Origin: Myxococcales bacterium | GTDB lineage: Bacteria > Myxococcota_A > Polyangia > Polyangiales > Polyangiaceae | Direction: 5' to 3' | Length of the DNA stretch: 48,813 nt | Assembly (NCBI GenBank): GCA_947473045.1 | Contig: CANJCO010000037.1 | Span: 1-48,813, forward strand | Shown: in pieces, positions 1 to 48,813 of the stretch | Layout of the letters: every line of letters begins with the position of its first letter | Numbering within the stretch: the stretch's first letter is position 1 | Position numbers and translations under genes: made by a program | The notes under the pieces: model-generated | The model's database searches: none | Told to the model about the DNA's origin: nothing | The model's input: only the letters and a program-made list of their open reading frames with translations

Positions 1-1
1 G

Positions 2-147
2 CAGGGTGTTGAAAAACACCCTGATAGTAATTGGCGAAGCCAATTGCGTGGGGTGGGGACCCCGAAAAACCGCGTTTTTCGGGGCGGGGAGGTGCATACC
101 TCCCCGAGATGAAAGGCTAGCAGGCCGTTCTTCAACGGCCTGTTAGC
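2..147. repeat. Array of six consecutive hairpins
   Basis: Six perfect or near-perfect inverted repeats follow one another with almost no spacer. 2-23: 9-bp stem cagggtgtt with GAAA loop. 29-45: 7-bp stem aattggc with GAA loop. 50-63: 5-bp stem ggggt with GGGG loop. 60-84: 11-bp stem ccccgaaaaac with CGC loop, sharing its first bases with the previous stem. 85-106: 9-bp stem cggggaggt with GCAT loop. 116-147: 14-bp stem gctagcaggccgtt with CTTC loop and one G-T pair. The stems differ in sequence but keep the same form, and several have GNRA-like or other stable short loops. No ORF with family features covers the region. It could be a dispersed palindromic repeat, the end of a mobile element or a structured RNA; it may extend left of the window. 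The structure is certain, its nature is not. Confidence 0.8.
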
Positions 148-252
148 GGCCTATCGTGATTTGCGAAACCCGCTTCGCCCGCTTCGCGGTCACGAGGGCG
201 AAGAGAGCCGCGCGGCGGACGGCGGCCTGTACTATGTTCGCAGCTCTGCGAT

Positions 253-1941
253 ATGCGCCTTAAACACACATTCCCCATCGCGGCCGCTGTCGTCGCAATC
301 ACCGCCCCCGCACACGCCGAAGACGAGCTGGTGCCCGACAACATCGGTGCGCTCGTGCTCGACTCCGGGCGCGCACCGCTCCCGAAGCCCGACCCCGACG
401 AGGTGCGCTTTGCAGCACACGGCGAGGCTCAGCTCCGCGGGCAGGTCGAGCGCAGCTTCCCGCTCGACGTCGCGGCGTCCACCCTCGACAAGCACCCCGG
501 CGCCTACGCCGACTCCATCGGCCAAAACGCCTTCGTGACCTCGTGGGTGCGCGTCACGCCGAAGCTGCTCATCGGCGACAAGCTCGCGGTGACCGCGCAG
601 ATCGACCTGATGCAGGGCTACGTGTTCGGCGACACCGCGCACGACGTGTCCGCCGATGCATACCCGCGCGACAACGGCGGCAACGCCGGCAACTACGCCG
701 CCCTTCGCTGGCTCTACCTCGACTGGCGCACGCCGTACGGCTTGCTGCGCGTGGGCCAGCAGCCCAACCACTGGGGCATGGGACTGCTCGCGAACGACGG
801 CGATCACCCCTCGCTTTTCGGCGATTATCGCGGAGGCGCGATGGCCGAGCGCATCCTGTTTGGCACCAAGCCGGGGGGTGAGCACAGCCCATTTACCATC
901 GCCGTCGCCGGCGATCTCGTGTACCGCGACTGGCAGGCGCGGCTGTCGCGCGGCGACATCGCGTGGCAGGGCGTGCTCGCGGCGTATTACGAAAAAGGCT
1001 ACGATCAGCTCGGCATTTTCAGCGTACTGCGGAGCCAGTCGACGTCAAAACAGTCGGGCTACGACTTCAACCCGTACACCGACAACCTGAACGTCGGGAT
1101 TGTCGACGTCGCCGGAAAATTCGCGCGGCCAGTGCCCGGCTCGCCATCGACGTTCATCTTCGGGGCCGCCGAAGTCGCGGTGGTCGCGGGCTCGACCAAC
1201 ATGCTGCGCTCCCCCGACCAGGCCGCAGCGGGCGCCGACTCCCACATCTCCCAATACGGCGGCGCGGTGTCGCTGGGGGTTGTCCGCGAAGCGCATTGCT
1301 CAAAGTGCACGCTGAGCCGATCTCCCATCGACCGACCCGACGCGCAAGCCGGCACTTGGGGCAGCTTCGTCGCGAACATTGAGCTGGGCTACGCCTCGGG
1401 AGACGCAGATCCCTACGCCGACACCACCCACCGTTTCACGTTCGATCCAAACCACAAAGTGGGCCTCGTGCTCTTCGACGAGGTGCTTCGCTGGCAGACG
1501 GCCCGCGCCTCGACGGCAGCCCAGGATCCGCTCCTCGCGAACGGAAATCGCCCGACGCCAGGGGTGAACCTGCTGCCCTCGAACGGCGGCGTATTCGGTG
1601 CACAATACATTTATCCGACCATCATCATGCGCCCTCTGCCGACGCTCGACCTCAAGGCCGGCGCGGTGATCGCGCAGACGACCGCCGACAACGTCGACCC
1701 GTACCGCGTCGCGACGCAAGGCGCCTACGTCAACTATCTCGGAGGCGACGCGCGGCGACACGATCTCGGGATCGAGCTCGACGGCGGCGCGGAATATCGC
1801 ATGAAGCTCGACCGCGGACTCACGCTGCAGCTGGGCGCGCAGGCCGGCATTCTCTTCCCCGGCGGAGCGCTCGCGGACGCATCGGGACACACCATGAAGG
1901 CGCCCTGGCTCACCGCCGGACGCGTCGGTCTGCAGTACTGA
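253..1941 (+). CDS. Outer-membrane beta-barrel (porin-like) protein
   Basis: The 562-residue product starts with a classical signal peptide (MRLKHTF, Ala/Val core, AHA cleavage site near residue 22). The rest alternates polar and hydrophobic residues with many Gly, Tyr and Trp, as in a large outer-membrane beta-barrel, and it ends in Tyr (GLQY), the usual aromatic C-terminal residue of such proteins. A conserved-looking stretch, LLRVGQQPNHWGMGLL, lies near residue 165. From memory it resembles a myxobacterial family catalogued as TIGR04551, which I could not check. The ATG is 9 nt upstream of nothing recognisable as a strong Shine-Dalgarno. The next gene, a large lipoprotein, begins 9 nt after the stop, so the two are probably cotranscribed. 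Substrate unknown. Confidence 0.75.
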   Translation: MRLKHTFPIAAAVVAITAPAHAEDELVPDNIGALVLDSGRAPLPKPDPDEVRFAAHGEAQLRGQVERSFPLDVAASTLDKHPGAYADSIGQNAFVTSWVRVTPKLLIGDKLAVTAQIDLMQGYVFGDTAHDVSADAYPRDNGGNAGNYAALRWLYLDWRTPYGLLRVGQQPNHWGMGLLANDGDHPSLFGDYRGGAMAERILFGTKPGGEHSPFTIAVAGDLVYRDWQARLSRGDIAWQGVLAAYYEKGYDQLGIFSVLRSQSTSKQSGYDFNPYTDNLNVGIVDVAGKFARPVPGSPSTFIFGAAEVAVVAGSTNMLRSPDQAAAGADSHISQYGGAVSLGVVREAHCSKCTLSRSPIDRPDAQAGTWGSFVANIELGYASGDADPYADTTHRFTFDPNHKVGLVLFDEVLRWQTARASTAAQDPLLANGNRPTPGVNLLPSNGGVFGAQYIYPTIIMRPLPTLDLKAGAVIAQTTADNVDPYRVATQGAYVNYLGGDARRHDLGIELDGGAEYRMKLDRGLTLQLGAQAGILFPGGALADASGHTMKAPWLTAGRVGLQY

Positions 1942-1950
1942 GGAACGGCG

Positions 1951-4900
1951 ATGAAGAAGCTCTCCATCACACTTTGCACGTTCGCCATCGGCGCCGCGAC
2001 CTCGCAGGGGTGCAGCGCGCAGCGACTCCCGGGCGGTCTCCGGGCGACCCCCGAAGGGCCCGGCGCGAAGGTTCATTTCGACCTCTCGGCGAGACCGCTG
2101 CCCGAAATTCCGGTGCCCAACGACCTCGCGACCTTCGCCGATCCGACGAGCCGAACAGGCCGGCGAATCAACGCCAGCCTCGTCGCGCCCAGCGAATTCG
2201 AGCGCAACGCGCGGCAGGCGTTCTCCGAAATGGAGGGCTGGGGCACCTTCGAGCCAATCTGGGTTCAGTTCGACAAGCCGGAAGGCGGCGACTCGGCGGC
2301 GGCAGCGCTCGACCTCGACAACGTGCGCGCCAGGATGCAAGGCGACGGTTACAAGTTCGATGACGATCCGGTCTATCTGGTGAATCTCACGACCGGCGTG
2401 CCCATGGTTCTCGACATGGGAAATGGGAACTTCCCGGTCGCGGTTCGCGATCCCGACAAGTACTGGCCCAGCGACCCGCACGTCGCCTCGAACAACCTTT
2501 GGTTCGAAGACCGCGAAGAAGGCGCAGGCCTGACCCAGGCCGACTACCGACCCGAGCTCGACACCGACTTCGACGGCGTGCTCGACCACCCCAACACGCT
2601 CGGCCCTGCCGCCCGGTTTCCCGGCATCGACAACCTGATGAACTGGTACGAGCGGGAGACCGACTCGCTCATCATGCGGCCGATCTTGCCGCTCGACGAG
2701 AAAACCGAATATGCCGTCGTGCTGACCGACCGGCTCAAGGGCAGCGACGGCAACCCGATCAAATCGCCGTTTCCGGCGATTCACCACCCGTCGCAGCGCG
2801 CCGCCATTTCGCGCCTCGCCGCGGTGCTCGGAGACACGTCTGCGAAGTCGAAAGCGTACTTTGGCGACCTCGCCGGCACGGGGCTCTCGCACGTGGCGTT
2901 TTCGTGGAGCTACACCACGCAGCCCACCATCGAGGACATGATTCTTCTGCGCGACGGCCTCTACGGCAAGGGTCCGTTTGGGCGCTTCGCCTCCCAGTTT
3001 CCGGCCAGGCTGACGGCCCTGCGAGCCGCCGGCAACCTTCCTGAGAAGGACCTCCCACCCGGATGGGATCAGTCGCCTCCTGCGGGAAAATGCGCCGAGC
3101 GCGCCAAGCATCCGTACGCCGTTTACGTGAACGATCCGGACGTGTCGCTGAGCTTTCAAAAGCTCTTCAAGGACGCGTTCGGCTACGACTCGGGTGACGT
3201 CGCAGGCCTCGTTCGCGATCAGGCGTACATCGATCACCTCACAGTCGCGAAGTTCGAATCGCCCTATTTACAGGGCGATCCGAACGCGAACGATCCGGAC
3301 GCGCGCTTCCACCTCAACTTCTCGACGGGCGAAGGCACGGTGAACAGCGACACGGTGAGCATCTGGATCGTCGTGCCGAAGGAGACGGCCGCGCACAAGC
3401 AGCCCTTCCCCATCACGCTCTGGGGGCACGGCGTGGGCGGCAACATGCCCGAGGTCGAAGACTACGGCGGCGCGTTCGCCCGAGCGGGCCTCGCGAGCGT
3501 GGGCGTGAACATGCCGCAGCAGGGGCTTCCTGACGTTCCTTCACTGCGCATTCCGGCCACGGCGGAGCTCAGCGGTGACTGCCTTTTGCCCTGGGCCGAC
3601 GCGATTCTCACGACCCGTGCGAAGGACCGCAACGGCATGGGTTCGCAGCTTCCGGGCTGGTGGTGGTGGACGATGCACATCGCCAACGTGCGCGACAACG
3701 TGCGGCAGGGCACGCTCGACGAGATGCAGCTTACACGCATCTTGCGCACGTTCGACGGCAGGACGATGAGCGGCCAGGACTACAACGCCGACGGCAAAGA
3801 AGACCTCGCGGGCGATTTTGACGGCAACGGGGTGCCCGACGTCGGCGGGCCCGGCGTGGGAATCTACGCGTCGGGAGAGTCGCTTGGCGGCATCATGAGC
3901 GAAATTCAAGGAGGCATCGATCATCAGATCGACGGCACCGCTCCCATGTCCGGCGGAGGCGGCCTCGCCGACATCGGCTCCCGCAGCTACGGGGTGACCG
4001 AGTCGCTCGCGCAGCTGATGACACCGCTCATCGTGGCCATCCCCGCAACCGACCGACCGTCGAAAGTTGAAGGCGGGGTCACCGTTTTGCGCACCAACTG
4101 CACCCAGGCGCAGATGAGCGTGCGCATGCTCACCGAAGACGGCGACGACGTGCCCGAGGTCGAGCTGGCGTGCCTCAACGCCGACGAAGACGCCCTCGGC
4201 ATGACCGTGGTCGCGACCAACATGACGACGGGAGAGAGGTCCTGTACGCGCACGCTCGCGGGTGGCCGTTTCCGGCTCGCAGTCGCCGCCAGCAAAGGCG
4301 ATCGCATGGACGTGCAGCTCTACAAGGGCGCGGACATGATCGACACGTACAAGGCCTGCAACGTTCGGCCCGAGGCGATCGCCGGGCGGGACATTCGCAC
4401 GTTCGAGCAGAAGGCCTCGAACCCCATCGCTCCCCTGCCCTACGATCCCGTCAAGCGCACCGGCAGCGACAACGCGTGTGATGCCCCGGCCGGCTGCGCG
4501 CAGTGGACGAGCGATTTCTACCCCGTAGGCTCTCCGCTCGTGTCGGTGCAGACCGGTATGGGATACTCCCGCCAGACCCCCAAATTTCGCCGCTTTTGGA
4601 ATCTCGGGCAGGGAGTCGTCGATCCGGGAGATCCGATCAGCTTCGCGCCCTACTATTCGCTGCGCCCGCTCCCCGATCCCGACGGAAATCCGACGAAGCC
4701 GCGCGGACTGCTCGCGATCAACACGGTGGGAGACGCGTTCGTGCCCACCGCCACCGGCTTTGCGTTCGCGCGCGCCGCGGGAGTCATCCCGTTCTTCCCG
4801 CCCGCCGCGTATGATCTCTACCCCGAGTACCGCGACTACGTGACGCCGGCCGCGCTCTACGAGGCCTATGGCGGACGCACGCCGAACCAAGTCTATATCG

Positions 4901-5436
4901 ACGGGGCCTCACTCGAGGGCATCGCCAGACTCGAACGCTTCCCGGCCGGGCCGGGGTGCAAGTCGAACTACAACCCCGACATTGACCCGAGCCTGTGCGC
5001 CAGCTCGCCGACGCTCGACCCCCGGTCGTGTGCGCAGGCGCTCTACGACGTCGACTGGCTCAGCGAGGGCAAGCAGCCCTTCGAGGCGCAGCACCCCGCC
5101 GCCCCGATGCGCATCGCGAGGAACGCGGAGCTGCACGCCGGCGCCGCCACGCTCGAACAGGTGTGGGCGCCTCGACTCAAGGGCGTGCCGTTCAGCGCAG
5201 ACGCAACCGCCTGGGACGCGAGCGCGCGAACCTTGGGACTGGTCAATGTCTACATCATTCCCACCGGACAGCACACCTGGGATACCCCGGATGTTTGTCG
5301 CATCTGGGACCATGGAACTTATGGAGATCTCATGATCGCCCGCTTCTTCTCGAGCGGCGCCAAAGACCCGTACTACCTGTCGCATCCCTCGACGCACGAA
5401 TGCCTCGCCAACTTCTCGTGCGATTTCTTGAAGTGA
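1951..5436 (+). CDS. Large lipoprotein, alpha/beta-hydrolase-like (copy 1)
   Basis: The 1,161-residue product has a signal peptide ending in a weak lipobox (SQGC, Cys21). The N-terminal half (IPVPNDLATFADP, later DEKTEYAVVLTDRL) resembles the N-terminal domain of VolA/Pla-type bacterial lipases. The central part looks like a serine hydrolase: an oxyanion-type WGHG at 491-494 and a nucleophile elbow GESLGG with Ser644. Just before the elbow is an Asp/Gly-rich segment (DYNADGKEDLAGDFDGNG) like thrombospondin type 3 calcium sites; a second DxDxDG run lies near residue 205. A GQHTW near the C-terminus is a candidate catalytic His. The gene lies 9 nt after the barrel protein and is followed by a close paralogue. 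Likely a surface or periplasmic esterase or lipase, substrate unknown. Homology was judged by eye. Confidence 0.72.
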   Translation: MKKLSITLCTFAIGAATSQGCSAQRLPGGLRATPEGPGAKVHFDLSARPLPEIPVPNDLATFADPTSRTGRRINASLVAPSEFERNARQAFSEMEGWGTFEPIWVQFDKPEGGDSAAAALDLDNVRARMQGDGYKFDDDPVYLVNLTTGVPMVLDMGNGNFPVAVRDPDKYWPSDPHVASNNLWFEDREEGAGLTQADYRPELDTDFDGVLDHPNTLGPAARFPGIDNLMNWYERETDSLIMRPILPLDEKTEYAVVLTDRLKGSDGNPIKSPFPAIHHPSQRAAISRLAAVLGDTSAKSKAYFGDLAGTGLSHVAFSWSYTTQPTIEDMILLRDGLYGKGPFGRFASQFPARLTALRAAGNLPEKDLPPGWDQSPPAGKCAERAKHPYAVYVNDPDVSLSFQKLFKDAFGYDSGDVAGLVRDQAYIDHLTVAKFESPYLQGDPNANDPDARFHLNFSTGEGTVNSDTVSIWIVVPKETAAHKQPFPITLWGHGVGGNMPEVEDYGGAFARAGLASVGVNMPQQGLPDVPSLRIPATAELSGDCLLPWADAILTTRAKDRNGMGSQLPGWWWWTMHIANVRDNVRQGTLDEMQLTRILRTFDGRTMSGQDYNADGKEDLAGDFDGNGVPDVGGPGVGIYASGESLGGIMSEIQGGIDHQIDGTAPMSGGGGLADIGSRSYGVTESLAQLMTPLIVAIPATDRPSKVEGGVTVLRTNCTQAQMSVRMLTEDGDDVPEVELACLNADEDALGMTVVATNMTTGERSCTRTLAGGRFRLAVAASKGDRMDVQLYKGADMIDTYKACNVRPEAIAGRDIRTFEQKASNPIAPLPYDPVKRTGSDNACDAPAGCAQWTSDFYPVGSPLVSVQTGMGYSRQTPKFRRFWNLGQGVVDPGDPISFAPYYSLRPLPDPDGNPTKPRGLLAINTVGDAFVPTATGFAFARAAGVIPFFPPAAYDLYPEYRDYVTPAALYEAYGGRTPNQVYIDGASLEGIARLERFPAGPGCKSNYNPDIDPSLCASSPTLDPRSCAQALYDVDWLSEGKQPFEAQHPAAPMRIARNAELHAGAATLEQVWAPRLKGVPFSADATAWDASARTLGLVNVYIIPTGQHTWDTPDVCRIWDHGTYGDLMIARFFSSGAKDPYYLSHPSTHECLANFSCDFLK

Positions 5437-5438
5437 AG

Positions 5439-5466
5439 ATGCGCGGCTGAGCTGACGCATTTTTTG
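5439..5466 (+). terminator. Possible weak intrinsic terminator
   Basis: An atgcg/cgcat stem with a 12-nt loop starts 2 nt after the copy 1 hydrolase stop and is followed at once by six T residues. The stem is short, so termination would be leaky and some read-through into the second hydrolase gene is likely. Confidence 0.35.
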
Positions 5467-5503
5467 TAGGCGGGCTTCCCTCAAGGGTCGCGCCGCGCGC
5501 ACA

Positions 5504-8500
5504 ATGGCGGCCATGCGACGCCTTTTTTCCCCCGCGACGTTGGCCCTCGCCGCGGCGGCCGCCGTGGTGCCTGCCTGCAGCTCCCAAACCGCGCCGGCAG
5601 GCCTGCGCCCGACCCCGGCCGGTGACGGGCCGACGATCGTGTTCGACGTCGCGAGGCGACCGCTACCCGAGATCCCCACCCCGAACGACATCGCGACGTT
5701 CGCCGATCCGACCAGCCGCACCGGACGCCGCATCAATGTGTCGCTCGTCGCGCCAACGCACCTGGAGCGCAGCGCGCGCGAGGGGTTTGCTGAGCTCGAA
5801 GGCTGGGGGACCTTTGCTCCCATCTCGGTGCGCTTTTCGCGCGACGCGCAGACCCCCGAGACGCAGGCCGCGATCGATCTGGAGGCGGTGCGCGCGCGCA
5901 TGCAGCACGACGATCACGACATGACCGACGATCCCGTCTACGTCGTGAACCTGACGACCGGACTGCCCGTGATGCTCGACATGGGCGACGGGAACTTTCC
6001 TGCGACCGCACGCGATCTCGACAAATACTACGAAAACGATCCACGCTCGGCCGAGCACAACATTCTGTTCGAGAGCGCGGAAGAGGGCGCCGGCCTCGGC
6101 GCTTCGGCGTACCGGCCCTCGCTCGACACCGACTTCGACGGCGTGCTCGACCATCCCAACACGCTGCCCTCGAGACGACCCGGCGCCATCGCAGGCGTCG
6201 ACGATTTGATGACGTGGTACGAGCGCGAGACCGACACGCTCGTCATGCGGCCCCTCTTGCCGATGGACGAGAAGACCGAGTACGCCGTCGTGATCACCGA
6301 CCGACTGCGGTCGGCCTCCGGATCGCCCGCGCGCTCGCCTTTTCCGTTCATTCACCATCCGGCCCAGCGCACCCCTGTCGCGCGTCTGGCGACCATCTTC
6401 GCTGACGCTTCGCGCCGCAATTACTACGGCGATGTGGCTGGATCAGGGCTCGATCACGTCGCGTTCGCGTGGTCGTTCACGACCGCCCCCGTAGCCGAGG
6501 ATCTACGCCTGCTCCGCGACGGGCTTCACGGGGTTGGCCCGTTTTCGGCGATGGCGAGCCGCTACCCGACGACGACCACGCCGTTCCGCCTGGCGGGGCT
6601 CGCACGCGACGTCGTGGACGACCCACCCAACTGGCAGGCCAACCCCAAATGCAAGGCTGCCGCCGCGCGTCCCTACGTCGTGCAGTATGACCAGCTCGCG
6701 CCGTCGCTCGAGCTGCTCGTTCAAGCCCTGTCGGGCTTTGGCGTGAGCCAGCCTGAAGTCGACGCCGTGAAGCAGTCGCTGACGTACGTCGACCACTTTG
6801 TCATTGGCACCTTCCCGGTCAGTTACCTGATGGGAGATCCCGATCACGAAGATCCGGACGCCCGCTTCGCGCTCAACTACAAGACCGGCGAAGGGCGCTT
6901 CGGCACCGACACCAGCCACTTCATTTTGGCGGTACCCAAGGCGAGTGCTGCGGCAAAACAGCCGTTCGACACCGTCGTGTGGTCGCACGGCACGGCGCAG
7001 AGCGACATCGAAATCATGATTCGCGCGGGATACTTCGCGCGCCAGGGGATGGCGACCTTCGGCTTCGACGCGCCCGGCCACGGGCTGTACATCGGCCGGG
7101 GAACCGAGACCTTGCTGCAGGGCGTGCTCGAAGGCGCGTGCCTTGTCCCCGTCGCGAAGGCGCTCACGACCGGGCGCGCGCGCGACATCAACCACGACGG
7201 CACCCCCGACCCGGGAGGCCTGTTGTGGACATCCCATATTTTTCACTCGCGCGACAACATCCGACAAACGGTGCTCGACGCCATGCAGGCCACCCGCGTG
7301 GTGCGCAGCTTCGACGGCCGAACCGGTTCGCTCGACACTGACGGTGACGGCGTGGCGAACGCAGAGGGCGATTTTGACGGCGACGGAACTCCCGACGTTG
7401 GGGGGCCAAAGGCCCGCATTTTTAGCGCGGGCGACTCGTACGGGGGCATCGTCGCGCAGATCCACAGCGCGCTCGACCCCGAGGTGCTCGCCGGCGCGTC
7501 GATCAGCGGAGCGGGCGGACTCACCGACGTCGCCGCGCGCTCTTACGGCGTCGTCGATTCGGTCGTGGAACAGCTGCTGACGCCCCTCGTCGTGGCTGTC
7601 CCCGCGAGCGCGCGTCCTCCCTCCGCCGACGGCAAGGAGACCAACTGCGCCGCAGGACAGCGCTCCGTACGAATGGTGGTCAACGACCTGATTCGTTCGG
7701 CCGAGGTCGAGCTCGCCTGTCTGCCCGAGGCCGAGCTGACCGGAAACATGACCGTCGTGCTCACGAACCTGACCACCCGCGAAGTGCGGTGCGCGCGCAC
7801 CTCGAGCGAGGGCCGGTTCCGTGTCCCCATTCCGTCGAATGTGGGAGATCGACTGGACGTGCAACTCTATGACGGGGCGGATGCAGTAACCTCCTACGAG
7901 TCGTGCGCGCTCGCCCTCGGGGCACGGGCGGGGCGATCGGTCCGCACGTTCGAGCAGCCCAGGCCAAGGCCGAGGCCCGTCGCGGACGCCGACGTCGTGT
8001 GCGAAGGCGAAGCGGGATGCGCTCAGTTCCGCGATCTGCTCATTCCGGTCGGATCGGCGCTGTTCGCGGTTCAAGAGGGACTCGGACTGCGTCGCCAGAC
8101 ACCTGAGCTTCGTAAGCTGTTCGCGCTCACCCAGTCCGCTCTCGACGGCGCCGATCCCGTGAATTTCGCGCCACTTTTCATGCTGCGCGACAGCACGGGC
8201 TACGGCGGCGCTCCCGCGGGGCCCAAGGCGTTCATGGATGCCAATACGTCGGGAGACGCGTTCGTCGTTGTGGGCGCGGGAGCCGTGTTCGCGCGCGCGA
8301 TGGGCGCCTTGCCGTTTCTGCCGCCCCGCGCCCTCACCGACATGCCCGAGTTCGCGGACTACGCAACGCCCTCCGCGCTCTACGACGCGCTCGGAGGCCG
8401 CACCCCGAACGACGTCATGATCGACAACTTCGCGATCGAAGGAAATTTCAGGCTCGCGCGCACACCGGCAGGTGCCACGTGCGCGGCGAACTATGTAGCG

Positions 8501-8953
8501 AGCGCCGCCTGCTCGGCGCCTCCGGCGACCAACCCCACGATCTGCGCCGACACGGTCGCTGATATCGACTGGCTCGCAGAAGGCAACGATCGCTACGATG
8601 CGGTCCACCCTCCGGTGCCGCTCCGGCTCGCGCGACTCGCGCGGCTGCGCGCCAGGGACGCGGCGTCGTTGTCGGCTTCGTGGAAGCCGAGACTTGCGGG
8701 CGCCCCTTTTTCGAACGACGGCGGATTCTCCGGCGCCGAAGGTCCCGTGGTCAGCCTGGTCAACGCCTACGTCAACCCGCTCGGCCAGCATGTGTGGGTC
8801 ACGTCAAACCCGTGCAAGGCCTGGGACGACGCACTGTATTACGATCACGTGGTCGGCCGGTTCTTCGCGAGCGGCGGTCAGGACGTGTATTTCCTGTCGC
8901 ATCCGAAGAGCCACGCGTGCCTCGCCACCGAGGCTTGCGATTTCTTCAAGTGA
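5504..8953 (+). CDS. Large lipoprotein, alpha/beta-hydrolase-like (copy 2)
   Basis: The 1,149-residue product is a paralogue of the preceding gene along its full length: both share NDIATFADP/NDLATFADP, TSRTGRRIN, WYERETD, DEKTEYAVV and the C-terminal GQHxW, SHP and CDFxK blocks. The signal peptide ends in a good lipobox (VPAC). SHG lies at 494-496 and the nucleophile elbow is GDSYGG with Ser645. The insert before the elbow, DTDGDGVANAEGDFDGDG, is a better calcium-site match than in copy 1. Two ATGs (5504 and 5513) are possible; the second gives a cleaner signal peptide (MRRLFSP). The motifs kept in both copies argue that both are functional; different elbow residues (ES versus DS) suggest different substrates. 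No strong Shine-Dalgarno is seen. Confidence 0.72.
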   Translation: MAAMRRLFSPATLALAAAAAVVPACSSQTAPAGLRPTPAGDGPTIVFDVARRPLPEIPTPNDIATFADPTSRTGRRINVSLVAPTHLERSAREGFAELEGWGTFAPISVRFSRDAQTPETQAAIDLEAVRARMQHDDHDMTDDPVYVVNLTTGLPVMLDMGDGNFPATARDLDKYYENDPRSAEHNILFESAEEGAGLGASAYRPSLDTDFDGVLDHPNTLPSRRPGAIAGVDDLMTWYERETDTLVMRPLLPMDEKTEYAVVITDRLRSASGSPARSPFPFIHHPAQRTPVARLATIFADASRRNYYGDVAGSGLDHVAFAWSFTTAPVAEDLRLLRDGLHGVGPFSAMASRYPTTTTPFRLAGLARDVVDDPPNWQANPKCKAAAARPYVVQYDQLAPSLELLVQALSGFGVSQPEVDAVKQSLTYVDHFVIGTFPVSYLMGDPDHEDPDARFALNYKTGEGRFGTDTSHFILAVPKASAAAKQPFDTVVWSHGTAQSDIEIMIRAGYFARQGMATFGFDAPGHGLYIGRGTETLLQGVLEGACLVPVAKALTTGRARDINHDGTPDPGGLLWTSHIFHSRDNIRQTVLDAMQATRVVRSFDGRTGSLDTDGDGVANAEGDFDGDGTPDVGGPKARIFSAGDSYGGIVAQIHSALDPEVLAGASISGAGGLTDVAARSYGVVDSVVEQLLTPLVVAVPASARPPSADGKETNCAAGQRSVRMVVNDLIRSAEVELACLPEAELTGNMTVVLTNLTTREVRCARTSSEGRFRVPIPSNVGDRLDVQLYDGADAVTSYESCALALGARAGRSVRTFEQPRPRPRPVADADVVCEGEAGCAQFRDLLIPVGSALFAVQEGLGLRRQTPELRKLFALTQSALDGADPVNFAPLFMLRDSTGYGGAPAGPKAFMDANTSGDAFVVVGAGAVFARAMGALPFLPPRALTDMPEFADYATPSALYDALGGRTPNDVMIDNFAIEGNFRLARTPAGATCAANYVASAACSAPPATNPTICADTVADIDWLAEGNDRYDAVHPPVPLRLARLARLRARDAASLSASWKPRLAGAPFSNDGGFSGAEGPVVSLVNAYVNPLGQHVWVTSNPCKAWDDALYYDHVVGRFFASGGQDVYFLSHPKSHACLATEACDFFK

Positions 8954-8968
8954 GCTGAAGCACGCGGC

Positions 8969-9130
8969 TCATGCGTCGTCGGCCGGATCGTCATCATCGG
9001 TCGGTTGCTGCCACTGAATGCCGCGCCAGCGGATGCCCGTCGGATCGCGACGGCGGGCTTTGCGCAGCGTGTAGCGCTGCAAGCCCATCGCGACGAAAAT
9101 TCCCGCGGCCATCAAAATGAGCATCACCAT
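8969..9130 (-). CDS. Small single-span membrane protein
   Basis: A 53-residue protein from the ATG at 9130; a TTG at 9151 would add seven residues. It starts directly with a hydrophobic segment (MVMLILMAAGIFVAMGL), followed by a basic stretch (RKARRR) and an acidic tail (DDDDPADD). This fits one membrane span with a basic cytoplasmic face. It converges with the copy 2 hydrolase, 15 nt from its stop, and diverges from the biotinyl-protein gene. No function can be named. It is supported by the membrane topology and by filling an otherwise empty gap; no family is recognised. Confidence 0.5.
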   Translation of the reverse strand: MVMLILMAAGIFVAMGLQRYTLRKARRRDPTGIRWRGIQWQQPTDDDDPADDA

Positions 9131-9212
9131 GCTGCTTTGATTGTAGCGCAACGCGCGCGCGCTTCGACAATTGCCGTCGCACGACCTGCTGGAGTACCGT
9201 TGGAAATCAGCT

Positions 9213-9719
9213 ATGAAATACTTCGTTTCGCTTCAAGAGAGCGCTCCCCCGCGCGAAGTCGACGTCACCCAGCTTCCCAGCGGCGACCTCGAAGTGAAGC
9301 TCGACGGCCGCCGGGTCGAGGTCGATGTGCTCGCCGTCGGAAAGGCGCTGAGCATCCGCATCGACGGCCACATGATCGACCTCACGACCGAGGGCACGCC
9401 GCCGGACATTGGCGCGATCGCGAGCGGTCACCGCTCGTACGTGCGCGTCGAGAGTGAACGTCAGCGCGCCGCCGCGGCCGCTTCGAAGGGCGATCGCGGA
9501 GCCTCGGCGAAGCTGCTCAAGAGCCCTATGCCGGGGCGCATCGTCAAGGTGTTCGTCGCCGCTGGCGCCGCAGTGGAGCAGGGCGATCCGCTGGTGGTGG
9601 TTGAGGCCATGAAGATGGAAAACGAGCTTCGCGCGAAGGGGCCTGGCGTCGTGGCCGAGGTGTTCGTGAAGACCGGCGACACCGTCGAAGGAAACGCGCG
9701 GCTGCTGAGCTTTTCATGA
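9213..9719 (+). CDS. Biotinyl carrier protein (acyl-CoA carboxylase BCCP-like)
   Basis: The 168-residue protein ends in a biotinyl/lipoyl-attachment domain (about 100-168) with the biotin site EAMKMENEL; Lys134 would carry biotin. The upstream PMPGRIVKV is the usual start of this hammerhead fold. Residues 1-75 form a beta-rich N-terminal part as seen in carriers of propionyl/acetyl-CoA carboxylases. I chose the ATG at 9213; a TTG at 9171 would add 14 residues without family support. Biotin-dependent carboxylases need a biotin carboxylase and a carboxyltransferase, and neither is in the window. The next gene starts inside its stop codon (ATGA), so the two are translationally coupled although no metabolic link is obvious. 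Confidence 0.88.
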   Translation: MKYFVSLQESAPPREVDVTQLPSGDLEVKLDGRRVEVDVLAVGKALSIRIDGHMIDLTTEGTPPDIGAIASGHRSYVRVESERQRAAAAASKGDRGASAKLLKSPMPGRIVKVFVAAGAAVEQGDPLVVVEAMKMENELRAKGPGVVAEVFVKTGDTVEGNARLLSFS

Positions 9720-10750
9720 GTCCGCGGCGTCTGAATCTGCTGCACGCGCCCACGCCGATCGTCAAGCGCGCGGCGCTCGACGAGCTCATCGGCGTCGACC
9801 TGTGGATCAAGCGCGACGACTCGACCGGCGGCGCAGAGGCCGGAAACAAGCTGCGCAAGCTCGAGTTTTTGATGGCGCAGGCCCTCGATCACGGCGCCGC
9901 CCACATCGTCACGTGCGGCGGCCTGCAGTCGAACCACGCGCGCGCCACGGCGATCGTGAGCGCGCAGCTCGGCCTCGGCTGCACGCTGCTGCTTCGCGTC
10001 GCAGATGCCCCGCCGAGCGGCCTGCCAGGGCCCGACGTCGACGCCCCGTCCGCCCTGTTGCCCGTCACCGGAAACGTCCTGCTCGCGCGCGCGGTCGGCG
10101 CTCACGTGCGCCTCATCACCCCCAGGCAGTACGACGAGCGAAACGCTTGCATGGAAAAGGTCGCTGCCGATTTGCGCGACGTCGGCAAGCGGGCCTACGT
10201 CGTGCCCGAAGGCGGGTCGAACGGACTCGGCGCGCTGGGATACGTGGAGGCGATGCGCGAAGTCCGCGAGCAGCTCGACCTCGGGCTCGGAGGCGGCAAG
10301 GCGTTCGATGTGATCGTCCACGCAACCGGGTCGGGCGGGACCGCGGCCGGAATCGCCTTGGGCGCGGGCACGTTCGGCGTTGCGCGCGCGGTGCGCACGT
10401 TCGCGGTCTGCGACGACCGCGCCTATTTCGACCCGATCATCGCCCGCATCACGCGCGAGGCAGCGGCGCACGACGCAACCTTGGGAGCGCCCGCGGCGCT
10501 CACGGTCGACGACAACGCCAAAGGCCCCGCCTACGCCGTGATGAGCGCCGATCAGCGGCAATTTCTCGCGCGCGTCGCCAAAGCGAGCGGCCTCATCACC
10601 GATCCTGTTTACACAGGAAAAGCCCTGTTCGGGCTCGCGGCGGCAGTGCGACGGGGCGACATCGCCAAAGGGGCGCGCGTGCTGTTCGTGCACACAGGCG
10701 GTCTGCCCGGGCTGCTTGCGGACGGCCGCGCGCTGGCCGGCGAGCTGTGA
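9716..10750 (+). CDS. D-cysteine desulfhydrase / ACC deaminase family PLP enzyme
   Basis: The 344-residue protein belongs to the fold-type II PLP enzymes. GNKLRKLEFL at 43-52 carries the likely PLP lysine (Lys45), CGGLQSNHARATA is the family's phosphate/substrate loop, and DPVYTGKALFGL lies near the C-terminus. Family members either release sulfide, pyruvate and ammonia from D-cysteine or deaminate 1-aminocyclopropane-1-carboxylate; the sequence alone does not settle which, though the C-terminal motif looks more like D-cysteine desulfhydrase. The start overlaps the biotinyl-protein stop by 4 nt and its own stop overlaps the next GTG start by 4 nt, so three genes are translated in relay. Cytosolic. 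Confidence 0.85.
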   Translation: MSPRRLNLLHAPTPIVKRAALDELIGVDLWIKRDDSTGGAEAGNKLRKLEFLMAQALDHGAAHIVTCGGLQSNHARATAIVSAQLGLGCTLLLRVADAPPSGLPGPDVDAPSALLPVTGNVLLARAVGAHVRLITPRQYDERNACMEKVAADLRDVGKRAYVVPEGGSNGLGALGYVEAMREVREQLDLGLGGGKAFDVIVHATGSGGTAAGIALGAGTFGVARAVRTFAVCDDRAYFDPIIARITREAAAHDATLGAPAALTVDDNAKGPAYAVMSADQRQFLARVAKASGLITDPVYTGKALFGLAAAVRRGDIAKGARVLFVHTGGLPGLLADGRALAGEL

Positions 10751-11523
10751 GTGTTCCGGGCAAAGCCGCCGCCAGGGACATCGCTCGCGTAGGCCTGTTC
10801 GGTCTCGCGATTTACGGTGGCGTTCAGCTGATCGCGCGCTTGCTGGAGCACAACGCGACGGGGGCACTCGGAGCGCAGTTTGTGCTCGCCGAAGCCGGAC
10901 TCGGCAAGCTCGGCGTGGCGTGGTCAGACCCCCACGCGCCGATCGCGACCACGCGCCAGATCGCGGCGCGCGCAATGAAGGGCGCGCGTTACGGAGCGAC
11001 CGTGGCTGCTGCCGGGATTGCGATCGGTCTGGCTACGCGCACCCTGACACGGGACAACGCTCCGCCGTCGCTTTCGCCGCTGCTGCTCGGCACGCTCGTC
11101 GCTGCCGCTACGGCCGCCCGCGACGAGCTGCTGCTGCGCGGACTGCCTCTGCGCCTCATCGAGCCGCTGCGCGCGAGCCTTGGCAAGTACGCGAGCGCGG
11201 CGGGTCTTCTGCTCGTTGCGGCCGCGGGCGTCGCCGCACGCTTCGGGACGCCTGACGCGAGCGCGCCCGAGCTGATCTTCGCGGGCGCGTCGGCTGTCGC
11301 GCTCGGCGGACTTTGGCTTCGCGATCGCGGCGTGTGGATGGCGTGGGGCGCCAACACAGCCTTCGCGATGCTCGCCGGACCGCTCGTGCGCGGCGGCCTT
11401 GTCGACCTTCGCGCCGCGCGGGGAGATCTCGTCACAAGCGTCCCGATGCTCGCGGTCGTCGTCGCGATCGCCGCGGCTTCCGCGTGGTCCGCGCTCAGGC
11501 CGCGAGCCGTCGCGACGGCTTAG
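10747..11523 (+). CDS. CPBP-like multi-spanning membrane protein
   Basis: A 258-residue integral membrane protein starting at a GTG that overlaps the previous stop (GTGA). Hydrophobic segments lie near 14-32, 82-100, 112-125, 152-165, 176-192, 196-212 and 230-250. The motif RDELLLRG at 125-132 resembles the EExxxR signature of the CPBP (Abi/Rce1) intramembrane protease family, but the first Glu is Asp. The second signature, normally carrying a metal-binding His, reads GVWMAWGAN around 195-203 with no His. If it is a CPBP protein it may therefore be inactive or use other ligands. Its stop abuts the stop of the convergent gene with no intervening base. Confidence 0.65.
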   Translation: MSVPGKAAARDIARVGLFGLAIYGGVQLIARLLEHNATGALGAQFVLAEAGLGKLGVAWSDPHAPIATTRQIAARAMKGARYGATVAAAGIAIGLATRTLTRDNAPPSLSPLLLGTLVAAATAARDELLLRGLPLRLIEPLRASLGKYASAAGLLLVAAAGVAARFGTPDASAPELIFAGASAVALGGLWLRDRGVWMAWGANTAFAMLAGPLVRGGLVDLRAARGDLVTSVPMLAVVVAIAAASAWSALRPRAVATA

Positions 11524-11784
11524 CTAACGCGGAACTCCGACTTTCGCTTCGAGCACGCCGCCGAGTTCGCGCGCGAGGTCTTCGGCGAGCGAGTCGAGCT
11601 CCGCCTCGCGATCGCACGGAGCTGCTAAAATCAGGTCTCCGCCGCCCTCGGCGAAGACCTGCGCGACGCCTTCAAGCGCCTCAACGATGCCCTTCGCGAA
11701 GACGACGTCCCGCGCGCTGATCAGCAACTTGCGAATGACCATTCCCTCGCCGATCGCCGGCGCTACGGCCTTCTTGGTCGTCAT
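11524..11784 (-). CDS. Small DUF4911-like protein
   Basis: An 86-residue protein. The segment from about residue 16 (VIRKLLISARDVVFAKGIVEA) through the end (LAEDLARELGG) resembles, from memory, DUF4911 proteins of deltaproteobacteria, which have an alternating beta-alpha pattern and no known function. Its ATG overlaps the stop of the upstream SDR gene by 4 nt (ATGA), so the pair is coupled. The stop codon touches the stop of the opposing CPBP-like gene. Soluble, no signal peptide, no cysteines beyond one. Confidence 0.65.
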   Translation of the reverse strand: MTTKKAVAPAIGEGMVIRKLLISARDVVFAKGIVEALEGVAQVFAEGGGDLILAAPCDREAELDSLAEDLARELGGVLEAKVGVPR

Positions 11785-12878
11785 GTCGCGCCCGCTGCGG
11801 GCGGCGAGTCGCTCACCCGGCGGCGCTCACGCAGGCGCGTTTGAACGTAGGCCGCGAGCGTGTCGACGTAGCTCGCAAACGGCGGGCAGCGCAGGCCGAG
11901 CGGACCGAGCACAAGATCTGCGTTGCGGGTGTCGTAGCGAATCGATGTCACCAGCGAATCGATGAGCGAGCGCGGACTTGCCGCAAAGCGCTCGAGGCCC
12001 GGCGCGCGAAGCAGCGCGGACGCCAGTGAAGCGGGCACGGAGCCCCGGGGCGAGCGGCGCCCTGCAGCATTGGCGAACAGCTCGAACACGCGCCGCGCGG
12101 GCAACGCTGCCGAATCGACGAGGTGGAACGTCCTGCCCGGCGCGCGCGGATCGCGACCGATCGCCACCGCTGCGTTCGCCACGAAATCGACCGGCACGAG
12201 GTTCAGCGCGAGGTCTCCGCGCCCCGGCAGCGGCACGGCGAAATCAGCGGGAGACGTCAGCATGAGCAGCATCAGGTGATAGGGCCCGTCGAAGCGATCG
12301 ATCTCGCCGGTGTGCGAATCGCCGACGATAACGCTCGCGCGCACGACGGCGACTGGCAGGCTTGCCATGGCGGCTCGCGCCATATGCTCCGCCCGCGCGA
12401 GGGTCTCCTCGACTGCGTTGCGGTGCGTTTGGCCGACGTCGAGATCGGCCTCACGAAAGACGCCCTCGAACGCTCCAGAGACGCTCGTCTGCGAATGCAC
12501 GACGACGCATCGCAGCCGCCTGCAGAGCGCGGCCACCTCGAGCACCTCGCGCGTCCCCGCCACGTTGGCCTGTGCGGCGACGGCGCGATCGGCGTTGAGG
12601 TAGGTCACCTGCGCGGCGTGGTGGATGACCTCGACGTCGTCGCCAAGGCGCGCCAGCTCGTGTCCCGACAGGCCGAGATCGATCGACGAAGTATCGCCCT
12701 CGAGCAGCTCGACCCGCTCCCGCGCGCCCGCGGGCATCGCATCGACGAGATTGCGTGCATCCTGCATATACTTGGGACTCACCACCGCTCGAACAGACGT
12801 GTCGGCGTCGACGAGAAGCGACTCGCACACGCGCTTCGCACGAAACGCGGGCAAGCCTGTGACAAGTGCGACGGTCAC
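11781..12878 (-). CDS. SDR / thioester-reductase-like protein with altered active site
   Basis: The 365-residue protein has the order of an extended SDR of the NAD_binding_4 (thioester reductase) type: an N-terminal Rossmann strand, VIHHAAQVTYLN (near 84-95), VVVHSQTSVSG (125-135) and FHLVDS late in the chain. Two normally invariant sites are changed. The glycine-rich loop, usually TGxxGxxG, reads TGLPAFRA (7-14), and the catalytic YxxxK reads VEETL (156-160), so both Tyr and Lys are missing. The frame is intact, so it is not an obvious pseudogene. It may bind a ligand without redox chemistry. Start is GTG; the downstream DUF4911-like gene overlaps by 4 nt. Confidence 0.75.
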   Translation of the reverse strand: MTVALVTGLPAFRAKRVCESLLVDADTSVRAVVSPKYMQDARNLVDAMPAGARERVELLEGDTSSIDLGLSGHELARLGDDVEVIHHAAQVTYLNADRAVAAQANVAGTREVLEVAALCRRLRCVVVHSQTSVSGAFEGVFREADLDVGQTHRNAVEETLARAEHMARAAMASLPVAVVRASVIVGDSHTGEIDRFDGPYHLMLLMLTSPADFAVPLPGRGDLALNLVPVDFVANAAVAIGRDPRAPGRTFHLVDSAALPARRVFELFANAAGRRSPRGSVPASLASALLRAPGLERFAASPRSLIDSLVTSIRYDTRNADLVLGPLGLRCPPFASYVDTLAAYVQTRLRERRRVSDSPPAAGAT

Positions 12879-12902
12879 GAAGACTCCGTCATTCGAACGG
12901 GC

Positions 12903-14408
12903 TCAGGGCCCGCAGTAGTGCGCGCCGACGCCGGCGAGCCAGTTGCCATAGTTGCCGGCGTAGCTTTGCGGACTGCAAAACTGGGCTGCCTTGTTGTTGA
13001 ACAGCGCCTGCCCGACGCACACGCCCGCAGACTGCAAGTACGAAAGGCACTGACCTCCCTGCCCTCGCACCTGCGTCTCGCAAGACGCTTTGTTCTGCTG
13101 CGAGCAACCGCCGCAACTCTGCGCCACGCAGTCGCCGACGCAGCCCGTGTTGTGATTGCACGTCGAGCTCACGAACGGCGACACGCAATTAAAAATGCCG
13201 GTAACGGCCGTGAAATCGTAGTCGAACGGCGACAGACACTTGGAGCACGAGGGATTGACGCCCGCGATCGTCGAAAAGAAATTCTGGCAGGCTGCGGTGG
13301 CGAAGCCGCCCTTGCACGCATTTTGGGCGTCAGCGAGATCGGCTGATGCGCACGCCGCTTTGGCCACCGAAGGCGACGGCGTGGTGACGCCACCGCCGCA
13401 CGATCCGTAGGCGCCCGGGCACTTGGTCTGCACGTTGGTGCACGTCCGCGGGGTGGCGCCGGTGTCGCAGAGGCTGCTTGACGCGGTGCAGTCCGCGCAC
13501 GCCGCGCCGCTCGAACCGCACCGCGTATCGACGAAGCCCGCGAAGCAGGCGTTGTTGACATCGCAGCAGCCCGGGCAGTTCTGGCTGTTGCACGTGACCG
13601 ACGGCTTGACGCACTGATTCGCCTTGCAAGACAGCGCGCTCGCAGTGCAGTCCTGACATTTCGCGCCGCCGATGCCGCACTGGCTGTCGACGCTGCCGCC
13701 GACGCAGACGTCACCGGCGCAGCACCCCTTGCAGTTGCTCGAATTGCAGAGCACCGAGGTCGCCTCACACTGACCGGCGCCGTTGCAGGGCGCCACGTTC
13801 GCGCACACTCCGCAGGCTCCGCCGCCGACTCCGCACGCTGAATCGGAGTTGCCGGGGAAACAGGTTCCGCCCGAGCAGCAGCCCTTGCAGTTGGTGGCGT
13901 CGCAGAACGGCGGGGGCGGCGGGGGCGGAGGAGGCGCAACGCACTGACGCAAGTCGGCCGAGCAGGAGCCGGGGCTGCATGACGAGCACAGCTGGCCGCC
14001 CGAACCGCACGCCAGGTCGCTCAAACCTGACACGCAGCCGGTCGCGCCGCCGTTGGCCGAGCAGCAGCCGTTGGCGCACGTGGCCGCGTTGCAGGTCGTT
14101 TGGGGCGTAAAGCACGCGCGGAGCTCGGCGTTGCAGGACTCGAATCCCCCCGCGACGCAATCGAGGCACGCGTGACCGCCGCCGCCGCAGGCGCGCAGAT
14201 CGCCACCTGCCTGGCAGGCGCCCGCAGCGTCGCAACACCCGGTCGGGCAGGTCTGGGCGTTACAGCCCGAAGCGTCAACGTCTACGCCTCCGTCGCCGGT
14301 CAGATCGTACGGGTTTAGGCCAGTGCGACCGCATGCGGCCATCACCGCGAACGCCGCCGCAAAAACAACGAACAAACCGAACCATCCACTTTTGATGCGC
14401 GCGCCCAT
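12903..14408 (-). CDS. Cysteine-repeat lipoprotein (CxxGCC repeats)
   Basis: The 501-residue product begins at an ATG preceded by GAGG; an upstream TTG is less likely. A signal peptide ends in MAAC, a lipobox. Five repeats follow, each of about 35 residues with the pattern C-N-x3-C-x(1-2)-GCC-x(4-6)-C-x(8-9)-CG-x-GG-x2-C-x2-C. A proline run separates repeats 2 and 3. The C-terminal 180 residues contain about 20 further cysteines (SCSKCLSPFDYD, CVAQSCGGC), suggesting dense disulfides in an exported domain. Such proteins are frequent in myxobacterial genomes and their role is not established. The SDR gene ends the transcript 24 nt downstream. Confidence 0.8.
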   Translation of the reverse strand: MGARIKSGWFGLFVVFAAAFAVMAACGRTGLNPYDLTGDGGVDVDASGCNAQTCPTGCCDAAGACQAGGDLRACGGGGHACLDCVAGGFESCNAELRACFTPQTTCNAATCANGCCSANGGATGCVSGLSDLACGSGGQLCSSCSPGSCSADLRQCVAPPPPPPPPPFCDATNCKGCCSGGTCFPGNSDSACGVGGGACGVCANVAPCNGAGQCEATSVLCNSSNCKGCCAGDVCVGGSVDSQCGIGGAKCQDCTASALSCKANQCVKPSVTCNSQNCPGCCDVNNACFAGFVDTRCGSSGAACADCTASSSLCDTGATPRTCTNVQTKCPGAYGSCGGGVTTPSPSVAKAACASADLADAQNACKGGFATAACQNFFSTIAGVNPSCSKCLSPFDYDFTAVTGIFNCVSPFVSSTCNHNTGCVGDCVAQSCGGCSQQNKASCETQVRGQGGQCLSYLQSAGVCVGQALFNNKAAQFCSPQSYAGNYGNWLAGVGAHYCGP

Positions 14409-14485
14409 GTTGAACCCTCGAAGCTGCTTGCAGCTCGGCAATCGTAGCGCCTATTGCGCGTGAAACACAGGCTCGCCTCGCGATA

Positions 14486-15301
14486 TCAGCGCGCGAGGCG
14501 CCTGATGCCGGCGGCGAGGAGCAGCTGTGTGGCGAGGGTCAGGACGATCGCCGCGCCCTCGGGCCAGCCGAGCGCGTGCGCGCCGAGAAACCCCAGCACC
14601 ACGCCCACGATGCCGGCCGCCATCGCGGAGGCGACGACGCCGCCGAGCGAACGCCCCAGCATGCGCCCGGTCGCCGCCGGAATCACGAGAAACGCGCTCA
14701 CGAGCACCACTCCCGCAAGCCGAATCGCGGCGACAACCACGGCAGCGAGAAGCGCAAGCAGTGCGCTCTCGAGCCATCCGACAGGCACCCCCGACAGGCG
14801 GGCGAGCTCTTCGTCGAAGGTCGCGTACGCCACCCGAGACCAAGTCAGGGCGATCAGCACGAACGTGACCGCTGCGATGCCAAGCACGAGGCGAAGGTCG
14901 TCCTCTCCGACGAGAAGAATATTGCCGAACAGCAGCGACTCAGGATCGAACGTGCCCTGCGTGCGATGCGCTTTTCGAAGGAGCACGACGCCGATCGCGA
15001 AGCTCACCGCGAAAATCGTCGCCATCGCCACATCACTTCGAAGTCCGCCGCGCCGGCGCAGCGCTCCGATGGCGACCGCCGCGAGCGCCGTGAACGGAAT
15101 CGCGACGAGCAGCGGCGAGGTGAGGCCGAGATACATGCCGAGCGCGATTCCGCCGAACGCCGCGTGCGAAAGGCCGTCGCCCAGCGACGCGAGCCCGCGC
15201 GCGGTCACGAGCACGCCCAGCAGCGCGAGGAGCGCGGCCACCACGGTGCCCGCGAAGAGCGCGCGCTGGAAAATCGGGAGGAGGAGGTAGCTCAAGTCCA
15301 C
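14486..15301 (-). CDS. Metal ABC transporter permease (ABC-3, ZnuB-like)
   Basis: A 271-residue integral membrane protein with eight or nine hydrophobic segments. It matches the ABC-3 permease family of zinc/manganese/iron importers: GDGLSHAAFGGIALG near residue 41 and AIRLAGVVLVSAFLVIPAATG near 191-211. In this family the permease works with an ATPase (ZnuC-type) and a periplasmic metal-binding protein (ZnuA-type); neither is in the window, so they must be encoded elsewhere. Starts at GTG, 2 nt after the stop of the upstream lipoprotein, so the two are cotranscribed. Zinc is the commonest substrate but the sequence does not decide the metal. Confidence 0.88.
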   Translation of the reverse strand: MDLSYLLLPIFQRALFAGTVVAALLALLGVLVTARGLASLGDGLSHAAFGGIALGMYLGLTSPLLVAIPFTALAAVAIGALRRRGGLRSDVAMATIFAVSFAIGVVLLRKAHRTQGTFDPESLLFGNILLVGEDDLRLVLGIAAVTFVLIALTWSRVAYATFDEELARLSGVPVGWLESALLALLAAVVVAAIRLAGVVLVSAFLVIPAATGRMLGRSLGGVVASAMAAGIVGVVLGFLGAHALGWPEGAAIVLTLATQLLLAAGIRRLAR

Positions 15302-15303
15302 GA

Positions 15304-16992
15304 TTACAGCCCGCGGATCAGCATCGATGCGAGCTGGCGCACCGCGCCCGCGGACGCTGACGCCGAGAAGAACGCCTCGTCTCCGCGCCGTCCGGCCCCG
15401 ACCACGACCGCGTCGGATCGAGGTGCCGCCGAGAGCGCGCCCGGCACGATCACGGCAGCAAAGCTCGCATCGGCCGCGAGCGCATGAACCGCTTCGGCAA
15501 CCTTCGCGTCCGCTCCGAACGTGTGCTCGGCATGCGCAGCAGATTTCATCAAGGCCGCTGGATCGGGGCCGATCGCGACCGCAAGCAGTCCGTCTTTCGC
15601 GGCGAATCCAAGACCGATTTCGGGGCCGAGCAGCGACCGCGGCGAAGCGCTACGCTTAACGGTTACGAGGCGGCCCTTGCCCACACCGTCGAAGTCGACG
15701 GACGCGCTCTTGAGGCTCTGCGCGTCGAGGGCTCCTTCGATGAGTCCGTAAAGAGGCGGACGCGTGCACGCGTCGACGACTTGTCCGAGTGCGCGACAAC
15801 CGGCAACGTCGCTCGCAACGCGCGTCGTGACGAGCAGCCCGCGTGGCGCGGCGGCGCCGACTGCGGCCACCACGAAATCGCCTCGCTCCTTCGCGAACGC
15901 ACCAAGGCCGGCGGTCAGGCTCTTCGCGTCGCCAGGGGCCAGCCGGCCGTCGCTCATCTGGATGATGGTGTCAGCAAGATCCGCCGCGTTCTGCGAGCGC
16001 GCGGTCGCGTCGGATCGAAGCATCGCGGTGACGACTGCGCCGTCTGCTGCGTCGAGGAGCGCAGATGCGTCCCCCGGTCGAAGCGAAGCGAAATAAGCCC
16101 GCGACGGGCCGGCGACGGGCGCAGGTGTCATCCGCACGTCGAGCGCAACGCCGCCTGGCGCAAGATCGAGCGACGCCGCTACATGATCGAGATCACCCGT
16201 CACCGCCACGAGCGATGACGCCCATTGCCCAAGCGCGCCGACGATCACGCGCGGCTCGCCGAAATCGGGCGATCGGCCGCCGTGCGACGTGCGAAGCGCC
16301 TCGTCCATCGAAAGGAGCGATGCCTTGGAAGTCGCCACCTGAGCTTCGAGCCACGCGGCGACGGGCCCCGCGAGCGCGGCGTGGCTCACGGTGACCGACG
16401 CAGCCTGCGCGGGGGGCGCGAGCGTGGGCAGCGTGCGATACGCATAAGGACCAAATGCTTCGAGGTCGCCCCGTGATTTTGCCGCGACCAGAAACTCCCC
16501 GTGCGTCAGCCCGAGCACCCACTCGCCCTTGCCGGGAGTTCCCGCGCCGACGACCACATCGATCGAGGCGACTTCGCCGCTCGCGCTCCACTTTGCGGCG
16601 TCGCCGTCGACGAGCGCCTTGCGGGCTTTCGCTCCGCTCTTGAGATGTACGGCCCAAACCAGGCGCGCGCTCGCGGCGTCGCCGACGACCATCGCGCGAG
16701 CCGTCGCCGCGCCGTCGATCTGCTCTCCCAGCGATGCATCCGCGCCGAGCGCCATCGCCATCACGCCGCCGAAAGTCGCGGGCGCCAACGCGGCCACGCC
16801 GCCGACCATGGCCTGCGCGCGCTTCCAGTTCGCATCCGGGGCGGCGAGGGCGATCTCCGCCAGAACGCCGGGGGGCGCAGCGATCGGCGCCTCTGCCGCG
16901 GGAGGGGGCGGCGCCTGGGCCGCGTCATGTTCCCCGCAGCTTCCGCACGAGGCGACGAACAACAAAAAAACCGGAAGGACGAGCGCGCGCAC
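15304..16992 (-). CDS. Putative lipoprotein of unknown function
   Basis: I start it at the GTG at 16992, which gives a compact signal peptide (VRALVLPVFLLFVASC) with lipobox VASC; a longer frame to 17145 would put 51 Arg/Pro-rich residues ahead of it. The mature 545 residues begin with a Pro/Ala linker (PPPPAAEAP) and then a mixed alpha/beta chain with few cysteines. A weak likeness to DUF3352-type proteins is only an impression. It sits upstream of the metal permease with a 2-nt gap, so a role in the same envelope process is possible, but no metal-ligand cluster typical of ZnuA is seen. It diverges from frr. Confidence 0.62.
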   Translation of the reverse strand: MRALVLPVFLLFVASCGSCGEHDAAQAPPPPAAEAPIAAPPGVLAEIALAAPDANWKRAQAMVGGVAALAPATFGGVMAMALGADASLGEQIDGAATARAMVVGDAASARLVWAVHLKSGAKARKALVDGDAAKWSASGEVASIDVVVGAGTPGKGEWVLGLTHGEFLVAAKSRGDLEAFGPYAYRTLPTLAPPAQAASVTVSHAALAGPVAAWLEAQVATSKASLLSMDEALRTSHGGRSPDFGEPRVIVGALGQWASSLVAVTGDLDHVAASLDLAPGGVALDVRMTPAPVAGPSRAYFASLRPGDASALLDAADGAVVTAMLRSDATARSQNAADLADTIIQMSDGRLAPGDAKSLTAGLGAFAKERGDFVVAAVGAAAPRGLLVTTRVASDVAGCRALGQVVDACTRPPLYGLIEGALDAQSLKSASVDFDGVGKGRLVTVKRSASPRSLLGPEIGLGFAAKDGLLAVAIGPDPAALMKSAAHAEHTFGADAKVAEAVHALAADASFAAVIVPGALSAAPRSDAVVVGAGRRGDEAFFSASASAGAVRQLASMLIRGL

Positions 16993-17069
16993 GCACCAAC
17001 GATAGCCGCTCGGCGCTCGCGCACCCCGACGAAAACGCGGCGCCGCCACACGCGAACGCGTCTCAGGCT

Positions 17070-17097
17070 TTGACGACCCGGGCCCGCGGGGTAAGGT
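17070..17097 (+). promoter_or_regulatory. Candidate sigma-70 promoter for frr
   Basis: TTGACG at 17070-17075 and TAAGGT at 17092-17097 are separated by 16 nt. The predicted start is about 50 nt upstream of the frr ATG. The spacer is very GC-rich. Confidence 0.4.
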
Positions 17098-17156
17098 GCG
17101 CTCATCATTCTCCGCCGGCGCCTCCGGTGTCGCCGCGCGGTCCACGGAGAACAGCG

Positions 17157-17714
17157 ATGCTAGGCGACGTACAAAATGAGCTGGTGTCTGCGATCGGCAA
17201 GGCCCACGACATCCTCAGGCGCGACCTCGCGAAGCTGCGTGCCGGGCGAGCAAACGCCAGCCTGCTCGACGGCATCAGGGTCGACTACTACGGAACATTG
17301 ACGCCGCTCTCGCAGATGGCGCACATCAACGTAGCCGAGGCGCGCATGCTCACGGTCAAGCCGTGGGATCGATCGGCACTGAAGGCTGTTGAGAAGGCGA
17401 TTCGCGAGGCCGACCTCGGCCTCAACCCGCAGCCCGACAGCGACATCCTGCGAATTCCCCTCCCGCCGCTCACCGAAGAGCGTCGCCGTGAGTTCGTGAA
17501 GATCGCCAAAAAATACGGCGAAGAGTGCAAGGTCACCATTCGCAAGGCGCGCCACGATGCGCTCGACATGCTGTCCCAGATCGACTCCGACGGCGACGCG
17601 AGCAAAGACGAGGTCGATCGCGCCAAGAAGAAGGCCGAAGAGACCGTCGCCGACAGTACGAAGCAGGTCGACGGCATGGTCGCGCACAAAGAGAAAGACA
17701 TCCTCGAGGTCTGA
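17157..17714 (+). CDS. frr: Ribosome recycling factor
   Basis: The 185-residue protein matches RRF over its whole length: RAGRANASLLDGIRVDYYG near residue 29, PLSQMAHI, the PWDRSALKAVEKAI block, NPQPDSDILRIPLPPLTEERR and the helical C-terminal half ending KEKDILEV. RRF and EF-G split post-termination ribosomes in the cytosol. The ATG at 17157 is preceded by ACGGAGA at good spacing; the frame is open further upstream but has no family similarity there. In many bacteria frr follows pyrH and tsf; here it stands at the head of its strand with a phosphatase downstream, and pyrH is not in the window. Confidence 0.97.
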   Translation: MLGDVQNELVSAIGKAHDILRRDLAKLRAGRANASLLDGIRVDYYGTLTPLSQMAHINVAEARMLTVKPWDRSALKAVEKAIREADLGLNPQPDSDILRIPLPPLTEERRREFVKIAKKYGEECKVTIRKARHDALDMLSQIDSDGDASKDEVDRAKKKAEETVADSTKQVDGMVAHKEKDILEV

Positions 17715-17743
17715 GCCACGGCGCGCGAACGCCTGTGCACCGC

Positions 17744-17771
17744 TTGACACTCCCGCGCGGGAGTGAAAACG
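17744..17771 (+). promoter_or_regulatory. TTGACA box overlapping an 18-bp palindrome
   Basis: TTGACA at 17744-17749 overlaps a perfect 18-bp palindrome, cactcccgcgcgggagtg (17748-17765), which fills the position of a promoter spacer; AAAACG at 17766-17771 is a poor -10. The outer arms CACTC/GAGTG resemble the CIRCE heat-shock operator, but CIRCE has N9 between arms and here there are 8. It lies 34 nt after the frr stop and about 80 nt before the PP2C start. A repressor-controlled promoter for the phosphatase is the likeliest reading; an frr terminator is less likely because no T-run follows. Confidence 0.5.
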
Positions 17772-17848
17772 TGGGGGAACGCTTCAGGCGCCTCGATGGA
17801 AGCCCTGTGAATGCACTTTCTCTGTACTTGCAAGGAGCAACTTCGTTG

Positions 17849-18913
17849 ATGCGAGCCGTTGCAGCGGGCCTGACAGATGTCGGGCTCCAGCGCGAACATA
17901 ACGAAGACTCCTTCGTGGTCCTCGATGAGTTCGACCTCTTCGTGGTCGCCGATGGCATGGGCGGACATCGCGCCGGCGACGTCGCGTCGCGCCTCGCGAC
18001 CGAGACCATCAGCGACTTCTTTCGCTCGACCGCGAGCGACGACGTCACGTGGCCCTTCCACTTCGACACGACGTTGTCCGAAGAGGAAAATCGCCTGATG
18101 ACCGGCATCCGCGTCGCCAACCGACAGATCTTCGAGCGCAGCACGCGCTCGCGCGATCTGCACGGCATGGGCACCACCGTGGTTGGGGCGATGTTCAGCC
18201 GCAGCAAGGGCCGCATGTACGTCGGCCACGTCGGCGATTCGCGCTGCTACCGCGTGCGCGACGGCAAGCTCAAGTTGCTCACCCGCGACCACTCGCTGTT
18301 CAACGATTACGTGCTCGCGATGCCCGACCTGACCGAGGAGCAGCGCCGCGAACTGCCCCGCAACGTCATCACCCGCGCGCTCGGAATGCAGGACCAGGTC
18401 ATGGTCGACCTGCAGCACGACGAGGCCTTCCTGGGCGACGTGTTCGTGCTCTGCTCCGACGGCTTGTCTGGGATGATCGAGGACGACGAGCTCGAAAAAA
18501 TCGTCAATTCCTCGGCCGATATCGGCGAGGCCTGCCGAACCCTCATCGAGCGCGCCAACGCCCACGGCGGCGAGGACAACATCACCGCCATCGTCGTGCG
18601 CATCGAGGACGAGACCCCGAGCATGACGCTGCAAACCAGCAAGACGGAGATTCCGCCCGCGCCGACGAGCGCCGGAATGCTCAACCGCGCACTCGGCCTC
18701 GGCCTGGGCGGACGAGACGGCGACGACTTCGAGGAGCCCACTGCGCCAGCGCTCAACGTCTTGAACGCGCTCGCTGAGTTCGGTGAGGCCGCAACTGTCC
18801 CCGGGCTGCATCTTTCAAAAGAGCTGCGCGAGCTCGCCAAGCTCGGCGAAGCGCCTGCCGAGCGTTCGCTCGACGCCGCCGACGCGACCAAGCCCCCGAA
18901 GAGCGACGACTAG
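17849..18913 (+). CDS. PP2C-type serine/threonine protein phosphatase
   Basis: The 354-residue protein carries all the main PP2C motifs: TDVGLQREHNEDSF (9-22), VVADGMGGHRAGDVAS (32-47) with metal-binding Asp35/Gly36, GMGTTVVGA, HVGDSRCYRVRDGKL, VFVLCSDGLSGMI and GGEDNITAIVVRI. It should be a cytosolic Mn/Mg-dependent phosphatase opposing Hanks-type kinases; one such kinase lies at 47299-48273. The last 90 residues are an Ala/Pro/acidic extension without a recognised domain. I chose the ATG at 17849, with AAGGAG at 17832-17837; a TTG one codon earlier and a GTG at 17806 are alternatives. Confidence 0.92.
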   Translation: MRAVAAGLTDVGLQREHNEDSFVVLDEFDLFVVADGMGGHRAGDVASRLATETISDFFRSTASDDVTWPFHFDTTLSEEENRLMTGIRVANRQIFERSTRSRDLHGMGTTVVGAMFSRSKGRMYVGHVGDSRCYRVRDGKLKLLTRDHSLFNDYVLAMPDLTEEQRRELPRNVITRALGMQDQVMVDLQHDEAFLGDVFVLCSDGLSGMIEDDELEKIVNSSADIGEACRTLIERANAHGGEDNITAIVVRIEDETPSMTLQTSKTEIPPAPTSAGMLNRALGLGLGGRDGDDFEEPTAPALNVLNALAEFGEAATVPGLHLSKELRELAKLGEAPAERSLDAADATKPPKSDD

Positions 18914-19033
18914 ACCGCGTCTGCGCGCCGCAGCGTGCAGCAGAGGCAGCGCGACCCCCCTTTCCGGCCCGCCGAGGCTGTCCGTGCGTGGAATGGTGGA
19001 CCGCGACGCCCATCAGCGATAAGCAGCCTCCCC

Positions 19034-19693
19034 ATGCAACATTTGCTGGAGATTTGGTTCGGCTGGGTCAAGGACTGGGGCTACCTCGGCGTGTTTCTGC
19101 TGATGGCGCTCGAGAGCTCGATCGTGCCCGTCCCGAGCGAGATTGTGATGCCGCCCGCGGCCTATCTGGCGGCGCAGGGTCAAATGAACCTCGGCGGCGT
19201 CATCCTCGCCGGTACCGCCGGCAGCTACTTCGGCTCCGCGGTCAGCTACTGGGTCAGCAAATGGCTCGGCTTGCCGATCATCCAGCGGTTCGGCAAGTAC
19301 GTCTTCTTGAAGCCCGAAAAAATCGCGCAGGCGCAAGCCTGGGTCGAGCGATTCGGCGCCGGCGGAGTGTTCTTCGCGCGCCTGCTCCCGGTCGTGCGCC
19401 ACCTCGTGTCGATTCCCGCCGGCATTCTCTCGATGCCGTTCGCCCGGTTCAGCGCCGCGACCACAATCGGCGCCGGCATCTGGTGCACCATCCTGTCGCT
19501 GTACGGCAAAGAGGTCATCACCAAGGAGATGATCGAGGCGAGCAATCCCGAAGCGCTCAAGCACGCGATCAAGGCCAAACTCGGCATGATCGTGGTGGGA
19601 ATCGTGGGCCTCGCGCTTGCGTACGGGCTGATGATGTTTCTGCGCAGCAAGGCCGGGGCTGGCGCCGCGAAGACGACCGAAGCGAAGGACTGA
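19034..19693 (+). CDS. DedA family membrane protein
   Basis: The 219-residue protein matches the DedA/VTT (SNARE-associated) family: MALESSIVPVPSEIVMPPAA near residue 26, the GSYFGSAVSYWVSKWLG stretch, FFARLLPVVRHLVSIPAGI with its conserved Arg and Pro, and a last hydrophobic span near 190-207. DedA proteins act in the inner membrane as lipid-carrier flippases or ion-coupled transporters; undecaprenyl phosphate is the best known substrate for some members. The chosen ATG follows a 120-nt stretch in which I see nothing else. The nearest neighbours, PP2C and mutase, suggest no shared pathway. Confidence 0.9.
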   Translation: MQHLLEIWFGWVKDWGYLGVFLLMALESSIVPVPSEIVMPPAAYLAAQGQMNLGGVILAGTAGSYFGSAVSYWVSKWLGLPIIQRFGKYVFLKPEKIAQAQAWVERFGAGGVFFARLLPVVRHLVSIPAGILSMPFARFSAATTIGAGIWCTILSLYGKEVITKEMIEASNPEALKHAIKAKLGMIVVGIVGLALAYGLMMFLRSKAGAGAAKTTEAKD

Positions 19694-19726
19694 CCGCCGG
19701 AGGCGAACGGCGCTAGAGTCCGCCTC

Positions 19727-21469
<1,743 letters not shown>

Positions 21470-21472
21470 GCG

Positions 21473-22846
21473 CTAGCCGCCCGCTGCGATGCGGCCGGCG
21501 ACCGCCTCACCCTGCTTGATGCAATCGGGGATCCCGCTACCGTCGTAGCCGTTGCCGGCAAGATGCAGCCCGGGGTGCGCGGCGATTCGGGCGTGGATTT
21601 CGCGCATGCGCGCGAGGTGGCCGACCTCGGGCTGCGGGCTCGCCTTCGTCCAGCGGAAGACCTGCGAAAATAGCGGGTCTCCGTGGATCGGCCCCATGAA
21701 CCCAGGGAGCTCCTCGCGCGCCGCGGAGACGAGCGCGTCGTCGCTCGACTGAAGTACGCCTTCGTTGCCGATGCCGCCAAAAAACGCGCGCAGGAGCACG
21801 CTGCCTTCGGGCGCGCGATGGGGCCACTTGGACGACACCCACGTGGCCGCAATCACCCGCGTGTTTTCTGCGCGCGGCACGATGAAGCCGACGGCGTCGA
21901 GCGCATGGGCGACCTGCTCGCGACGGTAGGCAACGAACGCGGTCGCGCTCGATCCGATGCGAATGCCTTCCACGAGGCGCGCCAGTTCTTCGTCGAGGCC
22001 GCGAACCAACCCGGGCAGCGAGCGCTGCGGCGCGGCGAGCACAACATGATCGGCAGCGATCCGCTCGCCGGAGGTGAGGCGAACCTTCCACCCGCCGTCC
22101 AGCTCGACCGCAGCGACTGGCGAGCGGGTTTTGATGCGGTCGCCGAGCGCCTGCGCGAGCGCCTCGGGAAGCGTTGCAATGCCGCCGCGGAGCGTAACAA
22201 ACGCGCTCTTGCCGCCCGAAGCCGCAGCAGCCTTGCGACTCGCCCGCATCGCCAGGATGAGCGAGCCGTATTTGCGCTCCATCTCGACGAGCTGCGGAAA
22301 GGCCGCGCGCACGCTGAGCGCCTTCGGGTCGCCTGCGAAAATGCCGCCCAGCAGCGGCCCCGCGAGCCGCTCCGCTGCGGCCACGCCCAGGCGTCGAACG
22401 ATGAAATCCCACACCGACTCGTCGTCATCGCCGAGCTTGACCGCCACCATCGGCTCGAGCCCCATGCGCAGCTTCGCGAGGGGCGAAAACAGGCGCGTCG
22501 AGACCATTGGCCCGAAGCGCGTCGGAATGCCGAGCACGAGCCCTTCGGGTAGCGGAAAAAGCGCGCCGTTATATGCAACATACACGCGTCTGGTTTCGGG
22601 TCGGGTGCCGATGAGCTCGTCGCCGAGGCCCAGCGCGTTGCAGAGGGCCGAAGCATGGGGCTTGGCCGCCACCCACGAATCGGGCCCGCCGTCGAGGATG
22701 AAGCCGTCCCGCGCCACCGTAACGAGATTGCCGCCGACACGCGGCGAGGATTCGAGCACGGTGACTTCGGCCGCATCGCGGAGCCGGTACGCGCAGGCGA
22801 GCCCGGTGATGCCCCCGCCAATCACCACAACTCGGGGGCGCGTCAT
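21473..22846 (-). CDS. hemY: Protoporphyrinogen/coproporphyrinogen oxidase (HemY/HemG type)
   Basis: The 457-residue flavoprotein starts with an FAD dinucleotide-binding loop (VVVIGGGITGLACAYRL, 6-22), followed by LESSPRVGGNL and LDGGPDSW, the family's early motifs, and it ends with HLAGNGYDGSGIPDCIKQGE, the C-terminal FAD signature. It oxidises protoporphyrinogen IX, or coproporphyrinogen III in the alternative route, with oxygen. Called hemY in Bacillus and hemG in Myxococcus. The ATG overlaps the hemH stop (ATGA), so hemE, hemH and hemY form one heme operon, in the same order as Bacillus. Which of the two heme routes is used cannot be told from the sequence here. Confidence 0.93.
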   Translation of the reverse strand: MTRPRVVVIGGGITGLACAYRLRDAAEVTVLESSPRVGGNLVTVARDGFILDGGPDSWVAAKPHASALCNALGLGDELIGTRPETRRVYVAYNGALFPLPEGLVLGIPTRFGPMVSTRLFSPLAKLRMGLEPMVAVKLGDDDESVWDFIVRRLGVAAAERLAGPLLGGIFAGDPKALSVRAAFPQLVEMERKYGSLILAMRASRKAAAASGGKSAFVTLRGGIATLPEALAQALGDRIKTRSPVAAVELDGGWKVRLTSGERIAADHVVLAAPQRSLPGLVRGLDEELARLVEGIRIGSSATAFVAYRREQVAHALDAVGFIVPRAENTRVIAATWVSSKWPHRAPEGSVLLRAFFGGIGNEGVLQSSDDALVSAAREELPGFMGPIHGDPLFSQVFRWTKASPQPEVGHLARMREIHARIAAHPGLHLAGNGYDGSGIPDCIKQGEAVAGRIAAGG

Positions 22847-23748
22847 GCGAGCAGCGGGCGCGCCAGCGTAGCGAGCACCTCGACGAAATCGTCATCATCG
22901 TTGAGCGACGCTACCCGCGCAAACGAAAGGCCACGATCCGACGCCCACCGCTTCGCCTCAATATCGAGATCGTACAAAATCTCGACGTGATCGGCGAGGA
23001 AGCCAATCGGCGCGAAGACGACCCGCCGGAGGCCCGCTGCTGCGATCGCGTCGAGGGTCTCGGGCAAATCGGGCCCCAGCCACGCCATCGGTCGACCGCC
23101 GGGGCCCGGGCTCATGCCCTGACTTTGATAGGCGATCTCGTGATGCGAAAAGACGTCCCGCACGCGGTGCGCGATCGCCTCGGCCGCGGCCTGCGCCTCG
23201 CGCGCGTACGGGTCGCCCGCGTCGACGATCGCCTTGGGGAGCGAATGCGCCGACAGCAGCAGCACGCTCGCTTCGCGCTCGGCCGCAGACAGGGTCGCGG
23301 CCAATGCTCGAACGCGCCGCTCGAACGCGTCGAGCAGGGCGGGCGTCTGCCCCCAGTTGCCGACGCCGACGACCTCGGGCGACGGCGACAGCGCCTGCGC
23401 AGCCTTCGCGACGGCTTCGACGTAGATCGGCGACGAGTGCTGCGCCATCGGGACGACGACGAGGCGGGCTGCGCCGAGATCGCCGATCACGTCGGAAACG
23501 AGCGGCTTCCAGAGCCGAGACGCCATGTGCACCGCCACGCCGAGACGCGCCTCGAGCTTCCGCGCGACGCTGCGCGTAATTTCGTTCAGCGGAGATTGGC
23601 CGCCAATGGCCTCGTAGCGATGCCGAAGCTCGCGCACGAGCTCGGGCGGAGGCGCGTGGCCCCGCCGAATGTTGGTCACAAATCCGGCGAGATCATCGAG
23701 ATCTTCAACGGTGCCGTGGGTAGCGAGAATAACCGCCTGCTTGCTCAT
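22843..23748 (-). CDS. hemH: Ferrochelatase
   Basis: The 301-residue protein inserts iron into the porphyrin. Key residues are in place: His168 in LLSAHSLP, the GGQSPLNEIT block (49-57), MAQHSSP (101-107) and Glu256 in GFLADHVEILYDLD. It lacks the N-terminal pattern of most proteobacterial enzymes (it reads AVILATHGTVEDL) and has no C-terminal cysteine cluster for an Fe-S centre, as far as I can see. The product should be cytosolic or membrane-associated. It starts 18 nt downstream of the hemE stop and overlaps hemY by 4 nt. It might be a protoporphyrin or a coproporphyrin ferrochelatase. Confidence 0.93.
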   Translation of the reverse strand: MSKQAVILATHGTVEDLDDLAGFVTNIRRGHAPPPELVRELRHRYEAIGGQSPLNEITRSVARKLEARLGVAVHMASRLWKPLVSDVIGDLGAARLVVVPMAQHSSPIYVEAVAKAAQALSPSPEVVGVGNWGQTPALLDAFERRVRALAATLSAAEREASVLLLSAHSLPKAIVDAGDPYAREAQAAAEAIAHRVRDVFSHHEIAYQSQGMSPGPGGRPMAWLGPDLPETLDAIAAAGLRRVVFAPIGFLADHVEILYDLDIEAKRWASDRGLSFARVASLNDDDDFVEVLATLARPLLA

Positions 23749-23766
23749 GGCTTCTTCGATGCCGCG

Positions 23767-24798
23767 TCAGGTGCGGCGCGCGCTGGCTTCGTGCACGTAG
23801 TCGATCACGGCCTTCACGGTATCGACCGGGGTCTCGGGTAAGATGCCGTGACCGAGGTTGAAGATGTGCCCCGCGCGCCCCTCGGCTGCCGTGAGCACGC
23901 GGTCGACGTGCTGCTTCGCGACGGCGATCGGCGCAAAAAGCACCGTCGGGTCCATGTTTCCCTGCACCGCGCGGTCGTAGCCGACGCGGCGCCAGCCCTC
24001 GGCCAGCGGCGTGCGCCAGTCGAGCCCGATCACGTGCCCTCCCGCATCGCGCTGCAACTCGAGGAGCGAGTAGGTCCCCGTGCCGAAGTGAATGACGGGC
24101 ACACCGAGCGTCATTACGTCTTTGAGAATATGAGCCACGTGAGGCTGCACGTAGTCGCGATAATCTTCCGGTGACAATTGCCCAACCCACGAATCGAAGA
24201 GTTGGAGGCAATCAGCGCCCGCGGTCACCTGCGCCCGCAAGTAGCGCCGCACCACTTCGCTGAGCTTGCTCATGAGCAGGTGCCAGGTTTCGGGCTCCGA
24301 ATACATCAGGCGCTTGGTCTTGACGAAGTGCGCGCTCTTGCCGCCCTCGATGAGGTAGCTCGCCAAGGTAAACGGCGCGCCGGCGAAGCCGATGAGCGGC
24401 AATTTTCCAGTGAGCTCGCGCTTAATCGTCTTGATCGCGTCGAGCACGTACTGCAGTCCGTCTTCCGGCTCGATCACGCGGAGCGCATCGACGTCTGCGC
24501 GGCAAGTCACCGGCTTGTGAACGACCGGACCCTCGCCTTTGGCGAACTCGAAGGGCGCGCCCATCGGCTCGAGCGGCAGCAGAATATCAGCGAACAAAAT
24601 AGCTGCGTCGACGCCATGCACGAGAGGCTGCATCGTCACCTCGCACGCGAGGTTGGGATTTTTGCACAAGTCGAGCATCGAGTGCTTCGCCCGCAGCGCG
24701 CGGTACTCAGGCATGTAGCGGCCGGCCTGGCGCATCATCCACACGGGGGTCGCGTCGACGGGCTCACGCCGGCAGGCGCGCAAGAAGCGGTCGTTCAT
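23767..24798 (-). CDS. hemE: Uroporphyrinogen decarboxylase
   Basis: The 343-residue cytosolic enzyme converts uroporphyrinogen III to coproporphyrinogen III. It shows the signature WMMRQAGRYMPEYR (20-33), the catalytic Asp in ILFADILLPLEPMG, GAPFTLASYLIEGG with the active-site Tyr, and FNLGHGILPETP near the C-terminus. Length is normal. It is the first gene of hemE-hemH-hemY. Eight nt upstream of the ATG is a 10-bp perfect palindrome (gtgctagcac, 24806-24815). The upstream polyferredoxin gene ends 48 nt earlier on the same strand, so the heme genes may also be read from a longer transcript. Confidence 0.97.
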   Translation of the reverse strand: MNDRFLRACRREPVDATPVWMMRQAGRYMPEYRALRAKHSMLDLCKNPNLACEVTMQPLVHGVDAAILFADILLPLEPMGAPFEFAKGEGPVVHKPVTCRADVDALRVIEPEDGLQYVLDAIKTIKRELTGKLPLIGFAGAPFTLASYLIEGGKSAHFVKTKRLMYSEPETWHLLMSKLSEVVRRYLRAQVTAGADCLQLFDSWVGQLSPEDYRDYVQPHVAHILKDVMTLGVPVIHFGTGTYSLLELQRDAGGHVIGLDWRTPLAEGWRRVGYDRAVQGNMDPTVLFAPIAVAKQHVDRVLTAAEGRAGHIFNLGHGILPETPVDTVKAVIDYVHEASARRT

Positions 24799-24846
24799 GC
24801 GCCCTGTGCTAGCACGCGAGCGTGCGCAGGTGCGAGCGCGGCGCGC

Positions 24847-26904
24847 CTAGCTCTTCTGGTTGTAGCTGGTGTTCTCGAGCAGAATGACGTTGGTCTTCGA
24901 GCGCGTCTCACCCACGCTCGTGATGTACACGGCGGGCTGATCCTGCACCGGGCAGACCTTTTCGCACGCCCCGCAGCCAATACAGAGCGACGGGTCGACG
25001 TGCGGCTTCTGCAGGTGCACCGTTTTGTACGCAGGCGATTCGCCGTTCGGACCGGGCTGCTTTTCGCGCACTTTGTCGTCGCTCTCTTCGACCCAGATGG
25101 CCTTCGGAGACGTCGGGCAGAACTCTTCGCACACGATGCACGGCGTGCCCATGCTCCACGGCAGGCACCTGCCGTGATCGTAGAACGCAGTGCCGATCTT
25201 GATCGGCGGTTGCCCGATGCCGAGCTTTTCTTTTTCGGAAATCTTTTGAATCGCGCCGGTCGGACAAACCTGACCGCAGAGCACACACGAATGCTCGCAG
25301 TAGCCGATGCGCGCGATCAGGATGGGCGTCCACATGCCCTCGATGCCCGACTCGAAGAACGCGGGATGAAGCGCGTTGTTGGGGCACACCTTCATGCACT
25401 CCGCGCAGCGAATGCAGCGCTCGAGAAACGCACGCTCCTCAACGGCGCCCGGGGGCCGAATGACCTTCGCGTGGTAGTTGACGTCGAGAGAGTCGGCCAC
25501 GCGCGCGAGCGGCAGAAACAGCGCTCCCGCGCCGGCCACGGCGAGCGACGTGCGACGGTCGAGATCCGGCGTCGTGATCGCGCTCTTCCGGTTCGGCAGG
25601 AAGCGAAACTTGATCACGTCCTCAGGGCACGAAGTCTCGCAGTTCATGCACATGTGGCACTCGTCCTGCCGCCACTTGACGCCGCCTTGCGGGCTGTCTG
25701 CGCCCTGACAGTTGACGAGACACAGGTTGCAATCGGTGCATTTTGCATGGTCTTTTTCCATGCCGAACAGAGCGAATCGGGCGAAGACGCCGAGAAACGA
25801 TCCGAGCGGGCACAGAACGCGGCACCAGAAGCGCGGGATAAAACGATTGGCAAATAAGACCGCGACCAGCAGAAACAGAATCAGCCAGGTCTGGTGAAAA
25901 TAAAACTGCTTGCTCTGCCAAACGGTATGAGAGAGGTAGTCTTGCGCGTGGTCCGCCGCGCCCTGCACGGCGCGTGACGAGACGTTCGTGTCGATCGCCG
26001 AGACGGTGCGACCCGACAGATACTGCGCGGCGGGCACGACGCCGAGGCCGATCGAACGAACCGCGATGCAGATCGGATCGAACATTCCGCCGATCGCGCT
26101 GCCGCCGAGCGAGGCGAGCAGAAACGCGTACATCAAATAGTATTTCACGCGCTGATAGGCGTGCGTCTTGTTGGCCTCTACACGCGACGCGCCCCTGCCC
26201 TTACGCGACGGCAGGATCCATCCGAAGAAGTGGTGGAGTGTCCCGAAGGGGCAAATCCAGCCGCAAAACACCCGGCCAAAAATGAGGGTGAGCGCCAGCA
26301 GGCCCACGCTCCACAAAAGCCCGCGGTAGACCGTGTGGGTCGACAGCGCCGTCATCGCGCCGACGAACGGGTCGGCGAGCAGATAAGCCTCTACCGGGTA
26401 GGGCAGTCGCACCGGAGTATCGGACTGCGCCGCGAAGGACCCGCGGAATCCGGTTTGGAATACGAAGTAGCAAAACAAGGCAAAGAAGAAAACTTGCGAA
26501 AAGCGCCGCACCCAAACCAGGGTGCGAATGCTCATGCGGGCCGGAATGCCGGATCCGGGCAATCGCGGGTCGACCTTCTTCGGCTTGGCCGGAGCGCCGC
26601 TGGCTACCGGCGACGCGGCGGGCGCGGCTGCCGCTACTCCAGCTGACGCGGAGCCCGCGGCGGCGGTCTTGCAACCGCATGAACCTGATCCGCAACCCGA
26701 CTTCTTCGGCGGCGGAGGCGGCCGCACCACAGGCTCGGGAGTCCACGAGGTATCGCGGTCGATCGCGTCGACCGCACCAACTCGGCCGGTTTTCCACGGG
26801 ATCGGCTCGACCGTGGCGTGAACGTCGGGTCCCCCTGCGAGCGCGCCGGGATCGAGGCTGACGCCGGCGTGGCGGGCGCCGTGGTGCGGATGAGGCGCGT
26901 GCAT
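24847..26904 (-). CDS. NapH-NapG-like fused membrane polyferredoxin
   Basis: A 685-residue iron-sulfur membrane protein from an ATG that shares one base with the stop of the DUF362 gene (TGATG). Residues 1-125 are soluble, Pro/Ala-rich, with a small Cys cluster (CGSGSCGC, 71-78). Residues 126-380 have about five membrane spans and the twin Cys motifs of NapH/NosR proteins: CGWICPFG (214-221) and CRVLCPLG (361-368). Two 4Fe-4S sites follow (CTDCNLCLVNC, 389-399; CHMCMNCETSC, 416-426). At 450 an RRTSLAVAGAGAL segment looks like a twin-arginine signal, and 497-654 reads like a NapG/MauM ferredoxin (CIRCAECMKVC, CVLCGQVC, CIVCEEFC, CIGCGACEKVC). It probably passes electrons between quinol and periplasmic partners; donor and acceptor unknown. 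Confidence 0.85.
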   Translation of the reverse strand: MHAPHPHHGARHAGVSLDPGALAGGPDVHATVEPIPWKTGRVGAVDAIDRDTSWTPEPVVRPPPPPKKSGCGSGSCGCKTAAAGSASAGVAAAAPAASPVASGAPAKPKKVDPRLPGSGIPARMSIRTLVWVRRFSQVFFFALFCYFVFQTGFRGSFAAQSDTPVRLPYPVEAYLLADPFVGAMTALSTHTVYRGLLWSVGLLALTLIFGRVFCGWICPFGTLHHFFGWILPSRKGRGASRVEANKTHAYQRVKYYLMYAFLLASLGGSAIGGMFDPICIAVRSIGLGVVPAAQYLSGRTVSAIDTNVSSRAVQGAADHAQDYLSHTVWQSKQFYFHQTWLILFLLVAVLFANRFIPRFWCRVLCPLGSFLGVFARFALFGMEKDHAKCTDCNLCLVNCQGADSPQGGVKWRQDECHMCMNCETSCPEDVIKFRFLPNRKSAITTPDLDRRTSLAVAGAGALFLPLARVADSLDVNYHAKVIRPPGAVEERAFLERCIRCAECMKVCPNNALHPAFFESGIEGMWTPILIARIGYCEHSCVLCGQVCPTGAIQKISEKEKLGIGQPPIKIGTAFYDHGRCLPWSMGTPCIVCEEFCPTSPKAIWVEESDDKVREKQPGPNGESPAYKTVHLQKPHVDPSLCIGCGACEKVCPVQDQPAVYITSVGETRSKTNVILLENTSYNQKS

Positions 26905-27947
26905 CAAACCTCTTTCACGCGCAGCTTCTCCCAGAACATCGTGCCGATGCCGCGTTCGTGGGCGATCTTCAAGTAGGGCAGGTTGTCGCGATGCTGGCCG
27001 ATGAGCGTCGAGGCGTAGGCGTCGGCCGCCACCTGGTCGACCGAAGCGACGATGGTGTGCAGCTCGCGCGTGTCGTCGATGTTTCCGCCCTGAGGGCCGT
27101 TTCGCATGAGCACCCGCACGGCGTCGATCACGGTGAGCGTGGGGCGCATGAACGTCGCGAGATCGGCGATCGACGTGTCGATATTCTGATGAAGCCGATT
27201 GCGCCGTCCGCCGAGCACGCCATACCAATTTTTCATGGCCGCGGTGAACTTCGCCAGGTTGTGGTGCTTGGCCACCGGCACGTTGATGACTTTGTCGGCT
27301 TCAACGAGGGTGGTGAAGACCGGCCACTCGTCGAGCACGTCGCCCTGAAGGCGCATCGTCCGGTAGCGGTGCTCCGCAGGGAGCACAACGTCGGCGCCGA
27401 ATTCGTAGGCCTTTTTCCATATGCCGGAGCGCTGAAAACACCGGTTCGGATCGTTGCAGGAGCCGTCGGCGACAACAACGCGCTTGGCCCCGGCGTCGTA
27501 CGCGAGCTTGACGACAGCGCCGACGACATCCGGGTTGGTGTTCGCCGCGTGAATGGGCATGCGATCCCAGCCGATGTTCGGCTTGACCACGACGACGTCA
27601 CCGCGACTCACAAACGCCCCCATTCCGCCCATTGCGTCGATCGCTGCGCGAACGAGCGATTCGGCGCTCGGCGCCTTGCCGGCCTCGTCGCGCTTTCCGC
27701 GGGCGATCGCGAGCTCGGCGCGCTCGGGGTTCGAGCGACCTTCGGTCAGCTGGTAGTCGCGCACTTGCCGCGCGCCCTGGCCCGCTGCGACGCCGAAGCC
27801 ACCGCGGTCGCGCGCGAGGTAACCGGCTCCCGCTGCGCCGGCGAGAACGACGGTCGCCGCCCCGGCGCGCTGAAGCGCCTGACGGCGGGACGGGCGCTCG
27901 AAATCGCCGAGTCGCGGGGGTTGCGGCCGATTGGGAAATTCGCTCAC
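26904..27947 (-). CDS. DUF362 family protein with Tat-type signal
   Basis: The 347-residue protein has an N-terminal twin-arginine segment (SRRQALQRAGA, from residue 20) followed by a hydrophobic stretch, so it is probably exported folded. The DUF362 core shows VVVKPNIGWDR, AKRVVVADGSCNDPNRC, NVPVAKHHNLAKFTAAMKN and a Cys in GSCND, all typical of the family. DUF362 proteins often occur as fusions or neighbours of 4Fe-4S ferredoxins; here the partner is the polyferredoxin starting within its stop codon. The reaction is not known. Start is GTG, with little Shine-Dalgarno. A promoter on this strand is proposed just upstream. Confidence 0.85.
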   Translation of the reverse strand: MSEFPNRPQPPRLGDFERPSRRQALQRAGAATVVLAGAAGAGYLARDRGGFGVAAGQGARQVRDYQLTEGRSNPERAELAIARGKRDEAGKAPSAESLVRAAIDAMGGMGAFVSRGDVVVVKPNIGWDRMPIHAANTNPDVVGAVVKLAYDAGAKRVVVADGSCNDPNRCFQRSGIWKKAYEFGADVVLPAEHRYRTMRLQGDVLDEWPVFTTLVEADKVINVPVAKHHNLAKFTAAMKNWYGVLGGRRNRLHQNIDTSIADLATFMRPTLTVIDAVRVLMRNGPQGGNIDDTRELHTIVASVDQVAADAYASTLIGQHRDNLPYLKIAHERGIGTMFWEKLRVKEV

Positions 27948-27954
27948 GGAGCAT

Positions 27955-27989
27955 ACATTACTGCGGATTTATGGCGCTCTGCAATCCGC
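27955..27989 (-). promoter_or_regulatory. Candidate promoter and inverted repeat for the DUF362 gene
   Basis: On the minus strand, TTGCAG (27984-27979) and TAATGT (27960-27955) are separated by 18 nt. The inverted repeat gcggatt-N13-aatccgc (27963-27989) covers the spacer and the -35. The predicted start is almost at the GTG, so the leader would be very short. Confidence 0.4.
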
Positions 27990-27991
27990 CT

Positions 27992-28034
27992 GAGCGCGCC
28001 GACCCTTGCAATGGCGCGCTCGCGGGGCTGTAAT
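27992..28034 (+). promoter_or_regulatory. Candidate promoter and inverted repeat for the Cys-repeat lipoprotein
   Basis: TTGCAA (28006-28011) and TGTAAT (28029-28034) are 17 nt apart, a good sigma-70-like pair, with the ATG 30 nt downstream. A perfect 9-bp inverted repeat, gagcgcgcc-N12-ggcgcgctc (27992-28021), brackets the -35 so that TTGCAA sits in its centre. This fits an operator or a transcript hairpin if transcription reads in from upstream. Confidence 0.5.
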
Positions 28035-28064
28035 GTTGCGGTTCATCCAAACTTAGGAAACGCC

Positions 28065-29711
28065 ATGCAACTCAATCGTTCCAGGTCGTCCAGGCGACAA
28101 CTCGCCACGCGCGTTGCCATTGTCGTCAGCGTCGCGTCCGCGGTCGCAGCGGCCACTGCCGTTGGCTGCGCGAACAGCCCTACCTATTCGATCGCGCCAG
28201 GCGTCTCGTGCCCGGGCACGCAGTCGCTTTGCGGCGACAGTTGCGCGGATTTTACCAAGGATCCGTCAAACTGCGGCGCCTGCGGCACAAGCTGCAAGAC
28301 GGGCGAAGTCTGCGCGGCGGGCAAGTGCGCGACGACCTGCGTCGGAGGCACTGTCGCGTGCGGACAGTCGTGCACGATCCTCGCGATTGACCCGGAAAAT
28401 TGCGGAGTTTGCGGCACCAAGTGCCCCGCAGCGCAAGTGTGCTCGGCAGGCAAGTGCGCGAGCACGTGCGGCGCGACCGAGACGGTCTGCGGCGGCGCAT
28501 GCGTCGACGCGCAGACCGACCGGGCCAACTGCGGCGCCTGCGGCACGGCGTGCGCTGCCGGTCAGGTGTGCTCCGCGGGCAAATGCGGGTTGTCGTGCCA
28601 GCAGGGGCTGAAGCTGTGCACGGGCCCTGACCCAAGCGACGCGGGCTCGATGAGCGACGCTTCGGCCCCGCTCGCCTACCCCTACTGCGCGCAGATTCAA
28701 ACCGACGGCGCCAACTGCGGCGGCTGCGGCATCACGTGCGGCGCGGGCAGCATCTGCTCAGGCGGCGTGTGCACCGTCAGCTGCCAGCCGAGTGAGCTCA
28801 CGTGCAGCCCCGACGGCGGCGCCGTGTACTGCGCCAATCCCAAGAGCGACAACCTCAACTGCGGCGCGTGCGGCGTCATTTGCAGCGGCAAGACGCCCGT
28901 CTGCACAGGCGGCATTTGCACCGCCGTGTCGGTGTCGTCGGGCTGCACGTCGCCGAGCGTCGTGTCGACCATCACGCTGGATGTGCAGATGTCCGGCATC
29001 CAGTCCAACTTCCACCCGCAGGGGATGACGTACGATCCGTCGCTCGCGCAGTTCGTGCTCGCCCTCCAGGGCCCGACCAACCTCTGGCGCGTGAACACGA
29101 ACGGCACCGTCGGTTCGAAGGTGGCGCTCACCACGAGCGGTCAAAACAGCTTCAACTACATGACGGCGATCGCCGCAGACGCGAACAACTTCTATATTTC
29201 AGACTACACTTGCAACAACGGCTGCCCCGACTTCTTCAAAGTCGCCAAAGGGGGCGGAGCGCCGACCCAGAACAGCACCGACACGGCGGCCTACGGCGGA
29301 TATCCGGTTGCGATCGGCAACAACGGCGCCCTGTATCGTGGAAATATCGTTAACAACACCTACGACTGGACGGGCGTAACCCAGATTCGGGTGTCGAACC
29401 TCGCGAGCGTCGACACGATTACGGCGACGCTCAGCACCAGCATTTCGCAGGGTATCGGCGACCTTGCGTGGGACGGCAGCGCACTTTGGGCGCTCGGCTA
29501 CTGCAAAGACAGCACGCCCAACTGCCCCGCCAGCCTCTTCAAGATCGACCCGCTCACCGGCTCGCTCATCGAGACCGACAAGTCGGTGTATTTGCCAAGC
29601 GGAAACCTGATTCCCGCCGGGCTCGCCTACGACAGCGGATACCTGTATGTGCTGAACTACAGCGAGACCGCCAACGTCGCGGGAACGATTACCAAGTTGC
29701 TCTGCAAGTAA
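28065..29711 (+). CDS. Cysteine-repeat lipoprotein with beta-propeller-like C-terminus
   Basis: The 548-residue product has a signal peptide with lipobox AVGC. Residues 50-290 contain about six copies of a repeat with the form NCGACGxxCxxGxVCxxGxC, spaced by CGxxC units; this is the myxobacterial Cys-rich repeat, whose matches are sometimes mislabelled as enzymes in public annotation. From about residue 300 there are few Cys and many short beta-like units (PQGMTYDPSLAQFVLAL, IAADANNFYISDYT, GLAYDSGYLYVLNYS), as in a surface beta-propeller. It diverges from the DUF362/polyferredoxin/heme cluster across 117 nt. The Cys-repeat region could be a stalk for the propeller on the cell surface. Confidence 0.8.
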   Translation: MQLNRSRSSRRQLATRVAIVVSVASAVAAATAVGCANSPTYSIAPGVSCPGTQSLCGDSCADFTKDPSNCGACGTSCKTGEVCAAGKCATTCVGGTVACGQSCTILAIDPENCGVCGTKCPAAQVCSAGKCASTCGATETVCGGACVDAQTDRANCGACGTACAAGQVCSAGKCGLSCQQGLKLCTGPDPSDAGSMSDASAPLAYPYCAQIQTDGANCGGCGITCGAGSICSGGVCTVSCQPSELTCSPDGGAVYCANPKSDNLNCGACGVICSGKTPVCTGGICTAVSVSSGCTSPSVVSTITLDVQMSGIQSNFHPQGMTYDPSLAQFVLALQGPTNLWRVNTNGTVGSKVALTTSGQNSFNYMTAIAADANNFYISDYTCNNGCPDFFKVAKGGGAPTQNSTDTAAYGGYPVAIGNNGALYRGNIVNNTYDWTGVTQIRVSNLASVDTITATLSTSISQGIGDLAWDGSALWALGYCKDSTPNCPASLFKIDPLTGSLIETDKSVYLPSGNLIPAGLAYDSGYLYVLNYSETANVAGTITKLLCK

Positions 29712-29883
29712 GCAATCGCCGCAGACGGTAACGAGGCCTCGCAGCAGGCAGAGACGAGCGGGGCAGGCATCACCGCCCGCTTGTCTTCATTCCCGCCGGC
29801 CGCAAGACTTCGAGGCGCTCGCTCGCCGTTCACGGCGCCATCCTCGCGCCGTGTCCCCGCGTGCGCTATGTACGTATAAGCCC

Positions 29884-30210
29884 ATGCAGCGATCGCAGCA
29901 GATAGACGCCCGCGCGGAAGAGGTCGAAGCGACCGCTGACGACCCACGCGTAGCGGCTGACGCCCCCGACACGTTCGAGTGCGGCGGTCTCGAGGTTCTG
30001 TACGAGGAGGATCCGGCCCGCCGCTGCGATGCGTGCGCCGAAGAAGTGCGTGACGACGACGAGGGCTACGGGCTTGCGGGCGCGGGCGAGTACATGCAGG
30101 CTCGCGGCAGGGACGTACGCTTCGAGGCCGTGCCGCTCTGCGGGCGCTGCGGCACCGCGATTTTCGCTGCGGCGATGCAGCGGTGGGAAATCGAAGACGA
30201 AGAGGGCTGA
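29884..30210 (+). CDS. Small Cys-pair protein, possible zinc ribbon
   Basis: A 108-residue acidic protein (many Glu/Asp in the first 45 residues and the last ten). It has two Cys pairs, CDAC and CGRC, about 40 residues apart, as in a zinc ribbon, but with no other family mark. I prefer the ATG at 29884; a GTG at 29851 would add 11 residues. The upstream 172 nt, after the lipoprotein stop, show no gene. It converges with the LRV-like gene, 4 nt between stops. Function unknown. Confidence 0.5.
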   Translation: MQRSQQIDARAEEVEATADDPRVAADAPDTFECGGLEVLYEEDPARRCDACAEEVRDDDEGYGLAGAGEYMQARGRDVRFEAVPLCGRCGTAIFAAAMQRWEIEDEEG

Positions 30211-30214
30211 GCGG

Positions 30215-31003
30215 TCACTGCAGCGTGTGGTCGCCGTCGTCCTTGCGCGGATGGCGTCGCACGAGGTGCTCGTTGCACGCAGCGCGAAGGGCCGGAGAGA
30301 GCTGGGTCGATTCAGTCACGAGGCGCAGGTCCTGGCGCATGAGCAAGCTCGCCAGAAGCACTGCAAGTTCGAACGGCGTAGCAGGGTTGAGGACGAGGGC
30401 GAGCCGCACCCGTGGCCGATGTGCCCACCGCGGCGCGCGGGCAACCTCGGCAAGAATTTCCGGTCGCGCTGGCCGGCGCGCAACGAGCGCCACGAGGTCG
30501 TCCTCGGTGAGCCTTGGATTGGCCAGCAGGCCCCGGATGACGTCGGGGTGCGGATCGGCCAGCAGCCGGGCCAGCAAGCCGCGGTCGTGCTTGCGCGCCA
30601 GACTCTTGCGCTCGCCGAGCGTGAGCGGTCGGCCAAAGCCATAGTCGGGGGGCTTGTCGGGCGCCTTGTTGGCGCGCCGTCCCTCGCTCGCCTCGTGAAG
30701 CCGTGCTGCCTTCGGGGCCTGACGCATCAACCGGTCGAGCGCGAGCAGCGGCCCGCCCGCGGCCTCCTCGCGCAATCGCTGCGAAAATGACGCCATTTCG
30801 GGCGCTGACAGGGCGTCGACGATCGCGACAAGCGCCTCCCGGGAGCGCCCCTCGCCCTGTTCTGCGCGCATCGCGACGTCTTCGAGTCGAAGCGCGAGCT
30901 CCGCCGCATCCGTCGTGCGGAACGCGTCGCGCGCCCACGCTACGCGCAGCGACGCGTCGGAGAGGCCGAGTAGCACGCGCACGAGATCGAGCGACGCTTC
31001 CAT
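30215..31003 (-). CDS. LRV/HEAT-like repeat protein
   Basis: From the ATG at 31003 the product has 262 residues; an open frame continues to 31168 but that part is Arg/Gly-rich and unlikely to be translated. The C-terminal half has repeating units such as ADPHPDVIRGLLANPRLT, ARAPRWAHRPRVRLALVLNP and TPFELAVLLASLLMR, which look like leucine-rich-variant or HEAT-type helical repeats; these usually serve as protein-binding scaffolds. The N-terminal half is also helical. No signal peptide, no catalytic motif. It diverges from clpS with 153 nt between the starts. Confidence 0.6.
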   Translation of the reverse strand: MEASLDLVRVLLGLSDASLRVAWARDAFRTTDAAELALRLEDVAMRAEQGEGRSREALVAIVDALSAPEMASFSQRLREEAAGGPLLALDRLMRQAPKAARLHEASEGRRANKAPDKPPDYGFGRPLTLGERKSLARKHDRGLLARLLADPHPDVIRGLLANPRLTEDDLVALVARRPARPEILAEVARAPRWAHRPRVRLALVLNPATPFELAVLLASLLMRQDLRLVTESTQLSPALRAACNEHLVRRHPRKDDGDHTLQ

Positions 31004-31156
31004 CACAAGCTCCAGCGCGAACCGTAGGACCGAAGTCCCGCACGCACAAGGCGCGCCCCCCGCGCGCGAGCGGCGACCGCCTGCCCCCTTGCAACTTGGC
31101 CCCCGACTGCGCAAGGTTGGCGATGCGCCGATTTTGCGCGCGCGCCGAAGGACACC

Positions 31157-31537
31157 TTGATTCATCACGCGACAGCTTCTGCGCTCAGCGCGTCCACGCA
31201 GCTTCCGCCCCGCGCGAGCGCCCCGAAGCAGGGCGACGGCGACACGGGCACCGTCATTGATTTCAAGCCAAAAACAGCCTCACCGCGGCGTTTTCAAGTC
31301 GTGTTTCACAACGACGATTACACGACCATGGAGTTCGTGATCCTCGTGCTGCGGCAGTTTTTTCACAAGACCGAGACCGAGGCGATGTACGTGATGCTTA
31401 CCGTGCACAAGAAAGGTCGCGGCATCGCTGGCGTCTATTCGCGCGACGTCGCCGAGACCAAGGCGGCACAAGTGATGGACTTCGCCCGCGACCACGGCAT
31501 GCCGCTGCTCGTCACCGCCGAACCCGAGCCCGAATGA
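31157..31537 (+). CDS. clpS: ClpS adaptor
   Basis: The 126-residue protein matches the ClpS adaptor: RRFQVVFHNDDYTTMEFVI (44-62) with the Asn-Asp-Asp N-degron-binding site, followed by FHKTETEAMYVMLTVHKKGRG and the C-terminal strand region. It delivers N-end-rule substrates to ClpA. The disordered 43-residue N-terminus is longer than in E. coli. No ATG or GTG is in frame in this part; the TTG at 31157 has GAAGGA five nt upstream, which decides the start. clpA follows 105 nt downstream, the usual clpS-clpA arrangement; clpP is not in the window. Confidence 0.95.
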   Translation: MIHHATASALSASTQLPPRASAPKQGDGDTGTVIDFKPKTASPRRFQVVFHNDDYTTMEFVILVLRQFFHKTETEAMYVMLTVHKKGRGIAGVYSRDVAETKAAQVMDFARDHGMPLLVTAEPEPE

Positions 31538-31642
31538 GCACGCTGCAGCGACGGGGTTGCGACACGAAGCATCCGTCGCCACATTGACCTCGCGCAGCCA
31601 CAACCGCGCCCGCCCTCGTCTGCCACGGAGCCAACCCCGATC

Positions 31643-33922
31643 ATGCGCATCAGTCCCGAAGTCGAAATTGCCCTGTCACTCGCCGCAAACGAGGCCGCGA
31701 GGCGACGTCACGAGTTCGTCAGCGTCGAGCACCTGCTGTACGCGCTGCTGTTCGACGACGAAACCGCGAACGTGATTCGGCACGCCGGCGGTGACGTGAA
31801 AATTATAAAAAAGGGCCTCGAGGACTACCTCGACCAGCAGGACGCCGTTCCCGAAGACGGCGACGAGCCTTCTCCGGCTCCGTCGCGAGGCGTGCAGCGG
31901 GCCATTCGACGCGCTGCCTCACACGTGCAATCAAGCGGAAAAGACGAGGTGAAGGGCCACAACGTCATCGTCGCGATCTTCGCTGAACACGACTCGTTCG
32001 CGGTGAGTCTGCTCGAGCAGGCCGGCGTCACGCGCCTCGACGTGGTGAGCTTCGTTTCGCACGGGGCGTCGAAGCTCGAAGACGAGAGCGCCGTCACTGG
32101 CGATCCGCGCAAGACCGACGCGCAGGGCGACGCGCAGCAGAAGGACCCCCTCGAGGCCTACTGCGTTCACCTGAACAAGGAGGCCGAGCAGGGCCGCATC
32201 GACCCGCTCGTCGGGCGCACAAAAGAGATCGCGCGCATCGTCCAGATCCTGGCGAGGCGAAAAAAGAACAACCCGATGCTGGTTGGCGACAGCGGCGTCG
32301 GCAAGACCGCGATCGTGGACGGACTCGCGCTTGCGGTGCACGAAGGCCGCGTGCCCAGGGCGCTTGAGGGCGCTCAGGTCTACTCGCTCGACATGGGAGC
32401 GCTGCTCGCCGGCACGCGCTACCGCGGCGACTTCGAAGAGCGCCTTAAGGGCGTCATGCGTTCGCTTCAAAAGCTCGACAACGCAATTTTGTTCATCGAC
32501 GAGATTCACACGATCGTCGGCGCTGGATCGACGAGCGGCGGTTCGATGGACGCGTCGAATCTCCTCAAGCCTGCGCTCGCGTCCGGCCGGCTGCGGTGCG
32601 TCGGGTCGACCACGTTCGAAGAGTTCCGTTCGCACATCGAAAAAGATCGCGCGCTCTGCCGCCGCTTTCAGCGCGTCGAAGTGCTCGAGCCCACGGTCGA
32701 TGAGACGCGCCTGATTCTCATCGGTCTGAAGCCAAAATATGAGGCATTTCACGGGGTGAAATACACCGATGACGCGATCGCGTCGGCGGCCTTGCTGGCG
32801 GCGAAATACCTGAACGACCGCAAGCTCCCCGACAAGGCGATCGACCTGCTCGACGAGGCTGGCGCCGCGGTCAAGCTCGCGGCCGGAGAGATGACGGTCA
32901 CCGTGGGCGACATCGAGACCGTGCTGTCCCGCATGGCGCAAATTCCGCCGCGGGAGGTGAAGGGCAGCGACAAGGACCGCCTCAAGTCGCTCGAGAGCGA
33001 GCTCAAGAATGTGGTGTTCGGGCAGGCCGAGGCGATCGAAAGACTCGTCGGCGCCATCAAGCTTTCGCGCGCCGGACTCCGCAGCGGCGACAAGCCGATC
33101 GGGTGCTTCCTGCTCACCGGCCCCACCGGCGTCGGCAAGACGGAAGTCGCCAAACAGCTCGCGCGCACGCTCGGCGTGGCGTTTCACCGCTTCGACATGA
33201 GCGAGTACATGGAGCGCCACACGGTGTCGCGACTCATCGGCGCGCCTCCCGGATACGTCGGCTTCGATCAGGGCGGCCTGCTCACCGACGCCATCAGCAA
33301 GACGCCTCACGCGGTGCTTCTGCTCGACGAAATGGAGAAGGCCCACCCCGACGTTTTCAACATCCTGCTCCAGGTGATGGACCACGGAAAACTGACCGAC
33401 AACAACGGCAAATCCAGCGACTTTAGGCACGTGGTGCTCCTGATGACGAGCAACGTCGGCGCGCGCGATCTCGCGCGACGCGCGGTCGGCTTCGAAGGCG
33501 GCCGCAACTTTGGCGACGCCGATCGCGAGTTCAAGCGCATGTTTTCGCCCGAGTTTCGAAACCGTCTCGACGCGCGCATCGCGTTCAACTCGCTCGGTCG
33601 CGAGACCATGCGCAGCATCGTCGACAAATTCGTCCGCGAGCTGGCGGCGCAACTCGCCGACAAGAAGGTCGACATCTCGTTTTCAGAAGACGCCCTCGCC
33701 TATCTCGCCGACAAGGGCTACGACCCCGACTTCGGCGCGCGGCCCCTCTCTCGGGTCATCGATGACGAGATCAAGCGTGCGCTCGGTGACGAGCTGCTGT
33801 TCGGCGCGCTCGAGCACGGCGGCAAAGCAAGCGTGGGCGCGGCGGACGGCAAGCTCACGTTTCGTTACGAGAGCGGCGAAGCGCCCGCCACTGCAAGCAA
33901 GGACCTCTCGACCGTCAACTGA
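31643..33922 (+). CDS. clpA: ClpA, ATP-dependent Clp protease ATPase subunit
   Basis: The 759-residue protein, almost the length of E. coli ClpA, has an N-terminal Clp repeat domain (about 1-145), a first AAA+ module with Walker A GDSGVGKTA (from 215) and ILFIDEIHTIVGAG, and a second with GPTGVGKTE (from 493), LLLDEMEKAHPDVFNILLQ and a C-terminal D2-small domain (PLSRVIDDEIKRAL). It unfolds proteins and feeds them to ClpP in the cytosol. The IGL/F ClpP-docking loop was not located by me. The short region after its stop has a striking set of half-sites. Confidence 0.96.
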   Translation: MRISPEVEIALSLAANEAARRRHEFVSVEHLLYALLFDDETANVIRHAGGDVKIIKKGLEDYLDQQDAVPEDGDEPSPAPSRGVQRAIRRAASHVQSSGKDEVKGHNVIVAIFAEHDSFAVSLLEQAGVTRLDVVSFVSHGASKLEDESAVTGDPRKTDAQGDAQQKDPLEAYCVHLNKEAEQGRIDPLVGRTKEIARIVQILARRKKNNPMLVGDSGVGKTAIVDGLALAVHEGRVPRALEGAQVYSLDMGALLAGTRYRGDFEERLKGVMRSLQKLDNAILFIDEIHTIVGAGSTSGGSMDASNLLKPALASGRLRCVGSTTFEEFRSHIEKDRALCRRFQRVEVLEPTVDETRLILIGLKPKYEAFHGVKYTDDAIASAALLAAKYLNDRKLPDKAIDLLDEAGAAVKLAAGEMTVTVGDIETVLSRMAQIPPREVKGSDKDRLKSLESELKNVVFGQAEAIERLVGAIKLSRAGLRSGDKPIGCFLLTGPTGVGKTEVAKQLARTLGVAFHRFDMSEYMERHTVSRLIGAPPGYVGFDQGGLLTDAISKTPHAVLLLDEMEKAHPDVFNILLQVMDHGKLTDNNGKSSDFRHVVLLMTSNVGARDLARRAVGFEGGRNFGDADREFKRMFSPEFRNRLDARIAFNSLGRETMRSIVDKFVRELAAQLADKKVDISFSEDALAYLADKGYDPDFGARPLSRVIDDEIKRALGDELLFGALEHGGKASVGAADGKLTFRYESGEAPATASKDLSTVN

Positions 33923-33963
33923 CCGGGTTAGTTGATCGCGACAACTGAACGCATGTACAGTTG
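33916..33963. promoter_or_regulatory. Four alternating CAACTG half-sites
   Basis: CAACTG at 33916-33921, TAGTTG at 33929-33934 (reverse form CAACTA), CAACTG at 33942-33947 and CAGTTG at 33958-33963 occur in alternating orientation; the first three are exactly 13 nt apart. The first one overlaps the clpA stop. They fill the gap before the radical SAM gene, whose GTG is 5 nt after the last site. The pattern resembles an operator for a dimeric regulator, or a weak hairpin (33927-33950). No T-run follows, so it is not a standard terminator. Confidence 0.45.
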
Positions 33964-33968
33964 CGTAC

Positions 33969-35000
33969 GTGCGCTCACTTCCCATCGCGAATCCGGCCAA
34001 TCCCTGGGCGTCGACGCGCGTCAGCTACGACGACGCTGAAACGCCAAGCCAAACCCTCGAAATCTACGAAGACGCGTCCCGCTCGCTGCTGTCGAAGAAC
34101 GACAGCCCCGATGTGCCGTTCACGTGGTCGGCAAACCCCTACCGCGGCTGCATGCACGCGTGCGCGTACTGCTACGCGCGGCCGAGCCACGAGTACCTGT
34201 CGTTTGGCGCGGGCAGCGATTTCGACCGCAAGATCGTGATCAAGCGCGACGCGCCTTCGCTGCTTCGCGAGGCGTTTCAAAAGCGCTCGTGGAAGGGCGA
34301 GGTCGTGGTCTTCAGCGGCGTCACCGACTGTTACCAGCCGCTGGAGGCCACCTACCACCTCACGCGGCAGTGCCTCGAGGTATGCCTCGAATACAAAAAT
34401 CCGGCGCACGTCATCACCAAGTCGCCACTCATCGAGCGCGACCTCGAGCTGCTCGTCGAGCTCGGCCGCAAGGCGAGCGTCGGAGTATCGATCAGCGTGC
34501 CGCTGCTCGATGAGGCCAACGCGCGCGCGCTCGAGCCTTTCGTAACCACGCCGGCGCGACGCATCAAAATCATCGAGCGCCTCGCCCAGGCCGGCGTCGC
34601 CGTCGGCGTGAACGTGGCGCCGGTTATTCCGGGGCTCTCCGACGAAGATATACCCCGCGTGCTCGAGGCTGCGGCCGGGGCTGGAGCCACGCGCGCGCAC
34701 TACGCGATGCTGCGCTTGCCGGGCTCCGTCAAAGCGGTGTTCGAGGAGCGTCTGCGGTCGACGATTCCCGCGCGCGCCGAAAAAGTGCTCGCGCGCTTGC
34801 GTGAGGCGCACGGCGGAAAATTGTATGATGCAAGCTTTGGCAGCCGTGGCCGTGGAGCCGGCCCCTACGCAGACATGATCGCGCGCTTGTTCGAGACCAC
34901 GGCTGCGCGACTCGGCCTGAGCGCAGAGAGCAGCGGAGCGGCGGAGGCGCGAGGCGCCAGCACGTTCGAGCGCCCGACGCCGCAGCTTCGACTCTTTTGA
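33969..35000 (+). CDS. Radical SAM protein, SplB-like (PA0069/Rv2578c type)
   Basis: The 343-residue protein has the radical SAM cluster motif GCMHACAYCYAR with Cys61, Cys65 and Cys68, followed by blocks typical of the spore-photolyase-like PA0069/Rv2578c family: VVFSGVTDCYQPLEA, LTRQCLEVCLEYKNPAHVITKS and GVNVAPVIPGLSD. The family's substrate is not known; it is not a proven photoproduct lyase. The start is GTG at 33969, close behind a cluster of half-sites, and may have nearly no leader. The M1 peptidase gene follows 18 nt after the stop. Confidence 0.88.
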   Translation: MRSLPIANPANPWASTRVSYDDAETPSQTLEIYEDASRSLLSKNDSPDVPFTWSANPYRGCMHACAYCYARPSHEYLSFGAGSDFDRKIVIKRDAPSLLREAFQKRSWKGEVVVFSGVTDCYQPLEATYHLTRQCLEVCLEYKNPAHVITKSPLIERDLELLVELGRKASVGVSISVPLLDEANARALEPFVTTPARRIKIIERLAQAGVAVGVNVAPVIPGLSDEDIPRVLEAAAGAGATRAHYAMLRLPGSVKAVFEERLRSTIPARAEKVLARLREAHGGKLYDASFGSRGRGAGPYADMIARLFETTAARLGLSAESSGAAEARGASTFERPTPQLRLF

Positions 35001-35018
35001 GGTAGGCTCGACGCGCCC

Positions 35019-36989
35019 ATGCGCCGTTCGCACACAAGTCTCGCCCTGCTCCTGCTACTTGCCTCGGCGCCAAGCAGCAGCAGCGCCGGCGCCGCGGGCG
35101 ACACGAGCACCAGGTACGACACCGACGCCGGGCTCCCTGCGCACGCCGCGAACGTGGTCGACTACGCGCTCACGGCAACCCTCGATCCAGGCGCGCACAC
35201 GGTGCACGGCGAGGGCACCATTCGGTGGACGAACACGTCGTCGGTCCCCGCGCGCGAGCTGTGGTTTCACCTGTATTTGAACGCGTTCAAGAACGAAAAG
35301 AGCGTCTTCTTGCGCGAGCCGGTCGGCGGATTTCGCGGCGGGCAGCCCGTGCGCGACTGGGGATCGATCGACGTGCGCAAGCTCGAATGGCGCGACGGCG
35401 AGCGCACCGTGGACCTTTGGGCAACCGCCGAACTTCGGCGCCCCGGCGACGATGACGAGACTGACGTTCGCGTGCCGCTACCCCGGCCCGTCGCGCCCGG
35501 CGAGAGCCTGAGCATGAGCGTCGTATGGGATGACAAGCTGCCGAGCGTCGTCGAGCGCACCGGGTACGACGGCTCGTTCCACATGGTCGCGCAGTGGTTT
35601 CCCAAGATCGCGCGGCTGGAGCCAGCCGGCAACTGGGCGCACTTTCCATTTCACCATTTGGCCGAATTTTATGCCGATTTCGGCACGTACGACGTCACTC
35701 TGCGCGTGCCCAAAGGCGTCATCCTCGGCGCGACGGGCCCTGTGGTGGAGCGGCGCGATGAGGGCTCCGAAGTCGTCGAACGTCACGTGCAGGCCGACGT
35801 GCACGATTTCGCGTGGACGGCGTGGTCCGACTTTTCAAAGCGTGAGGAGACGATCGACGGCGTGCGGGTCGCCATCCTCTACCCGCCGCACTTCGAAGCC
35901 GAGGCCGAGCGCGAGCTTGCCACGATTCGATTCGCCCTCCCCTACTTCGGCAAGACCTATGGGAAGTATCCGTACGAGGTGCTCACGCTCATGCACCCTC
36001 CCGAATCGGCCGGGGAGGCGGGCGGCATGGAATACCCCACGCTGATCACCACAGGTGGCGCTTGGTATGGGCCTCCCGGAATACTTGGAACCGAGCTGGT
36101 GACGATTCACGAGTTCGGTCACCAGTATTTTTACGGCCTTTTGGCCTCTAACGAGGTCGAATGGCCGTTCCTCGACGAGGGCATGAACAGCTTCGCTGAG
36201 CAGGATGCGCTGCGCGCCTGGCTGGGAGAGTCCTCGCTGGTGAAGTTACCGGGAATTTCGGTCAGCGATACCGCGCTCCAGGCCGTCGGAGCCGAGCGCT
36301 ATGCGTCGAGCGCGCGGGTGGCACAGCCCGCCTACGCGTTCGCGACGGGCGCTCAGTACGGCCGCCTCGTCTATTCGCGCACGGCGACGATCTTCGAGAC
36401 GCTTCGTCGCGTCTACGGCGACGGGCCGCTGAAACAGGCGCTGGGACGTTACGCGCGGCGCGCGCGCTTCGAGCATCCCGAACCCGCCGACCTCCTCGCG
36501 GCCGTTGGCGAGGTGCTCGGCGCCGGCGCGGCCGAAGCAGCGCGGGGCGCCCTCTTTGACAAGGCGACGATCGACTACGAAGTCACGAGCGTGTCGTCGA
36601 ATCCGCTGCAGAGCGCTGCGGGCCTCTTTGACGCAAGCGGCAAGCGCGAGTCTGTCGCTCGAAGCACAACCCCGAGCAGCTATGAGGGATGGGCGCTGAT
36701 CACGCGCAAGGGTGCGCTCGAGCTCCCGGTCGACGTGAATCTGGTCGCGCAGGACGGAACGATCTCGCGAACCGTGCTCAGCGGCCACGAGGTCTCGGTG
36801 CGCGTTCCGTACGCCGGCTCATCGCCCCTCGCGTACGCGGTGGTCGATCCGGAGCGCAAGATTCTCCTCGACGGCGACACGAGCAACAACGCAGCCGCGG
36901 CCGCCGGCGCTCCGCGGGGCAGCACCGCGCGAACCTTCGAACGCGCGAGCTACTGGGCGGAGCTGGCGCTGGGCGCGTTGGTTCCATGA
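35019..36989 (+). CDS. M1 family metallopeptidase, exported
   Basis: The 656-residue protein begins with a signal peptide (SLALLLLLASAP, cleavage near residue 24). It has the M1 zinc site HEFGH at 364-368 and, after 18 residues, Glu387 in LDEGMNSF. GGMEYPTLITTGG just before it is the substrate-binding/exopeptidase-like GxMEN-type motif, here GGMEY. An N-terminal beta domain (35-230) and helical C-terminus match M1 aminopeptidases. It probably trims peptides outside the inner membrane. Its stop overlaps the ATG of the next gene (ATGA). Confidence 0.92.
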   Translation: MRRSHTSLALLLLLASAPSSSSAGAAGDTSTRYDTDAGLPAHAANVVDYALTATLDPGAHTVHGEGTIRWTNTSSVPARELWFHLYLNAFKNEKSVFLREPVGGFRGGQPVRDWGSIDVRKLEWRDGERTVDLWATAELRRPGDDDETDVRVPLPRPVAPGESLSMSVVWDDKLPSVVERTGYDGSFHMVAQWFPKIARLEPAGNWAHFPFHHLAEFYADFGTYDVTLRVPKGVILGATGPVVERRDEGSEVVERHVQADVHDFAWTAWSDFSKREETIDGVRVAILYPPHFEAEAERELATIRFALPYFGKTYGKYPYEVLTLMHPPESAGEAGGMEYPTLITTGGAWYGPPGILGTELVTIHEFGHQYFYGLLASNEVEWPFLDEGMNSFAEQDALRAWLGESSLVKLPGISVSDTALQAVGAERYASSARVAQPAYAFATGAQYGRLVYSRTATIFETLRRVYGDGPLKQALGRYARRARFEHPEPADLLAAVGEVLGAGAAEAARGALFDKATIDYEVTSVSSNPLQSAAGLFDASGKRESVARSTTPSSYEGWALITRKGALELPVDVNLVAQDGTISRTVLSGHEVSVRVPYAGSSPLAYAVVDPERKILLDGDTSNNAAAAAGAPRGSTARTFERASYWAELALGALVP

Positions 36990-37891
36990 GCGACATCGTT
37001 ACCGGCCGGGGCGACTCGAAGCTGCTGCTGCTGAGCAACGACGCGATGCGCGCGCGCAGGCGCCCGAGGGCGATTTTGTGGCTGTGGGGCTTCAAAGCTG
37101 CGCTTTCGTTGTCCGTTGCCTGGCCTGCGGCGAGGGCGATCGGCACGGCGTACGGCGCGCATCCCTCGGGTGACGCAGCCTTGTTCGCGGACGGCGGCTA
37201 CGCGATGCTCGAGTGGCTCTCCCGGGAGACCGCCACGCGCGGCGCGCTGACGGCACTGTTCGCTGCCGTCACCGCGGTGGGGATCGCATTTGGGGTGCTA
37301 CCGCTCGTCGCTGCGATCGCCGCGATCGCGCATGCGACGCCCGAGGGACGCGCTCCGCGGGCGCGCCAGCTGGTAGCGATCGTCGCAGAGTGCGCCTGGC
37401 CTGCGCTCGGCCTGCTTGGCCTCGCGACGCTCGCCGAGGCCGCGTGCGGCGCGCTCGCGTACGGAATCTCGGAGTGGAGCCATGATTGGCTCACAGGACA
37501 TTTTGGCGAGGTCCGGGGCGAGCAAACGCTCGTCGCGATTTTCGCCATCATCGCGTGCCTCGCGGCGATCGTCGGCGTGGTGCACGACCTCGCGCGCGCC
37601 GCGCTGGTGCGCTTCCGCAAGGGCGTCGCGCAGGCGCTGGCTGTTGGCGTTACAGCCTTCCGCGCACGCCCCGCTGCGCTCGTCTGGGCGTGGGCGTGGC
37701 GCTCACTCGCAGGCCTTTCGTTGATCGCACTCGGCGCGATCGCCAGCACGAGGCTGGGCGGCCGGCCGGGATCGACGCTGGTCGCCCTCGCCTGCCTCCA
37801 CCAGCTCGTCGCGTTGGCGACAGTTGCGATGCGCGCGTCGTGGCTGGCGCGAGCGCTGCGCGCAGCCGACGCGAGCGGCAGCACGCTCTGA
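36986..37891 (+). CDS. Multi-spanning membrane protein of unknown function
   Basis: A 301-residue protein from the ATG overlapping the M1 peptidase stop by 4 nt. Hydrophobic segments near 30-48, 83-115, 128-150, 180-205 and 230-285 suggest five to seven spans. It begins with a polar stretch including RARRRPRA before the first span, consistent with the N-terminus inside. No family motif is recognised. Translational coupling with the exported M1 peptidase suggests a role linked to it, but the sequence does not say how. It converges with glgA, 7 nt between stops. Confidence 0.68.
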   Translation: MSDIVTGRGDSKLLLLSNDAMRARRRPRAILWLWGFKAALSLSVAWPAARAIGTAYGAHPSGDAALFADGGYAMLEWLSRETATRGALTALFAAVTAVGIAFGVLPLVAAIAAIAHATPEGRAPRARQLVAIVAECAWPALGLLGLATLAEAACGALAYGISEWSHDWLTGHFGEVRGEQTLVAIFAIIACLAAIVGVVHDLARAALVRFRKGVAQALAVGVTAFRARPAALVWAWAWRSLAGLSLIALGAIASTRLGGRPGSTLVALACLHQLVALATVAMRASWLARALRAADASGSTL

Positions 37892-37898
37892 TTCGCGC

Positions 37899-39356
37899 TC
37901 AACGGGCGATGAGCGACTTCAACACCTGCTCGTAGCGGCGCGCGGGTCCGTCCCAGCTTCGGTCGAGCTTCATGACGCGGCGAACGAGCTTGCTCCAAGC
38001 AGGGGTCGTCGTCGCAGAAATGCCGCGAAGCGTGGCGCCGAGCAGCGCCTCGGCGGAGTCTTCTGCGAACGTAAATCCCGTCCCGGTCTCAAGCGCGCTG
38101 TCGCAATCGACAACGCTGTCGATCAGCCCCCCCGTGGCGCGAACAACGGGCGGAGCGCCATAACGCTGCGCATACATCTGCACGAGCCCGCACGGCTCGT
38201 AGCGGCTCGGTACGAGCACGAGATCGGCGGCCGCGAACATGCGATGCACGACCGACTCTTCCGCCGCGCGCACGAAGACAGCCCTCCCGTGGCACTTTTC
38301 GACCGCGGAAGTCAGCGCCGTCGCGAGCGCCTCGTCACCGTCGCCCGCGATCGCGACCTGAGCGCTGCTGCCGCGCATCAACGCCGGCAGGATCTCTGCG
38401 ACGAGATCGGTTCCCTTCTGGTGCACGAGGCGACCGACGCTCACGATCAGCGGCTCATGGGGCTCGAGCGGCAACCCGAGCTCGCGCTGAAGCGCGCCCT
38501 TGCAGCGATGCTTGTTGGCGGCGTCTTCGGCGTCGAAGCGCGCCGCGATCGCCGGGTCGACGGCCGGGTTCCAGACCGAATAATCAACGCCGTTCGCGAT
38601 GCCGGTGAGCACTCCCTTGCGTGCCGCGAGCACACCGTGAAGTCCGTGTCCTGATGCTTCGGTCTGCAGTTCGCGTGCGTACGTCGGGCTCACCGTGGTG
38701 AGCGCATCCGCAGATAAAATGCCCTGCTTGAGCACGTTGCACTTGCCGTAAAACTCGATGCCTTCGGGGTTGAACGCCCCCCAGCCAAGCCCAAGCGTCG
38801 GGAGCATCTCTTTTGGAAAGACGCCCTGATGGGCCACGTTGTGGAGCGAAAGCAGCGTCCGCGTGGCGTCGAGCGCGGGCGCGTCGACGCGCAGCATGCG
38901 CACAAACGTAGTGACCAGCGCGGTCGGCCAATCGTTGGCGTGCACCACGGCGTAGGGCGCGCCCTGCTCTGCGGCGGTCTTGGCGATCTCGGCGACTGCC
39001 CTCGAAAAAGAAGCAAACCGCAGCGCGTTGTCGGCGTAATCCTCGCCGCGCTCGCCGTAGACGCCCGCGCGATCGTACAGACCGGGGATGTCGACGAGGA
39101 TGAGGTCGACCTGCGCCGACAAGCGACCGTCGTACAGCGTCGCCTCAACGCTGCGATCCCCCAGCGAGAACTTGAGCGGCGACAGGCGACGCGCGAACAT
39201 CAGCCCCGCGGATTCAAGCGCAGCGTAGCGCGGCAGCACGATCGTGACCTTGTGCCCCAGTGCGCGCAGCGCCTTGGGGAGCGCAGCGGCGACGTCAGCG
39301 AGCCCGCCGACTTTCACGAAAGGAGCGAGTTCGGAGGTCGCGAAGAGAATGTCCAT
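37899..39356 (-). CDS. glgA: Glycogen synthase
   Basis: The 485-residue GT-B glycosyltransferase family 5 enzyme adds glucose from ADP-glucose to glycogen. It begins DILFATSELAPFVKVGGLADV, with the KxGGL nucleotide-sugar motif at 15-19, followed by HANDWPTALV and the C-terminal LVPSRYEPCGLVQMYAQRYG, which carries the E-x7-E-like acceptor/donor site. Length is typical. It is cytosolic. The rest of the glycogen pathway (glgB, glgC) is not in the window. It diverges from the RluA-type gene across 61 nt and converges with the membrane protein gene. Confidence 0.95.
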   Translation of the reverse strand: MDILFATSELAPFVKVGGLADVAAALPKALRALGHKVTIVLPRYAALESAGLMFARRLSPLKFSLGDRSVEATLYDGRLSAQVDLILVDIPGLYDRAGVYGERGEDYADNALRFASFSRAVAEIAKTAAEQGAPYAVVHANDWPTALVTTFVRMLRVDAPALDATRTLLSLHNVAHQGVFPKEMLPTLGLGWGAFNPEGIEFYGKCNVLKQGILSADALTTVSPTYARELQTEASGHGLHGVLAARKGVLTGIANGVDYSVWNPAVDPAIAARFDAEDAANKHRCKGALQRELGLPLEPHEPLIVSVGRLVHQKGTDLVAEILPALMRGSSAQVAIAGDGDEALATALTSAVEKCHGRAVFVRAAEESVVHRMFAAADLVLVPSRYEPCGLVQMYAQRYGAPPVVRATGGLIDSVVDCDSALETGTGFTFAEDSAEALLGATLRGISATTTPAWSKLVRRVMKLDRSWDGPARRYEQVLKSLIAR

Positions 39357-39417
39357 TGGGCGCGGTTTCTAGCGCGTTTGCGGTGCGTCACAAAGCGATG
39401 CTAGGACGTCGTACCCA

Positions 39418-40473
39418 TTGACTCGTCTTCGCGGAAGAAAAGACTACTTCGAGCGTCCCGAGGGCGTTGAAGAGGGCTCGGTGCTCAGCGTGTTCCGCGT
39501 CCCGCCCGAGGTGGCGGGGCAAAGGGTGGACGTATTTCTGCATGGGCAACTGAAGCGGACGAGCCGCACCCGCGCACAATACATTCTACGCGTCAGCGCG
39601 TTCACCGAAGACGGCCGGCGGTTGCGCCCTGGAAGCCGGGTCAAGGCAGAGCAAAAGATCATGCTCTGGCGAGCCCCCTGGGACGAAGACCCCGTCCCGA
39701 CGGACGTGCCGATTCTCCACGAGGACGATCACCTCTTCGTCGTCAACAAGCCGGCAAACCTGCCTGTTCATCCGTCCGCGCGTTATCACAAGAACACGCT
39801 CATCAAAGTGCTCGAGCGCGACCGCCCCGAGGCGCCATTTCTCTCCCTCGGCCACAGGCTCGACCGCGAGACGAGCGGAGCGCTCGTAGTCTCGAAGTCG
39901 AGCGCGTGCGACCGCGCCATCAAGCGGCTCTTCGAGCGACGCGACGGGGTCGCAAAGACCTACCTCGCCATCACGCACGGCATCCCCGAGGGGCTGCGCG
40001 CCGGGCTGCCGCTTCGCCTCGAACGAAGCCTCGAGCTCGACCCGACGCACTCGACCCGAGTCAAGATGCGGGTCGGACAGACGCCGGATGCGCTTGCGTC
40101 TTCAACGGTGTTTCATCTCGAGGCGACGGCGCGCGGGCGGAGCGGAGAGCTCTACGCCCGCGTTCGCTGCGATCTGGAGACCGGCCGTCAGCACCAGATC
40201 CGCGTGCACCTCGCATCGCTCGGCGCGCACATCGTGGGCGACAAGCTGTATGGCAAAGACGACGGACTCTTCGCAAAAGGCGTCGACGGTCAGCTCACCC
40301 CCGCCGACCTGTCGCTGCTCGAGTTGCCGCGGCACGCCTTGCACGCGGCACGTATCGCGCTTCCCCACCCGCTCATCGAAGGCGCGCGCCTCGACGTCGT
40401 AGCGCCCCTACCCGACGATCTCGCCCGATTCTGGGCGTCGTTGACGCCGTCGGACGAGCGCGAGCAGCCCTGA
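39418..40473 (+). CDS. RluA family pseudouridine synthase
   Basis: The 351-residue protein has an S4-like N-terminal domain (RVPPEVAGQRVDVFL, from 27), the catalytic signature HRLDRETSG with Asp149, and the C-terminal DLETGRQHQIRVHLASLGAHIVGD. It isomerises uridine in ribosomal or transfer RNA. The start is TTG at 39418; AGGA lies about 11 nt upstream and no ATG is nearby; a GTG at 39481 is a shorter option. The last 66 nt overlap the end of the convergent MYXO-CTERM gene; both reading frames look real. Confidence 0.87.
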   Translation: MTRLRGRKDYFERPEGVEEGSVLSVFRVPPEVAGQRVDVFLHGQLKRTSRTRAQYILRVSAFTEDGRRLRPGSRVKAEQKIMLWRAPWDEDPVPTDVPILHEDDHLFVVNKPANLPVHPSARYHKNTLIKVLERDRPEAPFLSLGHRLDRETSGALVVSKSSACDRAIKRLFERRDGVAKTYLAITHGIPEGLRAGLPLRLERSLELDPTHSTRVKMRVGQTPDALASSTVFHLEATARGRSGELYARVRCDLETGRQHQIRVHLASLGAHIVGDKLYGKDDGLFAKGVDGQLTPADLSLLELPRHALHAARIALPHPLIEGARLDVVAPLPDDLARFWASLTPSDEREQP

Positions 40474-42222
40474 CAGCGCCGCCGCGCCGCCCGCTGTCGC
40501 TGAGCCATTGGGGGCCGCCGCGATCACGCAACCGCATCCCCCGTCGCCATTGGCAGCCGGGGCGGCCGTCACTCCCGCGTCGAGCCCGGCTGTAGGCTCG
40601 GAGTCGGCGGCGTCAGCGGCAAGTGTGACCTTCGTCGAAGTCCATCCCTGCACCTCGGCGTGCGGCTGCTGGCTTGGATTCTTCCAACCGGCGCGCGTCA
40701 CAGGTGCGTCCACGGCGACAGCGACGGCGAGCAGGTCGAGAGACTCACCGACTGCGCCCGTCGGCGCGTAAGTCAGGCGGTCGCCCATACCGCTCGCGAC
40801 GCGCTTTCCTCGATTGAAAAGATCAATTGAAACGATACCGGCCGGATGCGCCGCGGTAATCACGATCTCCCGATTTCGCGCGTGCATGCCGCCTGCATCT
40901 CCGACAGTGACTGCGGGCCGGATTGCATACGGTGTTGCGAGGGGATCGCCCAGATAGAGATTCTGCCAGTAGAGAAAGCGCTGACTGAAGAAGTAGCTCT
41001 CACCGAGCGAGTAACCGAACGTGTAATAAAGCAGCGCGCCTGCGCTCGGAAACACAGCGTTCAGCGGCTCGGCCACGGTTCCGTGAGCGCCGGTGGCGCC
41101 GGCACGAACAAAGCGCGCCACAGATGTCTGCGTCTCGTTTTCCGGACACTTCGTGCCTGTTGCATCGCAGAAGAAATTCGAAGGGACTGCTCCGTAGGAG
41201 GTGAGGTTGCAGGTAATCGCGCCGGGGGCGAAGGTATTGCCGGCGATCGCGCCTTTGACGGTGTCTGCAGAGCCGGTGAAATAAGCCGCGACGGTGTGCC
41301 CCGCGAGCGCTCCGTTGAATGGACTGACGAACGCAGCGTTCAGCCCCGCGCCCGCCAGCAGGCGCGTGACCAACTCGCACTCCGGATCGCGGGCGCCGCG
41401 AGCATCGTCCTCGCCATGCATGCAGAGCAGCTCCGCCTTTGGCATCGTGCCATCGCTCGCCACGCCGCGGTCGACCAGCGCCGCGGCGTCTTTAAAGTCG
41501 AAGCCGTCGAGAGAAGAGACGATCGCGAGGTTGTTGCCTGACCAGTCGTAGGCGTCAGGCGCCCAGGAGATATTGCCTCCCGCGGCCTCGTACGTACCGG
41601 CTTTCGCGGGAGCGCTCGCCGCGTGAAACGCACGCGGCTGCTGCTTCGCGCGCGACACAAGCGTCGCGTTTTCGTACCAGGCCTTAAATGGGTTATCGAG
41701 CGCAAAATCCGCTGGAAATCCCTGAAAAGAAGGAGGAAACAGCGGATTTGCAACCGTCGGCGTGGTGCCGCCCGGCTGGCCGGCTCCCGCGATTTCGGGT
41801 CCGTTGCCAACGGCCTTGGCGTGCCGCACTTGCAGCGCGGCCTGCAGGCTGACGGAGTAGCTCGGCAAATTGACCACATACGGCAGTCCTCGCACGAGCA
41901 CGAGGTAGTCCACCAACTCCGGATGCGGCAGGGCCGAGAGGCATGCGTCGACCGGTGTCTGTACCTTCGACGCGAACGTTGCCGCGTCGATCGTCGTGTC
42001 GGCCTGCTTGAGACCCGGCAGCGCGCAAAGATGCCCCGCCGGAAGCGCCCGCGCCTGCTCGTAGTGATGCGCCACCGTCGCGGCTTCGGGAACATCACCG
42101 TTGTAGACGACGACCACGTTCATCGGGCCGCCCCCCGCGAGCGCGTCGCCAGCGAGCGTCGCGGCGGAGAGCGCGATGGCGCCGTGGGCGAGGAGGCGAC
42201 GACGACGAACGCTTGAGGGCAT
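40408..42222 (-). CDS. TIGR03790-like exported protein with MYXO-CTERM
   Basis: The 604-residue protein starts with RRRRLLAHGAIALSAATLAG, a signal peptide with an arginine-rich start, perhaps Tat-type. Its body (VYNGDVPEAATVAHHYEQAR, YLVLVRGLPYVV) resembles TIGR03790, an exported family of unknown function. The C-terminus is a MYXO-CTERM tripartite signal: DGGCGCVIAA near 561, a hydrophobic helix, and the cluster RRRQRR. In Myxococcota this is a sorting signal cut by a myxosortase. The protein would be moved to the surface. Its end overlaps the convergent pseudouridine synthase gene by 66 nt. Confidence 0.85.
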   Translation of the reverse strand: MPSSVRRRRLLAHGAIALSAATLAGDALAGGGPMNVVVVYNGDVPEAATVAHHYEQARALPAGHLCALPGLKQADTTIDAATFASKVQTPVDACLSALPHPELVDYLVLVRGLPYVVNLPSYSVSLQAALQVRHAKAVGNGPEIAGAGQPGGTTPTVANPLFPPSFQGFPADFALDNPFKAWYENATLVSRAKQQPRAFHAASAPAKAGTYEAAGGNISWAPDAYDWSGNNLAIVSSLDGFDFKDAAALVDRGVASDGTMPKAELLCMHGEDDARGARDPECELVTRLLAGAGLNAAFVSPFNGALAGHTVAAYFTGSADTVKGAIAGNTFAPGAITCNLTSYGAVPSNFFCDATGTKCPENETQTSVARFVRAGATGAHGTVAEPLNAVFPSAGALLYYTFGYSLGESYFFSQRFLYWQNLYLGDPLATPYAIRPAVTVGDAGGMHARNREIVITAAHPAGIVSIDLFNRGKRVASGMGDRLTYAPTGAVGESLDLLAVAVAVDAPVTRAGWKNPSQQPHAEVQGWTSTKVTLAADAADSEPTAGLDAGVTAAPAANGDGGCGCVIAAAPNGSATAGGAAALSGLLALVRRRQRRPESGEIVG

Positions 42223-42261
42223 TCGGTGAATGCTACCTCAGCCGCAACGCTCGCGCGGCGA

Positions 42262-42564
<303 letters not shown>

Positions 42565-42577
42565 CACTCTGTCTCCC

Positions 42578-43774
42578 TCATCCGTTCGCGGCGAGCGGCG
42601 CGTCGGCGCACTCGGCGGGTGTGTCTCCGAGAAGTCGCGCAGCCACGCGCGCGTAATCCTGAGCCGCAGTCGAATCGGGTGCGTGCTCAAAGATCGTCTT
42701 GCCCTGCGCCGGCGCTTCCTTGATTTTCGTGGCCATCCGAATGGGCTCGTAACAACGCTCGCCGAAATGCTCGCGCAGTGTGTTCAGCGAGTCGTGACAA
42801 ATGCGCGCGCGCGCGTCGTAGAACGTCGGCAGCACACCGGTAATCTGCACGGGATGGTGCAGCAGCTGATTGACGTTCTTCACGGTCTTGATCACCTGGC
42901 GAACGCCGACCAGCGAGAGGAAGTCGCAGGCGACCGGAACGATAATTCCGTCGGACGCAACAAGCGCGTTTTGGTTCATGAGCGACAGCGACGGTGAGCA
43001 GTCGAGGATCATCGCGTCGTAGTCACCGGCGACGCGCGAGAGGCGCTCTCTCAGGACGCGATCGCGATTCTGCCGACCTGCGAGGTAGAGCTCTGCTGCC
43101 GCGAGCGTTTCGTTCGACGCGATGACGTCGAGGTTGGGGCGAACGTTGACGACCGCGTCCTTCGGGTTCAGCCCCATAACGAGCACGTGGTAGAGCGATC
43201 GCTCGGTCTTGACGTTGAGCGACACCCCGACGTTGCCTTGGGAGTCGGTGTCTACGAGCAGTACGCGCAGACCGCGAGCGGCGAGCGCTGCGGCGAGCTG
43301 TACCGAGGTGGTCGTCTTGCCGGTACCACCTTTGTGGTTGAAGACTGCAATGCGCCTCGTCTCGCGCGCGGGGCTCGTGCTGGGAGTCGCCGTCGCGGAA
43401 TGCAGCCCGGCGGGAGGGGAATCGCTCGCGACAGGAGCCACAGGTGTGACAGGCGCCACAGCTGCGGCAGGAGCCGAAAGTTGCCCGAGTCGCGCTCCGT
43501 TGGCCTCTGCCAGGAGCTGCGCCCTGCAGGCGTCTCCGCAGGCGTACTTACGCGCCCCGCGCAGCGACAGCACCTGCGCCACACGCTCGACCTTGAAGCT
43601 CGCGTTGCACGCGTCGCACACAGCGCCACCTTCGGTCGCGCCTTTTAGCGAGTCCGCGTGGCACTTTTGGGAGCAGTAGAACGAAAACGCTCCGCTCTTT
43701 TCTTCCATCTGATAGCGAAATTGAACATCGAAGCCGCTACCACACACGCTGCACGAACCGCGCATTGCCGACAT
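42578..43774 (-). CDS. ParA-type ATPase with two N-terminal zinc-finger-like modules
   Basis: The 398-residue protein has two tandem modules: C8-x2-C11 with C34-x3-C38, and C53-x2-C56 with C79-x3-C83; each is likely to bind zinc. An Ala/Pro-rich linker (92-140) leads to a ParA ATPase: deviant Walker A KGGTGKTTTS from Lys148, VLLVDTDSQGN and DYDAMILDCSPSLS. The domain order is unusual, since chromosomal ParA proteins lack such fingers and plasmid type Ia ParA carry a helix-turn-helix. The next gene encodes an RHH-like protein. A role in positioning a cargo on the nucleoid, or in DNA segregation, is inferred. purH lies 52 nt upstream on the same strand. Confidence 0.87.
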   Translation of the reverse strand: MSAMRGSCSVCGSGFDVQFRYQMEEKSGAFSFYCSQKCHADSLKGATEGGAVCDACNASFKVERVAQVLSLRGARKYACGDACRAQLLAEANGARLGQLSAPAAAVAPVTPVAPVASDSPPAGLHSATATPSTSPARETRRIAVFNHKGGTGKTTTSVQLAAALAARGLRVLLVDTDSQGNVGVSLNVKTERSLYHVLVMGLNPKDAVVNVRPNLDVIASNETLAAAELYLAGRQNRDRVLRERLSRVAGDYDAMILDCSPSLSLMNQNALVASDGIIVPVACDFLSLVGVRQVIKTVKNVNQLLHHPVQITGVLPTFYDARARICHDSLNTLREHFGERCYEPIRMATKIKEAPAQGKTIFEHAPDSTAAQDYARVAARLLGDTPAECADAPLAANG

Positions 43775-43826
43775 CCGACGACCGTTGCCACACGGGGGCC
43801 GCGCGGGCCAAATTTCGTGCGCGCGG

Positions 43827-45392
43827 TCAGTGCCGGAAGTGCCGAACGCCGGTCATCACCATGGCGATCCCGTGCGCGTCGGCCGCGGAAATGACGTCGC
43901 TGTCTTTCACGCTGCCTCCCGGTTGCGCGATCGCCGTGATACCGCGCGCGGCGGCGGCCTCGACACCGTCGGCGAACGGGAAGAACGCGTCGGAAGCAAG
44001 CACGCTCCCCCGCGCCGCATCACCCGCCTTTTCACATGCGATTTGCACTGATATCACGCGCGACATCTGGCCCGCGCCGACGCCGGTCGTGCGAACGACG
44101 TCAGCCTCGCTGGTCGCCAGCACGATGGCGTTCGACTTCACGTGCTTGCATACGCGCCAAGCCAGCTCGAGCTCGCGCAGTTCTTTCTCGGTGGGCTGAC
44201 GCCTGGAAACGACCTTCGCGGCGAGCACTTCGCCCGGTCCCGAAGCATCCCTCGCCTGCGCGACCAGCCCTCCGCCCACGCGCTTGAACTGCAGGGCCAG
44301 GTGAGCCGCGCCGAGCCACTCGCCGGTCGCGAGGATGCGAAGGTTCTTCTTCGTTCTCAGAACTTCGAGCGCAACTGCGCTGAATCGCGGAGCAATTACG
44401 CACTCGAGAAACGTCTCCGCGAGCAGCCGTGCCGTCGCCTCGTCGACCTCGCGGTTGAGCGCAACGATGCCCCCGAATGCGCTCAGCGCATCGGCTTCGC
44501 GAGCTTGCCGATAGGCCGTCGCGAGCTCCTCCGCGACAGCGACGCCGCACGGGTTGGTGTGCTTGACGACAACAGCGCCGGCGCGATCCAGCTCCCGCAC
44601 AGCATCAAGTGCGGCCTCTGCATCCACGAGATTGTTGAAGGAAAGCTCCTTACCTCCCGCCCCCAAACTCTCCGCGCGCGCTAGCGAGCCGGCCGGCGCG
44701 TTTCGCTCCACGTAGAACGCCCCGCCCTGGTGCGGGTTTTCGCCGTAGCGAAGCCCGTAGGCGCGTTCGAAGGGCAATGTCAGGTATTGCGGAAACGCAC
44801 TGCGCGAGCCGTCGGCGGAGCGAGACGACAGGTATCCGCTGATGGCTGCGTCGTAGGCCGCCGTGTGAGCGAACGCCTTGGCCGCCAGTTCGGCGCGCGT
44901 CTGCGCTGCAATGCTTCCTGAGGCTCGAACCTCGGCGAGCACGCGCGCGTAGTCTGCCGGATCGCACACGACCCCGACGCGCGCATGATTTTTGGCCGCT
45001 GATCGGACCATCGAGGGGCCGCCAATGTCGATGTTCTCGACGATGTCCTCGTGCGTACTCGCCGGATCGGCGACGGTCTGCTCGAACGGGTACAGGTTGA
45101 CGACCACGAGTTCGATTCGGGCACCCCCGAGCCGCTCAAGATCCGGCTGGTCGACGTCGCCGCGCATGAGGATGCCCCCGTGAACGCGCGGATGAAGCGT
45201 TTTGACGCGCCCGCCCATGACCTCGGGCGATCCCGTGTAGGCCTCGATCGTCTCGACCGGGATGCCCTCCGCGGCGAGCGCCTTCGCCGTGCCTCCGCTC
45301 GAGAGCAATGAGAAGCCCAAGCTGGTGAGGCCGCGCGCGAACTCGATGATGCCGGTCTTGTCGGAGACGGAGAGGAGCGCAGTCCTTTTCAT
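43827..45392 (-). CDS. purH: Bifunctional AICAR formyltransferase/IMP cyclohydrolase
   Basis: The 521-residue enzyme catalyses the last two steps of IMP synthesis. The N-terminal part ([49 protein letters not shown]) is the MGS-like cyclohydrolase domain, and the C-terminal part ([22 protein letters not shown]) is the AICAR transformylase. The ATG at 45392 is chosen; upstream residues lack homology. The C-terminus is normal ([14 protein letters not shown]). It is followed on the same strand by the ParA gene; no common function is implied. A hairpin terminator for the preceding gene lies just upstream. Confidence 0.97.
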
Positions 45393-45448
45393 GCGCGGGG
45401 AGGTAGCCGCGCCTCGCCCGAAGGTCAACGCTCGCCGAGACTCGAGGA

Positions 45449-45486
45449 CAAAACGCAGAAGAGACGGAGCCCCTGGGCCCCGTCTC
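45449..45486 (-). terminator. Intrinsic terminator after the sigma-like gene
   Basis: A 12-bp stem (gagacggggccc/gggctccgtctc on this strand) with one mismatch and a 2-nt loop spans 45461-45486. On the minus strand it is followed by TTCTGCGTTTTG. It lies about 100 nt after the stop of the sigma-region-4-like gene and separates it from purH. Confidence 0.6.
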
Positions 45487-45585
45487 CTCGTCGAAACGAT
45501 TTAGGAGAATCTATTCAAACGAAATGGTGCGTTCGGTGAAGTGGCTCCGGCACGAGCACGCGAGAGCGCTTCGCGCGCCGCACGA

Positions 45586-46278
45586 TCACAAGTCGGCAGG
45601 CGCGTCCGCCTCGTCGACCTCGAGTTCGTCAACGTCGTCGTCGTCGTCATCGACTTCTTCTACAACTTCGCGTTTGAGGACCGGCAGTCGGCGCTTTCCG
45701 ACAGGCCCTTCGTCGACAAAGTCGCGCAGGGCGCACGTGTCGCCGAGCGCCTCGAGCTTGGCCAGCCCTTTGACTTCAACCTGACGAATTCGCTCGCGCG
45801 TCAGATTCATGATGGCGCCGACCTCTTCGAGGGTCGTGCCTCCACGATCGGCGACATCGAGCGCGCAAGTTTCGTTCATTTCCCAGACTTCGAGGTCCGG
45901 GAAGTTGAGCTTGATAGCCCCGGTCCGCGCCGAGACATCAAGATAGAGATGGTGTTTGCACGAAACAAACGGACAAGGACGCTCACCGCCCTGACAATCC
46001 GCTCGATTTTTCGGCTTCGCGATGTCGTCGACGTCGGGGTAGAGCATGCGCCCCATCTCGAGTTCGCGCTTCGTCATCCGCTTCACGCTGATGGTTTTTG
46101 CGCGCACCGCCCGCTTGCGACGCGAACGGCGTTGCTCTCGCGTTACCGATTCGTCGGCGGCGTCGTGGTCGATCGCCAGCGCAAGCGCGCCCTCCGTGCG
46201 GGGCTCGCCTTCGCGAACCTGTCCTTCGTCGGCTTGCGCCAATTCCCCTTCAATCATCACCGTGTCCTTGGTGCTCAT
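45586..46278 (-). CDS. Sigma-region-4-like regulator with a cysteine cluster
   Basis: The 230-residue protein has a sigma-70 region 4-like helix-turn-helix ([21 protein letters not shown], 148-168, shown in part here) but no recognisable region 2. N-terminal to it is a Cys/His patch: C95, C102 and C107 with H109-H110 in [12 protein letters not shown], then LYLDV and [12 protein letters not shown] possible metal or Fe-S site is inferred. The C-terminus is strongly acidic with a run of six Asp. It may be a transcription regulator resembling a sigma factor but not a full sigma. The ATG at 46278 follows GGGAGG. A MerR-like gene is upstream on the same strand. Confidence 0.78.
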
Positions 46279-46512
46279 CCCGAACCTCCCGTGTCGCTCG
46301 CTTCGTTTCCGCCGTGCTGCCTGCCCCTTGCGCGCCTCTCGCAATGGGCCGCCGTCGCCGCGTTTTGGCGCGCGCGTCGGCAAAAGCTGTCCACTTGCTG
46401 CGTCCAGGCCCGATGGACCTACACGCCGCTACATTCACTCCATCTCGCCGCTGTCGCGAACTCGCTTCAAACGAAGCACTGCGAACCGGCCGCAGCGCCC
46501 GATGAGACGCTG

Positions 46513-47031
46513 TTAGACGGCTTCGCGCTGCAGGCGAGCCTGCATCGTGAGCCGAGACTCGATGTTCGTAAGCCTGCCAACGAGTTCGGCCGCGAGCATC
46601 CTCGCTTCCGAAAGTTCCTTCGTGACGAACTTGGCGGAGCCGTCAGTCGCCCTGCCCGCCTTGCCCGCACCGCCAAACTGAGAAAAAACGCGCTCGAGGG
46701 CGCGTTCGAGTTCTTCGATGTCTCCGCGAACAAAGAGAAACTGCTGCTGAATCTCTTCGATCGTAAATTGCACCATCAGCACCCGAAGCCGCTGAATTCT
46801 GCGCACAATCGTGACAGGGTACATTCCCTGCGAGCCGCGGTGCTTACCCTTCATGCCGACCCGACGACTCGTCGGGAGCAGGCCGAGTTGCACGTATTTG
46901 CGAAGCGTCGACTCCGTGAAACGAACGCTCTTGCGTGCGAGCACGGAGACGATCTGCTCAGACGTCAGACCTTCCTTGTGTTCGCGCTCGATACGCGCGA
47001 GTTCGTCTTCGGAAAAGCCTTCGGTCGTCAT
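46513..47031 (-). CDS. MerR-like transcriptional regulator
   Basis: The 172-residue protein has an N-terminal helix-turn-helix (GLTSEQIVSVLARKSVRFTE, then LRKYVQLGLLPTS, 21-55) with the wing YPVTIVRRIQRLR, as in MerR proteins. Residues 90-125 form a likely coiled coil (IEEIQQQFLFVRGDIEELER) for dimers. There are no Cys residues in the C-terminus, so it does not bind metals the way MerR or CueR do. The effector is unknown. It lies upstream of the sigma-region-4-like gene, with 234 nt between them in which I see no gene. Its own upstream region has several dyads. Confidence 0.82.
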   Translation of the reverse strand: MTTEGFSEDELARIEREHKEGLTSEQIVSVLARKSVRFTESTLRKYVQLGLLPTSRRVGMKGKHRGSQGMYPVTIVRRIQRLRVLMVQFTIEEIQQQFLFVRGDIEELERALERVFSQFGGAGKAGRATDGSAKFVTKELSEARMLAAELVGRLTNIESRLTMQARLQREAV

Positions 47032-47081
47032 CGCAGCCAGTCCCTCTGCCCCCCGACCGCTGGGGCTTTCCGAGCCTCCGA

Positions 47082-47097
47082 TGTACTTCGCAGTACA
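47082..47097 (-). promoter_or_regulatory. Inverted repeat in the MerR-like gene leader
   Basis: TGTACT-N4-AGTACA is a perfect 6-bp inverted repeat about 50 nt upstream of the ATG of the MerR-like gene, downstream of its proposed promoter. It could be an autoregulatory operator or an RNA hairpin. Confidence 0.4.
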
Positions 47098-47146
47098 CCG
47101 TGCTCACGAGCGCCGAGGTTCCGCCTCGCCACCGTGAGCGATTGCG

Positions 47147-47176
47147 AATGTATTCTACTCAAAAGATGAACGTCAA
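47147..47176 (-). promoter_or_regulatory. Candidate sigma-70 promoter for the MerR-like gene
   Basis: On the minus strand TTGACG (47176-47171) and TACATT (47152-47147) are 18 nt apart, in a stretch notably richer in A and T than its surroundings. The leader to the ATG is about 110 nt. Confidence 0.5.
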
Positions 47177-47224
47177 TCCATGCGCCTCGTTTTGTTTGCG
47201 AGACGCGCGCATGGAAGTGTTCTT

Positions 47225-47281
47225 CGCCACGTGGCGTTGTGGTGTGACAAAATATGTCACATCGATCCGCGTATCGATCCG
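47225..47281. promoter_or_regulatory. Cluster of dyads upstream of the MerR-like promoter
   Basis: Three elements lie together: a perfect 12-bp palindrome cgccacgtggcg (47225-47236), TGTGAC-N7-GTCACA (47243-47261), and a direct repeat atcgatccg (47261-47269 and 47273-47281). TGTGA and TCACA are CRP-like arms, but the distance (N9) is wrong for CRP. The cluster is between the kinase stop and the MerR-like promoter. Confidence 0.45.
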
Positions 47282-47298
47282 GCGAAGGCGCGCGCGCC

Positions 47299-48273
47299 TT
47301 AAGCGATTCGGGGAGGATAGTCCCGTGAGCTTCGCGGGGCTGGATCAGCCTCGCGTTCGCGGATACGTGCGACCTTGTGTTCCATGGTGCGCGATATGTG
47401 TGCAAGATGCAAAGATCCGAGATCTCCGGCGCCAAATGGCGCGAGCGCGCGCAGAGCCTCTTCGGCGGATTTTGGCCTGTTGTTCGGTGAGTTGCTAAGC
47501 AATTTGGCGATGATGGCGGCGAGGTCACGATCGATCGACCGGATGCTCTCGATGGGCGTGCAGCGGCCTTGCTGGATGCGCTCTAGTTCGGGCATGCCTG
47601 ACGCTTCGCCCCACGGTCTACAGCCGCAGAGGAGCTCGTACAGAACGACACCGGCTGCGAACAGGTCCGTGCGCGCGTCGAGCGGATCGCCGCTGGCCTG
47701 CTCGGGCGCCATGTAGCCGAGCTTGCCCTTTACATAGAGCGGAGCGGTGAGGCGCTGGCGTATCGGCGCCAGGGCAATGCCGAAATCGGTTAGCTTTACT
47801 TCGCCTTCGTTTGAAACGAGAACGTTGTGCGGGCTGATGTCGCGATGCACGAGGCCCGGGATGGCGCCCTGCACGGCGGCCAGGGCGCGCAGGACGCCGC
47901 AGACCACGTGGACCGCGACGCGGTCAGGGAGCACCGGTCCGACGGCGCGTCTCGAGGCGCGCGGCGGGAAGAAGCGTCGCAAGTCGCAGCCGCGGATCAA
48001 CTCGAGGACCAGAGCCGGGCGCCCGCTCGAGTCCTCGGTGATCCCCAGGAGCGAGACGACGTTCGCGTGGCGAACGCGGGCGAGGAGGGCGGCTTCTGCG
48101 CGCAACTCATGCACGTGCTCTGCGTCGAGGCCCGGAGCGAGTCTTTTGATGCATACGTCGCGCATGAGCCCGAAGCCATGATCGATGGCGCGCCACACGT
48201 CGCCCGATGCGCCGCGTCCGATGCGTTCGACAAGTTCGTAGCGACCCACGGAAAGCACTTTGTTTCGCGACAT
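47299..48273 (-). CDS. Hanks-type serine/threonine protein kinase
   Basis: The 324-residue protein is a complete kinase domain: Gly-rich loop GRGASGDV (19-26), Lys43 in CIKRL, Glu60, catalytic HRDISPHN with Asp145, DFG with Asp163, and GYMAPEQASGD. No transmembrane segment and no sensor domain follow, so it is cytosolic. Kinases of this type are abundant in myxobacteria. I chose the ATG at 48273; a TTG at 48282 would add three residues. The PP2C phosphatase at 17849-18913 could oppose it, though nothing links them. Bases 48274-48454 upstream hold no gene I can see; an IS end follows. Confidence 0.9.
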   Translation of the reverse strand: MSRNKVLSVGRYELVERIGRGASGDVWRAIDHGFGLMRDVCIKRLAPGLDAEHVHELRAEAALLARVRHANVVSLLGITEDSSGRPALVLELIRGCDLRRFFPPRASRRAVGPVLPDRVAVHVVCGVLRALAAVQGAIPGLVHRDISPHNVLVSNEGEVKLTDFGIALAPIRQRLTAPLYVKGKLGYMAPEQASGDPLDARTDLFAAGVVLYELLCGCRPWGEASGMPELERIQQGRCTPIESIRSIDRDLAAIIAKLLSNSPNNRPKSAEEALRALAPFGAGDLGSLHLAHISRTMEHKVARIREREADPAPRSSRDYPPRIA

Positions 48274-48454
48274 GATTGCCAAGTCGGTTCGGAAGCGGAC
48301 AAAGTTGTGCGATTTGGGCGTGCTGGCCGGGATGACGGCCCTGGGCCGGCCGGGCCAGGAGCCGCGGCGCGTAGCGCTAAGGCACAGAGATCGTTAGCTA
48401 GCTTGCGATTCCGGCAGAATTTCGACGTCGAGTTCGGCGACCCCAGCATCGCCG

Positions 48455-48813
48455 TGAAGTTCCCCCGGCGCCGTGGACAGTCTGACTATGCCGCAACCGC
48501 GGCTGCTTGTGTCTTCAATTCGAACTCGACCGGGCTGACGTAATCGAGGTGCGAGTGAAGCCGCTCGACGTTGTAGAACCGCTCGATGAACTCGCCGATG
48601 GACTGCTCGGCGGCGCGTCTCGTGGCGTACCGCTCGTGCTCGACGAGCTCGGCGCGCAGCGTGGCGAAGAAGCTCTCGGCGACGGCATTGTCCCAGCAAT
48701 CTCCCTTGCGGCTCATGCTCTGCACCATGCCGTGCCTGGTGACCGCCTTGCGGTAGTCGTCGCTGGCGTAGGGGCTGCCCCGGTCGGTGTGGTGCACCAA
48801 GCCGGGCAGCCGA
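48455..48813 (-). mobile_element. IS3-family insertion sequence, right end (cut by window)
   Basis: A transposase C-terminus of the IS3 orfB type runs into the window edge. Its terminal repeat is probably at 48455-48479: it starts with TG (TGAAGTTCCCCC) and ends GTGGACA, as in IS3 group ends with 5'-TG...CA-3' termini. The other end is outside. The insertion lies about 180 nt upstream of the kinase start and may have displaced or brought its promoter. Confidence 0.65.
48486..48813 (-). CDS. IS3-family transposase (orfB), partial
   Basis: The 109-residue C-terminal part of a DDE integrase-core transposase. It shows HHTDRGSPYAS with the second catalytic Asp, then GDCWDNAVAESFFATLRAE with the catalytic Glu, and the RFYNVERLHSHLDYVSPVEFE tail typical of the family. 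The frame is open to the window edge, so the 5' part is missing only because the window ends. It is intact as far as seen. Confidence 0.93.
   Translation of the reverse strand, partial: RLPGLVHHTDRGSPYASDDYRKAVTRHGMVQSMSRKGDCWDNAVAESFFATLRAELVEHERYATRRAAEQSIGEFIERFYNVERLHSHLDYVSPVEFELKTQAAAVAA

Follow-up and report, generated by a model that had tools for sequence, protein, structure and literature searches.

IS5-family insertion sequences (IS) duplicate a YTAR target (PMC10359306). The element described here resembles these IS and their MITEs in its YTAR-type 4-bp duplication, in ends held in common with a co-resident IS, in carrying no gene and in its many copies. It differs in that its ends form perfect hairpins, which the IS ends do not, and in that its body is unrelated to the IS and conserved across genera. 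MITEAba12 (PMC6382973) was likewise recognised from target duplications and from the ends that it has in common with a co-resident IS, but its duplications measure 9 bp, the IS is another one, and no conserved core with exchangeable ends is described for it. The CIR repeats of Caulobacter and Brucella (PMC2229807) are, by their description, similar small intergenic repeats with arms joined by a linker and a structure conserved across genera; CIRs have a GANTC motif, and they differ in having no known mover. REP and REPIN sequences with RAYT (PMC2817692) are also high-copy extragenic palindromes, some of them solitary, whereas the genome studied here is without a Y1 transposase and our element has a target duplication.

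The window, meaning the whole stretch of 48,813 nucleotides that was analysed, is one contig (C37) of a 138-contig, 5.15-Mb Polyangiaceae genome with a completeness of 99.98% (labelled G000). It starts at the contig end, which truncates the left flank of the element copy. Of the 276 contig ends in the assembly, about one in four falls inside an element copy, and the element is a main cause of its fragmentation.

Hairpins and parts of the element

The original prediction placed six different hairpins in a row at the start of the window. The hairpins are real, as a DNA fold of bases 1-200 reaches -67.7 kcal/mol compared with -35.1 +/- 3.1 for shuffles (z -10.5), none of 200 shuffles folding as well. 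Five of them coexist in the minimum-energy fold (2-23, 27-47, 60-84, 85-106 and 116-147). The remaining hairpin at 50-63 (GGGGT-GGGG-ACCCC) takes C60-C63, which also form the base of the 60-84 hairpin; since both need these bases the two are mutually exclusive, and 50-63 represents only an alternative to 60-84. The scheme common to the first and last hairpins (CAGG..GTT/AAC..CCTG) is confirmed. The matched difference between these two says little alone because both are the ends of one transposon. An array starting upstream of the window, as had been suggested, is contradicted by other copies, in which the left 4-bp target duplication ends at the position of base 1. A G-quadruplex was considered given that 44 of the 63 distinct cores have GGGGNGGGG..GGGGNGGGG, but was rejected as ViennaRNA retains the hairpins when quadruplexes are allowed. 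The parts of the window's copy are as follows.

1, + strand: last base of the left target duplication, the remainder lost at the contig end; YTAG here in other copies
2-142, + strand (that of the G-rich core): 141-bp non-autonomous element, a probable MITE; 50 of 53 measured own-genome copies are exactly 141 bp
2-23, + strand: left terminal hairpin CAGGGTGTT-GAAA-AACACCCTG; it opens with the 13 bases found at the left end of the IS5-family IS
27-47, + strand: hairpin 2, loop GAA; first part of the core
46-63, + strand: GCGTGGGGTGGGGACCCC, the most conserved core sequence; the alternative hairpin 50-63 competes with 60-84
60-84, + strand: hairpin 3, 11 pairs, loop CGC; upper stem with matched changes between genera
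85-106, + strand: hairpin 4, 9 pairs, loop GCAT; matched changes between genera
107-112, + strand: AGATGA, conserved tail of the core; ATGA ends 38 of 63 distinct cores
116-147, + strand: right terminal hairpin, 14 pairs; 121-142 is the element end, and the outer pairs take in CTAG at 117-120 and the TTAG duplication
143-146, + strand: right target duplication TTAG; tetramers identical on both sides in 13 of 19 two-flank copies

Copies, target duplications and mobility

A dispersed palindromic element or mobile element was among the possibilities first raised, and this is borne out by many near-identical copies, by target duplications and by a co-resident IS with matching ends. Blast with bases 1-160 finds 40 places in the own genome at 98-100% identity and two weaker ones. 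The left-end 15-mer has 82 exact matches in the 5.15 Mb, at least 60 of which sit at contig ends; because neighbouring contigs may each carry the whole repeat, the physical copies are fewer than 82 and perhaps number about 45. The flanks are mostly CTAG or TTAG. The proposed check for target duplications around the copies reveals a 4-bp YTAR type, as in the 19 copies with two flanks the tetramers are identical in 13 and the trimers in 16, with the first base covarying. Duplicated tetramers include CTAG, TTAG and CTAA, and also CTGG. Orthologous empty sites were not found in six relatives, where alignments stop short of the junctions. Solitary 22-bp hairpins of the terminal type, flanked by TAG/CTA, are present in G000 and G007 and look like two short ends placed face to face with nothing between them. 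At three loci (L081 around 1557 on the minus strand, L093 and L096) a copy is joined via a shared CTAG/CTAA to one more terminal hairpin or to another element, as if insertions stack on the duplicated target site.

The co-resident IS lies on contig C83, is ~1,339 bp long (TTAG-CAGGGTGTTGAAA...TCAACGTCCTG-TTAG) and encodes a 366-aa transposase with the Pfam domains DUF772 and DDE_Tnp_1. This transposase scores 273 bits for IS5_4, where the cut-off is 140, and is also above the cut-off for NF033581. The element agrees with the IS in 13 of 13 bases at the left end and in 10 of 11 at the right (TCAACGGCCTG versus TCAACGTCCTG), while its 141 bp offer at most 47 codons, into which a transposase gene would not fit. 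As its ends match a co-resident IS and its duplications are 4 bp long and of YTAR type, we read the element as a MITE of an IS5-type IS. Judged by its sequence it is, within G000, an IS5-family MITE and thus of an already known kind, and the C83 transposase is probably its actual mover. Counting against this assignment, besides the lack of orthologous empty sites, are the flanks of 3 of the 19 two-flank copies, which differ within the first three bases, the presence of one intact copy only of the IS in G000, and the ends of the IS, which are not hairpins whereas both ends of the element are. The known end of a characterised IS, named in the original prediction as a finding that would speak against it, describes the IS5-type ends and not the body, which is no part of the IS. 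In a different genome, at about 2314-2631 of L065 (G011:C102:15014-15335), a remnant of the same IS5 transposase with 52 aa matched at 71% identity adjoins a solitary 22-bp hairpin.

The solitary 22-bp hairpins, and the TAG-containing tetranucleotide that precedes the hairpin ends, are also features expected of REP/REPIN-like palindromes or of an IS200/IS605 derivative, for which a Y1 (HUH) transposase recognises single-stranded hairpins. Here, however, the two flanks covary as in a target duplication, a feature that HUH elements are not known to create, and a Y1 transposase (PF01797) is absent from the 99.98% complete genome while control genomes are positive. Both observations contradict a Y1/HUH origin unless the gene for the enzyme falls in a gap of the assembly, and we regard it as highly improbable. 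We instead consider it likely that the element is a MITE mobilised in trans by an IS5-family transposase and that its body is a conserved structured cassette with exchangeable ends. In such a model an IS5-family transposase encoded in the same genome would act in trans on the element ends. The structured cassette (hairpins 2 to 4, GCGTGGGGTGGGGaCCCC and the GATGA tail) is inherited or exchanged among Polyangiaceae and, as the comparison of genera shows, combined with different transposon ends in different genera. Less certainly, the cassette may fold in the 3' UTR and insulate convergent genes, so that insertions at the 3' ends of genes become tolerable; this would account for its survival with new ends.

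Core conservation and matched stem changes

The core spans about 23-112, or ~90 bp. The covariance-model search that had been proposed, here with a model of the core (R1) and at most 39 candidates scored per genome, found the core in 27 of 108 Polyangiaceae genomes and 15 of 48 genera. It also occurs in one genome from another family of the same order. The order of hairpin 2, GCGTGGGGTGGGGaCCCC, hairpin 3, hairpin 4 and GATGA is kept, and the terminal hairpins differ between genera though the core recurs. The ends are CAGG..CCTG with YTAG in the own genome, G001, G005 and G077; CTRRATSRGCGAGC..GGTCATTTAG in the Labilithrix group; CTAG-AGCGACAAACGG..CGGCGTT-CTAG in G023/G103; and TGA-AGGTCTGTCAAG..GACAGCTCT-TGA in G022/G068. 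No IS5-type transposase above the family cut-off was found in the other core-bearing genomes searched (G022, Labilithrix and G023); as the core alone relates their copies to ours, with no cognate IS5 match, they are not filed as IS5 MITEs. Matches to an 18-mer in Streptomyces, Gemmatimonadetes and others come without the remaining core and look like chance. MITE bodies are usually viewed as decayed IS remnants. In this element conservation is higher in the body than at the ends, and the body is common to many genera and has matched stem changes, which makes the core testable as a functional part.

Changes on both sides occur in 18 of the 23 modelled pairs. All five covariation measures surpass all 500 shuffles and slid controls collapse, values that are to be read in light of an alignment fitted to the model, related sequences and a weak model helix 1. 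On this comparative evidence the core covaries beyond chance, as a functional structured RNA should, but the cause may also lie at the DNA level. Stems 3 and 4 over 105 distinct copies hold 1867 Watson-Crick, 27 G-U and 17 A-C pairs. With so few G-U pairs, and with no clear asymmetry between G-U and A-C, the matched changes fall short of proving an RNA; a low G-U share of this kind would also follow from the perfecting of palindromes at the DNA level. The selection on structure proposed in the original prediction is therefore plausible for the core, no shuffle scoring as high, but unproven given the rarity of G-U. Rfam 15 at gathering and lax thresholds gave no match to the element, and no intrinsic terminator was found within it.

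Position relative to genes

Gene positions derive from a codon-usage script rather than curated annotation. In G022, the TGA stop of a co-oriented upstream gene lies exactly at the left boundary in 31 of 34 distinct copies, compared with 22% (60/270) of extragenic TGA sites in the same loci that lie at stops (p = 1.6e-17). Copies between convergent genes make up 19 of the 34 (a neighbour-derived null, biased by design, was excluded), and of the tandem copies 13 are oriented with transcription and two opposite to it. In the Labilithrix group roughly half the copies have either the TAG, TAA or TGA of the left gene as their left boundary or the TTA, CTA or TCA of an opposite-strand gene as their right one. 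In the own genome a stop codon coincides with 19 of 68 flanks, and in the window 7 of 16 comparable YTAR sites outside genes lie at stop codons. Special stop-codon targeting in the own genome was rejected, there being no excess over the YTAR null; a YTAR preference combined with gene avoidance suffices. Integron attC sites, likewise located directly behind stop codons, were rejected on inspection, since the copies are spread across numerous contigs instead of being grouped in cassette arrays. The exact G022 junction (31/34) offers a direct test of a link between gene ends and either the insertion of the element or its later persistence.

The core may be chiefly a host-useful 3'-UTR or terminator-like RNA, spread by mobility, with copies kept as they help neighbouring genes. 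Conservation of the core across genera while the ends change, the matched stem changes and, in G022, the copies at a stop codon in gene sense (31/34) or between convergent genes (19/34) are consistent with such a role. The absence of an intrinsic terminator, the few G-U pairs with their unclear G-U/A-C asymmetry, the lack of a stop-codon excess over the YTAR null in the own genome and the near-identity of copies, which points to recent spread and not long retention, argue against it, and we consider it possible but on balance unlikely. Alternatively, the matched stem changes may result from mutation, with template switching turning imperfect palindromes into perfect ones and the core being no more than the body of an old transposon. 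The 1867 Watson-Crick pairs in stems 3 and 4 against only 27 G-U and 17 A-C fit this explanation; the near invariance of GCGTGGGGTGGGGaCCCC and of the lower stems across genera is not accounted for by palindrome correction, and here too we lean against, while granting it an appreciable chance. The suggestion that the ~90 bp structured cassette is a modular hitch-hiker, repeatedly taking on ends from different transposons and, in certain lineages, inserted in stop-codon register, is rather doubtful; if true, it would represent a mobile 3'-UTR or insulator module in Polyangiaceae.

The literature searched on MITEs, whether located at stop codons or from Polyangiaceae, gave no description of the element, and the combination of a shared core with exchangeable ends and the stop-codon register of G022 is unusual and without description in the literature searched. 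A single copy in another genus (G006:C52:1-119; L050/L079) is 98% identical to that of the window, which suggests recent horizontal transfer or the contamination of one MAG. Further along the window, two adjoining large open reading frames (1951-5436 and 5504-8953; 1161 and 1149 aa) are alike by eye and probably represent a tandem duplication of a lipoprotein-like gene.
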